The notes below the pieces were generated by a model that worked only from the letters and a program-made list of their open reading frames with translations, had not been told where the DNA came from and ran no database searches. Below, one piece after another: positions 1 to 64,000 of a DNA stretch of 64,000 bases. The DNA comes from Demequina flava (GTDB taxonomy: Bacteria > Actinomycetota > Actinomycetes > Actinomycetales > Demequinaceae), in contig NZ_BBRA01000002.1 of assembly GCF_000975035.1 (NCBI RefSeq), forward strand, positions 558,036 to 622,035. Direction: 5' to 3'. Numbering within the stretch: the first letter of the stretch is position 1; each line of letters starts with the position of its first letter. A program made the position numbers and the translations under genes.

Positions 1-570
<570 letters not shown>

Positions 571-578
<8 letters not shown>

Positions 579-1167
579 CCATTCCTCCTGCATACAGGTC
601 GTGCTCTGCGATGTAGTCCGCCACAGCACGCGGAACCAGGTAGCGAATCGGTGCACCCTCAGTTACGCGTCGACGCACGTCCGTCGAGGATACCGCCATA
701 GCGGGAACCTCCACCAATGTGTGTGGCGTATTCGACTCAGACAACGAATGACCAGGGCGAGTTACTCCCACGAATGTCGCCAATTCGGACAACGTCTCGG
801 CGTCTCGCCATTCGTGAAACCGCTCCAAGGCATCGGTCCCTGTGACGAAGAAAATCTCGGCGTCCGGGTACTCGGCGTGGAGGTCGCGCAAAGTGTCGAC
901 GGTGTACGTCACTCCCCCACGATCGACGTCAACGGCGGACACCTCGAAGCGTTCATCACCGTTCACCGCAAGCCGGCACATTTCGAGGCGATCGTCAGCG
1001 TTAGCGGCACCCTCGTCAAGCTTGAACGGCTGCACATTGACTGGCACCAGCAACATGAGATCGAGGTCCAGCGTGGCGCACACGTCCGATGCCGCGGCCA
1101 AGTGACCGTGGTGAACGGGGTCGAAACTGCCGCCCAGGACCCCGATCCTGCGCCGCGTCGCGCTCAC
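571..1167 (-). CDS. nadD: Nicotinate-nucleotide adenylyltransferase
   Basis: Converts nicotinate mononucleotide and ATP to nicotinate adenine dinucleotide in NAD synthesis (cytosol). The nucleotidyltransferase signature GGSFDPVHHGHL sits at residues 12-23, and the C-terminal SSTDVRRRV matches the ISSTxIR motif. The GTG at 1167 is chosen because it lies one base after the stop of the small gene upstream (TAA-C-GTG) and puts the GGSFDP motif at the usual distance from the N-terminus. The frame stays open to an ATG at 1248, but that would add 27 residues overlapping the upstream gene. Length of 198 residues is normal. It is followed by an overlapping gene at 578, where many actinobacteria carry rsfS; none is seen in the window. 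Confidence 0.95.
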
Positions 1168-1168
1168 G

Positions 1169-1315
1169 TTAGTGACGGGTGCCGATGCTCCGGAAGGCGA
1201 ATGTGATGAACAGCAGGGCCATGAGGCCAGTAAATGCGAGCAGGCCAAACGCCTCTGCCGGCATGGGCAGTTCGTTGACGACGTGCTCGGCCTCAGCGGC
1301 AGCTTCGGTAATCAC
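1169..1315 (-). CDS. 48-residue single-pass membrane protein upstream of nadD
   Basis: A short gene starting at GTG 1315, preceded by GGAAGG at SD distance, and ending TAA at 1169, one base before the nadD start. The product has an acidic N-terminus (VITEAAAEAEHVVNELPMP), one hydrophobic helix at about residues 23-42 (FGLLAFTGLMALLFITFAF) and a short basic tail RSIGTRH. Small proteins of this pattern occur next to nadD or proA in related actinobacteria, from general knowledge rather than a search. Function is unknown. The tight TAA-C-GTG junction argues that it is a real gene and not spacer. Confidence 0.75.
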   Translation of the reverse strand: MITEAAAEAEHVVNELPMPAEAFGLLAFTGLMALLFITFAFRSIGTRH

Positions 1316-1369
1316 AGGTGGGGTCCTTCCGTCAGGGGTTGGGCGTCATTATTCCACGCGTGGGCGTCG

Positions 1370-2656
1370 TCACGGGCGCACGTGGCCGTCGCCGTAGGCG
1401 ATCCAGGTCGTGGTGGTGAGTTCTGCCAGTCCCATGGGCCCGCGAGCGTGGAGCTTCTGGGTTGAAATCCCGATCTCGGCACCGAGCCCAAACTCTGCAC
1501 CATCAGTGAAGCGAGTCGAAGCATTGACCATGACCGCAGCAGTATCGAGGCGGCTGACGAATTGCTCTGCTGCACCGATGTCCTCGGTCACGATCGCCTC
1601 GGTGTGGCCCGTCGAGTAGCGATCGATATGAGCGATTGCCTCGTCAAGGTCGTCAACAACGCGCACGGCAATGTCGAGGCTGAGGTACTCGGTTTCCCAG
1701 TCCTCATCGGTGGCGGGCACGACAGGGACGTCGGCAGGCGCGAGTTCCGCGGCGGCGGCGTCGGCGTGGAGAGTCACACCCTCGGCGTGAAGGGCGGCGA
1801 GGACCGCGGGGAGCAAATGAGGGGCCGATGCTCGGTGCACCAAGAGCGTCTCTGCTGCGTTGCATACACCGACGCGGTGGGTCTTGGAGTTGACGACAAT
1901 GTCGATGGCGCGTTGCAGCGGGGCCGACTGATCGAGGTAGACGTGGCAGTTACCCTCGCCAGTCTCAATCGCCGGAACAGTCGAGTCGCGCACCACGGCC
2001 TGGATCAGCGAACTTCCGCCCCGAGGAACGAGCACGTCGACCAGACCACGCGCGTTCATCAAGACGTGAGCGCCTTCACGGCCGTAGGCATCGATGGATT
2101 GGACCGCATCCCGGGGCAAGCCCACCGAGTCGAGGGCGTCCTGGAGGACTGCCACGATGACTTCATTGGAACTGGCGGCCGCGGACCCGCCGCGCAGAAC
2201 CGCAGCGTTTCCCGACTTCAACGCCAGTCCCGCCGCGTCCACGGTCACGTTCGGTCGAGCCTCGTAGATCATCCCGACCACGCCCATCGGCACAGCCTTT
2301 TGCACAAGACGAATGCCGTTGGCGAGAGTCGAGCCGCGCTTGATCTCTCCCACTGGGTCCGGGAGCCCGGCTAAATACCGAAGTGCCTCTGCAATAGAGC
2401 CGATGCGGTCCTCGGTGAGGGCCAGGCGGTCAAGCAGTCCAGGGCTCATATCGGTGGCGCGCCCACGCTCAAGGTCCTTCGCATTCGCTTCGACGATGCG
2501 TGGCGCTTGGTCCACCAAAGCATCGGCCATTGCGAAAAGTGCCTGGTCTTTGGTGGTGCGTGTTGCGGTCGCGAGCGCGCGGGAGGCGAGCTTGGCACGT
2601 TGGCAGGCCTCAAGGACTGCTGCCTCAACGCCTGGGGTCACGGCGGTGTCAGTCAT
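1370..2656 (-). CDS. proA: Gamma-glutamyl phosphate reductase
   Basis: NADPH-dependent reduction of gamma-glutamyl phosphate to glutamate semialdehyde, second step of proline synthesis. It is an aldehyde-dehydrogenase fold protein of 428 residues; the catalytic Cys is about residue 265 in [10 protein letters not shown]. The start ATG at 2656 ([12 protein letters not shown]) fits family length, whereas the open frame to 2785 runs into the ATPase gene. There is no good Shine-Dalgarno, but TAGACT lies 8 bases upstream (2665-2670), so the mRNA may be leaderless. It is separated from proB by the 2.7-kb ATPase gene. Confidence 0.95.
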
Positions 2657-2664
2657 GCCACAAG

Positions 2665-2670
2665 AGTCTA
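2665..2670 (-). promoter_or_regulatory. Candidate -10 (TAGACT) for proA, leaderless
   Basis: TAGACT on the minus strand ends 8 bases before the proA ATG, which itself lacks an SD. This spacing would place the transcript start at or next to the A of ATG. It overlaps the 3' end region of the ATPase gene (stop at 2688). No convincing -35 is visible. Confidence 0.4.
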
Positions 2671-2687
2671 CGCGGGCCGAGCGAACG

Positions 2688-5441
2688 TCACCGGCCGCGC
2701 GCAGGCGCCACAGCCTCCGCGACGGTGGGTCGAGTTGCCGGTGCCCCGAGCCGCTTGCGGAGGACCGCCTTGTGTCCTTCGACAACAGCGAGAACCACGG
2801 CGGTCAGTGCGAGACACACTCCCCACTGCCACGCATCAAGATGGGTCGTCTGAAGCCAACGCTGGAGGAAGCCGAGCTCTGTCGAGGCGACAGTCAGAAC
2901 CACCGGCCACACTAAGAGCTGCGGGGCCTTGCCCCACGGCCCGGTAAGGCCTGATTCAGGGTCTCGACGTAGAGCAAGACCGGTGACGACCGTGCCTAGC
3001 GCCATGATCACGAAAGCCATGGTCATCGGTGCCGAAGCAGAGTCCGTGGACAACTCATCACCCCACACCACGAGCGGCAAGAGCGCGGCAAGGAAGAGGG
3101 GCACGCCATACAGAGCCCACCTGGCGAGGTTTGAGCGACTCGCGATGCCCTGCTCAGGATCGCGCGGCGGACGCTCCATCAGTCCCTCCGGAGCGGGATC
3201 AGCGATGATGGTGAGAACGCAGAAGAGGACAATCGCGAAGTTCAGCGCGAGCGCCATGATCGGAGTCAGGGCCATTCCGTCATTGATGTTGAACACGCTC
3301 GCCGCGAGAAACAGCGAGATGAGCGCGATCAACTGCGACATCTGGAATGTGATGAAGTTCAGGATCTTTTGGTACACCACGCGACCCAGGCGAACCGCGT
3401 TCACGAGCGTCGCGAAGTTGTCGTCAGTGAGGACCAGCTTCGCGGCTTGCTTCGTAACTTCGGAGCCGGAGCCCATGGCCACACCGATCTGAGCCTGCTT
3501 GATCGCGGCAGCATCGTTCACTGCGTCGCCAGTCATCGCGACCACATCACCGCGTGCCTGAAGCCGCCGGACGAGCCGAAGTTTGTCTTGTGGCGTCACA
3601 CGCCCAAACACCGACATGCGTTCGAGGTCTGCATCAACCTCATCATCGGACATCGCGGCGAACTCCGCGCCTGTGAGCGCACTGCCCTGCAGTCCTAGGT
3701 CGGCGCCAATTGCCTGAGCGGTTACTACGTGGTCGCCGGTGATCATGCGGACTTCAATACCTGCGGCCTGCGCTTGCTGGACGGCGACCTTCGCGGCCGG
3801 CCGGAGCGGATCCACGATGCCGACAACACCCATAAACGTGAGTTCGCGTACCGCAGCCATGGGATCTGCCAGCGCAGCGTCCTCGTCTGCGGGGTCAACA
3901 AGTCGGATTGCGAGCGATAGCGTGCGTAGTCCTCGCTCACTCATGCCCTCGATCTGGTCCGTCACATCCTGTGCACGTGTGTCAATCGGCACGACCGACT
4001 GCGATTCAGCCTCGAGGAACGTAGCGGACCGCTGGAGGATAACGTCTGGTGCACCCTTCACCACAACCGCGAGGCGCTCAGCGCCTTCCCACTCGATGCG
4101 GTGGAAGGTGGCCATAAACTTGTGGTCCGAGTCGAACGGTACCTCTGCGAGCCGTGGGAACCGCCGGTGCGTGGCGGGCACGTCGACCCCAAGCTTCTCG
4201 GCGAACACCACGAAGGCAGCTTCCGTCGGGTCCCCGACAACGTCACCATCCGGACTCACCGTTGCGTCGTTTGGCAACGCAAGCGCATAAGCCATGGCTG
4301 GCGTCTCCTCAACAGGCGCTCCAGCTTCGCGTCGAATCGTTCCCTCAAAGGAGTACCCATGCCCGTCAATTGTGAAGGCGCGGCCACCAAACCATGCTTC
4401 GCGCGCCGTCATCTCGTTCATGGTGAGCGTGCCGGTCTTGTCCGAACAGATGGCGCTGGTCGCGCCCAAAGTCTCCACGTCGTTGAGAGACGCAACGATA
4501 GCTTTTGCATCCGTCAACTGGTTTGCGCCCCATGCCAGCATCTGCTGAACGAACGTGGGCATACCCGTGGGGATTGCCGAAATGGCAACCGCCGTACCCA
4601 GGAACATCAGATCAGCAAAGGACTGACCGCGAGTAACGCCGAGGACAATGATGACAAGAACGGCGCCCCATGCAACGGAACCGATAACGCGGGTCAGCCC
4701 ACTCAATTCCTGCTGGAGCGGGGACGCAACACGCTCCACGTCCGCGAGCATGGTTGCAATCGCGCCCATCTCCGTGCTCATCCCAGTCGACACCACAACG
4801 GCAGTCGCTGTTCCGCGAGTCACCGAAGTGTTCTGGAAGAGCATTGACGTGCGGTCGCCCAAGACGGCCTCGCGATCGGTCGGGTCAGCGCGCTTCTCAA
4901 TCGCGGCGGACTCACCTGTCAGTGCGGACTCTTGAGTCTCGAGCGAACTGGCCCGGAGCACTCTCGCGTCTGCCGGAACGATGTCGCCGGCTTCCAGCTC
5001 AATAACGTCACCTGGGACGAGATCCACGGCTGGAATCGCTGCCACTTCACCGTCGCGATGCGTGCGAACCGTCGGCACTTGCATGGTCGCCAGCGCGTCG
5101 ACACTGGCCTGAGCCTTCGCTTCTTGCGCTGCGCCAGACCACACGTTGAACAAGACAAGAAGGCCCACGAGGACGCCGGTAGGGATCTGTCCGATGCCCA
5201 GCGAGACTGCTGTCACAGCGAGGAGCATCAAGTTCATCGGGTCAACGACTTGCTTGAACGCGAGCTGATACCAACTGGCGGACTTCTTAGCTTCGAGTTG
5301 ATTGGGTCCGTAACGCGCCAGGCGGCTCGACGCCTCGTCTCCGCTCAGACCTGCCGTCGTCGCGTCAACGTGGTCGAGAACATCGTCCGCGGGAAGTGCC
5401 CACCACAGTGGCTCGTCGCGCTGAGTGGTCGTCGCTGACAT
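2688..5441 (-). CDS. P-type cation-transporting ATPase inserted between proB and proA
   Basis: Large polytopic ATP-driven cation pump of 917 residues. Visible parts: N-terminal cation-ATPase domain, M1-M2 at about residues 60-100, an actuator domain with LTGES, the phosphorylation site SDKTGTLT (Asp about 333), a hinge [10 protein letters not shown] (about 637-646) and C-terminal helices. The layout is that of P2 (Ca2+-type) ATPases. Two motifs differ: the M4 ion site reads IPTGMP rather than PEGLP, and the hinge reads [10 protein letters not shown] rather than TGDGVNDAPA. Ion specificity therefore cannot be assigned. ATG 5441 has GGAGGG close upstream and a candidate promoter at 5466-5493, so it is probably transcribed apart from proB. 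Confidence 0.85.
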
Positions 5442-5465
5442 GACCCTCCATCATCGTGTGAAACG

Positions 5466-5493
5466 AGCCTAGCGTCCGGACACCCCGCAGCAA
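5466..5493 (-). promoter_or_regulatory. Candidate promoter of the P-type ATPase
   Basis: Minus strand TTGCTG (5488-5493), 16-base spacer, TAGGCT (5466-5471), about 25 bases ahead of the ATPase ATG at 5441. It lies in the 134-base gap after proB, consistent with separate transcription of the ATPase. Confidence 0.45.
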
Positions 5494-5575
5494 GAGCAGA
5501 GCACCGTTAAATTACGGCTACGAATGCGATCGACGCCGGAGCCCGCCGAGTATGTACGGCCAGGGGAAATGGGGG

Positions 5576-6691
5576 CTAGTGGGTGACGATCAAGTCGTCG
5601 ATGTGGACCAGGGGCTTGGCGAAACGGTCGCCCAAGTCGGTCCTGAGGGTGTCCGTCGACAGCCCAAGCATCGGGGGAATCTCATGCGCGGCAAACGCGC
5701 TGAGGCCGCGCGCGACGACGGCGCCGTCGGGCCCCACGAGTTCCACGGGGTCGCCAGCATCAAAGTCGCCCCGCACTGCGCGTACTCCCGCAGCTAGCAA
5801 GGAGGCTCGCTGCCCCTCGACCGCCTTTGCGGCGCCCGCATCCAGCACGAGTTGGCCCTCCGTGCGCGCCGCGTGAGCGAGCCATGTGAGCCGGGTAGCG
5901 TTGTGACGTCCCGTCGCAAGGAACAGCGTGCCCACGTTGTCGCCCGCGACGGCCGCAGAGACCGTGGGCGCAGACGTCAGCACGGTGGTGACACCTGACG
6001 AGGTCGCAATGGTGGCAGCTTCCAGCTTGGTCACCATTCCGCCGGTGCCCAGGGCTGAGCCACGCTTCGTGATGTCAATGCCGGCGAGATCCTCGGGACC
6101 GGCCACCACATCGATGCGGCGAGCGCCCGGTGTGTCAGGCGCGGCCGTGTAAAGCCCATCGACATCCGTCAACAGAACCAGAGCATCGGCCCTAATGACC
6201 GTCGCGACCAGCGCCGCCAGCCGGTCGTTGTCGCCAAACCGGATCTCGTCTGTCGCAACGGTGTCGTTTTCGTTGACGATCGGCACAACGCCCAAGTCGA
6301 GGAGCTTCTCGAGAGCGCGTTGCGCGTTCCCGTAGTGGGTGCGGCGCACCATGTCTTCAGCGGTCAGCAACACTTGGCCGACGTGTAGCCCATGCGCGCC
6401 AAATGCACGTGAGTATGACGCGATCAACATGCCCTGACCCACCGACGCCGTGGCTTGGGCCAGCGGCAATTCGCGCGGACGAGCCGGCAGCCCGAGTGGG
6501 CCGATCCCGGCGGCGATCGAACCCGATGTCACGAGGACAACGTCACGCCCCTGCGAGCGCATCGCAGCGAGGACATCGACCAGAGAGGTCAATGCCGCCT
6601 CATCGAGACGGCCATCGGCTCCCGTCAACGACGATGAGCCAATCTTCACCACCACACGATGAGCTCGTGCGATCCCCTCCCGCGCGGTCAT
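5576..6691 (-). CDS. proB: Glutamate 5-kinase with PUA domain
   Basis: Phosphorylates glutamate to gamma-glutamyl phosphate, first and normally proline-inhibited step of proline synthesis. An amino-acid-kinase domain (about residues 10-255, with VVKIGSSSLT, VTSGSIAAG and NENDTV) is followed by a C-terminal PUA domain (about 275-360). At 371 residues it is the full two-domain form. It starts 2 bases after the obg stop, so obg-proB is one transcription unit. The partner proA lies downstream beyond an ATPase gene. Confidence 0.96.
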   Translation of the reverse strand: MTAREGIARAHRVVVKIGSSSLTGADGRLDEAALTSLVDVLAAMRSQGRDVVLVTSGSIAAGIGPLGLPARPRELPLAQATASVGQGMLIASYSRAFGAHGLHVGQVLLTAEDMVRRTHYGNAQRALEKLLDLGVVPIVNENDTVATDEIRFGDNDRLAALVATVIRADALVLLTDVDGLYTAAPDTPGARRIDVVAGPEDLAGIDITKRGSALGTGGMVTKLEAATIATSSGVTTVLTSAPTVSAAVAGDNVGTLFLATGRHNATRLTWLAHAARTEGQLVLDAGAAKAVEGQRASLLAAGVRAVRGDFDAGDPVELVGPDGAVVARGLSAFAAHEIPPMLGLSTDTLRTDLGDRFAKPLVHIDDLIVTH

Positions 6692-6693
6692 TC

Positions 6694-8220
6694 TCAGTCG
6701 TCCTCCGCGGGGTCCGTCCAGTGCCCGGCATCGCGTTCAGTCCACAATTCTTCGCGGGCAGCGCTCTTGGCGTCCATCCGCTCCTTGTGCTCGGCGCGCT
6801 TCTGCGCGCGCGTGGCACGGCCGCCTGCGCGCTCGTGCTCCTCGACTCGCAGGTCTGTGCCGCGCGAACCGAGCAGTTCGGCGCCAGCAGCCATGGTGGG
6901 CTCCCAGTCAAAGATCACGCCGCCTTCACGCGGACCAATGACAACCTCGGAACCGGGCACTGCACCAGCGCGGAAGAGTTGGTCCTCGACCCCGGCGCGT
7001 GCCAAGCGGTCAGCCAGGTAGCCGACGGCCTCATCGTTGGCGAAGTTGGTCTGCTTGACCCATCGCTCCACCTTGCGGCCACGGACCTCGAAGTAGTCGA
7101 GGGCACCGTCGCGCACGTGCTCAACGGTGAATCCGGAATCGTCCACGGCCTTGGGGCGAATGGTGATGGGCGCCTTCTCGACCTCAGGCTCTGAGATCCG
7201 GTGATCGGCAACCATGGCAGCGAGGGCGAAGGCAAGCTCTCGCAGGCCCTCGCGCGACACTGCGCTGACCTCGAAGATCGGCATGCCGGCCTTCTCAAGG
7301 TCGTCGCGCACAATCTGTGCGAGCTCGCGGCCATCGGGAACGTCGATCTTGTTCAAGATGATGACCTGCGGGCGCTCGGCCAGCGGTACACCGCTGATGG
7401 CTTCATCGCCGGTGTACGCGCGCAGCTCTTCCGCAATGACGCGGAGGTCATTGACGGGGTCGCGATCGGACTCGAGCGTGGCGGTGTCCAGCACGTGGGC
7501 AATCACGGAGCAACGCTCGATGTGGCGCAGGAAGTCGTGACCGAGGCCCTTGCCTTCCGACGCACCGGCGATCAGGCCAGGAACGTCCGCCATGGTGAAG
7601 CGAGTGCTGCCTGCTTCCACGACACCCAGGTTCGGCACGAGAGTGGTGAAGGGGTAGTCCGCAATCTTGGGACGAACCTTCGACATCGAGGCGATCAGGG
7701 AGGACTTTCCTGCGCTGGGGTATCCCACGAGGGCAACGTCCGCGATCGACTTCAGCTCGAGCGTGATGGTCTGCTCGTCACCAGGCTCACCGAGGAGGGC
7801 AAAGCCAGGAGCCTTGCGCTTTTGCGATGCCAGCGCAGCGTTGCCGAGGCCACCACGGCCGCCTTCAGCAATGACGTACTCGGCGCCCTCGCCAACGAGG
7901 TCGGCGAGCACTTCGCCACTGGGTGACTTCACGATGGTGCCGCTGGGGACGCCAAGACGCAGGTCAGGTGCGTTGGCACCGTGACGGTTGTCTCCAGCGC
8001 CCTGTCCGCCATTTTCGGCAGTCCTGTGCGGCGAGTGGTGATAGTCCAGCAAGGTCGTCACCTGAGCGTCGACGACGAGGAGGACCGAGCCCCCGCGCCC
8101 GCCGTTACCGCCGTCAGGGCCGCCCAGGGGCTTGAACTTCTCACGATGCACGGAAGCGACTCCGTGTCCGCCCTTGCCGCCCGCGGCGTGGAGCACGACG
8201 CGATCCACGAACGATGCCAT
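6694..8220 (-). CDS. obg: GTPase Obg/CgtA
   Basis: Ribosome-associated GTPase acting in 50S assembly and stress control. The glycine-rich Obg fold occupies about residues 1-157 (with GGKGGHG and GGNGGRGG). The G domain carries P-loop [13 protein letters not shown] and NKID. A C-terminal OCT domain follows, and then a basic tail rich in Arg/Ala (about 440-508) typical of actinobacterial Obg. ATG 8220 follows GAGAGGAGT. A hairpin lies between rpmA and obg, so obg may also be partly separated from the rplU promoter. Confidence 0.97.
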
Positions 8221-8274
8221 ATTCGTACTCCTCTCACGGTCGCCGGGCGCGAACGCGCACGGGTCTAGAAATGC

Positions 8275-8309
8275 GTTAGGGGCGCCACCTCACCGGCGAC
8301 GCCCCTAAC
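8275..8309 (-). terminator. Hairpin between rpmA and obg, possible (partial) terminator
   Basis: A 10-bp perfect stem, GTTAGGGGCG (8275-8284) pairing with CGCCCCTAAC (8300-8309), loop 15 bases. On the minus strand it is followed by only a few scattered T residues. It would fold in the transcript after rpmA and could reduce read-through into obg. Confidence 0.5.
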
Positions 8310-8332
8310 GGAACAGTAATGAAGTGTGGCTC

Positions 8333-8584
8333 TTAGCCTGCCACCACGTCGACGACCTTGCGGCCGCGGCGGTTGGTGAACTGCACGGTGCCCGCTTCAA
8401 GAGCGAACAGGGTGTCGTCCTTGCCACGGCCAACGTTGTTGCCGGGGTGGTGGTGGGTGCCACGCTGACGGATCAGGATCTCGCCGGCCGAGACGGACTC
8501 GCCGCCAAAGCGCTTCACGCCCAGGTACTGAGCATTTGAATCGCGGCCGTTGCGCGAGGAGCTCGCGCCCTTCTTGTGTGCCAT
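8333..8584 (-). CDS. rpmA: 50S ribosomal protein L27
   Basis: Ribosomal protein near the peptidyl transferase centre. It starts [16 protein letters not shown], the diagnostic L27 N-terminus, and continues [11 protein letters not shown] and [11 protein letters not shown]. It has 83 residues, the usual length for actinobacteria, and no N-terminal prepeptide of the Firmicutes kind. It lies 14 bases after rplU in the conserved rplU-rpmA pair. Confidence 0.98.
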
Positions 8585-8598
8585 GAGTGTCTCCTCGC

Positions 8599-8907
8599 TT
8601 ACTTGATACCGGTGACCTTCAGGCGCGTGAGCTCCTGACGGTGGCCAATACGCTTGCGGTATCCGGTCTTGTTCTTGTACTTCAGGATGTCAATCTTCTT
8701 GCCGCGCTCGTCGCGAACGACTTCTGCGGTCACCTTGACCTTGGACAGCGCCTTCGAGTCGGAGGTGACCTTGTCACCATCGACGAGCAGCACTGGTGCG
8801 AGCTCAACAGTCGCACCCTGGTCTGCCTTTAGGCGGTCAACGACGATGACGTCGCCTTCGGAAACCTTCTCCTGGCGGCCGCCCGCCTTCACAATCGCGT
8901 ACACCAT
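8599..8907 (-). CDS. rplU: 50S ribosomal protein L21
   Basis: Large-subunit protein of 102 residues starting [15 protein letters not shown], with the C-terminal YRKRIGHRQ stretch typical of L21. It is the first gene of the rplU-rpmA unit, with a strong promoter at 8993-9021 and a structured leader of about 80 bases. Confidence 0.98.
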
Positions 8908-8938
8908 GAAATCGAATCCTTCAAAGCTTGTGGTTTTC

Positions 8939-8984
8939 CTGCCGCTGCCATGCAGGGCGCAGGCAGGCTTCGGTGCTCAGCACC
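8939..8984 (-). promoter_or_regulatory. Structured 5' leader of rplU-rpmA
   Basis: Between the predicted transcript start (about 8986) and the rplU ATG the minus-strand RNA can form two hairpins: CGGTGC/GCACCG around 8970-8984 and a longer CCTGCC/GGCAGG helix spanning 8939-8968. This could be a ribosomal-protein autoregulatory leader, but I do not recognise a named family. Confidence 0.4.
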
Positions 8985-8992
8985 GACGTACA

Positions 8993-9021
8993 AATATACG
9001 TCGCGCAGCCCGCCAGGTCAA
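8993..9021 (-). promoter_or_regulatory. Strong housekeeping promoter of rplU
   Basis: Minus strand TTGACC (9016-9021), exactly 17 bases, TATATT (8993-8998). It is the best consensus sigma-70-type promoter seen in the window and lies between rne and rplU. Confidence 0.85.
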
Positions 9022-9042
9022 ACTGACAGGCCGCCCTCCGCA

Positions 9043-11616
9043 CTACTTCTTCGTGTTGTCCTCGTCCGCATCGGCGACGGGCGCAGGCTCAGGGGTCTGA
9101 TCCTGCTTTTCCGACGATGAATCGGCCTCAGACGGGGCTTCGTGGGCTGGTTCCTCAGTGTCAGCTTCCGGGGTCTTCTCCGGCTGCTGAACCTCTGGCT
9201 CAGTTGTCACTGATGACTCGACCGTGGCATCGGGCTGTGCCCCAGCATCGACCGCTTCGTCGTCAGTGTGATGGGCCTTCTCTGCTGCTGCCGCGATGGA
9301 TGCCAGCGTCGCCTTGACGGCAGCGCGGGCTTCCTCACGGTCATCGAGCGCGTGAAGTTCAGCGGCGGGAGGCTCGTCGACCTTTGGCTTGTCAGCCTTC
9401 TTCGACTGCTGGCTGTTGCCGCCCCCACCGTTGTTCTGGTTGGAGTTCTGGGTGTTGTTGTTGCCACCGCCACCCTTGTTGCGACCACCGCGACGACGCT
9501 CAGGCTGCTTCTCGCTGACCTCGGCCACGGGCTCGCCGTGCACAAGGAAGCCACGGCCCTTGCAGCAGTCACAGGTCTCCGAGAACGCTTCCACGAGTCC
9601 CTGGCCCACGCGCTTACGAGTCATCTGCACCAAGCCAAGGCTCGTCACCTCTGCCACCTGGTGCTTGGTCCGGTCACGGCCCAAGCACTCAATCAGACGG
9701 CGCAATACGCGGTCACGGTTGGCCTCGAGCAGCATGTCCACGAAGTCCACGACGATGATGCCGCCGATGTCGCGCAGCCTCAGCTGACGCACAATTTCTT
9801 CGGCGGCCTCAAGGTTGTTGAGCGTCATCGTCTCTTCAAGAGTTCCGCCCTTGCCGACAAACTTGCCGGTATTGACGTCGATGACGGTCATGGCCTCGGT
9901 GCGGTCGATGACCAGCGAACCACCCGAAGGCAGCCACACCTTGCGGTCCATGCCCTTGGCGAGCTGCTCGTCAATACGCGAGTCGACGAAGACGTCGCCT
10001 TCACCGTGATAGCGGTGCAAGCGCTCCATCAGGTCAGGTGCAACCTGGCCCACGTATGCGCTCAGCGAGTTCCAGGTGTCTTCACCCTGGACAGTCAGTG
10101 AGTCAAAGTCCTCGTTAAAGATGTCGCGCACCACGCGAATAGCCATGTCTGGTTCGCCGCGCAGAAGCTTGGGGCCCTTGCCGTTGGCAGCCTCAGCCTG
10201 GATGTTCTCCCACTGACGCTTGAGGCGCTCAACGTCGGCGCGCAGCTCGTCCTCGGAAGCCCCCTCTGCCGCCGTGCGCACGATGACGCCCGCGTCGGAA
10301 GGGATGACTTCGCGGAGAAGCTTCTTCAGTCGAGCACGCTCGGTGTCGGGCAGCTTGCGCGAGATGCCGGTCACGCCACCTGCGGGCACGTAGACCAGGA
10401 AGCGGCCTGCGAGCGAAATCTGGCTCGTGACACGAGCACCCTTGTGACCGATCGGGTCCTTCGTGACCTGGACCATGACCGTGTCGCCGGGCTTGAGAGC
10501 CAGTTCGATGCGGCGCGGCTTGCCTTCAAGACCTGCTGCGTCCCAGTTCACCTCACCGGCGTACAGAACGGCGTTGCGGCCGCGGCCAACATCGACGAAG
10601 GCTGCTTCCATTCCGGGGAGCACGTTCTGCACGCGTCCCAGGTAGACGTTTCCTGCCATCGACTGCTGCGCCTGGTGCGAGACGTAGTGCTCGACCAAGA
10701 CATCGTCTTCCAGCACGGCAATCTGAACGCGGTGGTCCTTCTCGCGCACAACCATGGAGCGCTTGACGGACTCACGGCGCGCGAGGAACTCGGCCTCAGA
10801 AATTACGGGGCGGCGGCGCTGGCCGTCACGGGAATCGCGGCGACGCTGCTTCTTGGCCTGGAGACGCGTAGACCCCTGCAACTGGTCCTCGCTGGCACCG
10901 CCACCTGAGCTTCCGCCCGAGCGCGATCCGCGGCGACGGCGACGACGACGCGACGAGCTACCGCCCTCACCGTCATTGTCACCCTGGTTCGACTCGTCCT
11001 GCGCGGACTCGTCGTTGTCGGAGGAGGCCTTGTCCTGCTGCTTGTTCCCCTGCTGCTCGGGCTGGGCCGAACCTGCGTCTGAGGACTTGTCGGAGTCGTC
11101 CGAGGACTGCTCGTTCTCGTTGCCCTGGCCGCCCTCGCCGCCGGTCTTGCTACGGCCTCGGCCCCGGCCGCCACGACGGCGGCGACGCTTGGCGCCGCCT
11201 TCAGAACCGTCACCGGAGTTGTCAGGTGAACCGCCGTTGTCGCCTTGGGCCTTGCCAGAGCCGGCATCCTGAGCGCCGCTGTTGCCAGCATCGGCCCCAG
11301 ACTTGGCGTTATCGGACTTTGGCTTCTTGTCACCGTCGGAAGCGTCAGACGACTTCTTCTGTGACTTCTGACCGGACTGGCCCTTGCTGCCCTTGGGCTT
11401 GTCGCCGGCGGGCTTATCGCTCTTAGGGCCCTTGTCTGCCTTGTTCGCGTTGTCGCCCTTGTCCTTCGGGGACGACTTTGCGGCGGGCTCGGGGTCCTTC
11501 TTGGCCGACGACGGCGGACCAGCGGGAGCCGATGCGCGACGCGGCTGGGCAGGCTCCGGCGCCTGGAAGATCACAGCGGTCGTAGGAGTTTCGGGTGGAG
11601 TACGTTCCTCGCTCAA
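9043..11616 (-). CDS. rne: Ribonuclease E/G
   Basis: Endoribonuclease of mRNA turnover and rRNA processing, 857 residues. About 280 N-terminal residues are low complexity, with Lys/Asp/Ser/Gly repeats and two arginine blocks (KRRRRRGGRGRGR and a later RRRRRRRG). An S1-like RNA-binding region and the catalytic DNase-I-like core follow, with TEAMTVIDVNTGKF and DFVDM, and then the Zn-link CDCCKGRG. A C-terminal acidic disordered tail closes it. The catalytic core flanked by disordered arms is the actinobacterial arrangement. The start is TTG 11616 with AGAGG upstream; the nearby ATG at 11631 is out of frame. Confidence 0.93.
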   Translation of the reverse strand: MSEERTPPETPTTAVIFQAPEPAQPRRASAPAGPPSSAKKDPEPAAKSSPKDKGDNANKADKGPKSDKPAGDKPKGSKGQSGQKSQKKSSDASDGDKKPKSDNAKSGADAGNSGAQDAGSGKAQGDNGGSPDNSGDGSEGGAKRRRRRGGRGRGRSKTGGEGGQGNENEQSSDDSDKSSDAGSAQPEQQGNKQQDKASSDNDESAQDESNQGDNDGEGGSSSRRRRRRRGSRSGGSSGGGASEDQLQGSTRLQAKKQRRRDSRDGQRRRPVISEAEFLARRESVKRSMVVREKDHRVQIAVLEDDVLVEHYVSHQAQQSMAGNVYLGRVQNVLPGMEAAFVDVGRGRNAVLYAGEVNWDAAGLEGKPRRIELALKPGDTVMVQVTKDPIGHKGARVTSQISLAGRFLVYVPAGGVTGISRKLPDTERARLKKLLREVIPSDAGVIVRTAAEGASEDELRADVERLKRQWENIQAEAANGKGPKLLRGEPDMAIRVVRDIFNEDFDSLTVQGEDTWNSLSAYVGQVAPDLMERLHRYHGEGDVFVDSRIDEQLAKGMDRKVWLPSGGSLVIDRTEAMTVIDVNTGKFVGKGGTLEETMTLNNLEAAEEIVRQLRLRDIGGIIVVDFVDMLLEANRDRVLRRLIECLGRDRTKHQVAEVTSLGLVQMTRKRVGQGLVEAFSETCDCCKGRGFLVHGEPVAEVSEKQPERRRGGRNKGGGGNNNTQNSNQNNGGGGNSQQSKKADKPKVDEPPAAELHALDDREEARAAVKATLASIAAAAEKAHHTDDEAVDAGAQPDATVESSVTTEPEVQQPEKTPEADTEEPAHEAPSEADSSSEKQDQTPEPAPVADADEDNTKK

Positions 11617-11952
11617 GGCGGGTACCTCTCATCGGCACGGGCCACACCCCGCGCCGACGCTGTTGTCGGTCATGGCTCACACGTATGCGGCCACCTGAAG
11701 TCTGAAGGTCGCGGCGGACAGCGGCGCCTGGATCACGAGCGCCTATCCCCGATGTCTCCGCCTACCGGCTGTAGCCCGGCGGGACCGTGACGGGACTGGC
11801 TGCTGCGCAGTCGCTGCTTCTGTCGCGCGGTTGGCACCCGGTGTGGCTAGGTGCGACCTGTGGACCATTGTGACACACGGGGGGCCATACCTACTCAAAG
11901 CCCCTGGATCCAGCGTGTCTGAGGCATCGTGATCGAACCGTAATCACGCCTA

Positions 11953-11964
11953 GGACCTAGGTCC
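11953..11964. promoter_or_regulatory. Perfect 12-bp palindrome upstream of cydA
   Basis: GGACCTAGGTCC is fully self-complementary and lies 68 bases before the cydA start. It looks like an operator half-turn pair but does not resemble the Rex consensus known from Streptomyces. It may bind a regulator of cydABCD. Confidence 0.4.
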
Positions 11965-11994
11965 TCGGGCGCTACCAGCACCATCACCGGTACG

Positions 11995-12012
11995 TTGGTC
12001 CCTAACGACCAA
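11995..12012. promoter_or_regulatory. Inverted repeat next to the cydA ribosome binding site
   Basis: TTGGTC (11995-12000), 6-base gap, GACCAA (12007-12012), followed by GAAGGGAAG and the GTG start of cydA at 12032. It could be an operator or an RNA hairpin in the cydA leader affecting initiation. Confidence 0.4.
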
Positions 12013-12031
12013 TCTGAAGGGAAGTCCCCCC

Positions 12032-13501
12032 GTGGATGTGCTCGAGTTAGCGCGGTGGCAGTTTGGCATTACCACCGTGTATCACTTCATCCTTGTGCCC
12101 CTCACCATCGGCCTGTCGACCCTTGTGGCGATCATGCAGACCGCATGGGTGCGCACAGGCAAAGAGAAGTACTACCGGATGACGAAGTTCTACGGGAAGC
12201 TTCTCCTGATTAACTTCGCGCTCGGTATCGCCACCGGAATCGTGCAGGAGTTCCAGTTCGGCATGAACTGGGCCGAGTATTCGCGCTTCGTAGGCGACGT
12301 CTTTGGCGCTCCACTGGCGATGGAGGCACTCGTCGCGTTCTTCCTCGAGTCGACCTTCTTGGGACTGTGGATCTTCGGTTGGGACAGGTTGCCCCGGAAG
12401 GTGCACCTCGCGACTATCTGGGCGTTTGCGATCGGCACGATTTTGTCGGCGTATTTCATTCTCGCCGCTAACTCGTGGATGCAGCACCCCGTGGGAGCTG
12501 AGTTCAACCCCGAGACGGGCCGAGCAGAGATGACTGACATCTTTGCGGTCCTTACGAACAGCACGACGCTAGCCGCATTCCCGCACGTGATCGCCACAGC
12601 ATTCCTCGTCGCGGGAACGTTCGTTGGCGGTATTGCCGTGTATTGGATGGTGCGCAAGTCCCGCGAGGCCAAGGGCCACGAGGACATCGGCGTCTACCGC
12701 ACCGCCGCTCGTTTCGGAGCCGTCACCATGCTCATCGCTGGCGCTGCAGTCATCGTGTCAGGCGACGTACAGGCGAAGTTGATGTTTGAGCAGCAGCCAA
12801 TCAAGATGGCGGCCGCCGAGGGGCTGTGCCACACAGAACAGTCCGCAGAGTTCTCGCTCCTGGCGATTGGAAATCTTGCCGGGGACGACTGCGAATCGGT
12901 CAAGCACATCATTGTCATGCCCGGCCTGCTCAGTTATCTGGCCGAGGGTGATTTCAACGCGGAGGTTCGGGGTCTCGACGAGCTCCAGGAGTACTACGCC
13001 GACCGTTACGGAGCCGTGGATGAAAATGGCGAGGAGATCGTTTATGAGCCCAACCTCCTGGTGACGTACTGGTCCTTCCGGCTGATGATCGGCTTGGCGG
13101 TGTTCTCAGCCGCGCTGTCGCTGCTCATCCTGTGGTTCACCCGCAAGGGCCGAGCTGTTGAGCAGCCGTGGATGTCCAAGCTCGCGTTGATCTCCCTGCC
13201 GATGCCGTTCCTTGCCGCGAGCTTTGGCTGGATCTTCACGGAGATGGGCCGCCAGCCGTTCGTGGTGGCACCCAACCCCACGGGGTCGGACGAGATCATG
13301 CTGATGACAATGTTCGGAGTCTCCGAAGCGACATCGGTGTTCGAGGTTGCGCTGTCGCTGACCGTCCTCACGCTTGTCTACGCGATATTGGGAGTGTTCT
13401 GGTTCCGGCTGATGCATCGGTACGCCGTTGAGGGGCTACCCAACGTGGAACCCGAAGAGGTATCCACTGACCCTGACCGTCCCATGTCCTTCGCGTACTA
13501 G
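12032..13501 (+). CDS. cydA: Cytochrome bd ubiquinol/menaquinol oxidase subunit I
   Basis: Haem-bearing subunit of the high-affinity terminal oxidase in the plasma membrane. The candidate haem ligand His18 lies in TTVYHFILVP, and a second His (about 185) lies in AAFPHVIATAF. GRQP is present after EM in the C-terminal half, and several membrane helices are clear. At 489 residues with a short Q-loop it fits the non-Escherichia class. The start GTG 12032 has GAAGGGAAG upstream. First gene of cydABDC, here followed by a histidine kinase. Confidence 0.96.
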   Translation: MDVLELARWQFGITTVYHFILVPLTIGLSTLVAIMQTAWVRTGKEKYYRMTKFYGKLLLINFALGIATGIVQEFQFGMNWAEYSRFVGDVFGAPLAMEALVAFFLESTFLGLWIFGWDRLPRKVHLATIWAFAIGTILSAYFILAANSWMQHPVGAEFNPETGRAEMTDIFAVLTNSTTLAAFPHVIATAFLVAGTFVGGIAVYWMVRKSREAKGHEDIGVYRTAARFGAVTMLIAGAAVIVSGDVQAKLMFEQQPIKMAAAEGLCHTEQSAEFSLLAIGNLAGDDCESVKHIIVMPGLLSYLAEGDFNAEVRGLDELQEYYADRYGAVDENGEEIVYEPNLLVTYWSFRLMIGLAVFSAALSLLILWFTRKGRAVEQPWMSKLALISLPMPFLAASFGWIFTEMGRQPFVVAPNPTGSDEIMLMTMFGVSEATSVFEVALSLTVLTLVYAILGVFWFRLMHRYAVEGLPNVEPEEVSTDPDRPMSFAY

Positions 13502-13510
13502 GAGTCCCCC

Positions 13511-14539
13511 ATGGATCTGCCACTCCTTTGGTTCATTCTCATCGCGGTCCTGTGGACCGGCTACCTCGTTCTCGAGGGCTTCGACTTCGGTGTCGGCATG
13601 CTGCTCGAGAAGGTCGGCAAGGGCGACAAGGGGCGTCGAGTCGCACTCAACAGCATCGGCCCAGTCTGGGACGGCAACGAAGTGTGGCTACTCACGGCAG
13701 GTGGCGCCATGTTCGCGGCCTTCCCCGAGTGGTACGCGACGCTGTTCTCAGGCTTCTACATCCCGTTGCTACTGATCCTGCTCGCCCTCATTGTGCGTGC
13801 CGTCGCGATCGAGTACCGCGGAAAGATCAACGACGACGGATGGCGCCGGCGTTGGGACTGGATGATCATGGGCTCCGCGTGGGTCCCGTCGATCCTGTGG
13901 GGTGTGGCGTTCGCCAACATCGTGCGCGGTGTGCCGATTGACGAGAATGGCACGTACACGGGCGGCTTCTTTAACCTGCTCACGCCCTATGCCCTGCTGG
14001 GCGGTGCGACAACCTTGGTGCTGTTCCTCAGCCACGGCGCAATCTTCCTGTCACTCAAGACATCCGGCGACGTGCACGACCGTGCAGTGTCCGTCGCGCG
14101 CACCATGGCACCCATCGCCGTCGTCGTCGCTGGCGCGTTCGCGATCTGGACTCAGCTCGCCTACTCGGTGGCCTGGACCTGGGCTGCCGTTGCGATCGCC
14201 GCTCTAGCGCTTCTTGCCACATGGTTCTTCGGTGGCAAGGGTTCTTACGGCAAGGCCTTCGCCGCAAACGCGATTGCGATCGCTGCGGCCGTCGTCCTGA
14301 TCTTCGGCTCGCTCTACCCCGACGTGATGCCGTCCACGACTGACCCGGCATACTCCCTCACCGTGGAGAACGCCTCGTCGACCGACTACACGCTCACCGT
14401 GATGTCGTGGGTCGCCGTGGTCCTTGTGCCGATCATCCTGATCTACCAAAGCTGGAGCTACTGGGTGTTCCGTCGTCGCCTGTCGACCGACCACATCCCC
14501 GAGCACAACTCCCTGACCTTCCTGCCTAAGAAGAAGTAA
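13511..14539 (+). CDS. cydB: Cytochrome bd oxidase subunit II
   Basis: Second membrane subunit of cytochrome bd, 342 residues with eight or nine hydrophobic helices. It starts MDLPLLWFILIAVLWTGYLV and carries the family motif EGFDFGVG and GPVWDGNEVWLLTAGG. It begins 9 bases after the cydA stop, with GGAG as SD. Confidence 0.97.
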   Translation: MDLPLLWFILIAVLWTGYLVLEGFDFGVGMLLEKVGKGDKGRRVALNSIGPVWDGNEVWLLTAGGAMFAAFPEWYATLFSGFYIPLLLILLALIVRAVAIEYRGKINDDGWRRRWDWMIMGSAWVPSILWGVAFANIVRGVPIDENGTYTGGFFNLLTPYALLGGATTLVLFLSHGAIFLSLKTSGDVHDRAVSVARTMAPIAVVVAGAFAIWTQLAYSVAWTWAAVAIAALALLATWFFGGKGSYGKAFAANAIAIAAAVVLIFGSLYPDVMPSTTDPAYSLTVENASSTDYTLTVMSWVAVVLVPIILIYQSWSYWVFRRRLSTDHIPEHNSLTFLPKKK

Positions 14540-14543
14540 CGGG

Positions 14544-16124
14544 TTGAAACCTCTCGATCCGCGCCTGGCGGGGCGTATTGGCCCCGCCAGGCGCTACATC
14601 GTTGTCACCGCGATTCTCGGTCTCGCGACTGCGATCACGATTGGCTTCCAAGCGCTCGTCCTAAGCCGAGCGCTCGCGCCCGTTCTCGCACCGTCTCCCC
14701 TCACCGAAGACGGGCTTGGGCCCCTAGGCGCCGTCGTGCCGACCGACGTGCGCACTCTGTCGGTAGCGCTCGCCTGGCTCGCGGTGATCGTCGCGGTGCG
14801 GGTAGTCCTGACCTGGACGCAGGAACGCCTGGCGCACCGAGCGGGCGCGCAGGTGATCTCGGAACTACGAGAACAAGTCGTCGCGCACGCCTCCGCCCTG
14901 GGGCCACGGTGGATCGCGTCTGGCGAGGGCACCGCGGTCGCGACCACGGTGACGCGCGGGCTCGAGTCGTTGATGCCCTATTTTGTGCGCTACCTGCCCC
15001 AATTGCTGCTCAGCATGACGGTCACCCCGGTGATGCTCGTGGTCGTGTTGGGTTTGGACTGGGTCTCGGCGCTCATTGTGATCGGCACGCTGCCCCTGGT
15101 CCCGATCTTCATGATCCTGATTGGGTTGGTGACCCGGGAACGCTCTGCAAAGCATCTTGAGGCAATGCAAAAGCTGGCCGGACGCACCCTCGACCTCATC
15201 GCCGGTCTTCCCACGCTGCGAGCGCTCGGCCGCGAGCGTGGACCGGCCTCACGGGTTCGTGAACTCGGCGAGGCACAACGCAAGGCGACGATGGGGTCGC
15301 TGCGCATCGCCTTCATGTCCGGCATGGCCCTGGAACTGCTGACGACACTCGCAGTCGCCCTCGTCGCAGTCACGCTGGGATTCCGCTTGGTCGACGGAGA
15401 CGTGTCCATCGAAACGGCCTTGGCGGTGCTCATTCTTGCGCCCGAGGTCTATCTCCCCTTGCGCATGGTCGGCACCCACTTCCACGCGTCTGCGGATGGC
15501 CTTGCGGCAGCCGATGACGCCTTCACCATTCTTGAACGGCCCATCGCACACCGCGGCGGCGACAAGCCTGCGCCCACGCTCCACGATGCGACGCTCGTAG
15601 TCGAAGACGTGTCGGTCGCGACACCCGACGGTCGCCGCCTCGCTCCCGCGCGCCTCAATATGGTCGCCCGGCCCGGCACGGTCACGGCACTCGTGGGCCC
15701 CAACGGCGACGGCAAGTCCACCGCATTGGCAGCGGTTATGGGACTGCTCGAACCCGACTCTGGTTTCGTCGCGGCGCTGACCCCGGAAGGCCGGACCGAC
15801 CTCATCGACGTCGCCGTGGACGGGTGGTCCACTCAGTTCGCGTGGTCACCCCAGCGCCCGGACCTGGGCCCCGACGGTCGCACCCTCAGCATTGGCCAAC
15901 GCCAGCGTGTTGCGCTGGACCGCGCTTTGTCCGCCGAGCGGCCCGTCATCATTCTCGACGAGCCCACCAGCCACCTCCACCGCGCCGCTCGCGACGAGGT
16001 CATCGAACGGATCGTCGCCGCGGCCCGCGACGGTGCAACTGTGATCGTCGCGACTCACGAAGACGAGCTCATCTCTCAGGCAGACTCCGTGGTTGAGGTC
16101 ACCGCAATGGAGGTGGCCCGATGA
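14544..16124 (+). CDS. cydD: ABC exporter subunit CydD for cytochrome bd assembly
   Basis: Half of the heterodimeric ABC exporter (thiol or haem related) needed to assemble cytochrome bd. An N-terminal six-helix membrane domain spans about residues 15-310. The nucleotide-binding domain has Walker A GPNGDGKST (about 386-394), signature LSIGQRQR and Walker B IILDEPTSH. The start codon is TTG at 14544, four bases after the cydB stop. It overlaps cydC by ATGA at 16121-16124. Confidence 0.92.
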   Translation: MKPLDPRLAGRIGPARRYIVVTAILGLATAITIGFQALVLSRALAPVLAPSPLTEDGLGPLGAVVPTDVRTLSVALAWLAVIVAVRVVLTWTQERLAHRAGAQVISELREQVVAHASALGPRWIASGEGTAVATTVTRGLESLMPYFVRYLPQLLLSMTVTPVMLVVVLGLDWVSALIVIGTLPLVPIFMILIGLVTRERSAKHLEAMQKLAGRTLDLIAGLPTLRALGRERGPASRVRELGEAQRKATMGSLRIAFMSGMALELLTTLAVALVAVTLGFRLVDGDVSIETALAVLILAPEVYLPLRMVGTHFHASADGLAAADDAFTILERPIAHRGGDKPAPTLHDATLVVEDVSVATPDGRRLAPARLNMVARPGTVTALVGPNGDGKSTALAAVMGLLEPDSGFVAALTPEGRTDLIDVAVDGWSTQFAWSPQRPDLGPDGRTLSIGQRQRVALDRALSAERPVIILDEPTSHLHRAARDEVIERIVAAARDGATVIVATHEDELISQADSVVEVTAMEVAR

Positions 16125-17767
16125 CCGCACTAAAAGACCTCCTGCGGGAGTCCGAGCTCTCCCGACCGCGACTCACCCTCGCAATCCTGACGGGGTCTGC
16201 GGCACTCGGATCTGCGGTCGGCCTCGCAGCTGTGGCCGCATGGCTGATTGCCCGTGCGGCGGGCATGCCTTCCCCCGCCGATCTTGCCTTGGCAGCCGTG
16301 GTCGTGAGGTTCTTCGGCATTGGCCGCGGACTGTTCCGCTACCTCGAGCGACTCATCTCGCACGACGTTGCGCTCCGTGGCGTGGTCGCACTCAGGGCAC
16401 GTGTCTTTGAGCGCCTCGCTGCGGCGCGCGCGGACAAGGTGCTCGGGCTACGCCGTGGAGACACTCTCGCGCGCTTGGGCGCGGACGTCGACGCCGTTGG
16501 CGATGCGGTGGTGCGCGGAATAGTCCCGCTTGGTGTCGCAGTTGTGGTGTCGGGCATCTCGATTGGCATCAACACCTGGATGGATCCGCGGGCGGGCGCG
16601 ATTTTGGCGGTAGCGATGGTGATTGCCGGACTCGGCGCCGCAGGACTGACGTGGCGTTCCTCGCGCCTTGCGGCTGAAGCCGCGGTGACGGCCGATGCTC
16701 GGGTTGCGGAAGCAGTCGTGTCCAGTCTCGATGCCGCAGCAGAGCACAAGGTCTGGGGCACCGCCGGAGCTGCCGAAGATGAGTTGCGGGAGGCCGATGC
16801 CCGGGCTGAGCAAGCTCTTGACCGTTCCGCGAAGCCCGCATCCTTTGCCGTAGCGTTGCAGACTCTCAGCGCAGGTATCGCGCTGATTGGCTGTCTCTGG
16901 GTTGCTGTCACCGGCGCGAACGCAGGCATGTACGGACCGACCACGGCCGCCATCATCGCGCTGCTGCCGTTGGCGGCATTTGAAGCGGTAAACGCTGTCC
17001 CCAACGCCGTGACCCAACTGTTCCGTTCGCGCACCGCCGCCGAGCGCATCGTCGACATCGCTCCCGCTCTCCCTGCTGACTACTCCCCCGAACCACGCGA
17101 GGCAACCGCAGCATCGGCCGCACGCCCTTTCTCCCAGCCGAGTGAACTGACCCTTGACCGCCTCAGTGCGGCGTGGCCACAGATGAAGCCCACCGTCCCC
17201 GTCACTGCGGACGTGGCTCCAGGAAGCTCGCTCGCGATTGTTGGGCGCTCCGGCGTGGGCAAGACGACATTGCTGACGACGATTGCTGGTGCGCTCGAGC
17301 CCGCCAGTGGCACGGTGTCCGTGGGAGGAACTCCCGCATCGCGCGAGATGGTCGGCACGCTCGTGGGCATGACCGCCGAGGACGCGCACATCTTTGGAAC
17401 ATCGGTCCTGGAGAACCTTCGAGTGGCGCGCGGGGACATCACTGAGACGGAAGCGCGCGAGGCACTCGACTTGGTGGGCCTTGGCTCGTGGTTGTCCGCG
17501 CTCCCGGATGGGCTCGACACCGTGCTGGGCAGCGGCGACTCAGTTTCTGGCGGAGAGCGCCGACGACTGCTCCTCGCCCGTGCCGTCCTCACGGCCCACC
17601 CCATCGTCCTTATCGATGAACCTGCAGAGCACCTGGACACCGCAGGGCGCTCAGCGTTGCTCGCGGTTCTCGCGCGACTGCGAAGCCAGGGCCGTACCGT
17701 GGTGATCGTGACGCACCATATGAACTTGACCGAATCCGTCGATGAGGTGGTGAGCTTGGATGAGTGA
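16121..17767 (+). CDS. cydC: ABC exporter subunit CydC for cytochrome bd assembly
   Basis: Partner of CydD. A membrane domain (about residues 20-300) is followed by a nucleotide-binding domain with Walker A GRSGVGKTT (about 377-385), signature VSGGERRR and Walker B IVLIDEPAEH. Its 548 residues make it a full half-transporter; in several actinobacteria cydD and cydC are fused, but here they are separate and coupled by ATGA. Its 3' end overlaps the following kinase gene by 8 bases. Confidence 0.92.
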   Translation: MTALKDLLRESELSRPRLTLAILTGSAALGSAVGLAAVAAWLIARAAGMPSPADLALAAVVVRFFGIGRGLFRYLERLISHDVALRGVVALRARVFERLAAARADKVLGLRRGDTLARLGADVDAVGDAVVRGIVPLGVAVVVSGISIGINTWMDPRAGAILAVAMVIAGLGAAGLTWRSSRLAAEAAVTADARVAEAVVSSLDAAAEHKVWGTAGAAEDELREADARAEQALDRSAKPASFAVALQTLSAGIALIGCLWVAVTGANAGMYGPTTAAIIALLPLAAFEAVNAVPNAVTQLFRSRTAAERIVDIAPALPADYSPEPREATAASAARPFSQPSELTLDRLSAAWPQMKPTVPVTADVAPGSSLAIVGRSGVGKTTLLTTIAGALEPASGTVSVGGTPASREMVGTLVGMTAEDAHIFGTSVLENLRVARGDITETEAREALDLVGLGSWLSALPDGLDTVLGSGDSVSGGERRRLLLARAVLTAHPIVLIDEPAEHLDTAGRSALLAVLARLRSQGRTVVIVTHHMNLTESVDEVVSLDE

Positions 17768-19373
17768 TCTTGGACCCAAGGAGCTTTCACTAGCGGACGC
17801 CATCACGGCGCTTAATCAGAACCTGCAGATGGACGAAGTGCTCGACACCCTGACTGAGTCAGCACGCTCACTGACGGGCGCTAAGTATGCGGCGCTCCAC
17901 GTATTTGACTCCCAGGGCGAGTCCGTGGCGTTCCGGGTCAAGGGTATGGACGCCGACACCCAGGGCATGATTGGGCACCCGCCGGGCAAGGTCGGCGTGC
18001 TGGGCAAGATCCCCGACCACGGCACGCTCGCGCTCGAAAACGTCCGCACCCACCCTGCCCATCAAGGTATGCCTGCTGCCCACCCGCAGTTGGGCACGTT
18101 CCTGGGTACATCCTTGACCGTCGGCGACTCCGTTTTCGGCCACCTCTACCTCGCAGATAAACCCACGTCGTTCGATGCGGAAGACGAGCAACTGATCCTT
18201 GCATTGGCAGCGGGAGCCTCGGTCGCAATCGACCACGCCAAGCTATATCGCCAGGGTGCCGAACGCGAGCGGTGGCTCGAGGCCTCTCAGAAGATTACGA
18301 CTGAGATGCTCACCATCACCGATGAAGAAGAAGCGCTCCAGGCGATCGTCGAGGCGGTGCGCGAGCTCGCCCAGGCCTCAACAGCTGCGCTCGTGCTCCC
18401 GGGGATCGAATCGCGGTGGGTAATTGAGATGGCCTCCGGGGACGGCACCGAGATGCTGCTGGGCCTCGAGTTGCCAAAAGAAGGCCGCGCAATGGATGTG
18501 ATCCGTTCCGGGGACGGACTCATCGCTCCTGAGCCGCCAGGGAATCACGTCCTCAAAGAAGTCACCGACTACGGACCTTCCCTCTACGCGCCTCTTGAGG
18601 CGGAGGGAAAGGCCCTGGGCCTCCTCCTGCTGTGGCGGGACAACGGTGAGGAGCCCTTCAGCGAGGAAGATCTCCAAACTACGCAACGGTTCGCTCACCA
18701 GGCTGCGTTGGCCCTGAGTCTGTCCGAGCTATCGCACGCGCGCAACCACTCCGCTCTGCTTGAGGAACGCGGGCGCTTGGCCGATGACCTCCACGACTTT
18801 GTCTCCCAGGAGCTCTTCGCGACCGCGATGCAGATCGAGGCGATCTCCGAGGATGCCCCCGATGCGCTTCACCCGCGCCTGGCTACGACGCTAGATCACG
18901 TGAAGCGTGCCCAGCACGAGGTCCGCGGAGTCATGCGGGAGCTTTCCGGACAACGTAGTTCCGAACCAATTTCGGAACGCGCTCAACGCGAGATCACGCT
19001 TGCTGCGGCTTCACTGGGGTTCTCTCCCACGGTCGTGGAGGCTCAGTGGGTGCCGCTTTCGATGGCTGTCTCCGCCGACCCCACCCTGGGCGACGATGTC
19101 GTTGCCGTGCTCAGAGAGCTCCTGTCCAATGTGGCCCGCCACGCACACGCCACTGAATTGCAGATGTGGGTACGCGCCCAGGACGGCCGCCTAGAGCTCG
19201 GCGTTCAAGACAACGGCATCGGGCCGGCCGGCGCTCTGAAGCGCTACTCAGGCACGTCTAATCTCGCGAACCGTGCCTTGCGACGGCATGGAAGTTTTTC
19301 CCTCCATGCCGTCGACAAGGACGCTGCGCAACCGGGGTCGGTAGCGCGTTGGAACGTGCAGCTACCTGGCTAG
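17760..19373 (+). CDS. DosS/DevS-like GAF-domain sensor histidine kinase
   Basis: Cytosolic sensor kinase of 537 residues. Two GAF domains (about 30-170 and 195-325) precede a HisKA_3 dimerisation helix with the phospho-acceptor His345 in LADDLHDFVSQELF, and a HATPase domain with ELLSNVARHAHA and DNGIG. Layout and motifs follow mycobacterial DosS/DosT, whose first GAF binds haem. The segment AHPQLGTFLG contains His108 where DosS has a His in a similar HPPMRTFLG context, so haem binding is possible but unproven. It starts 8 bases inside cydC, so it is co-translated with cydABDC. No receiver gene is adjacent; a DevR-like regulator lies at 26744-27361. Its stop shares the CTAG at 19370-19373 with the convergent gene. 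Confidence 0.88.
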   Translation: MSDLGPKELSLADAITALNQNLQMDEVLDTLTESARSLTGAKYAALHVFDSQGESVAFRVKGMDADTQGMIGHPPGKVGVLGKIPDHGTLALENVRTHPAHQGMPAAHPQLGTFLGTSLTVGDSVFGHLYLADKPTSFDAEDEQLILALAAGASVAIDHAKLYRQGAERERWLEASQKITTEMLTITDEEEALQAIVEAVRELAQASTAALVLPGIESRWVIEMASGDGTEMLLGLELPKEGRAMDVIRSGDGLIAPEPPGNHVLKEVTDYGPSLYAPLEAEGKALGLLLLWRDNGEEPFSEEDLQTTQRFAHQAALALSLSELSHARNHSALLEERGRLADDLHDFVSQELFATAMQIEAISEDAPDALHPRLATTLDHVKRAQHEVRGVMRELSGQRSSEPISERAQREITLAAASLGFSPTVVEAQWVPLSMAVSADPTLGDDVVAVLRELLSNVARHAHATELQMWVRAQDGRLELGVQDNGIGPAGALKRYSGTSNLANRALRRHGSFSLHAVDKDAAQPGSVARWNVQLPG

Positions 19374-20032
19374 TCGGTGTTGCGGGAGCGCATGCGTTGC
19401 GCGACCACGAGGGCGATCACGAGTGCGCCTACGACTGCGGCTGCGATCAGCCACCACGCCCCAGAGCCCGCACCTTCATCGTCTGATGCGAAGGCGTCGC
19501 TCGCGGTCGGCATGGAGCTAGGAGACGGGCTGGCGTCAGTCTCAATCGGATCGCCCACAACAGTCGAGGGCTCCACTGATGGCTGTGCCGACGGCGCTTC
19601 CTCTAGCTCCGGGACCTCGATCGTGGACGTCGTTTCCGCGTCTTCGGGAGTAGTTGTGACAACTGTCACAGTCCACGTCCCTGGAGTCATGAACGGCTCC
19701 TCGGAGATCCATAGGCCTTGCCCCTGGGACGATGAGATGAGCTCGATAGGGCCAACCTCCTCGCCCTCGTCAGAAACGGCTGTAACGACAGGGTCCATGA
19801 TCTCTTCCACCCGGTGCCCGTCCTCGTCGTAGTCTGCGGACACCGTCACCCCTCCCGCAGCGTCTCCCTTGATCTCAAGGGTGTAAGGGCCGCCATGGGC
19901 CGATGCTGGGGAAGCGATGACAACTGCCGTCACCAATGCCGTGAAGACCGCGGCTACGAGAGCCCGAAGGCCCCGGAGGGCGGCCGCTGACCGCCCTCCG
20001 AGACCCAGGGTGTGAGAGGTAACGCCGGTCAT
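19370..20032 (-). CDS. Secreted, membrane-tethered beta-rich protein coupled to the giant ThuA protein
   Basis: Product of 220 residues with an N-terminal signal peptide ending near SPASA-HGG (about residue 46), one beta-rich domain (about 47-145), a Pro/Ser/Thr/Asp spacer and one C-terminal helix (about 187-210) followed by RMRSRNTD. It should be displayed on the outer face of the membrane. The domain resembles small Ig-like folds (CopC/YtkA kind) only in general shape; I cannot assign it. Its ATG overlaps the stop of the 2132-residue gene (ATGA), so the two are translated together and probably work together. Confidence 0.8.
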   Translation of the reverse strand: MTGVTSHTLGLGGRSAAALRGLRALVAAVFTALVTAVVIASPASAHGGPYTLEIKGDAAGGVTVSADYDEDGHRVEEIMDPVVTAVSDEGEEVGPIELISSSQGQGLWISEEPFMTPGTWTVTVVTTTPEDAETTSTIEVPELEEAPSAQPSVEPSTVVGDPIETDASPSPSSMPTASDAFASDDEGAGSGAWWLIAAAVVGALVIALVVAQRMRSRNTD

Positions 20033-23000
20033 CGACCGCTGTCCGTTCCACGGCGAGCAATGATCACCATGGCACCGCCGAGTGCGACCAGGAGGGCTGC
20101 AGCGTAGACCCAGAGCTGAGTCTGCTGCTGCTCAGGTCCAGTCGCAGGCAGGTTCGCCGAACCCGATCCGCTCGTGGAGCCGTCGGTCGAACCGCTAACC
20201 GAGGTAGTACCGCCGGTCGAACCCGAGCCGTTGTCGGTCGAGCCGCCGTCAGTCGAACCACCGTCAGTCGAACCACCGTCGGTGGAGCCGCCGTCAGTGC
20301 CACCGTCGGTTCCGCCGTCAGTGCCTCCATCGGTGCCTCCATCGGTTCCGCCGTCTCCGCCGGGATCGACGTCAACAGCCGTGACCGTCACCGGCGTACG
20401 CGCCAGTTCCGTGCCATCGAGGAGCACCACGAAGTGGTGATCGCCGGCAGGCAGGTCCGTTGGCACCTGAACGTTCAGGCTGAACGTACCGTCGGCCGTC
20501 GTCGTGACTCCACTGAGCTGACGTGGCACCGAGTAGACCCACACCTCGACGCCAGCACCCGCGGGCAGTCCCGATCCGCTGATCGTGATGATGTCTCCGG
20601 GAGAGACATCGTTATTCGACGCCGTGACCGAAGCCACGGGATCGGTCGGGTCAACAGTGTCCACTGCATCGACCGTTGCGTTACCGATCTCAGAGACGTG
20701 GCCAGCGTTGTCGATTGCACGGAACTCGAGGACGATCTCGTCCTCACCCTGGACGGCTACCGCTGTGCTGTAGACGGACCAGGTGTCCTCGCCAGCTTCG
20801 CGGTATTCGATCTGAGCGACACCGGAGGTATCATCCGCGGCCTCGACTGTGACATCACGCTCGTCAACCGTTGCAGTTGCGGTGGGAGCCACGGTGTCGA
20901 CCTTGATCGTGGACTGCACCGTCGATGACACGTGGGTGCCATCCGTAGCGCGGAACCACATCGTGGTCTCGCCCTCAGCGTCGACCGTGATCGCATCCGT
21001 CATCGCGGTGAAGGTGACCCCATCGGTCGAGAACTCGGCAGACGCCTGGTCCTCGCCAGTGGTGGTCACTGCCGCAGCGACGATCACGGACTGGGTAAAC
21101 CAGCCGTTCTCGCCATCCGCTGCCTCAGGCGTCGTGGTGACGTCAACCGTGAAGGTCGGCGCCTCCTCATCAACCTCGGGGAGCGAAGTGCTCGCGGCTG
21201 CGGACACGTTGCCCGCCCCATCCGTGGCGCGGTAGTGGGCAACCTGAGCATCGTCGGTGAGGTCGACAACCGCGCTGTATGCGGTCCAGTCACCCTCATC
21301 GATGCGGTACTCAACTGCCGCAACACCGCTCAGATCGCTCGCGGCCTCCAGCGTCAGTGTCCGGGGACTTGCATCCTCGTCCACTGTGGCCGTCAGCGCC
21401 GGGGCGGTGGCGTCAATCTTGAACGACACCTCTCCGGAAACTGTCTCGGCCTCTGGGCTGGATGCACGGTACGCAACCGTGTGCTCGCCGTCATCGGTGA
21501 TCGCGATAGGCGCGGTGTACTCCGCCCAACCACCATCGTTGATGTTGACCTCACGGTAGACCGAGCTCTCGCCGCCTCCCGTGGTGTCCACTGCAACCGA
21601 GACTGCACCGGTGTACCAGTCAGCCGAGCCCTGAGGAGTCTCAGGGTTCAGAGTGTGAGACACCGTGAGCGGCTCCACCGCGTCGTCCTCGACCACGTGG
21701 AAGTAGTCGAAGCGTGCCGTGGAGGATGTGTCGCCCTGTGCAGAGTTGCCCAGTGCGTAGACACCGACGCTGCCCGAAGCGGCAGGCGCATTCGTAAGGG
21801 CCTCCTCGCCGATCTGTGCCCAGGTTTCTCCATCAGTGCTGTAGAAGCCAGTGAAGTCGTCACCCGAACGCGTCAGGCGGAGCCAGATGTCCTCGCCACC
21901 GTCCAAAGAGACGTTGGGCTGAGGGCTCTGCACCGAAGCGTCGATCTCCGAACGCATCTCAACGTTACGGGCCACCGTTGCGCCGGCCCGGTTCGTCGCG
22001 AGCACATCGACCTTGACGTAGTTGTCATCGTCGAAGCGTGCGATCAAACCACCCTGCTGGTAGCGGCGGTCAAGATCGGAGTAGTCGACCTTCGTCTCGA
22101 CCGTCCACTCGTCTCCCTCAACGTTCTGCACTACGAAGTTCGGCACGTCTCCCGCAGAATCACCGAAGATGTCTGCTGCAGTCGTGTCGATCTCCAACTG
22201 GCCGTCAGCCACACGGTACAGCGAGGTGTCCTCGTTGATCACGCTCCAGCGGCATGTGTCCAGCTGCGAACCGTCGAACTCATCGTTCGGAGTCGCCGCA
22301 GTTGCGGTGTCATCCGGCGTGATGTGGAACCAGTCGAAGTGAGCATCGACAATCTCATCTGGCGCGGAGGCATTCGCGAATGCCGCCAGGCCGATGCGCG
22401 GGTTGTCCATTCCGTCAAGCGACTTGGTTTGGGGCATCATCGTGAAGTCGACGCCGTCGACCGAGTACCAGGCGTTCAGGTTGCTGCCGTCGCTCGTGTA
22501 CCGCACGTAGTAGGTGTCAGGGAACTCGGCACCCAACTGGCCCGTGTTCGAATCGTTCACCTCGTTGGCGCTACCTTCTTCTTCCCGCACGAACTGGAAG
22601 ATGCGGTTGCCAGCGTTGTCTGTCCCGCGCGCTTGAAGAACCATCTTGGCGTAGTTGTCATCGTCACCGTAGATGACGAGTCCAGCCTGCTGATAGCTGT
22701 TGCGTGCAGGGAACGTCACCTTGGCGGTGGCCGTCCACGGGCCCTCAGGCAGTGCCTGGAGGATGATGTTGTTCGCCGTGTTCGTCCCTTGGTACAGGTC
22801 GGTCTGCGATGCGGGAATCACCAGGTGGCCATCCTCGACGCGAGCGAACTGATCAGGGCGAACTGACTCGTCCCAGCGGCCCTCGTCCAAGTGACCGCTC
22901 TCGAAGTCATCCGAACGTCCCGAGAAGCAGATGGTCTGCGCGGGCTGAGCCACGTTGATCGACACATACTCCTCGCCGTAGGCACCCGACTCATCCGTGG

Positions 23001-26000
23001 CACGGACTCGCAGCAGGTACTGACCAGGCTCGGTGTACGTGAAGGCCTCCGTCGCGGTTCCCTCGACAAACCCTTCACCGAAGCCCTGGTCCCACGAGTA
23101 CGTGATGTCAGTGCCTTCGGGGTCTGTCGCCGTCGCCGTGGCATTCACCACGAGCGGCGGCGCACCAGCATCATTGTCAACGTTGAGCTCCACAACCGGC
23201 AGCTTGTTGCCATCGAGCCCACTTCCCAACCAAGAGAAGTAGTTGATGTTCACACCACCGGTCTCGTTGACGAAGTAAAGGGTTCCCGTTCCCGTCGGCA
23301 GGTCGGGGAGGTCGACTTCCACGTCGGTGTAGGTCTGCCACCCGCCTGTTGACGAGTAGTCAAAGGAGCCAATCTCAGCGCTCTCTTCCAAGGAGTTCCA
23401 GCGCAGGGAGATGTGTCCAGTGCCACTAGGCGCTGCGACTCGAGCTGTCATGCCCTGGATGCCCTTGAAGTTCACGGGCTCGTATGACCACCAGTCACCC
23501 TCGCCAATGTACGAGACGTTTTGGCCACCGTCACCGTCGTCGTTGTCCTCTGTCCGGACCCCGTCACTGTCGCCACCGGTCTCGTCGAAGTACTCCGCTT
23601 CGAAGTGCTTCGGGTTGAGGATATTGGTGCCGTATGCGGTGAGAGGCACGCCGGCGTTGCCACCATCATCGGTGTAACGAACGTCGACCACCCAGAAGAT
23701 GTTCGCCGTCAGGCCGTGACCGCTGTCGCGCTGCGTGACAAGAGTTCCTTCGCAGCCAGTGAGCGAGTCCATGGGGTGCTGGTGCGAGTCGTGACCCAGC
23801 GCCGTCAATACCTCGACGTTGTCGCAGTTGATCTCGCCCGAGCCGTCGGGGTCATCAATGATGACTTCGTAGTCGACGCCATCGCCCCATTCAAAGAATC
23901 CGCCCTGTTCGGGGAAGACAATATCGACGGTTGGCATCGCGTTTCCGACCACGATCGGGACCGTGGCAACTGCGAAGCGGTCGTCCTCGTCGCGCACCGT
24001 GAGCGTTGCGGTGAACTCCCCCGTCTCGGTGTACGTGTGAGTGGGGTTTTCCTCGTTTGATACTGCTGAGCCATCGCCGAAGTTCCACTCGTAAGTAAAC
24101 GGCAGAGCAGCCGGATGACGCGATCCTTCAGACGAGAACTGCACCGTCATTGGTGCCTCAGCACCGTGAGTGACGTCAGCCGAGGCCTTGGCCACAGGCG
24201 AGGGGTTCGCCGCGATGTAGTCGATGCGGTACACGCCGGAGGTGGCGTTGTTACCACCAAAGCCAGCACCCCAGTCGATCACGTACAGCGAGCCATCAGG
24301 GCCCCAGGTCGCATCCATCACGCGGTTGAAGTCTGCCGCTGATCCGATGAGGTCAGGCAGCAGGGGCGCGGTGTGCAGTATCTCGGTGCCTGGGTTGTCG
24401 CCCTCGCGGTTGAGGTGGAAGGCGAAGGCCGAACCTGCATTCCAGTCTCCGAAGAAGGCTTTGCCATCCCAGTACTCGGGCCACTTGGTCTCAACGTCCA
24501 AGTCGGGGTCAAACGCATAGGCCGGTCCTGCCATGGGAGCTCCGGTGTAACCGTTGCTCGCAACGCCGGGCCAAGGGTTGTCTGAAGCTCCACGCTCACC
24601 GTGGAACTCAGGCTCGATGATGGGAGGCAGGTTCGTCAGTCCCGTGTTGTTGGGGCTGTCGTTGACGATCGCGTTCGGGTCGAACTCGTCGCCCTCCGCT
24701 CCGTTCTCGAAGTTGTAGTCGTGGTAGCACTCGTCGCCCGCGCAGTACGGCCAGCCGTAGTTGCCCGGCTCAGCGACGATGTTCCATTCTGTTGTGGCAG
24801 CTGGTCCGCGAGTTGCGCTGTCGCTACCCGCGTCGGGACCGTAATCCGCCACCAGAAGGTGTCCGGTATGAGGGTCAAGTCCGATACGGAACGGGTTACG
24901 GAAGCCCATAGCGAAGATCTCTGGACGCGTCAGATCTGCGTCGCTTGCGCTCTCGTCGAAGAGGTTTCCGTCCGGGATGGTGTAGCTACCGTCGGCCTGC
25001 GGCGTGATGCGGATGATCTTGCCGCGCAGGTCATTGGTGTTGCCCGAGCTGCGCTGAGCATCCCAAGGCGACCGGCCGTCGCGCTCATCAATGGGCGTGT
25101 AGCCATTTGATGCAAACGGATTGGTGTTGTCACCAGTCGCGAGTATGAGGTTGCCGTCGTTGTCGAAGACCATGTCGCCACCTGCGTGGCAGCACTGGGT
25201 GCGCTGGGTCTCGACCTCGAGCACGACGACCTCGGAGTCCGTGTCAAACGTTCCGGTAGAGGGGTCGTACGTAAAGCGCGAAATCTGGTTGTATCCCATA
25301 CCTGAGGGGGTACCAGCACGCACCTCGGAAGGTGAGTAGTAGATGTACGCCCAGTTATTGGTGTCGAAGTTGGGGTCGAGCACCATGCCCAGCAACCCGT
25401 CTTCCTGCCCAAGCGAGACGTCCAGGTCGAGCGACGTCGACGTCGACAAGGTGTCGGGGTCCACCATGCGCACGCGTCCATCGCGCTCGAGGTAGAACAC
25501 CGTGCCGTCGTGAGCCACGTTGAGCGACATGGGGTTGCCCGTGTCTGCGTCGAGCGTCACAAGTTCGTACGCCTCAGAGTCCGTCGCGTTGCACTGCGAC
25601 ATCACTGCGCCAGCCGCTGTCCGAATGCCTTCGAGTACGTGCTCCAGGAACTCCGGCTCAGCGAATGCAGCTTCCGTGTGGCCGCCGCCGGTGTACCAGG
25701 AGCGTCCACCGTCATAAAGCTGGCACCATGCGATGGGGTGGTCGTCACCCATGCCACCGCCGTTGTAGGTGTCCTCGTCCAATGAAGCGAGGACGTGCAC
25801 GTCGCCGCGGGGGTTGTCGCCGTAGTCATACCACTCGTCGGTGCGAGTCCAGGTCTCAGGAAGGTGCTCCGTCGAGGGGTGCGCGTGATCCTCAACGTGC
25901 ACATCTGCCTCTTGCACCGCAGGGTGCCCGTCGAAGTAGGCGCCAACGAGGCCGCCGTACCAATCCCAGGCATATTCCGTGTCCGATGCTGCGTGGACAC

Positions 26001-26427
26001 CGGCGTACCCGCCGCCGCCCTGGATGTAGGACTCGAAAGCGGCCTGCTGGTCGGCGTCGAGGACGTCGCCAGTCGTGGATACCCACACGACGACGTCGTA
26101 CTGCGCGAGGTTCTCCTCGGTGAATGCCGAGGCATCCTCGGTCGCGTCAACGTCGAAGTTGTTCGCGTCTCCGAGACCTTCGATCGCTGCCACAGCGGTC
26201 TCGATATTGCCGTGTCGGTAGCCTGCCGTCTTGGAGAAGACCAGCGCCTTGAAGTCTGCGGTTTCTTCAACCGCTGCCGGAGCCTGAATCTGGTTCAGCT
26301 CGGCTGGTGCGGAAGCAGGGGCCGCGGTAGCGGATGTTGCCCCTATTCCAACAGCAGGAATCGCGAGGGCCAGGCCGGCAACGGCTGATCCCCACTTCCT
26401 GGACCGTGTATGCACATCGTTGTACAA
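20029..26427 (-). CDS. Giant wall-anchored ThuA / PQQ-sugar-dehydrogenase-like multidomain protein
   Basis: A 2132-residue surface protein. In order: signal peptide (to about 40); ThuA-like domain (about 58-285, with GYAGVHAASD and TGGGH); soluble glucose/sorbosone-dehydrogenase-type propeller (about 300-745); PKD domain (about 755-840, WNFGDGS); a CBM6-like domain (about 950-1090, GEGDWWSYE); another PKD-like domain; two concanavalin-like domains of the GH43 C-terminal/DUF1349 kind (about 1187-1385 and 1395-1590); several Ig/OmpL47-like repeats (about 1600-2015); a Gly/Thr/Asp/Ser linker; and LPATG at 2093-2097 with helix and basic tail for sortase. It probably binds and modifies a polysaccharide outside the cell; the substrate is unknown. 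The start TTG 26427 has a perfect AGGAGG six bases upstream. Confidence 0.88.
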   Translation of the reverse strand: MYNDVHTRSRKWGSAVAGLALAIPAVGIGATSATAAPASAPAELNQIQAPAAVEETADFKALVFSKTAGYRHGNIETAVAAIEGLGDANNFDVDATEDASAFTEENLAQYDVVVWVSTTGDVLDADQQAAFESYIQGGGGYAGVHAASDTEYAWDWYGGLVGAYFDGHPAVQEADVHVEDHAHPSTEHLPETWTRTDEWYDYGDNPRGDVHVLASLDEDTYNGGGMGDDHPIAWCQLYDGGRSWYTGGGHTEAAFAEPEFLEHVLEGIRTAAGAVMSQCNATDSEAYELVTLDADTGNPMSLNVAHDGTVFYLERDGRVRMVDPDTLSTSTSLDLDVSLGQEDGLLGMVLDPNFDTNNWAYIYYSPSEVRAGTPSGMGYNQISRFTYDPSTGTFDTDSEVVVLEVETQRTQCCHAGGDMVFDNDGNLILATGDNTNPFASNGYTPIDERDGRSPWDAQRSSGNTNDLRGKIIRITPQADGSYTIPDGNLFDESASDADLTRPEIFAMGFRNPFRIGLDPHTGHLLVADYGPDAGSDSATRGPAATTEWNIVAEPGNYGWPYCAGDECYHDYNFENGAEGDEFDPNAIVNDSPNNTGLTNLPPIIEPEFHGERGASDNPWPGVASNGYTGAPMAGPAYAFDPDLDVETKWPEYWDGKAFFGDWNAGSAFAFHLNREGDNPGTEILHTAPLLPDLIGSAADFNRVMDATWGPDGSLYVIDWGAGFGGNNATSGVYRIDYIAANPSPVAKASADVTHGAEAPMTVQFSSEGSRHPAALPFTYEWNFGDGSAVSNEENPTHTYTETGEFTATLTVRDEDDRFAVATVPIVVGNAMPTVDIVFPEQGGFFEWGDGVDYEVIIDDPDGSGEINCDNVEVLTALGHDSHQHPMDSLTGCEGTLVTQRDSGHGLTANIFWVVDVRYTDDGGNAGVPLTAYGTNILNPKHFEAEYFDETGGDSDGVRTEDNDDGDGGQNVSYIGEGDWWSYEPVNFKGIQGMTARVAAPSGTGHISLRWNSLEESAEIGSFDYSSTGGWQTYTDVEVDLPDLPTGTGTLYFVNETGGVNINYFSWLGSGLDGNKLPVVELNVDNDAGAPPLVVNATATATDPEGTDITYSWDQGFGEGFVEGTATEAFTYTEPGQYLLRVRATDESGAYGEEYVSINVAQPAQTICFSGRSDDFESGHLDEGRWDESVRPDQFARVEDGHLVIPASQTDLYQGTNTANNIILQALPEGPWTATAKVTFPARNSYQQAGLVIYGDDDNYAKMVLQARGTDNAGNRIFQFVREEEGSANEVNDSNTGQLGAEFPDTYYVRYTSDGSNLNAWYSVDGVDFTMMPQTKSLDGMDNPRIGLAAFANASAPDEIVDAHFDWFHITPDDTATAATPNDEFDGSQLDTCRWSVINEDTSLYRVADGQLEIDTTAADIFGDSAGDVPNFVVQNVEGDEWTVETKVDYSDLDRRYQQGGLIARFDDDNYVKVDVLATNRAGATVARNVEMRSEIDASVQSPQPNVSLDGGEDIWLRLTRSGDDFTGFYSTDGETWAQIGEEALTNAPAASGSVGVYALGNSAQGDTSSTARFDYFHVVEDDAVEPLTVSHTLNPETPQGSADWYTGAVSVAVDTTGGGESSVYREVNINDGGWAEYTAPIAITDDGEHTVAYRASSPEAETVSGEVSFKIDATAPALTATVDEDASPRTLTLEAASDLSGVAAVEYRIDEGDWTAYSAVVDLTDDAQVAHYRATDGAGNVSAAASTSLPEVDEEAPTFTVDVTTTPEAADGENGWFTQSVIVAAAVTTTGEDQASAEFSTDGVTFTAMTDAITVDAEGETTMWFRATDGTHVSSTVQSTIKVDTVAPTATATVDERDVTVEAADDTSGVAQIEYREAGEDTWSVYSTAVAVQGEDEIVLEFRAIDNAGHVSEIGNATVDAVDTVDPTDPVASVTASNNDVSPGDIITISGSGLPAGAGVEVWVYSVPRQLSGVTTTADGTFSLNVQVPTDLPAGDHHFVVLLDGTELARTPVTVTAVDVDPGGDGGTDGGTDGGTDGGTDGGTDGGSTDGGSTDGGSTDGGSTDNGSGSTGGTTSVSGSTDGSTSGSGSANLPATGPEQQQTQLWVYAAALLVALGGAMVIIARRGTDSGR
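20233..20358. repeat. Short in-frame tandem repeats encoding the GGTDGG/GGSTDGG linker
   Basis: Degenerate 12-base (GGTD) and 15-base (GGSTD) units repeated in tandem inside the giant gene. They encode a flexible cell-wall-spanning linker just before the LPATG anchor. Unit number may vary between strains without changing frame. Confidence 0.85.
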
Positions 26428-26510
26428 GAGTTCCTCCTGGTATTCGCATCATTGCGACGTTATGACTGCACGCGCACATAAGTCGTGCAAACGGACACCT
26501 AACGGAACTC

Positions 26511-26539
26511 AACGTAAGTCGGTATTTGTTGCATGTCAA
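26511..26539 (-). promoter_or_regulatory. Promoter of the giant ThuA gene
   Basis: Minus strand TTGACA (26534-26539), 17 bases, TACGTT (26511-26516). The predicted leader is about 80 bases and carries AGGAGG before the TTG start. Confidence 0.7.
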
Positions 26540-26616
26540 ACCAAATCGCCAAAGTAACGGTCACGATTGAGTCAAATCGGACATCGATCAGTGCGATCCG
26601 GCAGCGCAGATCGTAA

Positions 26617-26634
26617 GAGTGACGGAAGTCACTC
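26617..26634. promoter_or_regulatory. Perfect 7-bp inverted repeat
   Basis: GAGTGAC, 4-base loop, GTCACTC, about 80 bases upstream of the giant gene's -35. On the plus strand it is followed by a short T run, on the minus strand by none. It could be an operator or the remnant of a terminator. Confidence 0.35.
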
Positions 26635-26743
26635 CAGCGCTTTTACGTGAGCGATTGGCCCGCCAAGGCAGGCCACATGGCAGTCAGACAGAATGCGAGT
26701 GCCCGTCGGAAGGCACACCCCGCAGCGGTTCTATGGCGCGAGG

Positions 26744-27361
26744 TTAGCCGCGGAACGACTGGGCGCGGCGCTGCGTCGCCCACGCGACGATCTGCGTGCG
26801 CCGGCGCAGGCCCATCTTCGCTAGAACACTTGTGACGTGGTTCTTGACGGTCTTCTCGGCAATGCCGAGCTGGTCCGCGATCTCGCGGTTCGACTTCCCT
26901 TCGCCCACGGCCTTGAGCACTTTGCGCTCGGTCGGGGTCAGGCTTGAGATCGTCTCGTCCTCTTCAACATTGATGTGCTGCCCGTGCTCGCGCCCCGTCG
27001 CGCTGTCGCGCACGGCCTTCACGACCTCAGCTGAGCCTGCAGTCTTGGCGACAAAAGCATCGGCCCCCGCCTGTCGCGCTGCGGCACGCGCCTCGTCATC
27101 GTCATAACTGGTGAGCACCACGATGTGCGTGTCGGGCAAGGTGGAGCGGACGTGAGAGATGACATCGAGACCGGTGCCGTCTGGAAGTCTCAGGTCCGAG
27201 AGGATCACATCTGGACGTACGGCGTCGGCACGGCGAATTGCCTGCGCCACACTCGCTGCCTCGGCAACCACTTCGATTCCGTCGGCCCTATCGAGGATGT
27301 CGCAGATTCCGCGTCGCACCACTTCGTGGTCGTCGAGTACCAATACACGCACGTCAGACAT
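26744..27361 (-). CDS. NarL/DevR-family response regulator, orphan
   Basis: Cytosolic DNA-binding regulator of 205 residues. The receiver domain (about 1-120) has phospho-acceptor Asp56 in ILSDLRLPDG, Asp10/Asp11, Thr in VVLTSYDDD and Lys in VAKTAG. The LuxR-type HTH (about 140-200) carries LTPTERKVL, SNREIADQLG and EKTVKNHV. The HTH closely follows DevR/DosR. Start ATG 27361 is preferred over 27412: it opens MSDVRVLVLDD, and TACGAT lies 7 bases upstream (leaderless pattern). No kinase is adjacent; the DosS-like kinase at 17760-19373 is the likely partner by family. Confidence 0.88.
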   Translation of the reverse strand: MSDVRVLVLDDHEVVRRGICDILDRADGIEVVAEAASVAQAIRRADAVRPDVILSDLRLPDGTGLDVISHVRSTLPDTHIVVLTSYDDDEARAAARQAGADAFVAKTAGSAEVVKAVRDSATGREHGQHINVEEDETISSLTPTERKVLKAVGEGKSNREIADQLGIAEKTVKNHVTSVLAKMGLRRRTQIVAWATQRRAQSFRG

Positions 27362-27431
27362 ACCCTGCATCGTAGGCGTTACCTGCTGTTCTGCACGACT
27401 CGGCTCGCCCACGGCACCGCTATGGCGGCGT

Positions 27432-28379
27432 TCAGCGACTCACGCCACGCGGCGAGTACCGCCGCTGGCACCGCGCACACCAGTGCGTCGCACGCCCGCC
27501 AACGCTCGCCCGCTGCACCAGTGAGCCACACCGCGCGCACGGCTCCCCCGCACGCCCATAGGCCTCTAAGCCACGCTCAAAGTAGCCGGACTCACCATTC
27601 ACGTTGACGTAGAGCGCGTCGAAGCTCGTGCCACCAGCCCTGAGCGCGCTGCTCATCACGGTACGCGCGGCATCGACGAGCGTCCGCGCCTGCACCGAGG
27701 TCACGGCGTGGGCAGGGCGCTGAGGGTGCACACGCGCGTGCCACAGCGCCTCGTCCGCGTAGATGTTCCCAATACCGGAGACCAGGCTCTGATCAAGCAT
27801 GACCTGCTTGATGCCACGTGTCCCCCGGCGCCACGACCTCATCGCAGCGCGCTCGTCAAGGTGTGGATCCAGCGCGTCGCGACCGATGTGCGACACGCTC
27901 ACCGGCAACCTCGCGGCACCATCTCCGGCCCCGCCGGGCGCTCCATCGACCGTGGGTTCGAGCTCCTCGACGTGGAGATACCCAAATGTGCGCTGGTCCA
28001 GGAAGTCCAACACAAACTCATCGCCGCCACGGCGGAGCGCAAGCCGGGCCCTGCAATGGGAGTGCGGCTGAGGGGCATCGGCAGCGGTGTGCACCCGGAA
28101 TTGGCCGGACATGCCCAAGTGAGCCGAGAAGGCCTCAACCGGCACGGCCTTGCCAACCCCAGCATCGGCCGGATGCTCCAGCGGCATCCACAAGAACTTG
28201 CCCCTGCGAACGGGCGCAACAATCCGAGAACCCACCAGCATCGATTGGAACTGACGAGAGCCGCCGGGGAGGAGCCTCACACAGGAGTCGCGCCTGACAT
28301 CAACGGAGGTAATGAGCGCGCCGGTGACGAATGGGACGAGGCCGGCGCGAACGGTCTCGACCTCGGGAAGTTCGGGCAT
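27432..28379 (-). CDS. mutM: Formamidopyrimidine-DNA glycosylase
   Basis: Base-excision repair enzyme removing oxidised purines. It starts MPELPEVETV, where Pro2 is the catalytic nucleophile and Glu3 is essential. It carries the H2TH region (QVMLDQSLVSGIGNIYADEA) and a C-terminal zinc finger CxxC...CxxC (CARC and CARC). Its 315 residues are slightly long because of a Gly/Ala insert around residue 150. It begins 8 bases after the rnc stop. The usual downstream smc is absent; the DevR-like gene is there instead. Confidence 0.96.
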   Translation of the reverse strand: MPELPEVETVRAGLVPFVTGALITSVDVRRDSCVRLLPGGSRQFQSMLVGSRIVAPVRRGKFLWMPLEHPADAGVGKAVPVEAFSAHLGMSGQFRVHTAADAPQPHSHCRARLALRRGGDEFVLDFLDQRTFGYLHVEELEPTVDGAPGGAGDGAARLPVSVSHIGRDALDPHLDERAAMRSWRRGTRGIKQVMLDQSLVSGIGNIYADEALWHARVHPQRPAHAVTSVQARTLVDAARTVMSSALRAGGTSFDALYVNVNGESGYFERGLEAYGRAGEPCARCGSLVQRASVGGRATHWCARCQRRYSPRGVSR

Positions 28380-28387
28380 CGAGGACC

Positions 28388-29110
28388 CTACGCGGGAGCG
28401 TCAGCTGCGCTGGTGTCTGCAGCGATGAGCGCGGCGTATGCCTGAGACGCGGCCTCTTGCTCAGCGTGCTTCTTCGCGGACCCCACGCCCGTGCCGTATG
28501 CGGCGCCGTCGATCGTGACGGTCGCTGTGAAGGTGCGCGCGTGATCGGGGCCCTCCCCCTCACACGTGTACACAGGAGCACCCTTGCCTCGCTCAGCAGC
28601 GGCTTCCTGGAGCGAAGTCTTCCAATCCAGCGCCACGCCGGAGGTGGCGGCGGCTGCGAGGTGATTGGAAACCAGGCTCAACACGAAGTCACGGGAGGCA
28701 TCCATGCCGTGAGTGAGGTAGACCGCACCGATGATCGCCTCAACGGCGTCACACAGGATGGAGTCTTTGTCAGCGCCACCGGTGGTGCGCTCGCCCTTAC
28801 CCAGCAGAATGCATGGGCCCAAGTCGATGGTGCGTGCAATCTGCGACAGCGCCTTTTGAGAGACGGTGGCGGCACGCATCTTCGCGAGTTCACCCTCGGG
28901 AAGGTCGGGGTGATCGCGGTATAGGCGGTCGGTAACGACCACCCCGAGCACCGAGTCTCCGAGAAACTCCAGGCGCTCGTTGGTGGGAAGCCCGCCCGCC
29001 TCGTAGGCGAACGAGCGATGAGTGAGCGCGAGGACAAGTAAATCGGGGTCGATTGTGACACCCAGGCGTGCCACCAAGGCGTCGGCCGCAGCCTGCCCTG
29101 GAATGGTCAC
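28388..29110 (-). CDS. rnc: Ribonuclease III
   Basis: Double-strand-specific endoribonuclease of rRNA and mRNA processing. The catalytic domain has the signature NERLEFLGDSVLG (about residues 44-56) and metal-binding DAVEAIIGAVYL. A dsRNA-binding domain follows (about 160-230), with the helix GSAKKHAEQEAA. Length 240 residues is standard. Part of the rpmF-rnc-mutM unit. Confidence 0.97.
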   Translation of the reverse strand: MTIPGQAAADALVARLGVTIDPDLLVLALTHRSFAYEAGGLPTNERLEFLGDSVLGVVVTDRLYRDHPDLPEGELAKMRAATVSQKALSQIARTIDLGPCILLGKGERTTGGADKDSILCDAVEAIIGAVYLTHGMDASRDFVLSLVSNHLAAAATSGVALDWKTSLQEAAAERGKGAPVYTCEGEGPDHARTFTATVTIDGAAYGTGVGSAKKHAEQEAASQAYAALIAADTSAADAPA

Positions 29111-29137
29111 GTTACTTGTCCTCGCGCTGGAAACTCT

Positions 29138-29332
29138 TTACAGCTCGTTCTCGGTGCGCAGCGCCTCGGCGTACTGGCGGCCGTTGTAGGCACCACACGA
29201 GGGGCATGCGACGTGAGCGAGCTTGTCCGCCTTGCACGACGGGCACGTCGCGAGATTCGCAGCGGTGGTCTTCCACTGGGAGCGGCGAGCACGCGTGTTG
29301 CTGCGCGACATCTTGCGCTTGGGAACTGCCAC
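29138..29332 (-). CDS. rpmF: 50S ribosomal protein L32
   Basis: 64 residues starting [20 protein letters not shown], with two CPSC pairs that form a zinc site. It starts 2 bases after the DUF177 stop and is followed 27 bases later by rnc, the common DUF177-rpmF-rnc order. Confidence 0.98.
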
Positions 29333-29334
29333 GG

Positions 29335-29886
29335 CTAACTCTCTTTCTGTTCAGTCAAACTCTGGAGCGCCGACCACCTCGGGTCGATCGCTTCGTGGGC
29401 GTGGTCCGGATCATTCTCGAGCCTTGCACCACATTGGTCACACAGCCCCGGGCAATCCGGGCGGCACAGCGGGGTGAACGGCAGTTTCATCACTACCGCG
29501 TCCCGCACCACGTCTTCAAGATCGAGGCTCTCACCATCAAACTTAAAGACGTCCTCGGGCTCTTCGCCGTCCTCGTCAGACTCGATCTCGCCGACTGTGA
29601 ACAATCCCTGGACAGTAGCGTCGACATCAAGCCGAACCTCATCCAAGCAACGTCCACACTCGCCAAGAGCCTGCGCGCGGGCGGTTCCGGAAACCCAGAT
29701 GCCTTCCGACACGGACTCGAGGCTCACATTGAGCTCCAGATCCGCACCTTCAGGCACGCTGATGATATCTGTGCCCAGGGCCTGGGGCACCGCAAACGAT
29801 TCGCTCACCTCGCGGTGTGCACCGGGACTCCGGACAATGTCCCTCACATGGAACACGTACGGAGAGGTGGTTGGGCGGTGCGACAT
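29335..29886 (-). CDS. YceD/DUF177 family protein
   Basis: Conserved partner of rpmF, connected in bacteria and plastids with 23S rRNA maturation. It has 183 residues, a central [10 protein letters not shown] and C-terminal cysteines ([14 protein letters not shown]) typical of DUF177. It carries its own SD (GGGAGG) and lies 94 bases after coaD; TAAAGT in that gap (near 29960) could be a -10. Confidence 0.92.
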
Positions 29887-29980
29887 CGTGCACCTCCCAT
29901 CGTTTCCAGTCCCTCAGGACCTGGCCCTTACAACATCAGCAGGACCGACGCACTACTTTACGCGATAACCGGCCCTAGTC

Positions 29981-30463
29981 TCAACTTGACGCGGCCAGTG
30001 AGCGTGCAATCGCCTCAGACACGCCGGCCGGCACGTACGACGACACGTCCCCGCCGTGCCTTGCCACGTCCCTCACCAGCGATGATGCGACGTGGCTGAG
30101 TCCATTGTCTCCCACAATGAAGACGGTCTCAATTCCGCTCAGCGACCTATTCATCAGCGCCATGGGACGCTCTGCGTCGAAGTCCGCTCCCCCGCGCAAT
30201 CCCTTGACGATGGCATCGGCGCCTGCGTCACGGCAAAAGTCGACCAGCAGGCCGTCTGTCTGGGTGGCGCGGACGCCCTCGATATTCACCGTAGCGGCGG
30301 CCGCGAGTGCCACCCGGGTCTCGGAGTCCAGGAGCGGCGTCTTGGTCGAGTTGTGTGCGACCGCGATGATCACCTCGTCGAACAGGGCAGCGGCACGCGC
30401 GGCGATGTCGACGTGGCCGACCGTGATGGGGTCGAAGGTGCCAGGAAAGACAGCAATGCTCAT
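29981..30463 (-). CDS. coaD: Phosphopantetheine adenylyltransferase
   Basis: Adenylates 4'-phosphopantetheine to dephospho-CoA. It starts MSIAVFPGTFDPITVGHVDI with the (T/V)GH nucleotidyltransferase motif, and has KGLRGGADF and SSLVRDVARHGGDV, both conserved in the family. 160 residues is normal. It follows rsmD by 15 bases, the widespread rsmD-coaD pair. Confidence 0.97.
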   Translation of the reverse strand: MSIAVFPGTFDPITVGHVDIAARAAALFDEVIIAVAHNSTKTPLLDSETRVALAAAATVNIEGVRATQTDGLLVDFCRDAGADAIVKGLRGGADFDAERPMALMNRSLSGIETVFIVGDNGLSHVASSLVRDVARHGGDVSSYVPAGVSEAIARSLAASS

Positions 30464-30478
30464 GGGGCCGACGCTACC

Positions 30479-31093
30479 TCACGCACCTGCGGCCGTGTCC
30501 GGCTCGCTGTGCTCGCCCGGGTCCGCTTCGTCACCTGAGCGAGCCTCCGCGAGCGCCGCATACGTTAGGCGGGTCTCCCCGTAGTCCTTTTGGGCGACGA
30601 TCTCGAGTTGCGCAGGCCAGGTCGCAGCCTCTGCGCGAGTCGAGGATTCTAGGACAACCGTGGCGTCGGGAGCCAAGAGCGCGGGAAGTGCGGACAGCAC
30701 GGCCTCAACTTCCTTGGGCGGCAAGTCATACGGAGGATCGATCATCACGAGGTCATAGGAGCCCGCTGTTCGGGAGACAAAGCTCCCGGCCTTCTCCTTG
30801 ACGACGCGGGCACGGGTGCCCACCGACAGCGTGCGAACATTGCCTTGCAACACCCGCGCGGCTGATGCCGCCGACTCCACCAACGTGACGCTCGCGGCTC
30901 CCCTGCTCAGGGCCTCGAACCCGAGTGCTCCGGATCCCGCATACAGATCGAGTGCGACTGCGTCCCTCAGTACGTCGGAGTGGTCGAGACGCGAAAACAG
31001 CGCTTCGCGGACACGGTCTGTCGTGGGTCGCGTGCCTCGGGGCGGCACGCTGAGCCGCCTGCCGCCGAACTCTCCCGCAATGATTCTTGTCAC
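30479..31093 (-). CDS. rsmD: 16S rRNA (guanine966-N2)-methyltransferase
   Basis: Methylates G966 of 16S rRNA with S-adenosylmethionine. It carries LDLYAGSGALGFEALSRG (SAM site) and the catalytic MIDPPYD. The start is GTG 31093 (MTRIIAGEFGGRRL): 204 residues and the classic N-terminus. The open frame to 31420 would read into the divergent GH5 gene. TACGCT lies 6 bases before the GTG, so it may be leaderless. A Glu/Asp-rich tail ends the protein. Confidence 0.94.
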   Translation of the reverse strand: MTRIIAGEFGGRRLSVPPRGTRPTTDRVREALFSRLDHSDVLRDAVALDLYAGSGALGFEALSRGAASVTLVESAASAARVLQGNVRTLSVGTRARVVKEKAGSFVSRTAGSYDLVMIDPPYDLPPKEVEAVLSALPALLAPDATVVLESSTRAEAATWPAQLEIVAQKDYGETRLTYAALAEARSGDEADPGEHSEPDTAAGA

Positions 31094-31172
31094 ACTTCCA
31101 GCGTACGGGCAGGGTGGGCGCCGGCGCGTCACTAGGGTGGATCCGGAGCATTGAATACCTGAGGGGATCCAC

Positions 31173-32969
31173 GTGAGCGAGCACAACACCACCGTCTGGT
31201 GGCGCCAGCGGCGAGTCATCATTCCAGCGGCGGTGGGAGCCGCATTACTCCTGGTAGCAGCAGGGTGGGCAGTAGGACGCGCGATCGACCCGGCCGCCCC
31301 TGCGCCGACCCAGGCAGACGCCGCTTCACCAGGAGCGTCGGCCGAGCCAACGTCGAGCGCATCCCCCGAGCCTGACGAGGTGGTCTTGGGCCCCGCATGT
31401 ATGGCGATGGTCGACATCACGTCGGAGTGGGACGGCGGGTATCAAGCGGACGTGTCCGTGACCGCTGCAGGCATCGACATTCCAGACTGGACCGTGTCAC
31501 TGGACCTGGCCGATGCGAAGGTCACGTCATCGTGGAACAGCACTCTCGAGGTGGACGCTTCGGGCGCGACCTCGGCAGACAACATGGACTACAACGGTGC
31601 CGTCGACGCCGACGCCAGTACCGATTTTGGCTTCACCGCGACGGGCGAGGCAAACGTCACGGACGTCACCTGCTCGTCTTCAGTGGCGGGCCTCACTACA
31701 GCGAAGGACGATACCGATACGGGCATGGCCGACTCGGCCAACCTCTCCGCACCAGTGAATGCACCGAGCGGCGATGACTGGCTCAGCGTCGATGGCAACT
31801 CCCTTGTCGATTCCCATGGCAACGAGGTGTGGCTGACGGGGGCCAACTGGTTTGGCTTCAATACGTCTGAACGAGTGCTTCACGGCCTGTGGTCGGTCAA
31901 CCTCGCGGACACCATGGCGGCCTACGCGGACCAGGGCCTCAACGTCATCCGTATCCCGATCTCGACGCAGCTGTTGCTCGAGTGGCGCGCGGGCGAGGCG
32001 AGCACGACAACCAACGTCAACACCTCGGCGAACCCTGAACTCGAAGGGCTCACGACGCTCGAGATCTTCGACGTGTTTCTCGCGCAATCGAAGGCCCACG
32101 GAGTGAAGGTCATCCTTGACATGCACTCTGCGGAGGCCGACAACACCGGCCACCTGGCTCCGCTGTGGCACACCGCGGCTGTCTCCGAAGACGACTTCTT
32201 CGCAGCATGGGAATGGGTAGCCGAGCGGTACCGCGACGACGACACGGTCATCGCCTTCGACCTTCAGAACGAACCTCACGGCAAGCCACCCGAGGATCAG
32301 CGAGCAAGTTGGGGCGACGACGGCGACAACGACTGGCGCGCGGTGGCGTCAGAGGCGGCTGACCGAATTCACGACATTCACCCCGACGTCTTGCTAATGG
32401 TCGAGGGCATTGAGTCAACGCCGCGCAACGGGTCCTCGTGGTCGAGCAACGATCCAGGTGACTACGACATCACCTGGTGGGGCGGAAATCTGCGACTGGC
32501 GGGCGACGATCCAGTCGATGGCCCCGACGACAAACTCATGTACTCTCCGCACGATTACGGCCCCCTGGTCTACGAACAGCCATGGTTCCAGGGCGACTTC
32601 ACCGCGGACAGTCTTGAGTCCGACGTCTGGACCCCCAATTGGCTATACCTCCACGATGAGGGCATTTCACCGCTTCTCATCGGCGAATGGGGCGGGCGCT
32701 TGGGCGAGGACGATCGACAAGATCGTTGGCTCACCGCATTGCGCGATCTCATCGAGGACCGGCGACTCCATCACACGTTCTGGTCGCTGAACCCCAACTC
32801 TGGAGATACCGGAGGCCTCTTGCTCGATGACTGGACGACGTGGGACGCCGACAAGATGGCGCTGCTCCAGCCCGTGCTGTGGACAGACGGTGCCGGGTCC
32901 GCTGTGGGGCTTGACCACGAGGTTCCGCTCGGGGCTACGGGAGTTTCACTGAGCGAGTACCACCGCTGA
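31173..32969 (+). CDS. Membrane-tethered or secreted GH5 endoglucanase with N-terminal CBM2
   Basis: 598-residue cellulase. The N-terminus has one hydrophobic helix (about residues 14-35) after a short basic stretch, so it is either a membrane anchor or an uncleaved-looking signal. A Pro/Ser spacer and a CBM2-like module (about 68-165, CMAMVDIT to VTDVTC) follow. The GH5 catalytic domain occupies about 205-590; it opens WLTGANWFGFN and has acid/base Glu367 in QNEPHGK and nucleophile Glu505 in LIGEWGG. The motifs resemble actinobacterial GH5 endoglucanases such as Acidothermus E1. GTG 31173 follows GAGGGG. It sits between rsmD and recG, which are usually close neighbours. Confidence 0.9.
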   Translation: MSEHNTTVWWRQRRVIIPAAVGAALLLVAAGWAVGRAIDPAAPAPTQADAASPGASAEPTSSASPEPDEVVLGPACMAMVDITSEWDGGYQADVSVTAAGIDIPDWTVSLDLADAKVTSSWNSTLEVDASGATSADNMDYNGAVDADASTDFGFTATGEANVTDVTCSSSVAGLTTAKDDTDTGMADSANLSAPVNAPSGDDWLSVDGNSLVDSHGNEVWLTGANWFGFNTSERVLHGLWSVNLADTMAAYADQGLNVIRIPISTQLLLEWRAGEASTTTNVNTSANPELEGLTTLEIFDVFLAQSKAHGVKVILDMHSAEADNTGHLAPLWHTAAVSEDDFFAAWEWVAERYRDDDTVIAFDLQNEPHGKPPEDQRASWGDDGDNDWRAVASEAADRIHDIHPDVLLMVEGIESTPRNGSSWSSNDPGDYDITWWGGNLRLAGDDPVDGPDDKLMYSPHDYGPLVYEQPWFQGDFTADSLESDVWTPNWLYLHDEGISPLLIGEWGGRLGEDDRQDRWLTALRDLIEDRRLHHTFWSLNPNSGDTGGLLLDDWTTWDADKMALLQPVLWTDGAGSAVGLDHEVPLGATGVSLSEYHR

Positions 32970-32991
32970 GCGGTCCCCACCAGGCTGACCT

Positions 32992-35238
32992 CTAGCCTCG
33001 CTCGAGGAAGGCCTCGCGCTCGGGGTCAAGCCAGTCTTGGACGGCCGATGCCAGGGCGGGGTGATCGCCAAGGCTCGGATCAGCGTCAATCACCTCGGCA
33101 GCAGCCACGCGCGCGTCTTCAATCACCTTGGCGTCGCGCACGGCGCGCAGGAGCCTTAAGGAAGAGCGGCCGCCCGACTGCGCGGCACCCAACACATCGC
33201 CTTCGCGACGCAACTCCAGGTCCTTTTCTGCCAGCACAAACCCGTCTGAGGTGTCCGCGAGCGCCTGCAGACGCTCGCGCGCAACGGTGCCATCCTCCGC
33301 GCGTGTCACGAGCAGGCACAGTGATGGGAGGTCCGAACGCCCAACGCGGCCGCGGAGCTGATGCAACTGAGAGATTCCGAAGCGCTCAGCGTCCAGCACC
33401 ACGATCATCGTGGCTTCAGGAACGTCGACACCCACCTCGATCACCGTCGTGGACACCAACACCGGCGTCTGCCCGCTCGCAAAGGCTGACATCGCCGCGT
33501 CCTTGTCGTCCGCGGACAAGCGGCCATGCATCATCCCGATGCGCACACCCTTGAGTTCGGGACGGCGCGCCAACTCGTCGACTGTGGCTGTCACCGATGC
33601 CAAGGGAACCTTCGGCTCCTCTGTCGCCACGGCATCGGCGATATCCAAGGTCAACTCTTCGGAGTCGTCGCCATCGGGCTCGACAGTCTCCGCAGGCTCA
33701 TCGACGTCCTCGTCAATGCGCGGACACACCACGTAAACCCGATGGCCCTTGTCGGCTTCCTCGCGAACGCGCTGCCAGGCACGCGCGAGCCACGCTTCGT
33801 TCTCCGCCGGTACCAGGTGCGTCGTGATGTCGACGCGCCCAGCGGGACGCTGCCCAAGCACTGACGTCTCGAGGTCTCCGAAGACGGTCATCGCGACCGT
33901 GCGCGGGATCGGCGTGGCAGTCATCACGAGCGTGTGGGGCGGACGGTCTCCACGCTCGCGTAGGGCATCGCGCTGCTCAACCCCGAAGCGGTGCTGCTCA
34001 TCCACGACGACTAAGCCGAGATCGGCGTACTGAACGCCCTCAGACAACAGTGCATGGGTACCGACCACGATCCCCGCGGCCCCCGACGCCGCCTCACCCA
34101 GGGCCTGCCGACGCGCCTTGGACCCCAGCGATCCAGTGAGCAGCGCGATCCGCGTCGCGCCGTCCGCACCAGTCAGCATCCCGCCGTCCGCGAGCGGGCC
34201 AAGAAGTTCTCTCAATGAGCGCGCGTGCTGGGCGGCGAGCACCTCTGTGGGCGCGAGGAGCGCCGCCTGTCCCCCGGCGTCGATCACCTGCGCCATGGCG
34301 CGCAGCGCCACCACAGTCTTGCCAGCGCCCACGTCGCCCTGGAGCAACCGCAGCATCGGCCGGTCTCGCTCAAGGTCAGCCGCGATCTCACGACCCACGT
34401 GAACTTGCGCCTCGGTTAATGGAAACGGAAGCCGGGCGTCCAGCGCCGCGGCGAGCCCGTTGGCCTTCGCGGGGCGCGGTGTCGCAGTCAGATCGGCATG
34501 CGCGGCACGTCGCCTGGCGAGCGCCGTTTGGAGCACAAACGCTTCCTCAAAGCGCAATCGGTCGCGGCCGCGCTTCCAGTCGGCGTCGGTGTCGGGGACG
34601 TGGACCAATTGGAGCGCCTCGCGCAGTCCCGGTAAGTCGCGCTTTTCCAGGGCCGATGCTGGCACGGGATCCGGCAGATCCTCAGCGGTGAGGGGGTCAA
34701 GAACGGTGCGCACCGATCGCCCGATCCGCCACGTCGGGACCGATGCTGTGGCGGGGTAGATCGGGATAGGGCGAGAGGCTTCCAGAACAGCCTCGTCCTC
34801 GCTGGCAGCGTCCACGCCAACGATCACGTAGTCGGGGTGCGTGAGTTGCCGGCGCCCGCGGTACTCACCGACGGTGCCGGTGAACAGGCCAGTCCGGCCG
34901 GCGCGGAGTTTGTCCTCGTGCATACGCAGCACGCCCGCGCGCTTGGCGAAGAATGTGAGTTGAAGTGAGGAGGCTCCGTCGGTCACGACCGCCTCGAGCA
35001 TCGCGCCGCCGCGGGAGCGCATTGACCGCACTTGGACGGATTTCACCTGCGCCATGACCGTGACGTGTTCGCCCAGGCGCAGCGCGGCGATGTCCGTCAT
35101 CTCCCCCGGCGCTCCATAGCGGCGCGGATAGTGGCGGACTAGGTCACCGACAGATTCGAGTCCGAGTTTCTTCAGCCCCCCAGCAGTACGGGCGCCGAGC
35201 ACTGCCTTCAGCGGCTCACGCAGTCGCTCAGGACTCAT
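32992..35238 (-). CDS. recG: ATP-dependent DNA helicase RecG
   Basis: Branch-migrating helicase for stalled forks and recombination. An N-terminal wedge/OB domain (about 1-240) precedes helicase domains with Walker A GDVGAGKT (about 303-310), DEQHRFG (Walker B box), TATPIPRT and QLRGRVGR. 748 residues, family-typical. It overlaps the upstream DAK2 gene by ATGA (35235-35238), so they are translationally coupled. Confidence 0.97.
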   Translation of the reverse strand: MSPERLREPLKAVLGARTAGGLKKLGLESVGDLVRHYPRRYGAPGEMTDIAALRLGEHVTVMAQVKSVQVRSMRSRGGAMLEAVVTDGASSLQLTFFAKRAGVLRMHEDKLRAGRTGLFTGTVGEYRGRRQLTHPDYVIVGVDAASEDEAVLEASRPIPIYPATASVPTWRIGRSVRTVLDPLTAEDLPDPVPASALEKRDLPGLREALQLVHVPDTDADWKRGRDRLRFEEAFVLQTALARRRAAHADLTATPRPAKANGLAAALDARLPFPLTEAQVHVGREIAADLERDRPMLRLLQGDVGAGKTVVALRAMAQVIDAGGQAALLAPTEVLAAQHARSLRELLGPLADGGMLTGADGATRIALLTGSLGSKARRQALGEAASGAAGIVVGTHALLSEGVQYADLGLVVVDEQHRFGVEQRDALRERGDRPPHTLVMTATPIPRTVAMTVFGDLETSVLGQRPAGRVDITTHLVPAENEAWLARAWQRVREEADKGHRVYVVCPRIDEDVDEPAETVEPDGDDSEELTLDIADAVATEEPKVPLASVTATVDELARRPELKGVRIGMMHGRLSADDKDAAMSAFASGQTPVLVSTTVIEVGVDVPEATMIVVLDAERFGISQLHQLRGRVGRSDLPSLCLLVTRAEDGTVARERLQALADTSDGFVLAEKDLELRREGDVLGAAQSGGRSSLRLLRAVRDAKVIEDARVAAAEVIDADPSLGDHPALASAVQDWLDPEREAFLERG

Positions 35239-36740
35239 GCGCCGCTCTCGACGCCGATCAGGACTGCGGGATGAGATTGACCGCCGCGGTACACGTGAAT
35301 GTCCGCGGTCGGCGCGGCGGCGGAGACAGATGTGCGCACCACTCCGGTGACAGATTCCGGGATACCAGTGGCGAGGATGAGCGAGACCACTTCGGTATCG
35401 CGGTCGACGAGGGCGTCGACGTCCTCGTCGAGCGCATCAGCACTGCTGCGCCCCACCACGGTGCGGGCGACCGCTGCGGCCATCTCTTCGGCCAGGTCTT
35501 GCCCTGGTGTGACGAGGGCCGCGGCAGCGACGGCGGCGAGCACGTGCGCCTCGTGTTCGGCCTCGAGGACCGTGAGGAACGGCTCCTTGCGACGTTTGCG
35601 CGCCACGTCGGTCGCAACCGCCCGTAGCTGCGGGTCACCCGCGACAACCACGGCGAGGGTGCCCGATGCGTCCTTAACGGCGCGCCGCAGGCCCCGCTTC
35701 TTCATCGCGGCCGGGTCCGGCACCACCAAGACGACAGCGCCCGCGTCCGCGAAAGGCTCGGCCATTCCGGGGCACGTCGTGAGGGCGACGACTCCGGTCG
35801 AGGCGCGGTCAGCGTCATGCGAAGCCTTGATGTTGCGCACGACGATCTGGCGCGCGTGACTGGCGATGCCCTGGTCGACGGCGGTGTGCGGAAGGTCGGT
35901 ATGCACGTGAGCTTGATAGAGGCCGTGAGCGCCGGTGACCGTCACAGAGTCGCCCACCGCATGGAGAGAGTCCGTCAGGGCCTCGCGGATGTCGTTGTCG
36001 TCCTCCACGACGAACATCACTTCATACGCGCCGCCGTCATGCACATGCGCGCCTTGCGTCGTCAGGTGCGTGTCGTGGTCGTGCAGTTCCCATGGCACCT
36101 CCTCGAAGGAGGCAAGGGCCTCGGGACCCGCGATGGTCTCCGCCAACATCTCGAGCTGCAACACCAATCCGGCAGCACCTGCGTCAACGACTCCGGCCTC
36201 GCGCGCTTGGGGTAAGTCATCGTGCGTCGCTGTGAGCGCGGCGCGGGCGCTTACGACCGCTTCAACGACGGTCCCTTCGCGGTCTGCGCCTGCGCTGGCC
36301 GCGGCACGAGCGCCCTGGCCCGCGAGCCTTGCGACAGTGAGCACCGTGCCCTCAACGGGCGATCCGACGGCCCGATATGCCGCGTCCGAGGCATGTTCGA
36401 GTGCGTCCGCGATGGCCTTGGGCTTGGCGCCCGTCAGCCCGCCGTGCGAGTCAACCGAGGACAAGAATGACGTGAGGTACTGGCTGATGATGACGCCGGA
36501 GTTGCCGCGCGCACCAAGCAGCGCGCCCCGGGAGAAGGCCGCGACAACCTCGCGGTGCGTGGCGCTCTCGGGAAGCTTCGCGACCGCGCGATTTCCCTCT
36601 TGCAGAGTGAGATACAGATTTGTCCCGGTGTCGGAGTCTGGAACGGGGAAGACGTTGATCGCGTCAAGATTCTTGCGGGCGCGCTTCACGGCACCCGCTC
36701 CCGAAGTGAGCCAGTGCCGCAGGTCCGTCGATTCCGCCAT
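35235..36740 (-). CDS. DAK2-domain protein (FakA-like kinase family)
   Basis: 501 residues. The N-terminal DAK2 nucleotide-binding domain (about 1-190) contains NVFPVPDSDTGTNLYLT and GARGNSGVIISQ, both family signatures. A long C-terminal region resembles the FakA C-terminus. In Firmicutes FakA phosphorylates fatty acids bound to FakB; in actinobacteria this gene always lies near recG/rpmB, and its substrate is not clear. Coupled to recG by ATGA. Confidence 0.85.
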   Translation of the reverse strand: MAESTDLRHWLTSGAGAVKRARKNLDAINVFPVPDSDTGTNLYLTLQEGNRAVAKLPESATHREVVAAFSRGALLGARGNSGVIISQYLTSFLSSVDSHGGLTGAKPKAIADALEHASDAAYRAVGSPVEGTVLTVARLAGQGARAAASAGADREGTVVEAVVSARAALTATHDDLPQAREAGVVDAGAAGLVLQLEMLAETIAGPEALASFEEVPWELHDHDTHLTTQGAHVHDGGAYEVMFVVEDDNDIREALTDSLHAVGDSVTVTGAHGLYQAHVHTDLPHTAVDQGIASHARQIVVRNIKASHDADRASTGVVALTTCPGMAEPFADAGAVVLVVPDPAAMKKRGLRRAVKDASGTLAVVVAGDPQLRAVATDVARKRRKEPFLTVLEAEHEAHVLAAVAAAALVTPGQDLAEEMAAAVARTVVGRSSADALDEDVDALVDRDTEVVSLILATGIPESVTGVVRTSVSAAAPTADIHVYRGGQSHPAVLIGVESGA

Positions 36741-36831
36741 ATCTCCCGCACATCGAGCGCTACCCGTGCAGCGCTGTCGCCATCTATGCTGTCATGTACC
36801 GCCGACGTGGCCCATGCCACACGCTCGGCGT

Positions 36832-36861
36832 TTGCCGTCAGGGGTGTCCGTCGGATACTCT
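36832..36861 (+). promoter_or_regulatory. Candidate promoter of rpmB
   Basis: TTGCCG (36832-36837), 18 bases, TACTCT (36856-36861), about 85 bases before the rpmB start in the 205-base divergent gap with the DAK2 gene. Confidence 0.5.
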
Positions 36862-36945
36862 AGTGCGGTTGCCCGAAGACTCGGGCTCTTAAATGTGGCG
36901 CTCCGCACCTGACGTGGACGCGCAAAGACACCAAGGAGAACTATC

Positions 36946-37137
36946 GTGGCTGCCAACTGCGACGTCTGCGGCAAGGGACCTTCGTTTGGTCACTCCATCT
37001 CGCACTCGCACCGCCGCACCAAGCGTCGCTGGAACCCCAACATCCAGCGCGTCCGTGCAGTGGTTGCCGGTACCCCTAAGCGGGTAAACGTGTGCACCTC
37101 GTGCCTCAAGGCCGGTAAGGTGCAGCGCGCCGTCTGA
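36946..37137 (+). CDS. rpmB: 50S ribosomal protein L28
   Basis: 63 residues, zinc-binding form: CDVC at residues 5-8 and CTSC near the C-terminus, with the family [16 protein letters not shown] start with AAGGAG upstream. Single-gene unit with a strong terminator right after it. Confidence 0.97.
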
Positions 37138-37153
37138 CGTACATAAGACTCGT

Positions 37154-37192
37154 AAAAAGCGGGCGATTCCCCTCGGGGGACGCCCGCTTTTT
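37154..37192. terminator. Bidirectional intrinsic terminator after rpmB
   Basis: AAAAAGCGGGCG (37154-37165) pairs with CGCCCGCTTTTT (37181-37192), a 12-bp perfect stem with A and T runs on both sides. It can end rpmB on the plus strand and thiL transcripts on the minus strand. Confidence 0.92.
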
Positions 37193-37397
37193 CGTGCGCC
37201 CACGCGCTGGCATCGTTTACCCGTGAAGACCCTGCGGTCACGCGAATCGGCTTGTCGCGGGGCCGCACAACTCGCCAGACCCGATTGCGCTCACCGCAGG
37301 TTGTTCACGCGCTCGGTGCGAGTGCGACAACGGTGCGGGTGCGATAACAGTGCGAGTGCGACGACAGCGCGGTCACGACGCGTGCCGCGAGGAGCAT
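37193..37397. other. Convergent gap between rpmB and thiL
   Basis: 205 bases without a gene I can support. It holds three tandem 17-bp repeats (37316-37366). A short open frame on each strand crosses it, but neither has an SD or a recognisable product. Confidence 0.5.
37316..37366. repeat. Three tandem 17-bp repeats downstream of thiL
   Basis: Units at 37316-37332, 37333-37349 and 37350-37366, consensus GTGCGAGTGCGACAACA with 3-4 differences between units. Non-coding. They could be a decayed structural repeat or a protein-binding array. Confidence 0.8.
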
Positions 37398-38336
37398 TTA
37401 GCGGAAGTGGTCCCAGCCGGCCTCTCCTGGCCGCTCGCCGTCGATCACGAGCCCAGGCTCCCCGTCCTCAACCCGTCCGATCACGTGCCACCCGGCGGGC
37501 ACCGCGGACTGGCGCGGGAAGCACGCCAGCATGTGGTGGTCCTCACCGCCGCCGATAGCCCAGCCCAGCGCGTCCTCGCCGAGCACCTGCCCCGTGAACT
37601 GCGCCGCCTCGTGAATGGGGATGGCCGCCGATTCAACCGCGAGCCTCACCTGCGACGCGCGAGCCATCCGAGCACCGTCACGTGCGAGCCCGTCGGACAG
37701 GTCCATCATCGCCGTTGCTCCGTGCAGCGCCGCCTCGAGCCCAGCCCCAATGCGAGGACTGGGACGCAGGAAGAGCTTGATCGCCTCAGGCGCATCGCGG
37801 CGCCCGGCCTCAAGCAACGCAAGCCCCGCGCGTGCCGCGCCCAATTCTCCGGCGACAGCAATAATGTCGCCCACCTCGGCATCGGCCCGGGTTACAGGTT
37901 CGGTGCCGTGTGTCTCGCCGATCGCGGTCACCGCGACGACGATCTCGCTCCCGCCGGAGAGGTCGCCACCCACCACGCCAACTCCGTGCGGCTCACACGC
38001 CTCGCGCAGACCATCAGCCAAGCCAAGAACGAACTCGACATCCGTATCCCCCGGTGCCGACAGACACACCTCAAGGGCCGTGGGCACGGCGCCCATTGCG
38101 TCGATGTCGGCGAGGTTCTGCATCGCAGCACGCCAGCCCACATCCGCCCCCGTGGACCACGCCCGGCGGAAGTGCCGGTCCTCGACCAGCATGTCTGCAG
38201 ACACCACAAGATCACCGTCGACGGCGAGCACTGCAGAGTCGTCACCGGAGCCCAGAATCGTGGCATCGGTCTCGGGCAGTCGGGGCGCGAACAGAGCGAT
38301 GAGCTCGTCCTCGGACATATCGCTAATGCGGGTCAT
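37398..38336 (-). CDS. thiL: Thiamine-monophosphate kinase
   Basis: Phosphorylates thiamine monophosphate to the active diphosphate. 312 residues from ATG 38336, with GSGDDSAVL, the metal-binding DMLVEDRHF and MDLSDGLARD motifs. The open frame to 38552 would overlap the divergent lipoprotein gene. TACCCT lies 6 bases upstream of the ATG, suggesting a leaderless mRNA. Confidence 0.94.
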   Translation of the reverse strand: MTRISDMSEDELIALFAPRLPETDATILGSGDDSAVLAVDGDLVVSADMLVEDRHFRRAWSTGADVGWRAAMQNLADIDAMGAVPTALEVCLSAPGDTDVEFVLGLADGLREACEPHGVGVVGGDLSGGSEIVVAVTAIGETHGTEPVTRADAEVGDIIAVAGELGAARAGLALLEAGRRDAPEAIKLFLRPSPRIGAGLEAALHGATAMMDLSDGLARDGARMARASQVRLAVESAAIPIHEAAQFTGQVLGEDALGWAIGGGEDHHMLACFPRQSAVPAGWHVIGRVEDGEPGLVIDGERPGEAGWDHFR

Positions 38337-38368
38337 GGAACGAGGGTAGCCAGCATTAGGCTTGGCGC
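38337..38368. promoter_or_regulatory. Divergent leaderless promoter pair thiL / DUF3515
   Basis: Only 32 bases separate the two ATGs. Minus TACCCT (38343-38348) is 6 bases from the thiL ATG and plus TAGGCT (38357-38362) is 6 bases from the lipoprotein ATG. The two -10 boxes are 8 bases apart, so RNA polymerase could hardly occupy both at once. Confidence 0.6.
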
Positions 38369-38833
38369 ATGCGTCGCAGTGCCACCTTTGCCATTCTCGG
38401 CTCCGTTGCCGCGGTCGCTTTGAGCGGCTGCGCGCACCCGCTGGTCGTCGAACCGGCCGAATACGCCGCCGACCCCGCGTGCGCGGAAGTGATGCTGGCG
38501 ATCCCTGAGGTCGTGGGTGGTCTTGAGCAGCGCGGCACGACGTCGCAGGCAACTCAGGCCTGGGGTGATGAGTACGAGATCATCGCCCGCTGCGGCGTGG
38601 AGCCTCCCGGGCCCACGACGGAACCGTGCCTTGCCATTGCGACCGCCTCCGCAGACGTGGACTGGCTTGTGACAGAGGGCTCCGAGGACTGGGTGGCCGT
38701 GACCTTTGGCCGCTCCCCCGCGCTCGAACTGACCGTTCCGAAGGCCCGCGCGGACGAGGCCGTGACGGAGGTTCTGGCTACAGTCTCAACGGCCGCAGCC
38801 CGCGCTCCTGTCAACAATCTCGAGTGCCGCTAA
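38369..38833 (+). CDS. DUF3515 lipoprotein
   Basis: 154 residues with a lipoprotein signal (MRRSATFAILGSVAAVALSGC; lipobox LSGC, Cys21), so it is anchored outside the membrane. The mature part matches the DUF3515 pattern found between ddl and thiL in many actinobacteria, with four cysteines. Function is unknown. Codon use is like its neighbours. Confidence 0.88.
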   Translation: MRRSATFAILGSVAAVALSGCAHPLVVEPAEYAADPACAEVMLAIPEVVGGLEQRGTTSQATQAWGDEYEIIARCGVEPPGPTTEPCLAIATASADVDWLVTEGSEDWVAVTFGRSPALELTVPKARADEAVTEVLATVSTAAARAPVNNLECR

Positions 38834-38890
38834 GGCGACGAGTTCGTCCGGCCCGGCAAGCGGTGACGCCCCGGTGCTGAGCGCGAAAAG

Positions 38891-39982
38891 TTAGCGCAGT
38901 CCGAGCGGACGTGCCATCGCTGTCGCGAGCATTGTCGCGACGAGCTCCTCGAACCCCACGCCCCCAGCGGCCCACATCCGCGGGTACTGGCTGGTAGGCG
39001 TAAATCCCGGCATGGTGTTGATCTCGTTGACGGTGACGGTCCCGTCCTCCGCCAGGAAGACGTCTGAGCGCGCAAGACCTTCGGCACCCACGGCACGGAA
39101 AGCCCGTAGCGCGATGTCCCGCACGTTCGCGGACGTGTCAGCGTCGAGATCGTCCGCCATGCGGAGCACAACGGCGTCCTCGTCGAGGTACTTGGCCTCA
39201 AAGTCGTAGAACTCGTGGTCGCCGCCGGTGATGATCTCGCTCGGCATCGAGGCAACGGGACCGTCCGGGGTTTCGAGAACGGCCGTCTCAATCTCCCGGC
39301 CAGCGACAGACTGCTCAATGAGGACCTTGGGGTCGTGCTCGATGGCCGCCGCGATAGCCGCGGGGAGGTTGGCGAGATCGGTGACCTTGGAGATGCCCAT
39401 GGAGGATCCAGCGCGCGCAGGCTTAACGAACAGTGGAAGACCGAGGGCGCGCACGTCGTCCATGCGCTCGGCGACATCATCGCCACGTAGTAGCGTGACG
39501 TCCGGAGTCACAGGCAGGCCCGCATCGCGGAACGCAGCCTTCATGAACTGCTTGTCCATGCCGGCAGCAGAGGCCAAGACGCCGGACCCGACGTACCGCA
39601 CGTCCAGGAGTTCAAGGGCCCCCTGCACCGTTCCGTCCTCGCCCCACGGGCCGTGGAGCAACGGGAAGACCACATCGACATCGGCGAGGTCACGGACTTT
39701 GCTATCCGGCGCGATCACGCGCCAGCGCTTCTCCCCTGCGTGGTGCGGCAACAGCACGGTGTCACCGGACTCGTCGATGGTCGGCATCGCGCCGTCGACG
39801 ATCTGCCACTGAGCAGGGTCATCACTGACGTGAACCCAGCGCCCCTGTTCGGTGATGCCCACCGCGATGACGTCCCAGCGGTCGCGGTCAATCGCCGCGA
39901 GCACGCCGCCTGCGGTCACGCAGGACACACCGTGCTCGGACGAGCGGCCGCCGAAGAGGACGACGACGGTGGCCTTGGCCAT
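38891..39982 (-). CDS. ddl: D-alanine--D-alanine ligase
   Basis: Makes the D-Ala-D-Ala dipeptide for peptidoglycan. ATP-grasp protein of 363 residues, with FGGRSSEHGVS near the start, HGPWGEDGTVQG, VKPARAGSSMGISK and the C-terminal NEINTMPGFT. Its ATG shares one base with the gpsA stop (TAATG), so the two are coupled. Confidence 0.97.
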   Translation of the reverse strand: MAKATVVVLFGGRSSEHGVSCVTAGGVLAAIDRDRWDVIAVGITEQGRWVHVSDDPAQWQIVDGAMPTIDESGDTVLLPHHAGEKRWRVIAPDSKVRDLADVDVVFPLLHGPWGEDGTVQGALELLDVRYVGSGVLASAAGMDKQFMKAAFRDAGLPVTPDVTLLRGDDVAERMDDVRALGLPLFVKPARAGSSMGISKVTDLANLPAAIAAAIEHDPKVLIEQSVAGREIETAVLETPDGPVASMPSEIITGGDHEFYDFEAKYLDEDAVVLRMADDLDADTSANVRDIALRAFRAVGAEGLARSDVFLAEDGTVTVNEINTMPGFTPTSQYPRMWAAGGVGFEELVATMLATAMARPLGLR

Positions 39983-40983
39983 TAGGAGACCTCAGCCTTA
40001 CGAGGGCGCGAGAGCAGGCCGCGAATGACCTGGTTGATGGGCTGGCCTTCGTGAAGCATGCTCACGACGGCATCACAGATCGGCACATCGACGTCGTAGG
40101 CGCGCGCGAGTTCCTGAATGGACTGTGAGGTCTTCACGCCCTCAGCAGTTCCGCCGGTGCGCTCGATCGCGACGTCAAGGGTCAGTCCGCGGCCGATGTG
40201 CGCACCAAGCGTGTGGTTGCGCGACAGCGGCGAGGCGCAGGTGGCGATGAGGTCGCCCATGCCCGCGAGCCCAGAGAACGTGTCGGGGTTCGCGCCCACG
40301 GCGACACCCAGGCGCGTGATCTCCGCCAACCCGCGGGTGATGACTGTCGCGGTCGTGTTGTGACCAAAGCCCAGTCCGTCCGTGGCTCCCACACCGACTG
40401 CGATGACGTTCTTGAAAGCGCCGCACAGTTCCACGCCCACAAGGTCGGGGTTCGTGTAGGGCCGGAAATAGGACGATGCTGTGGCCGCCGCGACCAGTTC
40501 CGTCGCCTCGGTGTTGGTACCCGCCACCACGGTGGCGCAAGGCTGGCGCGCCGCGATCTCGCGCGCAAGGTTGGGACCGGAAACGACCGTCATGCGCTCG
40601 GGCTCGATGTCCCACAGTTCGGTGAGCACTTCGCTCATACGAAGGTGCGTACCGATCTCGATGCCCTTCATGAGCGAGACCACCACCGCATCGGCCGGAA
40701 TCAAGTCTTTCCACTCCGCGACGATGGTGCGGAGCTTCTGCGCCGGCAGTGCGACGACCACAATCTCTGCCCCTGCGAGTGCGGCCTCGACGTCGGTCGT
40801 GGCCTTGATGCCCTCGGGTAGCGGCAGGTCAGGGAGGAATCGCTGATTGAGGCGCTCGGCGTTGATCTGCTGCGCAGTTTCCTCGTCGCGCCCCCACACA
40901 GTGACGTCGGTGCCGGCATCGGCGAGCACGGCCGCGAATGTCGTGCCCCATGCTCCTGCTCCCAGGACGGTGGCCTTCGTCAT
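39982..40983 (-). CDS. gpsA: Glycerol-3-phosphate dehydrogenase (NAD(P)+)
   Basis: Makes sn-glycerol 3-phosphate for phospholipids. 333 residues: N-terminal Rossmann motif GAGAWGTTFA, SGPNLAREIA, catalytic-region KNVIAVG and GLAGMGDLIATC. It follows plsC without a gap, so the two lipid genes are neighbours in one operon. Confidence 0.97.
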   Translation of the reverse strand: MTKATVLGAGAWGTTFAAVLADAGTDVTVWGRDEETAQQINAERLNQRFLPDLPLPEGIKATTDVEAALAGAEIVVVALPAQKLRTIVAEWKDLIPADAVVVSLMKGIEIGTHLRMSEVLTELWDIEPERMTVVSGPNLAREIAARQPCATVVAGTNTEATELVAAATASSYFRPYTNPDLVGVELCGAFKNVIAVGVGATDGLGFGHNTTATVITRGLAEITRLGVAVGANPDTFSGLAGMGDLIATCASPLSRNHTLGAHIGRGLTLDVAIERTGGTAEGVKTSQSIQELARAYDVDVPICDAVVSMLHEGQPINQVIRGLLSRPRKAEVS

Positions 40984-41709
40984 TTACTCTCCCTCATGGT
41001 CGCGAGCACGTGAGGCGCGCGGGTCGAAAAGTTCGCTGGGCGGTTCTTCGCCGCGGATGCCAGCGAGCATAGTCGTCAGCGTGGTCATGATGCGGTCGGT
41101 CGCGCCACGCAACGTGGCAAGGTCGGGGTTCTGCCCGCGGAACTCATCGAGATCAACCGGCGGGCCCGCCTGGACAACGATCCTCTTGCGCGGGAACAGG
41201 TCTGGCTTCTTGGCATAGGGCGCGAGGAGCTCGTGGGCACCCCACTGCGCCACGGGAATCACGGGAACGTCGTTTTCGAGCGCCATGCGCGCAGCGCCCG
41301 TGTGCCCCTTCATAGGCCACATGTTGGGGTCTTTGGTGAGCGTTCCCTCGGGAAAGATCGCGATGGATTCGCCGCGCTCGAGGAGCTCGTGGGCCGCATC
41401 GACGGCGTCCTTGGCTTTGGCGCTACCGCGATGGACCGGGACCTGGTCAAGCTTGGCCAGCACCTTGCCAGCGACGGGAATGTCGAACAGCGATGCCTTG
41501 GCAAGGAAGTGCGGCGGGAAGCCGTTGTCGTACAGAAAGTGCGCAAACGTGAACGGGTCCGCGTAACTGGCGTGGTTGGCCACCGCGATGAACCCGCGGT
41601 CACGCGGAAAGTGCTCAGCGCCGGACCACTCGCGCTTGGTGACGGCGAGGATTGGCGGCTTGACGAAGGCGGCTGTCGCACGGAAGCCGCCCGGGATGCG
41701 CTTGCCCAC
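40984..41709 (-). CDS. plsC: 1-acyl-sn-glycerol-3-phosphate acyltransferase
   Basis: Acylates lysophosphatidate. 241 residues with the four acyltransferase blocks, including NHASYADPF (HX4D variant) at about residues 45-53 and FPEGT (about 119-123). Located between murA and gpsA, in line with the conserved leuD-murA-plsC-gpsA-ddl order. Confidence 0.93.
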   Translation of the reverse strand: MGKRIPGGFRATAAFVKPPILAVTKREWSGAEHFPRDRGFIAVANHASYADPFTFAHFLYDNGFPPHFLAKASLFDIPVAGKVLAKLDQVPVHRGSAKAKDAVDAAHELLERGESIAIFPEGTLTKDPNMWPMKGHTGAARMALENDVPVIPVAQWGAHELLAPYAKKPDLFPRKRIVVQAGPPVDLDEFRGQNPDLATLRGATDRIMTTLTTMLAGIRGEEPPSELFDPRASRARDHEGE

Positions 41710-41710
41710 G

Positions 41711-43021
41711 TCAGTCGATCACCGCGCCCAAATCTGCGAGCTTGCCGCGGAAGTTTTCGTATCCGCGGTCAATGATGCCGATGTTCGTGACAGTCGAGGT
41801 GCCCTCGGCCGCGAGCGCGGCGATCAGGTACGAGAAGCCGCCGCGCAGGTCGGGAACCTCAATCTCGGCGGCCTTGAGCGGCGTGGGTCCGGAGATCACG
41901 GCGGAGTGCTTGAAGTTGAGCTGGCCAAAGCGGCACTGCTTGTCTCCCAAGCACTCGCGGAACAACTGAACCTGCGCGCCCATCTGGTTGAGCGCGTGGG
42001 TGAAGCCCAGGCGGTTCTCGTAGACGGTCTCGTGGACGATGCTCAGGCCCGTGGACTGCGTGAGCGCCACGACGAGCGGCTGCTGCCAGTCAGTCATGAA
42101 GCCAGGGTGGACGTCTGTCTGCAGCGCGATCGACTTCAGCTCGCCGCCGGGGTGATAGAAGCGAATGCCGTCTGGCGTGACGTCGAACTGCCCGCCGACC
42201 TTCCGGAACGTGTTGAGGAAGCTCCCCATGTGCCGCTGCTGGGCACCACGGGCAAAGATGTCTCCGCCAGTCGCGAGCGCGGCGGCGGCCCAGGATCCGA
42301 CCTCGATGCGGTCGGTGAGCGCGACGTGGTCATACCCGCGCATCTCCGGCACGCCCTCGATGGTCACGGAGCGGTCCGTGTCGACCGAGATGATGGCGCC
42401 CATCTTCTGAAGGGTGTCGATCAGGTCCTTGATCTCGGGCTCGACCGCGGCATTGTGGAGGGTCGTGATGCCCTCGGCCATGACTGCGGTGAGCAGCAAC
42501 TGCTCGGTCGCACCCACCGACGGGTATGCCAGTTCGTGCTTGATGCCTTTGAGCCCGTTGGGGGCCGTGAGGTGGAGACCATCGGCCTCTTGGCGCACCT
42601 CGGCACCGAACTTGGTGAGAATCTCGAGGTGGAAGTCGATAGGCCGGTCACCGATGCGGCAACCGCCAAGGTCAGGGATGACGGCCGCGCCCAGGCGGTG
42701 CAGCAGCGGGCCGCAGAGCAAAATCGGGATCCGCGAGGAGCCTGCGTGCTGCGCGATGTCCACCGCGTCCGCGCTCGTGAGCTTGCTGGTGTCAGCTTCC
42801 AGGACACCCGAGTCCACGTCATAGTCGACACCCACGCCGTGCAGGCGCAAGAGCGACGACACAATCTCGACGTCTCTAATGCGCGGCACGTTGCGCAGTG
42901 TGGAAGGGGTCGAGCCCAGTAGCGCAGCCACCATCGCCTTGGATACGAAGTTCTTCGCACCTCGGACGTGGACCTCGCCGTTCAGAGCGCGCCCACCGGT
43001 CACGCGAATCGAATCGGTCAT
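41711..43021 (-). CDS. murA: UDP-N-acetylglucosamine 1-carboxyvinyltransferase
   Basis: First committed step of peptidoglycan synthesis: transfers enolpyruvate to UDP-GlcNAc. 436 residues from ATG 43021, with N-terminal RGAKNFVSKAMVAALL and the active-site loop GGCRIGDRP, Cys121, the fosfomycin target. The frame opens at 43039, but a GAGG precedes 43021. The neighbouring leuD is 8.5 kb away rather than adjacent, because of the island at 43093-51492. Confidence 0.95.
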   Translation of the reverse strand: MTDSIRVTGGRALNGEVHVRGAKNFVSKAMVAALLGSTPSTLRNVPRIRDVEIVSSLLRLHGVGVDYDVDSGVLEADTSKLTSADAVDIAQHAGSSRIPILLCGPLLHRLGAAVIPDLGGCRIGDRPIDFHLEILTKFGAEVRQEADGLHLTAPNGLKGIKHELAYPSVGATEQLLLTAVMAEGITTLHNAAVEPEIKDLIDTLQKMGAIISVDTDRSVTIEGVPEMRGYDHVALTDRIEVGSWAAAALATGGDIFARGAQQRHMGSFLNTFRKVGGQFDVTPDGIRFYHPGGELKSIALQTDVHPGFMTDWQQPLVVALTQSTGLSIVHETVYENRLGFTHALNQMGAQVQLFRECLGDKQCRFGQLNFKHSAVISGPTPLKAAEIEVPDLRGGFSYLIAALAAEGTSTVTNIGIIDRGYENFRGKLADLGAVID

Positions 43022-43092
43022 GTGACTATCGTGCCTCATGGCGCGCTAAGGCTCGCGCAATATCGCTGACAGGACAATGGCAGGATCGACTC

Positions 43093-43995
43093 ATGAGTTC
43101 CTCGCCCGCGGTGATCTGTGCCGGATTGACCACCCTCGACGTGGTGCACCTCGTGGACGCCGTCCCTCCGTCCAACCAAAAGGTCGCCTCCCGGGACTTC
43201 TTCATGGCGGCCGGCGGTCCGGCCACAAATGCGGCGGTGACAGCGGCGCGGTGCGGGAGCGCGACCACCCTGGTGACGGCCTTGCCGCAGCACCACTTGA
43301 GCACGGTGATCCGCACAGACCTCGAGGACTGCGGCGTGGCGCTCCACGTCGCCGACGACTCCCCCACCGGACCGCCGCTCACCGCCGCCATCATGGTGAC
43401 CCAATCGACAGGCGACCGGGCCGTGGTCTCACCCACAGCATCGGCCGTCGACGTGCCTCCCACCCCAGCGGACTTTGACCCACACGCGCTCCTTGACGGC
43501 GCCGGGGCCGTCCTTATCGATGGCTATCACCGCCACCTCTCGCTGCCCCTCGCGCGTGCGGCGCGTAAGGCGGGCATCCCTGTGGTGCTCGATGCCGGAT
43601 CGCACAAGCCCTACACGGACGAGCTCCTCGCGGTGACGGATGTCGCGGTGGTCTCCGAGGACTTCGCGTTCCCAGATTCGCCCAGAGACGCCAGCGCCAC
43701 GTGGGCGCGACTGCGGTCAGGCGGGGCGGTCGCCGCGGTGATCACGCAGGGAGCCGGGCCGATGCTCGTGTCAGTAGGCGCTTCAGTCACCGAGGTTGCG
43801 GTGGAGCAACTAGAGGTCGTCGACACCCTGGGAGCCGGGGACGTCCTTCACGGAGCGCTCACGCATTGCATCGCCTCGCTAGGCCTGGATGTGGCTCGTC
43901 TCGATCAAGACCTGGCTTGGGCCAGTCGCGTTGTCCGGGTCTCCCTGGGATCTTTCGGCACGCGGCGGTGGCTTAGCGAAGCTCTTCCGGAGTAA
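43093..43995 (+). CDS. PfkB-family carbohydrate/nucleoside kinase
   Basis: 300 residues, ribokinase fold: N-terminal GG motif AAGGPATNAA (about residues 37-46) and the ATP/catalytic signature DTLGAGDVLHGAL (about 245-257, Asp base in GAGD). The substrate cannot be read from sequence. The start ATG 43093 follows AGGA; the open frame further upstream overlaps the divergent murA. Its last 23 bases overlap the convergent kinase gene. Confidence 0.88.
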   Translation: MSSSPAVICAGLTTLDVVHLVDAVPPSNQKVASRDFFMAAGGPATNAAVTAARCGSATTLVTALPQHHLSTVIRTDLEDCGVALHVADDSPTGPPLTAAIMVTQSTGDRAVVSPTASAVDVPPTPADFDPHALLDGAGAVLIDGYHRHLSLPLARAARKAGIPVVLDAGSHKPYTDELLAVTDVAVVSEDFAFPDSPRDASATWARLRSGGAVAAVITQGAGPMLVSVGASVTEVAVEQLEVVDTLGAGDVLHGALTHCIASLGLDVARLDQDLAWASRVVRVSLGSFGTRRWLSEALPE

Positions 43996-44542
43996 TCACT
44001 CGGTCGACGCTGCGGGTCTTGCTGCGCACAAGTGCGTCGTTGTCGCGGTCCACTGACTCGACCCACTTCCGGGCTTCAGTGACGTCACGGCCCGTCTCGA
44101 CACGGCGCGCGATCAGGCGCTTGCTCGTCACCGGCCACGGCTGGTCGATGTACCACAGCAGGTCCAGTAACGGCCTGACCTCATTCCACGGAGCGCGGTT
44201 AAGGCCCAGGTAGTTGCCCTCGAGAATCACGGTCGTGATCGCGGCGGGAATCTCGATCGCGTCAGCGACCGGCTCGTGCAGCTCGCGCGAATAGTCGGGA
44301 GCGGTGAGATCGCCGCGTTTGGGATCGCGCAACGCTTCCAAGAACTTGATCAAAGCCGGGACGTCGTATGTGTCAGGTGCACCCTTGCGATCAGCGAGGC
44401 CGCGCTCTTCCAGCGTCGCGTTCGGCAGGTGGAAGCCGTCGACGGGGATGGTGGCGGTCCCCGGTCCCCACTGGGCCGTGAGAGCCCATGCGAGGGTCGT
44501 CTTGCCTGATCCGGGAGGGCCTGCGAGGCCAAGAATGTTCAT
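43973..44542 (-). CDS. P-loop sugar/nucleoside kinase (uridine kinase/FrcK-like)
   Basis: 189 residues with Walker A GPPGSGKTT (about 8-16), IPVDGFHLPN and ILEGNYLGL, the pattern of the uridine kinase / fructose-transport kinase group that phosphorylates small hydroxyl substrates. Substrate is unknown. Converges on the PfkB gene with a 23-base overlap of coding ends. Confidence 0.8.
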   Translation of the reverse strand: MNILGLAGPPGSGKTTLAWALTAQWGPGTATIPVDGFHLPNATLEERGLADRKGAPDTYDVPALIKFLEALRDPKRGDLTAPDYSRELHEPVADAIEIPAAITTVILEGNYLGLNRAPWNEVRPLLDLLWYIDQPWPVTSKRLIARRVETGRDVTEARKWVESVDRDNDALVRSKTRSVDRVITPEELR

Positions 44543-44651
44543 CGTGAAGTGGCCCCTGGGTGTCGACTACGGGAGGAATCCGCGGCAAGACCGCGGCTAC
44601 GCTCCACGCTACTGCACGGCTGGGTGTCACTCACAAGGGCCGATGCCGTGG
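44543..44651. other. Short gap holding an intergenic GGCCGATGC copy
   Basis: 109 bases between the double TetR and the P-loop kinase. It contains CCGCGG twice, 6 bases apart (around 44581-44597), and a copy of the dispersed word GGCCGATGC at 44638-44646. No promoter is clear. Confidence 0.4.
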
Positions 44652-45962
44652 TCAGGCTTGGGCGTGAACCCCACCGTCGGTTTCGGCAATGGCGGGCACG
44701 ACATCGGCGAGGTGGTCAGCCAGGTGAGCGGCGACGTCGATCTCGTCGGGTGCGTAGAGCCACTGGTACTGCAGGCCCTCCCACAGTGCCACGAGCCAAA
44801 GCGCCTCAAAGGCGGGGTCGCGGTCCAGCGACATGAGTCCGTCACTCTGCGCGGCAGAAAAGACCGCGGCGAAAGAATCAATCACCATGGTGAACCTGGT
44901 CGTGAAGTACTCATGCGCGGGGTGGCTCTCGGGCACGGCCTCACATGACAGCACGGCGTGAACAGCAACCAATCCCGCTTCGGAGTCCGCGTTCGCTTGA
45001 GCGGTCGCCACGCTCGCGCGCAAGAGGTCTAGCGCGGTCACAGGAGTCTGGGTCAGTCCGCGCTGGCCCACCTCACTGTCGCGGTAGGCCAGAACCTCAC
45101 CCAGCAGGTCCTCCTTGGACCCAAAGTGGTGAAGAAGCGTCGATGCCGACACCCCAACCGCCGCAGCAATGTCTCTCACGGATGTGTCGGTGTAGCCGGA
45201 GGTTGAGAACAAGGCCATCGCGTCGCGCACAATGTCCGCCCGGCGCTTTCGTCCAGGCGCGTAGCCTGCCGTGTCTTCGGCGGGCCCAGCGTCGAGGGCG
45301 GGAAGCGCTATCGGCGTCGTCGCACGCGGTCCGTACTCTCCCGCGCCACGCTCTCGAGATAGGACTGCCTCGTGGGCGTCCAGAGCGTCGGGAACCGACA
45401 CCCGCTCAGGGAGGTACTGCGCCAGCAGCTGCAGGCCGTCCCATGCCGCGAAGGTGCGCACGTGTTCGTCGTGCAGGTCGCGGCCGTCTGCGATCGCCCG
45501 GCCCAGCCCGGTGACGTCGATGACCTCGTCAGTGCGCAAGGTGGCGTACCTGGTCTTCATGTAACCGTGCGTGGGATGCTCCGGCGATACGGACTCCCCG
45601 ATGAGCGCCGCGAACAGCGGCAGGTAGCCGACGATTTTGTCGTTAATGCGCGCAAGGTCGGAGAGATGCTCGACCCGAAGACTCTCCGCGCTTCCGCCAA
45701 ATCTCGCGAATATTGGCTTCTGCAGATGTTCGATGACCGATGCGAGCAGCGCGTCCTTAGTCGCGAAGTGACGGCGGAGTCCCGTGTGGGAGATGCCTGC
45801 CTGGGCCGCAACGTCCCTCAGCGACACCGATCGGTAACCGCGGGACGCGAAGAGCTCGCTGGCACTTTCCACGATGGTTTGCCGCGTCTGTTCCGACGCC
45901 TGCGCACGCGCTCCGGGCCGCGGAGCGCCGCGTTCGGTCTGCGTAACTGACGTCGGTGCCAT
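44652..45962 (-). CDS. Fused double TetR-family regulator
   Basis: One 436-residue protein with two complete TetR units. The first HTH is at about residues 28-75 (ELFASRGYRSVSLRDVAAQAG), with its own helical ligand domain to about 215. The second HTH is at about 240-290 (FSTSGYTDTSVRDIAAAVG), with a second ligand domain. A normal TetR protein is about 200 residues and dimerises, so this is a covalent tandem. The divergent MFS-GH3 operon is the likely target, and two direct repeats lie in the gap. ATG 45962 is 6 bases from TAGGGT (leaderless pattern); GTG 45968 is the alternative start. Confidence 0.9.
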   Translation of the reverse strand: MAPTSVTQTERGAPRPGARAQASEQTRQTIVESASELFASRGYRSVSLRDVAAQAGISHTGLRRHFATKDALLASVIEHLQKPIFARFGGSAESLRVEHLSDLARINDKIVGYLPLFAALIGESVSPEHPTHGYMKTRYATLRTDEVIDVTGLGRAIADGRDLHDEHVRTFAAWDGLQLLAQYLPERVSVPDALDAHEAVLSRERGAGEYGPRATTPIALPALDAGPAEDTAGYAPGRKRRADIVRDAMALFSTSGYTDTSVRDIAAAVGVSASTLLHHFGSKEDLLGEVLAYRDSEVGQRGLTQTPVTALDLLRASVATAQANADSEAGLVAVHAVLSCEAVPESHPAHEYFTTRFTMVIDSFAAVFSAAQSDGLMSLDRDPAFEALWLVALWEGLQYQWLYAPDEIDVAAHLADHLADVVPAIAETDGGVHAQA

Positions 45963-45982
45963 GTCCACACCCTACCGTCAAC

Positions 45983-46018
45983 TTCCACTTGTTCGAGTTT
46001 AAGTTTCCACTCGTTCTA
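45983..46018. promoter_or_regulatory. Two direct repeats, candidate operators of the double TetR
   Basis: TTCCACTTGTTCGA (45983-45996) and TTCCACTCGTTCTA (46005-46018), 12 of 14 bases identical and 22 bp apart, about two helix turns. The first lies just upstream of the TAGGGT -10 of the tetR gene (45969-45974) and the second upstream of TACATT (46027-46032) for the MFS gene. A head-to-tail repeat fits a protein with two covalently linked HTH units. Confidence 0.65.
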
Positions 46019-46091
46019 TTTTGATGTACATTCGTTGCCAGACGCCGCATCAGCGGAGATGCACCAGTGCGTCAGGCTTCGAGAGGAAACC

Positions 46092-47372
46092 ATGACAGAG
46101 ACGTCATCAGCAGCCACGGACAGTTTGTCCACACCCCAGCCCATCAGAACGCCACGCGGCTTCGCACTCGCACTTTCGGGCGTCAACTTTGGTGTCTTCA
46201 TTGCACTGATGACTCCCGTCATGGTGTCGATGGCTTTCAAGATCGAACACATCACGGCGAGCCGCGAAGAGGCCACCTCGGCACTCGGCCTCGTGTTGGG
46301 CGTGGGCGCACTCTTCGCACTGTTCGCAAACCCGCTGGCCGGACGCCTGTCCGACCGCACCACCTCACGGTGGGGAATGCGCCGCCCGTGGATCCTTGGC
46401 GGCACCATCGTTGGCCTAGGGGCGTTCGCACTCATCGGCGTCGCGACGTCCGTCTGGGTTGTGCTGATCGCGTGGTGCCTGGTTCAGGCTTCCTACAACG
46501 CCGTCCTCGCGGCAGCCCAGGCCACCCTCCCCGACCAGGTTCCCGAGAACGACCGCGGACGCGTCGGCGGCATCGTGGGCCTCATGACCCCGATGGCGAT
46601 CCTCGCCGGAAGCTTCCTCGTCAACTTCCTGCCCGGGGATTTCGAGCGCTTCGTCGTCCCGGCAGTCATCGCGGTCATCGCGTCGGGACTCTTTGTGATC
46701 TACCTCAAGGACCGCAAGCTCGACCACGCCCCTGCTGAGCGTTTTACGGCCAAGCAGTTCTTTGGGTCCTTCGTCTTCAACCCCGTCAAGCACCGCGACT
46801 TTGGGTGGACATGGCTGACCAAGTTCATGATCATGTTCGGCTATGCCGGTATCGCCACGTTCCTGCCCTTCTACCTCGGCGACAAGTTTGGTCTGAACGA
46901 GCAAGAAACCATTGCCATCATCTTGGCCTCCAACGTCGCGGCCATGGCCTGCATGGCAGTGTCGAGCCCGCTGGGCGGCTACCTGTCGGACAAGATCGGA
47001 AAGCGCCGTCCGTTCGTCGCTGCTGCCGGAATGGTGATGGTCATCGGGCTGCTGATCCTGGCGTTCGCCCCATCGGTCCCAGTTCTCATCTTCGGTCAGG
47101 CGATCATCGGTCTGGGTGCCGGTTGCTTCTTCTCCGTTGACCTTGCCCTCGCGACCCAGGTCCTTCCGAACCGCGACGACATCGCCAAGGACCTCGGCGT
47201 GCTCAACATCGCTAACGCCCTCCCCCAGTCGATCGCCCCCGCTATGGCCCCGGCGGTCATCGCATTCGGTGCGACCACCGCATTGGGCGGCTACGAGACT
47301 TGGTACGTGTTCGGCGCACTGGTCGCACTCGCCGGATCGGTCCTCGTGTACCGCATCAAGGGCGTCAAGTAG
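46092..47372 (+). CDS. MFS transporter (sugar/glycoside uptake)
   Basis: 426-residue, 12-helix major facilitator. It has the loop-2/3 motif GRLSDRTTSRWGMRRPWIL and a matching one in the second half (GGYLSDKIGKRRP), as in GPH/sucrose-type proton symporters. The start ATG 46092 is chosen for its GAGAGGA SD; the open frame begins at 46035. It is followed 30 bases later by a cytosolic beta-glucosidase, suggesting uptake of a small beta-glucoside such as cellobiose. That is inference. Confidence 0.88.
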   Translation: MTETSSAATDSLSTPQPIRTPRGFALALSGVNFGVFIALMTPVMVSMAFKIEHITASREEATSALGLVLGVGALFALFANPLAGRLSDRTTSRWGMRRPWILGGTIVGLGAFALIGVATSVWVVLIAWCLVQASYNAVLAAAQATLPDQVPENDRGRVGGIVGLMTPMAILAGSFLVNFLPGDFERFVVPAVIAVIASGLFVIYLKDRKLDHAPAERFTAKQFFGSFVFNPVKHRDFGWTWLTKFMIMFGYAGIATFLPFYLGDKFGLNEQETIAIILASNVAAMACMAVSSPLGGYLSDKIGKRRPFVAAAGMVMVIGLLILAFAPSVPVLIFGQAIIGLGAGCFFSVDLALATQVLPNRDDIAKDLGVLNIANALPQSIAPAMAPAVIAFGATTALGGYETWYVFGALVALAGSVLVYRIKGVK

Positions 47373-47402
47373 CCGGATCGCGCTAGACCTCGGGAGATCA
47401 GC

Positions 47403-49166
47403 ATGACCACGACTCAGCAATCACAGACCCGGCCATGGCTCGACGGCACCCTCCCCATTGAGGAGCGCATTGAGCTTCTCCTAGGGGAGATGACGATCGA
47501 GGAGAAGGCGGGCCTCTTCTTCCACACGATGACGGCAGCCCACGCCCTTGAAGAGGGGGACCCCGCGTTCAATCTACCGAGCGGACGCGACCTCGTGACT
47601 GACATGCACATCACGCACGTCAACCTGCTCGGCGCGGCGCCCACAGCGCGGGAACTTGCGCAGTGGCATAACGCGCTGCAAAGAATCGCTGCGGAAACTC
47701 GGCTCGGCATCCCCGTGACCGTGTCGACTGACCCGCGTCACTCGTTCACCGACAACCCAGGTGCCGCCATCATGGCCGGGCCGTTCTCGCAGTGGCCGGA
47801 GACCCTGGGTCTTGCCGCCATTGGCGACGAGGAACGCGTGGAGCGCTTCGCGGAGATTGCCCGCCAGGAGTACACCGCGGTGGGATTGCGCGTCTCGCTC
47901 CACCCACAGATTGACCTGGCAACCGAGCCCCGCTGGTCTCGTCAGGTCGCCACCTTTGGCGAAGACGCGGACCTCACGGGCCGTCTCGCGGCGGCGTACA
48001 TCCGTGGCTTCCAGGGCGAGACGTTTGGACCCGGGTCTGTGTCAACCATGACGAAGCACTTCCCCGGCGGTGGTCCTCAGAAGGATGGCGAGGATCCCCA
48101 CTTCGCGTATGGCAAGGAGCAGGTCTACCCTGGCGACCACTTCGATCACCACCTGGCTCCTTTCGAGACGGCCATTGAAGCGGGAACGCGCCAGATGATG
48201 CCGTACTACGGCATCCCAATGGGCACCGAGCACGAGGAAGTCGGCTTTGGCTTCAACAAGTCCGTCATCACGGGCCTCCTGCGTGAGCGCTTTGGTTTCG
48301 ATGGGCTCGTGTGCACCGACTGGGGCCTGATCACCGACACTTCCGTCATGGGCGAGCCCTTCCCGGCGCGCGCTTGGGGCGTTGAGCACCTGAGTCCACG
48401 TGCACGCATGAAAAAGATCCTTGACGCCGGCGCTGACCAGTTCGGCGGCGAGAAGTGCGTGGAGACCTTGGTCGACCTCGTAACTAGCGGTGATGTCTCG
48501 CAGACACGCATCAATGTCTCCGCACGCCGCATCCTGCGCGAAAAGTTCGAGCTTGGACTCTTCGACAACCCCTACGTGGACGAGGACGCCGCCGAGCAGG
48601 TCGTCGGCAGCGCCCATTTCCGCGCCGAAGGTCGGCAGGCACAGCGCGACTCCGTCACCGTGCTGACAAACGACGGCACGCTCCCCTTGCAACGCGGAAA
48701 GCGCATCTACGTCGAGGGAATCGACGAGGAAACGGCGTCAGCCTACGGCGAGGTTGTGGCCAATCCGGCACAAGCTGACGTCGCGATCGTGCGCCTGCAC
48801 GCCCCCTTCGACGAGCGCGCAACCGTGTTCGAGAACTTCTTCCACGCCGGCTCGCTCGAATTCGCGCAGGACGTCGTGGATCACATCCAAGAGATCGCCG
48901 CCGCGGTCCCCACCGTGGTCGACTTCGCGCTGGACCGCCCGGCGATCATCGAACCCGTCGTCAACGTCGCACACGCCACGACGGCGAACTGGGGCACCGA
49001 GGGATCGTGCTTGCTGGACGTCCTGTGCGGCCAATCGGAGGTGCGCGGAACGCTTCCGTTCGACCTGCCGCGGTCCACGGCGGCCATCGAGGCCTCGCGC
49101 CCCGATGTGCCCTTTGACACCGAAGACCCGCTGTTCCGTTTCGGCCACGGCCTCAACCTGTCCTGA
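47403..49166 (+). CDS. Cytosolic GH3 beta-glucosidase
   Basis: 587 residues, no signal peptide. GH3 N-terminal barrel with KHFPGGGPQ (the KH motif) and catalytic nucleophile Asp306 in GLVCTDWG, then the C-terminal alpha/beta sandwich (SVTVLTNDGTLPL; FDLPRSTAAIE). It lacks the fibronectin III extension. Together with the MFS carrier it should split imported beta-glucosides; bond and substrate are not determinable. GGGAGATC SD before ATG 47403. Confidence 0.92.
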   Translation: MTTTQQSQTRPWLDGTLPIEERIELLLGEMTIEEKAGLFFHTMTAAHALEEGDPAFNLPSGRDLVTDMHITHVNLLGAAPTARELAQWHNALQRIAAETRLGIPVTVSTDPRHSFTDNPGAAIMAGPFSQWPETLGLAAIGDEERVERFAEIARQEYTAVGLRVSLHPQIDLATEPRWSRQVATFGEDADLTGRLAAAYIRGFQGETFGPGSVSTMTKHFPGGGPQKDGEDPHFAYGKEQVYPGDHFDHHLAPFETAIEAGTRQMMPYYGIPMGTEHEEVGFGFNKSVITGLLRERFGFDGLVCTDWGLITDTSVMGEPFPARAWGVEHLSPRARMKKILDAGADQFGGEKCVETLVDLVTSGDVSQTRINVSARRILREKFELGLFDNPYVDEDAAEQVVGSAHFRAEGRQAQRDSVTVLTNDGTLPLQRGKRIYVEGIDEETASAYGEVVANPAQADVAIVRLHAPFDERATVFENFFHAGSLEFAQDVVDHIQEIAAAVPTVVDFALDRPAIIEPVVNVAHATTANWGTEGSCLLDVLCGQSEVRGTLPFDLPRSTAAIEASRPDVPFDTEDPLFRFGHGLNLS

Positions 49167-49170
49167 CCGT

Positions 49171-49201
49171 GCGAGGCGCCGCGCAACCAGCGGCGCCTCG
49201 C
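49171..49201. terminator. Hairpin between convergent GH3 and membrane-protein genes
   Basis: GCGAGGCGCCG (49171-49181) and CGGCGCCTCGC (49191-49201): 11-bp perfect stem, 9-base loop, no U tract. It lies 4 bases after the GH3 stop and 1 base before the stop of the convergent gene, so it can serve both. Confidence 0.65.
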
Positions 49202-49202
49202 C

Positions 49203-50048
49203 TCACGGAGCAGTGATGAAGATGTCGAACATCTCGGGGTGGCGCGCGTGCACCAGCGCCGCGAACACCACAGCGTCAAACAACAAGTGGACCGTCACCA
49301 CATAGGAGAACGACTTCCACTTTGCGAAGAGCCATCCTTGAATCAGCGCGAACGGAATCGTGAATACCGGCGCCCACTCGCGGTAGCCGAGTTCCCATAG
49401 GAACGACACAAAGACGAGGGTCTGCAGCCCGTTCGCCCACCACAGCGGGAAGTGGCGACACAAGAGCGCGAAGACCACGCAGATGAAGAACAGCTCGTCC
49501 CAGATCCCCACCGCATTCACGCCGACGAACAGCCTGGCCACATCCGTGTCTCCGGACAGGTCTGGCCAGTTCATATAGGCGCCTGAGCCAATGAAGTAGA
49601 ACGGCAGCAGCAGGTAGCCCGCGACAATCACGATCCCGAGGTACCACCACTGTGCGCGCGTCCACTGGCGCCCAGTCCGCACGGGAAACTTCACTCCCCC
49701 GTGCCCCAGTACCCACCGTGCGAGCGCCCAAGGCACCAGGACCGCCAGCGACAGCGCCACAGTGAATCGCGCGATGCCCGCGTTGGTCAGATCTGCTTCA
49801 AGGGAGATGGTCGAGATGATGGCTTGGCCCAGCGCGATGAGCACCAAGTCTTTGCCCAGTTCACGGTCCGCCCACAGCCCCAGGGCGACTCCGGCCACGA
49901 GCGGGATATACCCCTCGGGCCGGGCGTGGATGGCAAACAGGACGACAGCTGCCGCGCACACCAAGAACGCTGCGCTGAGCCGCGCCCAATCGCGACCCTG
50001 GGTGAGGTCGAGCGACGGGGTGACCCTGGCATCGGCCGTCTGTGTCAT
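49203..50048 (-). CDS. CPBP-like intramembrane protein
   Basis: 281 residues from ATG 50048 (or 285 from 50060), with about eight hydrophobic helices. The segment WDELFFICVVFALLCR matches the E-rich motif of CPBP (CAAX protease/bacteriocin-processing) proteins loosely: DE replaces the usual EE and the arginine is retained. Catalytic activity is therefore doubtful. Function is unknown. It is the only gene between GH3 and the MATE exporter. Confidence 0.6.
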   Translation of the reverse strand: MTQTADARVTPSLDLTQGRDWARLSAAFLVCAAAVVLFAIHARPEGYIPLVAGVALGLWADRELGKDLVLIALGQAIISTISLEADLTNAGIARFTVALSLAVLVPWALARWVLGHGGVKFPVRTGRQWTRAQWWYLGIVIVAGYLLLPFYFIGSGAYMNWPDLSGDTDVARLFVGVNAVGIWDELFFICVVFALLCRHFPLWWANGLQTLVFVSFLWELGYREWAPVFTIPFALIQGWLFAKWKSFSYVVTVHLLFDAVVFAALVHARHPEMFDIFITAP

Positions 50049-50096
50049 GCGACCCAGCATGCCACGTCGCTCACCGCGCCTGCGGACATTTTGCAG

Positions 50097-50105
50097 GGCC
50101 GATGC
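50097..50105 (+). repeat. Intergenic copy of dispersed word GGCCGATGC
   Basis: In the 61- to 73-base gap between the CPBP-like and MATE genes lies AGGGCCGATGCTCGG, one of at least 24 copies of GGCCGATGC in the window. It is listed separately because no codon usage can explain it here. Confidence 0.7.
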
Positions 50106-50121
50106 TCGGTTCAGTTGGCCT

Positions 50122-51417
50122 TTAGACCGACAGCGCGACCTTGCGCGTCAACCGGGGATAGAGCGCGCCGAGGGACACCTGACGTACGACGTTGAGCGCG
50201 AGGAAACTGGTCCACACGAGGCCATTGGTGAGGCCTCCGCCGACCATCGCGCCGATGAGCAGCATCGGCAGGAAGACGCCCAAGACCGACACAGCCATCG
50301 CACCAAACATCAGCCCCGCTTGGCCCGCACCGAGGAAGACGCCGTCCAGCCAGTACGCCCCCCACGACAGCAGAGGGAGCAGTGCAATCCAGGGCCAGTA
50401 CTCAAGAGCCGTGGCGCGGACCTCCGGCAAGTCCGTCAACAACGTCAAGATGACTCCTCGGCCAAGCCAGTACACGGCGGTCATCCCCACGCCGATCACG
50501 GCCATCGGAATCGCTGTGGCAATGACGGCGGCGTGGAATTGCGGCACGTCGCCGGCTCCCGCCGAGTGCGCCACGAGAGCCTCCGCGGCATTTGCGTACC
50601 CGTCGAGCGCGTAGGAGGCGAGGTTCATCAACTGGAGCATGATCGCGTTGGCGGCGAGCACCTCGGGCCCAAAGTAGGACCCAACGGAGGCCACGAACGT
50701 CACGACACCGGTCAGCAGCGCCGTGCGGCCCATGAGCGCACCGTTGAACTTGAGCAGGGTCCCCCAGCCGTGCCGGAGCGTGCGGTCGCGCCAGTCCCTA
50801 AAAGTGGCCCGCTGCGACTCGCTCAGATGTCGCCACAACAACGTGAGAGCCAGCCCGGCCCCAACGAGCTCGGAGCCAAACGTGCCCCATGCCGCCCCCT
50901 GAGCACCCATGCCGAGTCCGCCGACAAGGATGAGGTCGAGCACGATGTTCGTGAGCGCCTGCGTAGTGGCAATCACCAGCGGAATGCGGGTGTTCTTGGA
51001 GCCGATGAAGTAGCCGGACACGACGAGCGTCATCAGCAGTGCGGGAAGGCTGAGTCCCCGGATTAGCGTGTACGCGATCGCGGCGTCCCTGGCCGGGCCT
51101 TCCGGGGCAAGAATGTGCAGGATGCCAGGCACCACGACCCACATCACCACCAGCCACACCGCCGCCATTGCCAAGGCCAGCCCGAAGGCTCGCTGGACGT
51201 GACGCACTGCACCTTGCAGCTCGGCCCTACCCAAGGACCGGCCCACGAGCGACGTGGTGCCGGTGCGCAGGAAGGCGAAAATCCAAAACAACGTCGAAAT
51301 AACTGCTGCACCCAAGCCGACGGCGCCGATGTCCGTGGCGGTTGCGAAGTGGCCCAGTGCGGCCGTGTCGACCAGGCCCGCAAGGGGCACCGCGATGTTG
51401 GACGCGATCGCGGGCAA
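50122..51417 (-). CDS. MATE family multidrug/cation antiporter (DinF type)
   Basis: Polytopic exporter with 12 expected helices; NSLVGR-like TSLVGRSLG, SGYFIGSKNT and the paired-repeat fold point to DinF-type MATE proteins. The coordinates use the only canonical start near the N-terminus, TTG 51417, giving 431 residues. That cuts into the first helix: in-frame codons upstream encode a basic stretch plus RAAASLA that completes helix 1, and they reach back to 51492. There AGGAGCTC precedes ATC, not ATG. The true start is unresolved (see findings). Confidence 0.82.
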   Translation of the reverse strand: MPAIASNIAVPLAGLVDTAALGHFATATDIGAVGLGAAVISTLFWIFAFLRTGTTSLVGRSLGRAELQGAVRHVQRAFGLALAMAAVWLVVMWVVVPGILHILAPEGPARDAAIAYTLIRGLSLPALLMTLVVSGYFIGSKNTRIPLVIATTQALTNIVLDLILVGGLGMGAQGAAWGTFGSELVGAGLALTLLWRHLSESQRATFRDWRDRTLRHGWGTLLKFNGALMGRTALLTGVVTFVASVGSYFGPEVLAANAIMLQLMNLASYALDGYANAAEALVAHSAGAGDVPQFHAAVIATAIPMAVIGVGMTAVYWLGRGVILTLLTDLPEVRATALEYWPWIALLPLLSWGAYWLDGVFLGAGQAGLMFGAMAVSVLGVFLPMLLIGAMVGGGLTNGLVWTSFLALNVVRQVSLGALYPRLTRKVALSV

Positions 51418-51506
51418 CGCAAGCGACGCCGCGGCCCGATGCGGTAGCGGTCGGGCGACGCGGCGTCGCTGTGACGTGGGGTGGCTCGTGATGAGCTCCT
51501 GTCGAA

Positions 51507-52145
51507 TTACTTGGCGGGGCGGGCGGCCACGACTTCCTGCTTGGGCTCGGTCTTGGCCGGGAGGGTCTTGGGACGCCAGGATGCACGAGTGGCCTCGAAC
51601 GCCGTGATGTCTTCCTCATTCTGGAGGGTCAGGCCGATGTCGTCCAAACCTTCCATGAGGCGCCAGCGCACGTAGTCGTCGATCTCGAACGGCACCGTGA
51701 TGTCGCCGCAGGTGACGGTGCGGTCCTCGAGGGACACCGTGAGCTCCTTGCCGGGCTCGGCCTCCATGGCCTTCCACAGCAGCTCGATGTCGCCCTGCTG
51801 CACCTCAGCGGCGAGCAGTCCCTGCTTGCCGGAGTTGCCGCGGAAGATGTCAGCAAAGCGCGAGGCGATGACGACCTTGAAGCCATAGTCCTTGAGGGCC
51901 CACACGGCGTGCTCGCGGGAGGAGCCGGTACCGAAGTCGGGACCCGCAACCAGCACGGAGCCAGCCTTGTACGCGTCCTGGTTGAGAATGAAGTTCTCGT
52001 CGCCGCGCCAGGCAGCGAAGAGAGCGTCCTCGAAGCCCGTGCGAGTGACGCGTTTGAGGTAGACGGCGGGGATGATCTGGTCGGTGTCGACGTTGGAGCG
52101 GCGCAGCGGGACGCCGACGCCGGTGTGAGTGGTGAACTTCTCCAT
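51507..52145 (-). CDS. leuD: 3-isopropylmalate dehydratase small subunit
   Basis: Swivel subunit of isopropylmalate isomerase in leucine synthesis. 212 residues from ATG 52145 (SD AAAGGAGA), with [15 protein letters not shown] and [15 protein letters not shown] Lys/Glu/Pro tail of about 20 residues follows. Lies 13 bases after leuC. Confidence 0.97.
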
Positions 52146-52158
52146 GGCGGTGTCTCCT

Positions 52159-53592
52159 TTACGCGGAGGCGCCGACGAGTACGTCAGCGTCTTCCAGGTC
52201 GGCGGGGCTGGACAGGGTGCCGCGCACGGCGGTGGCTGCCGCGACAAGCGGGCTGACCAGGTGGGTACGTCCACCCTTGCCCTGGCGGCCCTCGAAGTTA
52301 CGGTTCGAGGTGGACGCGCTGCGCTCCTGCGGCTTGAGCTGATCAGGGTTCATGCCCAGGCACATCGAACAACCGGCGTTGCGCCATTCGGCACCGAAGT
52401 CGATGAAGATCTGGTCCAAGCCCTCGTCCTCTGCCTGGAGGCGCACCCGGGCGGAGCCGGGCACCACGAGGAAGCGGGTGTTGGGAGCCTTGGTACGGCC
52501 CTGAATGATTTCCGCAGCGGCGCGCAGGTCCTCGATACGACCGTTGGTGCACGATCCCAGGAACACGGTGTCAATCTCGAGTTCCTTGAGCGGCTGACCC
52601 GCGGTGAGGCCCATGTACTTCAGGGCGTTCTCGGCGGCCTCGCGCTGGTCGGCATCCGCGATGTCTTCGGGGTTGGGCACGTTAGCGCTAATCGGCAGGC
52701 CCTGGCCCGGGTTGGTTCCCCAGGTCACGAAGGGCTCGAGGTCCGATGCTTCGAGGTTGACTTCCGTGTCAAACACGGCGTCGTCGTCCGTGACGAGGGT
52801 CTTCCAGTCCTCGACTGCGGCGTCCCAGTCGGCACCCTCGGGGGCGTGGGGGCGGCCCTTGACGTACTCGAAGGTGGTCTCGTCGGGGGCAATCAGACCG
52901 GCGCGGGCGCCAGCCTCAATCGACATGTTGCACACGGTCATGCGTGCTTCCATCGACAGCGACTTGATGGCGTCACCCCGGTACTCCAGGACGTAGCCCT
53001 GGCCGCCGCCGGTGCCGATCTTGGCGATCACGGCGAGGATGATGTCCTTCGCCGTGGTGCCCTCAGGCAGGTCGCCGTTGACGTTGATCGCCATGGTCTT
53101 GAACGCCTTGAGGGGCAGCGTCTGCGTGGCGAGCACGTGCTCGACCTCGGAGGTACCGATACCGAAGGCAAGCGCGCCGAAGGCGCCGTGGGTCGACGTG
53201 TGCGAGTCACCGCAGACGACCGTCATGCCCGGCATGGTCAGACCAAGCTGCGGGCCCACGACGTGCACGACGCCCTGGTCCGCGTCGCCCAGTGAGTGGA
53301 TGCGGACGCCGAACTCCTTGGCGTTGTTGCGCAGCGTGTCGATCTGCGTGCGGCTGGTGAGGTCCGCAATCGGCTTATCGATGTCCAGCGTGGGGGTGTT
53401 GTGATCCTCGGTCGCGATCGTGAGATCGGGACGGCGGACCTGGCGACCAGCGAGGCGCAAGCCCTCGAAGGCCTGCGGGCTGGTGACTTCGTGACACATG
53501 TGCAGATCGATGTAGATGAGGTCGGGCGCGCCGCCCTCACCCTTGTGGACCAGGTGACTGGCCCACAGCTTCTCCGCGAGCGTGGTTCCCAT
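52159..53592 (-). CDS. leuC: 3-isopropylmalate dehydratase large subunit
   Basis: Aconitase-fold [4Fe-4S] subunit, 477 residues from ATG 53592 (SD GGAGGT). It contains [30 protein letters not shown] and [11 protein letters not shown], which supply the cluster cysteines. It is first gene of leuCD and divergent from iclR, which probably controls it. Confidence 0.98.
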
Positions 53593-53618
53593 GATTACCT
53601 CCGAATGTTCGCATCTCA

Positions 53619-53639
53619 CGATACGAGACGCTAGTATCG
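53619..53639. promoter_or_regulatory. Inverted repeat in the leuC/iclR control region
   Basis: CGATAC (53619-53624), 9 bases, GTATCG (53634-53639), in a 51-bp gap. The right arm overlaps TAGTAT (53632-53637), the likely -10 of iclR 6 bases before its ATG, so binding would repress iclR itself. NdgR/LtbR-type IclR proteins bind between iclR and leuC in other actinobacteria. Confidence 0.6.
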
Positions 53640-53643
53640 CTCT

Positions 53644-54363
53644 ATGGACAATCATAGCGGCGTTGGCGTGGTGGACAAGACCGCAGCGATACTTTCTGTT
53701 CTCGAAAACGGGCCCGCGACCCTTGCGGAGCTCGTTGCCGAGACGCACTTGGCGCGCCCCACTGTGCACCGCCTCGCGCTAGCGCTCGAGCACCATCACC
53801 TCGTGGGCCGGGACTCTACCGGGGCATTCGTGCTGGGACCGCGCTTCGCGCAGCTCGCAGCATCGGTTGGCGAAGACCGCCTCGTGTCCGCGGCACTGCC
53901 CGTCCTCACCACGCTGCGCGACCGCACCGGAGAATCCAGCCAGCTGTACCGCCCGCATGGAGATCAGCGCATCTGCATCGCGGCCGTGGACCGCCCCGTG
54001 GGATTGCGCGACTCCATTCCCGTTGGCACGACCATGACAATGCACGCAGGATCCGCCGCGCAGGTGCTCCTCGCCTGGGCCGAGCCCGAGCGGATGCACG
54101 CAGCACTGTCCGGCTCTGCGTTTTCCGCCAGCGACCTCGAACGCCTGCGCGAGCGCGGCTACGCGGAAAGCGCGGGAGAGCGCGAGTCAGGCGTGTCCTC
54201 CGTGTCTGCACCCGTGTGGGGCACCGCCGGCACGGTCATTGCCGCCGTGTCGATTTCCGGCCCCATTGAGCGACTCACCGCACACCCCGCAGGCGAGCAC
54301 GCGACGGCCGTCGTCGATGCCGCGCGCCAGCTGAGCGACGTGCTCAGACGCACCGAACAGTAG
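53644..54363 (+). CDS. IclR-family regulator of leuCD (NdgR/LtbR type)
   Basis: 239 residues. N-terminal winged HTH (about 10-70: [21 protein letters not shown]) and the IclR effector domain (about 80-235, with [12 protein letters not shown] and RERGYAES). Position divergent to leuCD is the hallmark of NdgR (Streptomyces) and LtbR (Corynebacterium), regulators of leucine and related amino-acid genes. Assignment rests on context and fold. The start ATG 53644 fits a leaderless mRNA. Confidence 0.9.
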
Positions 54364-54381
54364 TGGCAGGACGTTAGTCCC

Positions 54382-54410
54382 TTGCAACATTGAGCCCGCG
54401 CGCGTAGACC
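54382..54410 (+). promoter_or_regulatory. Leaderless promoter of the flavodoxin gene
   Basis: TTGCAA (54382-54387), 17 bases, TAGACC (54405-54410), then 6 bases to the ATG at 54417. This is the clearest leaderless arrangement in the window because both hexamers are visible. Confidence 0.65.
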
Positions 54411-54416
54411 AAGAAT

Positions 54417-54947
54417 ATGGATGCCGCGATCGTCTTTGAGTCAATGTGGGGCAATACTGCTGCAATCGCGCACGCCATCGCGTCTGGATATGGAGACAGC
54501 GCACGGGCACTCACTACCGACGAGGCAACTCCTGGACTGGTTCAGACCCTCGCGTTACTCGTAGCGGGAGCTCCGGTGCACGGGCTCAACCTTCCAACAG
54601 AACGGTCCCGCGCTACGGCAGCGGCAAGGAACACGGACCCCGACGAAATCCCTGCAGACACGACCCATCCCAGGCTTGAGATGTGGCTCGAATCCCTCCC
54701 CGCCGGGCATATTGCGTTTGCGGCGTTCGAGACGCGCATCGCTGGTCCGCTGGGCCGTGGCGCGGCGACCACGATCGAGCGGCATCTGCGGACGCTCGGC
54801 TACCGAGAGATCGACCGTCGCCATCAGTTCACCGTGACGATGCGGCCCCACACCAAAAAGCCTGCCGCGATGTTACTCCCGGGCGAGGAGCAGAAAGCCT
54901 TCGAGTGGGGCATTCGGCTGAGAAAATCTGTCCAAGCCGCACCTTAA
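54417..54947 (+). CDS. Flavodoxin-like protein
   Basis: 176 residues. It opens MDAAIVFESMWGNTAAIAHAIASG, the phosphate-binding T/S-x-T/W-GNT loop of flavodoxins, followed by an LLVAGAPVHG strand-loop typical of the FMN site. Electron partner is unknown. It lies between iclR and the GH9 gene, with no sign of a shared operon (its own promoter; 161-base gap after it). Confidence 0.82.
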   Translation: MDAAIVFESMWGNTAAIAHAIASGYGDSARALTTDEATPGLVQTLALLVAGAPVHGLNLPTERSRATAAARNTDPDEIPADTTHPRLEMWLESLPAGHIAFAAFETRIAGPLGRGAATTIERHLRTLGYREIDRRHQFTVTMRPHTKKPAAMLLPGEEQKAFEWGIRLRKSVQAAP

Positions 54948-55108
54948 GGGCATTCCATAACCCCAGGTATAGGCACGATCGAAACGATGTTAACGCGCAC
55001 TTCTCCCGCATCGAATCGTTTCGTGTTACGTTCGGCTCACACTGCTCTGACAACCCCAGCGGAGCAGCATGTGCAATCCCCCACCGAAGGCTCAAAGGAG
55101 AGCAACAC
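54948..55108 (+). promoter_or_regulatory. Control region of the GH9 cellulase with a long inverted repeat
   Basis: CGAAACGAT (54980-54988) and ATCGTTTCG (55015-55023) are perfect 9-base inverted arms 26 bases apart. The left arm lies within ATCGAAACGAT, itself a near palindrome. The sequence does not match the CelR site known from Thermobifida. The cellulase SD AAAGGAG lies at about 55094-55100. No clear -10/-35 pair was found. Confidence 0.5.
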
Positions 55109-58100
55109 GTGAAACGCACCACGATTTCCCGCATCGCCGGAATCAGCGCCGGAGGCTTACTCATTTCTACGATCGCCCTCGCGCCAGCATCGGCCGACCT
55201 CGCCAATCAAGACTTCACCGAGGACGCCGGTAGCTTCTGGAGTTGGGGCCTCGCCGACGGCCATCAGGTCGTCGATGGCCAACTCTGCGGCACCTCAACC
55301 GGCGACGGCACTGGCGCCGGCGGCCTCGGCGCCAGCTTTCCCTTGAGCGCTGGCGACAACGTCGCAACGCTCGACCTCGACTCGACCGGCGAGGTTCAGG
55401 TCAAGGTCGTGTCCGGCCCCAGCGACTCTGTCGCCCACGCCGAGGTCATGGTCGACGCCGACGCCGAAAGTTCCGTCGAGATCCCGTTCACAGCGGACGC
55501 AGATGCGGACCCAGCAAAGATCATCGTCGACGTGAGCCACCTCGACGGCGTCCCACGAGAGGTCTGCATCGACAACGTCGCTGTCACCGCGCTTGTCGAA
55601 CAAATTTCCAACGGAGGCTTCGATGATGGCCTCGACGGCTGGACACACTACGGATTCGAAGACGGCACCGCTCGCGTCACCGAAGAAGGCGTGTTCTGCG
55701 CAACGGTCCCGGCAGGCACCGCGAACCCATGGGACGTCGCGCTCTTCCAAGATCTCGAACTCACGACCGGCCCCTACACCTTCAGCTTTGACTCCTCCGG
55801 CGCAGGACCCATCCGCGGGCACGTGCAACAAGAAGGCGGCAGCTACACGCCCTACGGCGTCATCGAGGCGGCAGGGTCGGAGGAACTCACCACCCACACC
55901 GTCGACGTGACGATCACGGACGAGCCGGTCGATCCTCGCATGGCCTTCCAGGTGGGCGGAAACGCTGACGAATGGGAGTTCTGCACAGACAACGTCTCCT
56001 ACGTCGGTGGTGCCGAGGCGGAACCGTACGAGCCAGAAACCGGCCCCCGCGTACGCGTCAACCAGGTGGGATACCTGATCCACGGCCCCAAGAACGCGAC
56101 CCTCGTGACCGACGCCGCCGAGCCAGTGTCGTGGGCCCTCGAATCCGACGGCGGTGAGGCCGCATCCGGCCTCACCGCGGTGCAAGGCGTTGACGAGTCC
56201 GCGGGCCTGAACACACACGGCATCGACTTTTCCGATGTCACGAGCCCCGGCACCTACACGCTGAGTGCTGACGGCGAGACCTCTTACGAGTTCGAGATCG
56301 GCACGGAAGCCTACGAAGACCTCCGCACCGACGCGCTGAACTACTTCTACCTCGCACGCTCCGGCATTGAGATCGACGGCGACATTGTTGGCGAGGAATA
56401 CGCCCGCGATGCGGGTCACGTCTCACAGGCCGGCGGCGACGCGACCAACCAGGGCGACCTGGGAGTGGGATGCCAAAACGCAGCGGATTCTGCTCGCGTC
56501 TACACCGACTCCTACGGATGGGAGCCGTGCGACTACACGCTTGACGTGGTGGGCGGCTGGTACGACGCCGGCGACCACGGCAAGTACGTCGTCAACGGCG
56601 GCATCTCGACCGCCCAACTGCTCGGAACCTATGAGCGGACCAAGACCGCAGCATCGGCCGACCTCGATGCCCTGGCCGATGGCACGCTCAACGTGCCGGA
56701 AGCTGCCAACGGCGTACCGGACGTCCTCGACGAGGCCCGGTGGGAACTCGAGTTCATGCTCAAGATGCGAGTTCCCGCGGGCGCGCAGTTCGAGGGACTG
56801 GTGCACCACAAGGTCCACGACGACGGCTGGACGGGCCTTCCGCTCATGCCTGCGGACGACCCTCAGGTACGCGAACTCCACCGTCCGTCTACGGCGGCGA
56901 CGCTCAACCTGTCGGCCACCGCGGCGCAGGGCGCACGCCTGTTCGCGCCGTACGACGAGGACTTCGCCAACGAGCTGCTCACGGCGGCGCGTGAGACCTT
57001 CGTGGCAGCCCAGGGCACGCCGGACCTGTACGCACCGGCGGCCGACGGCGCTGACGGAGGCGGTCCCTACGACGACTCGGACGTGTCCGATGAGTTCTAC
57101 TGGGCGGCCGCAGAGCTGTTCCTCACCACTGGCGAAGACCAGTACGAGGACTTCCTGCTCGCCTCCGAGATCCACGAGGCGGACTCGTTCCCGACCAGCG
57201 GATTCAGCTGGGACCAGTTGGACGCGATCGCGAAACTTAACCTCGCGGCCGTGCCGAACTCCTTCACAGACCGCGACGCGATCACGGAGCAGGTCCTTTC
57301 GGGGGCCGATGCCGTGGTTGCCGAGCAGTCGAGCCAAGCGTTTGGGCTGGCGCTACCTGACGACGGGTTTGTGTGGGGATCGAACGCCTCGGTTCTCAAC
57401 AACCAGGTAGTTCTGGGAAGTGCCTTCGATCTCACGGGCGACGGCAAGTATGCGGACGCGGTCGTCGAGTCGATGGACTACCTGCTGGGCCGCAACGCGC
57501 TCAACTGGTCCTACGTGACCGACTACGGCGATGTGACGAGCATGAATCAGCACAGCCGCTGGTTCACGAACCAACTCGACGAGACTCTGCCGAATCCGCC
57601 GTCCGGTTCGGTTGCCGGTGGACCCAATGCCGACATCGGCACCTGGGACCCCGTCATCACCGCGACGTACCCGGACAAGGACTGCTCGGCGCAGCAGTGC
57701 TACATCGACCACATCGAGTCCTGGTCCACGAATGAGATCACCGTGAACTGGAACTCCGCGCTGTCGTGGGTTGCCTCCTGGCTCGCCGACTACGACCAGG
57801 GCGCCGGGATCGTGGAGCCCTGCTCAGTCAGCTACACCGTTCACGGGTCATGGCCCAAGGGGTTCAACACCCAAGTGTGGGTAGAAAACATCTCGGACGA
57901 GGCGATCACCGACTGGCAGCTCACGTGGGCCTTCCCCGCGGACGATGCCGTGACGCGCCAAGCGTGGAGCGCCACCTGGTCGCAGGACGGTGCTTGGGTC
58001 ACCGCTGAAGGCAAGCGATGGAACGGCACCCTCCAGCCGGGCAATCGCACCACGATCGGGTTCATCGGGTCGCCGGGCAGCCTGTCCGACGCGCCGCCCG

Positions 58101-58144
58101 AACAGTTCTGGCTCAACGGCCAGGCCTGCGAGATGACCGGGTGA
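55109..58144 (+). CDS. Secreted GH9 cellulase with two CBM4-like and one CBM2 module
   Basis: 1011 residues from GTG 55109 (AAAGGAG upstream; the longer open frame overlaps the flavodoxin). Signal peptide to about residue 32 (ALAPASA). Two CBM4/9-like modules (about 33-165 and 166-310) and an Ig-like domain (about 314-403, RVRVNQVGYL) precede the GH9 catalytic domain (about 404-890), with Asp486/Asp489 in WYDAGDHG, His815 in NQHSRWF and acid Glu876 in TNEITVNW. A C-terminal CBM2 begins at Cys905 and ends GQACEMTG. The enzyme should act on crystalline or amorphous cellulose. Order CBM4-Ig-GH9-CBM2 is that of actinobacterial cellulases. No linker separates the CBM2 strongly. Confidence 0.93.
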   Translation: MKRTTISRIAGISAGGLLISTIALAPASADLANQDFTEDAGSFWSWGLADGHQVVDGQLCGTSTGDGTGAGGLGASFPLSAGDNVATLDLDSTGEVQVKVVSGPSDSVAHAEVMVDADAESSVEIPFTADADADPAKIIVDVSHLDGVPREVCIDNVAVTALVEQISNGGFDDGLDGWTHYGFEDGTARVTEEGVFCATVPAGTANPWDVALFQDLELTTGPYTFSFDSSGAGPIRGHVQQEGGSYTPYGVIEAAGSEELTTHTVDVTITDEPVDPRMAFQVGGNADEWEFCTDNVSYVGGAEAEPYEPETGPRVRVNQVGYLIHGPKNATLVTDAAEPVSWALESDGGEAASGLTAVQGVDESAGLNTHGIDFSDVTSPGTYTLSADGETSYEFEIGTEAYEDLRTDALNYFYLARSGIEIDGDIVGEEYARDAGHVSQAGGDATNQGDLGVGCQNAADSARVYTDSYGWEPCDYTLDVVGGWYDAGDHGKYVVNGGISTAQLLGTYERTKTAASADLDALADGTLNVPEAANGVPDVLDEARWELEFMLKMRVPAGAQFEGLVHHKVHDDGWTGLPLMPADDPQVRELHRPSTAATLNLSATAAQGARLFAPYDEDFANELLTAARETFVAAQGTPDLYAPAADGADGGGPYDDSDVSDEFYWAAAELFLTTGEDQYEDFLLASEIHEADSFPTSGFSWDQLDAIAKLNLAAVPNSFTDRDAITEQVLSGADAVVAEQSSQAFGLALPDDGFVWGSNASVLNNQVVLGSAFDLTGDGKYADAVVESMDYLLGRNALNWSYVTDYGDVTSMNQHSRWFTNQLDETLPNPPSGSVAGGPNADIGTWDPVITATYPDKDCSAQQCYIDHIESWSTNEITVNWNSALSWVASWLADYDQGAGIVEPCSVSYTVHGSWPKGFNTQVWVENISDEAITDWQLTWAFPADDAVTRQAWSATWSQDGAWVTAEGKRWNGTLQPGNRTTIGFIGSPGSLSDAPPEQFWLNGQACEMTG

Positions 58145-58165
58145 GGGTCGCTCGCTAGAGAAGGG

Positions 58166-58201
58166 TCAGGCCCGGCGGGAGGATGCCCCCGCCGGGCCTG
58201 A
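58166..58201. terminator. Intrinsic terminator between GH9 and the roadblock operon
   Basis: TCAGGCCCGGCGGG (58166-58179) pairs with CCCGCCGGGCCTGA (58188-58201), 14 bp with an 8-base loop and TCTCTGTCT on the plus side. It is placed between convergent units and likely stops both. Confidence 0.85.
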
Positions 58202-58209
58202 TCTCTGTC

Positions 58210-58587
58210 TCAGTGCGCGGCTCGCTCCGACACCAGGTTCTCCATCGCCGCAGCTGCGCGGCGAAGTTCCCGGTACACGCTGTCTCGCCCGTCGCCGCGG
58301 CGCGCCACCACCACGATGAGGAATGCTTCAGCGACGGTTCGCGAGATGATTTCGTGCTCGCGGCCATGGATCACGGCGCCTTGCAGATCAGCGACTCCAA
58401 GACTGCGGGCGGTAAGTTCCACGACTCCCATCAACGAAGCAACCGAGGCTGCACCTCGTTCACGGTCAACGAGCGTGGCGTCGTCGACGTACGCAATCCC
58501 GTCCGCGGTGGCGACAATCACGCGCTCGACGTCGTCACATTCGCGCAAAGGCGCAACTAAGGACTCGACGTGTTGCCGGTCGATCAA
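58210..58587 (-). CDS. Roadblock/LC7-domain protein (third of three)
   Basis: 125 residues if it starts at TTG 58587, which overlaps the preceding stop as TTGA; a GTG at 58626 would give 138 residues and a 43-base overlap. A single roadblock/LC7 fold (about residues 3-110, with VERVIVATADGIAYVDD as the central strands) and a helical C-terminus. Roadblock proteins bind MglA-type GTPases, often as activators. Last gene of a four-gene operon; followed by the GH9-side terminator. Confidence 0.82.
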   Translation of the reverse strand: MIDRQHVESLVAPLRECDDVERVIVATADGIAYVDDATLVDRERGAASVASLMGVVELTARSLGVADLQGAVIHGREHEIISRTVAEAFLIVVVARRGDGRDSVYRELRRAAAAMENLVSERAAH

Positions 58588-58970
58588 CTTGCCACCCGCG
58601 CCATGCCCGACATGGACCGAAGCCACTCAGATTCGCGCTGGACTACCTCACGCACCGCATCGCCCACCGGCACGTCGGCGCCAAGAACCACGGCGAGCAG
58701 GTGGCCCGCGTCAACGGGCGCGATCACGAGACTGCCAGCCTCTCCTTCGAGCACGGCGAGCCTCGCGGCGCCGAGGGCGAAGCTACTTGTGGCGGTCGCG
58801 GCAAGACCGACGGTGGCCGCCGTCAGTGCGGCCGCACCGTCCCGCGCGGCAAGCGGGACATCGTCGTACAGAGCGATGCCGTCTGTGCGGGAAATGATGA
58901 CGCGCTCAATCCCGGTGACACTTCGCTTCAAGCGCGCGGCCACCAGGAGGCCGTGTTTGGGAATGATCAT
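58584..58970 (-). CDS. Roadblock/LC7-domain protein (second of three)
   Basis: 128 residues from ATG 58970, which overlaps the GTPase stop by ATGA. Roadblock/LC7 fold: an N-terminal helix, GIERVIISRTDGIALYDD, and a second beta hairpin AGSLVIAPVD. It resembles the third roadblock gene in the first 40 residues, so the two are probably paralogues from a local duplication. Confidence 0.83.
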   Translation of the reverse strand: MIIPKHGLLVAARLKRSVTGIERVIISRTDGIALYDDVPLAARDGAAALTAATVGLAATATSSFALGAARLAVLEGEAGSLVIAPVDAGHLLAVVLGADVPVGDAVREVVQRESEWLRSMSGMARVAS

Positions 58971-59554
58971 GAGTGTCCTCCCCCGGACGGGGTTGTGGTC
59001 GAGCCAGGGTTCGATACCGAAGTGGCCGCGGGACGAAGTGCGTGTCCGACCACGGCCCGCAATGCGCGCGAGGTGTCTGACATGAGCCTCGGATCGCACT
59101 CCACAAGGCTTTGCTCGGGCACGCCGAGCGAGGTCGCAAGGTCGGCCGCTGATACAGCCGTGCGATCCCAGCGGTTCACGGCTAGGACATACGGCACATC
59201 GGGCGCGAAGGATTGAAAGCGCTTCAGAATTCCGCGGGCCTGAGCTTGAGACTGCAGTCTGCTGGCGTCAACCACAATGACGTAACCTGCCATGCCGTGC
59301 CCCAGGATCGGCCACATGAAACTAAACCGCTCTTGCCCGGGGGTCCCGAACAAGGTCACAAGGTACTCCGAGCTGTCGACACGAATTCGCGTGGTGCCGT
59401 GGTCGAGCGCGACCGTTGTCTGCTCCTTGAGCCGTGACGTCTCGTCAGACACTGCTCGTTCAAATCCCAATGCATCAGTACAGGCAGTGGTCACAAATGT
59501 CGTCTTGCCTGCGCCAAAAGGCCCAGCGATGACGACCTTCTTCACATCGCTCAT
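58967..59554 (-). CDS. MglA/CvnD-like small GTPase
   Basis: 195 residues. P-loop GPFGAGKTT (11-19); switch II GTPGQERF (no DxxG, as in MglA-type proteins); NRWD in place of NKxD for guanine recognition; then a Pro/Ser/Thr-rich tail. Such GTPases pair with roadblock proteins in bacterial conservons and motility systems. No histidine kinase or DUF742 gene of a conservon lies near. Probably cytosolic, at the membrane by interaction. Confidence 0.88.
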   Translation of the reverse strand: MSDVKKVVIAGPFGAGKTTFVTTACTDALGFERAVSDETSRLKEQTTVALDHGTTRIRVDSSEYLVTLFGTPGQERFSFMWPILGHGMAGYVIVVDASRLQSQAQARGILKRFQSFAPDVPYVLAVNRWDRTAVSAADLATSLGVPEQSLVECDPRLMSDTSRALRAVVGHALRPAATSVSNPGSTTTPSGGGHS

Positions 59555-59577
59555 AGTGTCGACGGGTCACACGGCGG

Positions 59578-59605
59578 CGGGGCGGCACGTCTCCGGACCG
59601 CCCCG
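59578..59605 (-). other. Intercistronic hairpin in the roadblock operon
   Basis: CGGGGCGG (59578-59585) pairs with CCGCCCCG (59598-59605) in the 67-base gap between the first roadblock gene and the GTPase. No U tract. It could stabilise the upstream mRNA and make the first roadblock protein more abundant than the rest. Confidence 0.45.
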
Positions 59606-59621
59606 TGCCTCCGTGGCGCCC

Positions 59622-59987
59622 TTAGACCTCGAGGGCCTGCTCGACAGCCTGCAGCTGACGGCGAGCCATTGCCAGGTTGGAACGTGAACGCTCAAGCGCG
59701 ACATAGATGAAAAGGCCGTGACCGTTCGGGGCGGTGACCAAGCGGATGAGGTGAATCTGGCTTCCGAGGGTGATGAGAATGTCCTCGATCTTGTCGTCGA
59801 GGCCGAGCGAATCCATGACACGCATCTTGGCGCGCACGACCTCCGTGTTACCGGCTGCAGCCAGTTCGAGGTCGAGGCCCGATCCCTGGGTCGCAAGCGT
59901 CATCCCGCTGTCGTAGTCCACCAGCGCGGCGCCGATTGCACCGTCGATGTCGAGGACCTGCTTCATTGAGTCGGCTGCGTTAGCCAT
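59622..59987 (-). CDS. Roadblock/LC7-domain protein (first of three)
   Basis: 121 residues from ATG 59987 (SD GGGAGGGAA; the open frame to 60071 lacks an SD). A roadblock fold with IDGAIGAALVDYDSGMTL and IHLIRLV, ending in a C-terminal amphipathic helix. It is the best separated of the three and more like CvnB-type conservon proteins than the other two (inference). First gene of the operon with its own promoter region. Confidence 0.84.
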   Translation of the reverse strand: MANAADSMKQVLDIDGAIGAALVDYDSGMTLATQGSGLDLELAAAGNTEVVRAKMRVMDSLGLDDKIEDILITLGSQIHLIRLVTAPNGHGLFIYVALERSRSNLAMARRQLQAVEQALEV

Positions 59988-60386
59988 GGTTTCCCTCCCA
60001 GGAATTGCGGCACAGGTGTGTGCCTTCAGATTGGAGTGCTGTGCGGCGCGGGCGTCTTCACGACGCGACACAAGCGTTCAGGTAAGACCCTGAAACGAGG
60101 AATCCCCGTCGCTGAAGCAACGTGGGACCGGGCAACTTTATGCCTTAACCAGGAGTTTCGTCTACGGCTGGGGGTTGACCGCCGGTCGAGGACGAATCTG
60201 CGAATCATGGGACTTCACAACCACGCCGGTGCACCATGTCCGATTCGCGAACTTTCATCGCGGATTTGTTGTGAGACTCAACAAGAACAGTCGACTCAGG
60301 CACCATCGTTATCAATTTCTAGACCGATCGGTGCGCGCCCTTCCAGTGCGACCATCTCTCACTTTCGAACCACTTAGAGTGGAAAG
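59988..60386. other. Divergent region between the roadblock operon and the DCC gene
   Basis: 399 bases without a gene I can support. It contains an imperfect hairpin CGTTCAGG/CCTGAAACG (60075-60097), an inverted repeat TTGTTG/CAACAA (60266-60284) and TAGAGT (60375-60380), 6 bases before the DCC start. CATAAAGT on the minus strand (around 60138) may be part of the operon promoter. I see no known riboswitch. Confidence 0.45.
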
Positions 60387-60845
60387 ATGCCTGCTAAGCG
60401 CCCCTCCCCGATCGTCGTCTTCGACGGCGACTGCGGTCTGTGCAACGGCTTCGTGGCGTGGCTCATCCGACGCGACCGCGAGGCGCGGTTTCTGATTGCG
60501 GGGAGCGCCGGAGAGGTGGGGCGTGCTGCGTTGGAGTCGATGGGGTTGCGGCAGGAGATTGCCGACTCGACGCTGGTGGTTGCCACTGCTGACGGTCCGC
60601 GGACTAGGGCCGATGCTGTGAGGACCGTGCTCGTCGGGCTCGGATGGCCGTGGCGTGCGGGCGGCGCCATAGTGATTGTGCCCAGGCGCGTGCGCGACGG
60701 CGTCTACGACCAGATCGCGCGGCGCAGGCCGCGCCGACCGGCGGAAGATCCCGCGTGCGGTACTCCCCCAGTGGGTCTGGTGGAGCAATGGCGAGCGCGG
60801 TTGGCCACCGTCGCGGATGTGACTGCGCTGGCGCCTCCCCAGTAG
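60387..60845 (+). CDS. DCC-family (DUF393) thiol-oxidoreductase-like protein
   Basis: 152 residues opening VVFDGDCGLCNGFVAWL: the DxDCxxC motif (Asp15, Cys16, Cys19) of the DCC family. These proteins are thioredoxin-like in part and are found in many bacteria without a firm role. The start has TAGAGT six bases upstream and no SD, so it may be leaderless. Confidence 0.85.
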   Translation: MPAKRPSPIVVFDGDCGLCNGFVAWLIRRDREARFLIAGSAGEVGRAALESMGLRQEIADSTLVVATADGPRTRADAVRTVLVGLGWPWRAGGAIVIVPRRVRDGVYDQIARRRPRRPAEDPACGTPPVGLVEQWRARLATVADVTALAPPQ

Positions 60846-60921
60846 GACGCCTGTGTACGTCTGCGCGTCAAAAGTGACGCAAATGTCCTACTGAGACCGG
60901 AACAGGAAAGGTCTGGATACG

Positions 60922-60952
60922 AAAAAACTCCCCACCGTACTCGGTGAGGAGT
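60922..60952 (-). terminator. Intrinsic terminator of tRNA-Glu
   Basis: Minus strand ACTCCTCACCG (60942-60952) pairs with CGGTGGGGAGT (60927-60937, one mismatch) followed by six T residues. It lies directly downstream of the tRNA. Confidence 0.88.
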
Positions 60953-60959
60953 CCATCCG

Positions 60960-61032
60960 TAGCCCCGACGGGATTCGAACCCGCGCTACCGCCTTGAGAG
61001 GGCGGCGTGCTAGGCCGCTACACAACGGGGCC
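60960..61032 (-). tRNA. tRNA-Glu (anticodon CTC)
   Basis: Minus-strand cloverleaf of 73 bases with the discriminator A: acceptor GGCCCCG/CGGGGCT (first pair G-U), D arm, anticodon stem CCGCC/GGCGG with loop CTCTCAA, and T arm GCGGGTTCGAATCCCG. The CCA is not encoded. A T-run terminator follows. Confidence 0.96.
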
Positions 61033-61144
61033 CTAGCTGCCAAAGCCACCTTCACTGGGGGCTGGCGCGAGATAAAACTCTACACTATGGCTGGCGATAT
61101 TTGCTAATCGCCCGCCAGGAGGATGCGGCTCACTCTCGCGGCCG

Positions 61145-62221
61145 ATGCGCGACTGCCCGCACGGCGGGCACAGTCACTGTGTGACAAACACACAGACGCT
61201 CCGCGCACTCGACGATATCGCCCTTGCGACCAGCCACCGCTCCCTCACCTCGCAGGTGCGCTTCGAGGTCCAGATGCCGGGGCTCCAATGGTCGTTTCTC
61301 GACGACGGCGCACCCGAGCAGTACTTCGTCGCATCGATCACGAAGTTGGCGACTACGGCCATCGTGTTCCAGCACATTGATGAGGGACACTACGCCCTGA
61401 CAACCCCAGCACAGGACCTCCTCGAAGGCTCTGTCACAGAAGGCGTGCCTGGTTTCGCGACAAGCTCGCCACCGGTCACGGTGGCGGACCTCCTGGGCCA
61501 CACCTCCGGCATCCCCGATTACTTCGAGACCGCACCGCGGGGCACGGACACGATGCTGGCGAGAATCCGCCGCGAGGACGTGGGGTGGACGCCGCTGGAG
61601 GCGATCGACAGCGTGCGCGGACGCGATGCCGTGGCGACGCCCGGGGACACGTCCAAGGCTCACTATTCGGACACCAACTTCCAACTGCTGCAGCTCATCA
61701 TCGAAGGCATCGACGGGCCGTACGCGACCGCCGTGCAGCAGCGTATCTGTTCGCCGCTGGGCCTCACGCAGACGTTCGTGTTCGGCACCGAGCACCTCGA
61801 GCGCTTTGACGACATCGCAGCCATCACGGACGGCAAGTCCGCATTCGCGAGGCCGCTCGCCATGGCCTCGTTTCAAGCCGACGGCGGGATGGTGTCCACC
61901 ACTGTGGAGCAGATCCGCTTCTTGCGTGCGTACATGGGCGGTCAACTGTTCTCCCAGGGACTCCTCGAAAGAGCCACGACTAACTGGCGCCGCATGTTCT
62001 TCCCCCTTGAGTATTCGCTCGGCACCATGCGCTTTCGCCTCCCCCGCGCCATGTCGCCGTTTAGCCCCATGCCGCCCTTCATTGGCCACTCCGGCGCCAG
62101 CGGTGCCGTGCTCTTTCACGACCCATCACGGGACCTGACCATTGCAGGCTCGGTGAACCAACTGCGCAAGCGGTCGATGGCTTTCCAGGTCCTCGGGAAG
62201 ATCGAGCGCGCACTGCGCTAG
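61145..62221 (+). CDS. Serine hydrolase, beta-lactamase/transpeptidase fold
   Basis: 358 residues as written; GTG 61181 (VTNTQTLRAL) would give 346. Motifs of the class C/DD-peptidase group: SxxK in VASITKLATT, YxN in HYSDTN, and HSG in IGHSGASG. No signal peptide, so probably cytosolic or an esterase-like enzyme rather than a secreted beta-lactamase. Neither start has a good SD; a palindrome CACAGTCACTGTG (61170-61182) overlaps the second. Substrate unknown. Confidence 0.8.
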   Translation: MRDCPHGGHSHCVTNTQTLRALDDIALATSHRSLTSQVRFEVQMPGLQWSFLDDGAPEQYFVASITKLATTAIVFQHIDEGHYALTTPAQDLLEGSVTEGVPGFATSSPPVTVADLLGHTSGIPDYFETAPRGTDTMLARIRREDVGWTPLEAIDSVRGRDAVATPGDTSKAHYSDTNFQLLQLIIEGIDGPYATAVQQRICSPLGLTQTFVFGTEHLERFDDIAAITDGKSAFARPLAMASFQADGGMVSTTVEQIRFLRAYMGGQLFSQGLLERATTNWRRMFFPLEYSLGTMRFRLPRAMSPFSPMPPFIGHSGASGAVLFHDPSRDLTIAGSVNQLRKRSMAFQVLGKIERALR

Positions 62222-62301
62222 TCCTGGCGGACTAAGTCCATCCAGTCCACATCAGCACCTGAGCGTACCCAGCACCCCTCCCCCCGTTCGCGGGTGCACC
62301 C

Positions 62302-62331
62302 TTGCGCAATTCGATACGCGTTATGTAAACT
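62302..62331 (+). promoter_or_regulatory. Promoter of clpB
   Basis: TTGCGC (62302-62307), 18 bases, TAAACT (62326-62331). The last bases of the -10 lie at the first base of the HAIR element, so a bound repressor would block transcription start. Confidence 0.7.
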
Positions 62332-62350
62332 TGAGCGTAGGTGACTCAAG
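62330..62350 (+). promoter_or_regulatory. HAIR operator (HspR-associated inverted repeat)
   Basis: CTTGAGC, 7 bases, ACTCAAG. The HAIR consensus is CTTGAGT-N7-ACTCAAG, so 13 of 14 arm bases match. HspR represses dnaK and clpB operons through it in Streptomyces and mycobacteria. Confidence 0.9.
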
Positions 62351-62359
62351 GTGAGTCAC
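62341..62359 (+). other. Leader hairpin overlapping the HAIR element
   Basis: GTGACTC (62341-62347), 5 bases, GAGTCAC (62353-62359): 7-bp perfect stem in the clpB leader, sharing the ACTC of the HAIR right arm. It may act on RNA stability or be part of a wider operator. Confidence 0.5.
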
Positions 62360-62385
62360 GGCAGAGCATTCACCAGGAGGTTCAC

Positions 62386-64000
62386 ATGACTGCCACCCCG
62401 CAGACTCCTGACACCCAGGAGCAGCAGTCCGCGCTCGAGCAGTTCGGGCAAGACTTCACCGCGCTAGCTGAGGCGGGCAACCTCGACCCGGTCATTGGCC
62501 GCGATGAGGAAATCCGCCGCGTCATGCAGGTGCTGACGCGCCGCACCAAGAACAACGCCGTCCTGATCGGCGAACCCGGCGTGGGCAAGACCGCGATCGT
62601 GGAGGGCCTGGCCCAGCGCATCGTCGCGGGCGACGTCCCCTCCTCCCTCAAGGACCGGCGCGTCATCGAAATCGCGATGAGCTCCGTCGTGGCCGGCGCG
62701 GCCTTCCGCGGTCAGTTCGAGGAGCGCCTCAAGGCAATCCTGGCGGAGGTCGAGCAGGCGGAGGGCCGCATCATCCTCTTCGTCGACGAGCTCCACACCA
62801 TCGTGGGCGCCGGAAAGGCGGATGGCTCCGTGGACGCGGGCAACATCTTGAAGCCCATGCTCGCGCGCGGCAAGCTCCGCATGATCGGCGCCACAACCCT
62901 GAGCGAGTACCGCGAGCACATCGAAACCGACAGCGCACTCGAACGCCGCTTCCAGCCCGTCTACGTGGGCGAACCGAGCATCGAGGACACCGTCGCAATC
63001 CTCCGCGGGCTTCAGGAAAAGTACGAGGTGCACCACGGTGTGAAGATCACCGATGAGGCGATCGTGTCCTCGGCGCGTCTGAGCGACCGGTACATCTCAG
63101 ATCGCTTCCTGCCGGATAAGGCCGTCGACCTGATCGATGAGGCGACCAGTGCACTCAAGATGCAACTCGACTCGATGCCCATCGAGTTGGACCGTGCGCG
63201 TCGCCGCATCATGCAACTCGAGATCGAACGCACCCAGGTTGCGAAGGACAAGGCGGCGCGCGCTCGTCGCGACGAGATCGACGCCGAGATCACTCGGCTC
63301 AAGCAGGACTCCGAGGCTCTCAACATGCGCTGGGCCCGCGAGAAGGATCTGATTATCCGACTCTCGGGTGCCACGGAGCGCCTGGAGAGCCTGCGCGGCG
63401 ACCTTGAGCGCGCCGAGCGGCTCGGCGAACTCGAAAAGGCCGGACGCATCCGCTACGGCGACATCCCGGACGCAGAGCGAGAAATGGCCGATGCTCGGGC
63501 TGAGTTGGATGCCATCGATTCCGACGAGCGCATGCTGCGTGAGGAGGTCACCGGTGAGGACATCGCGGCCGTCGTGGCACGGTGGACCGGCGTTCCTGTC
63601 GAGAAGCTCCTGACCGACGAGTCCGCCAAGCTTGGCCACCTCGAGGAGCGCCTCCACGAGCGCGTTGTGGGCCAGAACCGCGCGATCGAGAGCGTGTCCG
63701 ACGCGATCCGGCGTGCTCGCGCCGGCATCGCAGACGAACACCGCCCCATCGGCTCGTTCTTGTTCCTCGGTCCCACGGGTGTCGGCAAGACGGAGCTGGC
63801 CCGCGCTCTCGCCGAGCAACTCTTCGACGACGAGCGTGCGATGGTTCGCATCGACATGTCGGAGTACATGGAGCAGCACGCCGTGGCGCGTCTGATTGGC
63901 TCTCCCCCGGGCTACGTCGGCTACGAGCAGGGCGGTCAGTTGACGGAGGCAGTGCGCCGACGCCCGTACAGCATCGTCCTATTCGACGAGGTGGAGAAGG
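62386..64000 (+). CDS. clpB: ClpB-type AAA+ disaggregase lacking the N-domain (partial at window end)
   Basis: Runs off the right edge after 538 codons. It starts at ATG 62386 behind an AGGAGG, with only about 35 residues before NBD1, where ClpB normally has an N-domain of about 150 residues. NBD1 has Walker A GEPGVGKT (62-69) and [11 protein letters not shown]; a long coiled-coil middle domain (about residues 250-400) follows; NBD2 begins at about 430 with Walker A GPTGVGKT. The middle-domain length marks it as ClpB rather than ClpA/ClpC. The protein should reactivate aggregates with DnaK. Control by HspR fits the HAIR operator. Confidence 0.9.

Follow-up and report, generated by a model that had tools for sequence, protein, structure and literature searches.

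Roadblock genes packed closely around a small Ras-like GTPase gene recall, in an actinobacterium, the conservon. The locus studied here raises the question of whether such a set is what is left of a conservon or a GTPase switch in its own right. It lies in a stretch of 64,000 nucleotides from Demequina flava, the whole of which is called the window, in a genome of 2.5 Mb (G000). The close-packed genes are read from the minus strand in the order Rbl1, GTPase, RblB and RblC:

59622..59987, minus strand: Rbl1, first gene, 121-aa protein of roadblock fold (AlphaFold pLDDT 90; Foldseek to MglB/LAMTOR)
59555..59621, minus strand: intercistronic gap of 67 bases with a strong hairpin and no T-run (folding)
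58967..59554, minus strand: small Ras-like GTPase of the MglA family, 195 aa (Pfam, tree, motifs)
58584..58970, minus strand: RblB, roadblock/LC7 protein, ATGA-coupled to the GTPase (Pfam Robl_LC7, tree)
58210..58587, minus strand: RblC, fast-evolving roadblock/LC7 paralogue of RblB, TTG start at 58587 (Pfam, tree, model)

The GTPase and RblB frames overlap by ATGA. RblB and RblC overlap by TTGA only if RblC begins at TTG 58587 and not at GTG 58626, and the former was taken as the start because the orthologues begin at the equivalent codon. An earlier, sequence-only reading of this DNA had described three roadblock genes and one MglA-like GTPase in a tight unit, and Pfam together with the fold of Rbl1 confirmed this description. 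The 67-base gap with its hairpin and the two overlaps were likewise found as described, the TTGA overlap given the TTG start. Convergent with the unit is a gene for a large GH9-type cellulase with a cellulose-binding-type tail (window 54683-58144), which occupies the same slot in only part of the Demequina genomes, whether these have the unit or not.

How far do these genes belong together? The order Rbl1-GTPase-Robl-Robl is present in all 17 Demequina genomes that have Rbl1, so the arrangement, which the earlier reading had proposed to look for elsewhere, is not confined to one genome; the unit as such is found in 17 of 44. Among the 41 genomes searched for both Rbl1 and the GTPase, which are related and do not stand for 41 independent events, 17 have both and 24 have neither; for some of the 17, the GTPase was counted on a stronger match alone. 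The remaining three of the 44 lack the GTPase, the search for Rbl1 having covered the 41. The slot of the unit reads leuD-leuC-IclR-(GH9 cellulase)-unit-DCC protein-(beta-lactamase-like)-ClpC, with local rearrangement around some units (G008, G004, G027). When 12 unit-less relatives were fetched, 11 had, ahead of the DCC gene, either IclR or the cellulase, and nothing between these two points matched any of the four proteins. Open frames and order are intact in all 17 units. Thus, the four genes form a module that is kept or lost as a whole, and this joint gain and loss is the strongest evidence here for a joint function. One genome (G008, L304 7781-8886, minus strand) carries, beside its full unit, an extra overlapping pair of GTPase and RblB next to IclR, without Rbl1 or RblC, which fits GTPase and RblB as the minimal pair.

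The gap between Rbl1 and the GTPase is also a recurrent feature. The hairpin of the window folds at -45.2 kcal/mol with its flanks (z -3.65). In 15 of the 17 Demequina units, the gap measures 44-68 bases and holds a hairpin of -27 to -44 kcal/mol (z -1.6 to -6.2) of differing sequence; of the other two, one has a gap of 26 bases and one has none by its start call. Around the unit, matches to intrinsic terminators or sigma-70 promoters did not go beyond chance. The hairpin was not called a terminator, there being neither a T-run nor terminator matches beyond chance. Since no T-run follows it, it is read as an element of mRNA processing or stability, which may dose Rbl1 separately.

The assignment of the roadblock proteins differs in its basis from gene to gene. 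Against the Pfam Robl_LC7 cut-off of 23, RblB scored 28.9 bits and RblC 27.5 bits, and the AlphaFold model of RblC (pLDDT 91.6) reached TM-scores of up to 0.86 to known roadblocks. Rbl1 matched no Pfam or NCBIfam model, and a search of PDB sequences with its profile gave nothing useful; its place among the roadblocks therefore rests on its fold. The AlphaFold model, built with 24 homologues (mean pLDDT 90), shows the succession helix-strand-strand-helix-three strands-helix, and this alpha-beta-beta-alpha-beta-beta-beta-alpha arrangement is that of the roadblock/LC7 superfamily. Foldseek placed it at TM-scores of mostly 0.74-0.80 to MglB, LAMTOR/Ragulator and an S. avermitilis roadblock in the PDB, the top match being 3kye (E 2.9e-7, TM 0.79). 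In a Pfam scan of the 24 family members, PF03259 was found in none at E<=1, and only stray matches appeared, including weak ones to LAMTOR5 in two members. Rbl1 is thus a roadblock protein by its predicted fold only.

Homologues of Rbl1 of about 50-62% identity occur in Acidimicrobiia, Steroidobacteraceae, Zoogloeaceae, Streptomyces, Deinococcus and others, with more distant ones in Hymenobacter, so that the family spans Actinomycetota, Pseudomonadota, Deinococcota and Bacteroidota. Of the Actinomycetota sampled, 28 of 396 have it, as do 54 of 346 genomes of the order of Demequina (Demequina counted in); in the phylum to which Peristeroidobacter belongs, 27 of 348 genomes gave a strong match. 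Where annotated, its members are called 'hypothetical protein'. In one genome (G045, L019 1495-2835, minus strand), the Rbl1 domain ends an open frame of 446 aa with a long N-terminal region of low complexity. Rbl1 is an older, cross-phylum family, separate from RblB and RblC, which present profile libraries miss.

The earlier reading had regarded the roadblock gene as tripled. This does not hold: a single duplication, RblB/RblC, took place in Demequina, and Rbl1 is older. Inside one genome, the identity between RblB and RblC is 26-35%, and that of Rbl1 to each of the two is 19-34%. In the Robl tree, RblB and RblC of Demequina form one clade (97/89), to which the single Robl of related three-gene units is nearest, the three sets together having a support of 100/100. 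Placing this single Robl nearer to RblB or nearer to RblC gave p values of 0.09 and 0.10 in the AU test, which favours neither placement. RblB is taken as the counterpart of the single Robl. Mean identities between orthologues of different genomes are 71% for Rbl1, 59% for the GTPase, 53% for RblB and 41% for RblC, and 44% of the positions of Rbl1 are invariant (15 genomes). These sequences indicate one RblB/RblC duplication near the base of the genus, followed by fast evolution of RblC. A recent duplication was rejected on the within-genome identity and the tree. The suspicion that the proteins were interchangeable recent duplicates thus failed, and the three roadblocks are, as judged from their divergence, not interchangeable.

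The GTPase matches the Pfam models Ras (1.6e-9) and ATP_bind_1 (9.4e-13) and carries GPFGAGKT in G1, GTPGQ in G3, NRWD in G4 and DPR in G5. Among the GTPases of the units, G3 reads FGTPGQ, with FGAPGQ and FGMPGQ in one member each, and the Thr-Thr of G2 is invariant. MglA proteins of Group 1 are known to have TVPGQ in G3 and an arginine in G2, GTPGQ being found in Groups 2-5, and a G4 without lysine along with a DxR in G5 has been seen in Group 2/3 proteins (PMC4316618). The unit GTPase shows the features of Groups 2-5, namely GTPGQ in G3, Thr in G2 and a linked MglB homologue (RblB), and neither the TVPGQ nor the intrinsic arginine finger of Group 1 (Myxococcus type). The GTPase tree unites the Demequina proteins with those of three loci of other genera in the same order (L201, L209, L212) at a support of 100/99 and sets the CvnD proteins apart in a clade of their own (100/100); the GTPases of Agarilytica and of the second type described below were too divergent to be placed.

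What, then, is the relation to the conservon? Neither a kinase gene nor a DUF742 gene adjoins the unit of the window, and none was seen flanking the other Demequina units. The one DUF742 gene of the window genome lies on contig C3, inside a complete CvnABCD locus. The CvnA kinase of this genome (L116 2123-6988) is 1621 aa long; it combines NIT, HAMP and HATPase domains with a C-terminal tail of great length, rich in Pro, Ala and Glu. A CvnD-like GTPase is present in all 44 Demequina genomes and is the sole GTPase match in 27. The signature of Group 2 is NxFD/DAR, as given by Wuichet and Sogaard-Andersen (PMC4316618); CvnD of the window genome has NCFD and DAR, and the unit GTPase NRWD/DPR. The lack of CvnA and CvnC noted from the sequence alone is real locally, both being present elsewhere in the genome, and the concern that a kinase or DUF742 gene might lie just outside and belong to the unit is answered by finding none adjacent and the sole conservon elsewhere. 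Of the interpretation offered, the conserved unit without kinase and DUF742 stands; its description as a conservon minus CvnA and CvnC does not. The outputs put forward with it, namely polarity, a surface structure or stress, are guesses, and none of the results obtained here favours one of them. An eroded conservon was rejected on the GTPase and Robl trees and on NRWD/DPR as against NxFD/DAR. By its sequences, the unit is a system separate from the conservon.

An older three-gene core of Rbl1, GTPase and one Robl is present in other taxa. Rbl1-GTPase-Robl stands alone in the three loci from other genera of the order. In Acidimicrobiia and a further actinobacterial class (L059, L156), it is followed by a larger fourth protein that has no Pfam match and whose Streptomyces counterpart matches DUF4388 weakly. 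When 20 proteobacterial Rbl1 loci were sampled, 9 had the trio GTPase-Robl-Rbl1, which in many proteobacteria is preceded by a receiver-like/winged-helix type of ORF about 320 aa in length:

L253, L255-L257, L260-L264, L070, L077, L097: loci with the ~320-aa ORF and GTPase-Robl-Rbl1

These loci correspond to the Group 3 systems, which in beta- and gamma-proteobacteria comprise a receiver-like/winged-helix protein, MglA and one or two MglB; MglA loci of Groups 1 and 5 lie near PATAN proteins (PMC4316618). Other arrangements were also observed. Plasmid pSU2 of Agarilytica rhodophyticola (L168 5001-7072) carries Rbl1-BLUF-GTPase-Robl, the GTPase being annotated as hypothetical, and this locus is possibly a light-controlled GTPase switch. 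Streptomyces chromosomes and plasmids hold a divergent Rbl1-DUF4388/HTH-like-Robl-Rbl1 set without GTPase (L149 6272-8472, L167 3233-5375), each genome having several copies of Rbl1. Elsewhere in the order of Demequina, other genera (L159, L160, L211) have a second type of Rbl1 with the motifs VASAYNSE and LEDMLLTL, whose neighbours are a GTPase of divergent sequence and a roadblock that can hardly be recognised as such. Some half of the Rbl1 genes sampled have no GTPase or Robl gene beside them, and Rbl1 may therefore in some cases act without these two. From these wider contexts, the Demequina unit is a variant without the larger fourth component and with the canonical roadblock duplicated. 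No description of the Demequina roadblock, BLUF-roadblock or DUF4388-roadblock systems was found in the open-licence literature.

Probably, the unit is a prokaryotic switch that is complete in itself, is not a conservon and is built around a Ras-like GTPase in the manner of MglA/MglB. In it, the GTPase would cycle between GTP and GDP. RblB, which is translationally coupled to the GTPase, is the likely regulator by analogy with MglA/MglB, in which MglB, as an asymmetric dimer, serves MglA as GAP and as exchange factor alike (PMC11016934). It would act as an MglB-like GAP/GEF, in the form of a homodimer or an RblB/RblC heterodimer; which of the roadblocks is the GAP we infer from this analogy. 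RblC may have become, by divergence, a further subunit for regulation or input; it could pair up with RblB or add another layer, after the example of MglC and MglB (PMC7949163). A dimer of Rbl1, perhaps separately dosed, would be the adaptor or effector, a role that suits the most constrained member, which persists in systems whose sensors differ widely. For signal or output, the relatives would have the DUF4388/HTH-like, BLUF or receiver-like/winged-helix protein. In Demequina, no input or output gene is linked to the unit, and this part would have to be supplied by an unlinked gene or by RblC itself. Tentatively, and with less confidence than the switch itself, Rbl1 could be a strongly conserved roadblock subfamily, not yet described, that serves as the unchanging adaptor in a widespread GTPase-roadblock signalling system, whose sensor/output part is swapped between lineages (BLUF, DUF4388/HTH-like, receiver-like/winged-helix); Demequina would then have a second, diverged roadblock instead, with a hetero-roadblock dimer as the input.

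Other explanations of the same set of genes have to be weighed against this switch. In a reduced conservon, the unlinked CvnA and CvnC would act in trans, the unit being a second G-protein output arm. Such an arrangement is unlikely, even though a CvnD-like GTPase turned up in all Demequina genomes searched, the window genome has the complete CvnABCD locus, and the unit shares the G4 without lysine and the DxR of G5 with Group 2/3 MglA (PMC4316618). Its GTPase and Robl branch apart from CvnD and CvnB, NxFD/DAR is missing, and 27 of the 44 Demequina have the CvnD-like GTPase without that of the unit. A polarity oscillator of the Myxococcus type, with the GTPase as MglA, RblB as MglB, RblC or Rbl1 as MglC and a polar surface structure under its control, is improbable. 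M. xanthus does have two roadblock paralogues of less than 9% identity, with an MglC dimer between MglB dimers (PMC7949163), and the models of RblC and Rbl1 match MglB; however, the G3 is GTPGQ and not the TVPGQ of Group 1, Thr-Thr stands in G2 where Group 1 has arginine (PMC4316618), and no RomR-like or pilus gene was seen adjoining the unit.

There is also a small chance of a Ragulator-like scaffold, i.e. a heteromeric roadblock platform that recruits the GTPase and does not regulate hydrolysis. Three different roadblocks are encoded, two Rbl1-family members match LAMTOR5 weakly, and the Rbl1 model is as close to LAMTOR/Ragulator (TM 0.76-0.80, about 22% identity) as to MglB, but such structural likeness is common to the whole superfamily, and no lipidated or wrapping LAMTOR1-like subunit was seen near the unit. 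That the cluster is decaying or neutral is scarcely credible. The patchy presence (17 of 44 genomes) and the fast evolution of RblC would agree with it, yet frames and order are intact in 17 of 17, the invariant positions of Rbl1 amount to 44%, the GTPase motifs are intact, and the unit is absent as a whole and not piecemeal.

The unit offers one Ras-like GTPase facing three roadblocks of different age and constraint, which is a compact natural set. It occurs in named, cultured bacteria, whose close relatives are naturally without the whole unit. The division of GAP, GEF, scaffold and effector roles among roadblocks thus becomes directly testable outside Myxococcus. Further, a profile of Rbl1 would expose many unseen GTPase systems.

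Among known systems, the conservon, which belongs to Group 2 (PMC4316618), resembles the unit in having a Ras-like GTPase adjoining a roadblock gene in an actinobacterium, a G4 without the lysine of NKxD and a DxR in G5, and an MglB-type roadblock gene coupled to that of the GTPase (RblB in the unit, with an ATGA overlap). The unit differs in lacking the CvnA kinase and DUF742, in its GTPase, which has NRWD/DPR and falls outside the CvnD clade, and in its order Rbl1-GTPase-RblB-RblC. The Group 3 systems (L253, L260, L262, L070) share the GTPase, the canonical roadblock and Rbl1, whereas the Demequina unit has no receiver/winged-helix gene, another order and the duplicate RblC, and the Group 3 GTPases do not form one clade with that of Demequina. 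The Acidimicrobiia loci (L059, L156) begin with the three genes that also open the unit, arranged alike, but have an unrelated larger protein as the fourth in place of RblC. MglA/MglB/MglC of M. xanthus (PMC7949163, PMC11016934) is similar in that two or more diverged roadblock proteins partner a single GTPase, while the Group 1 GTPase motifs, the RomR/Frz partners and the motility function are those of M. xanthus.
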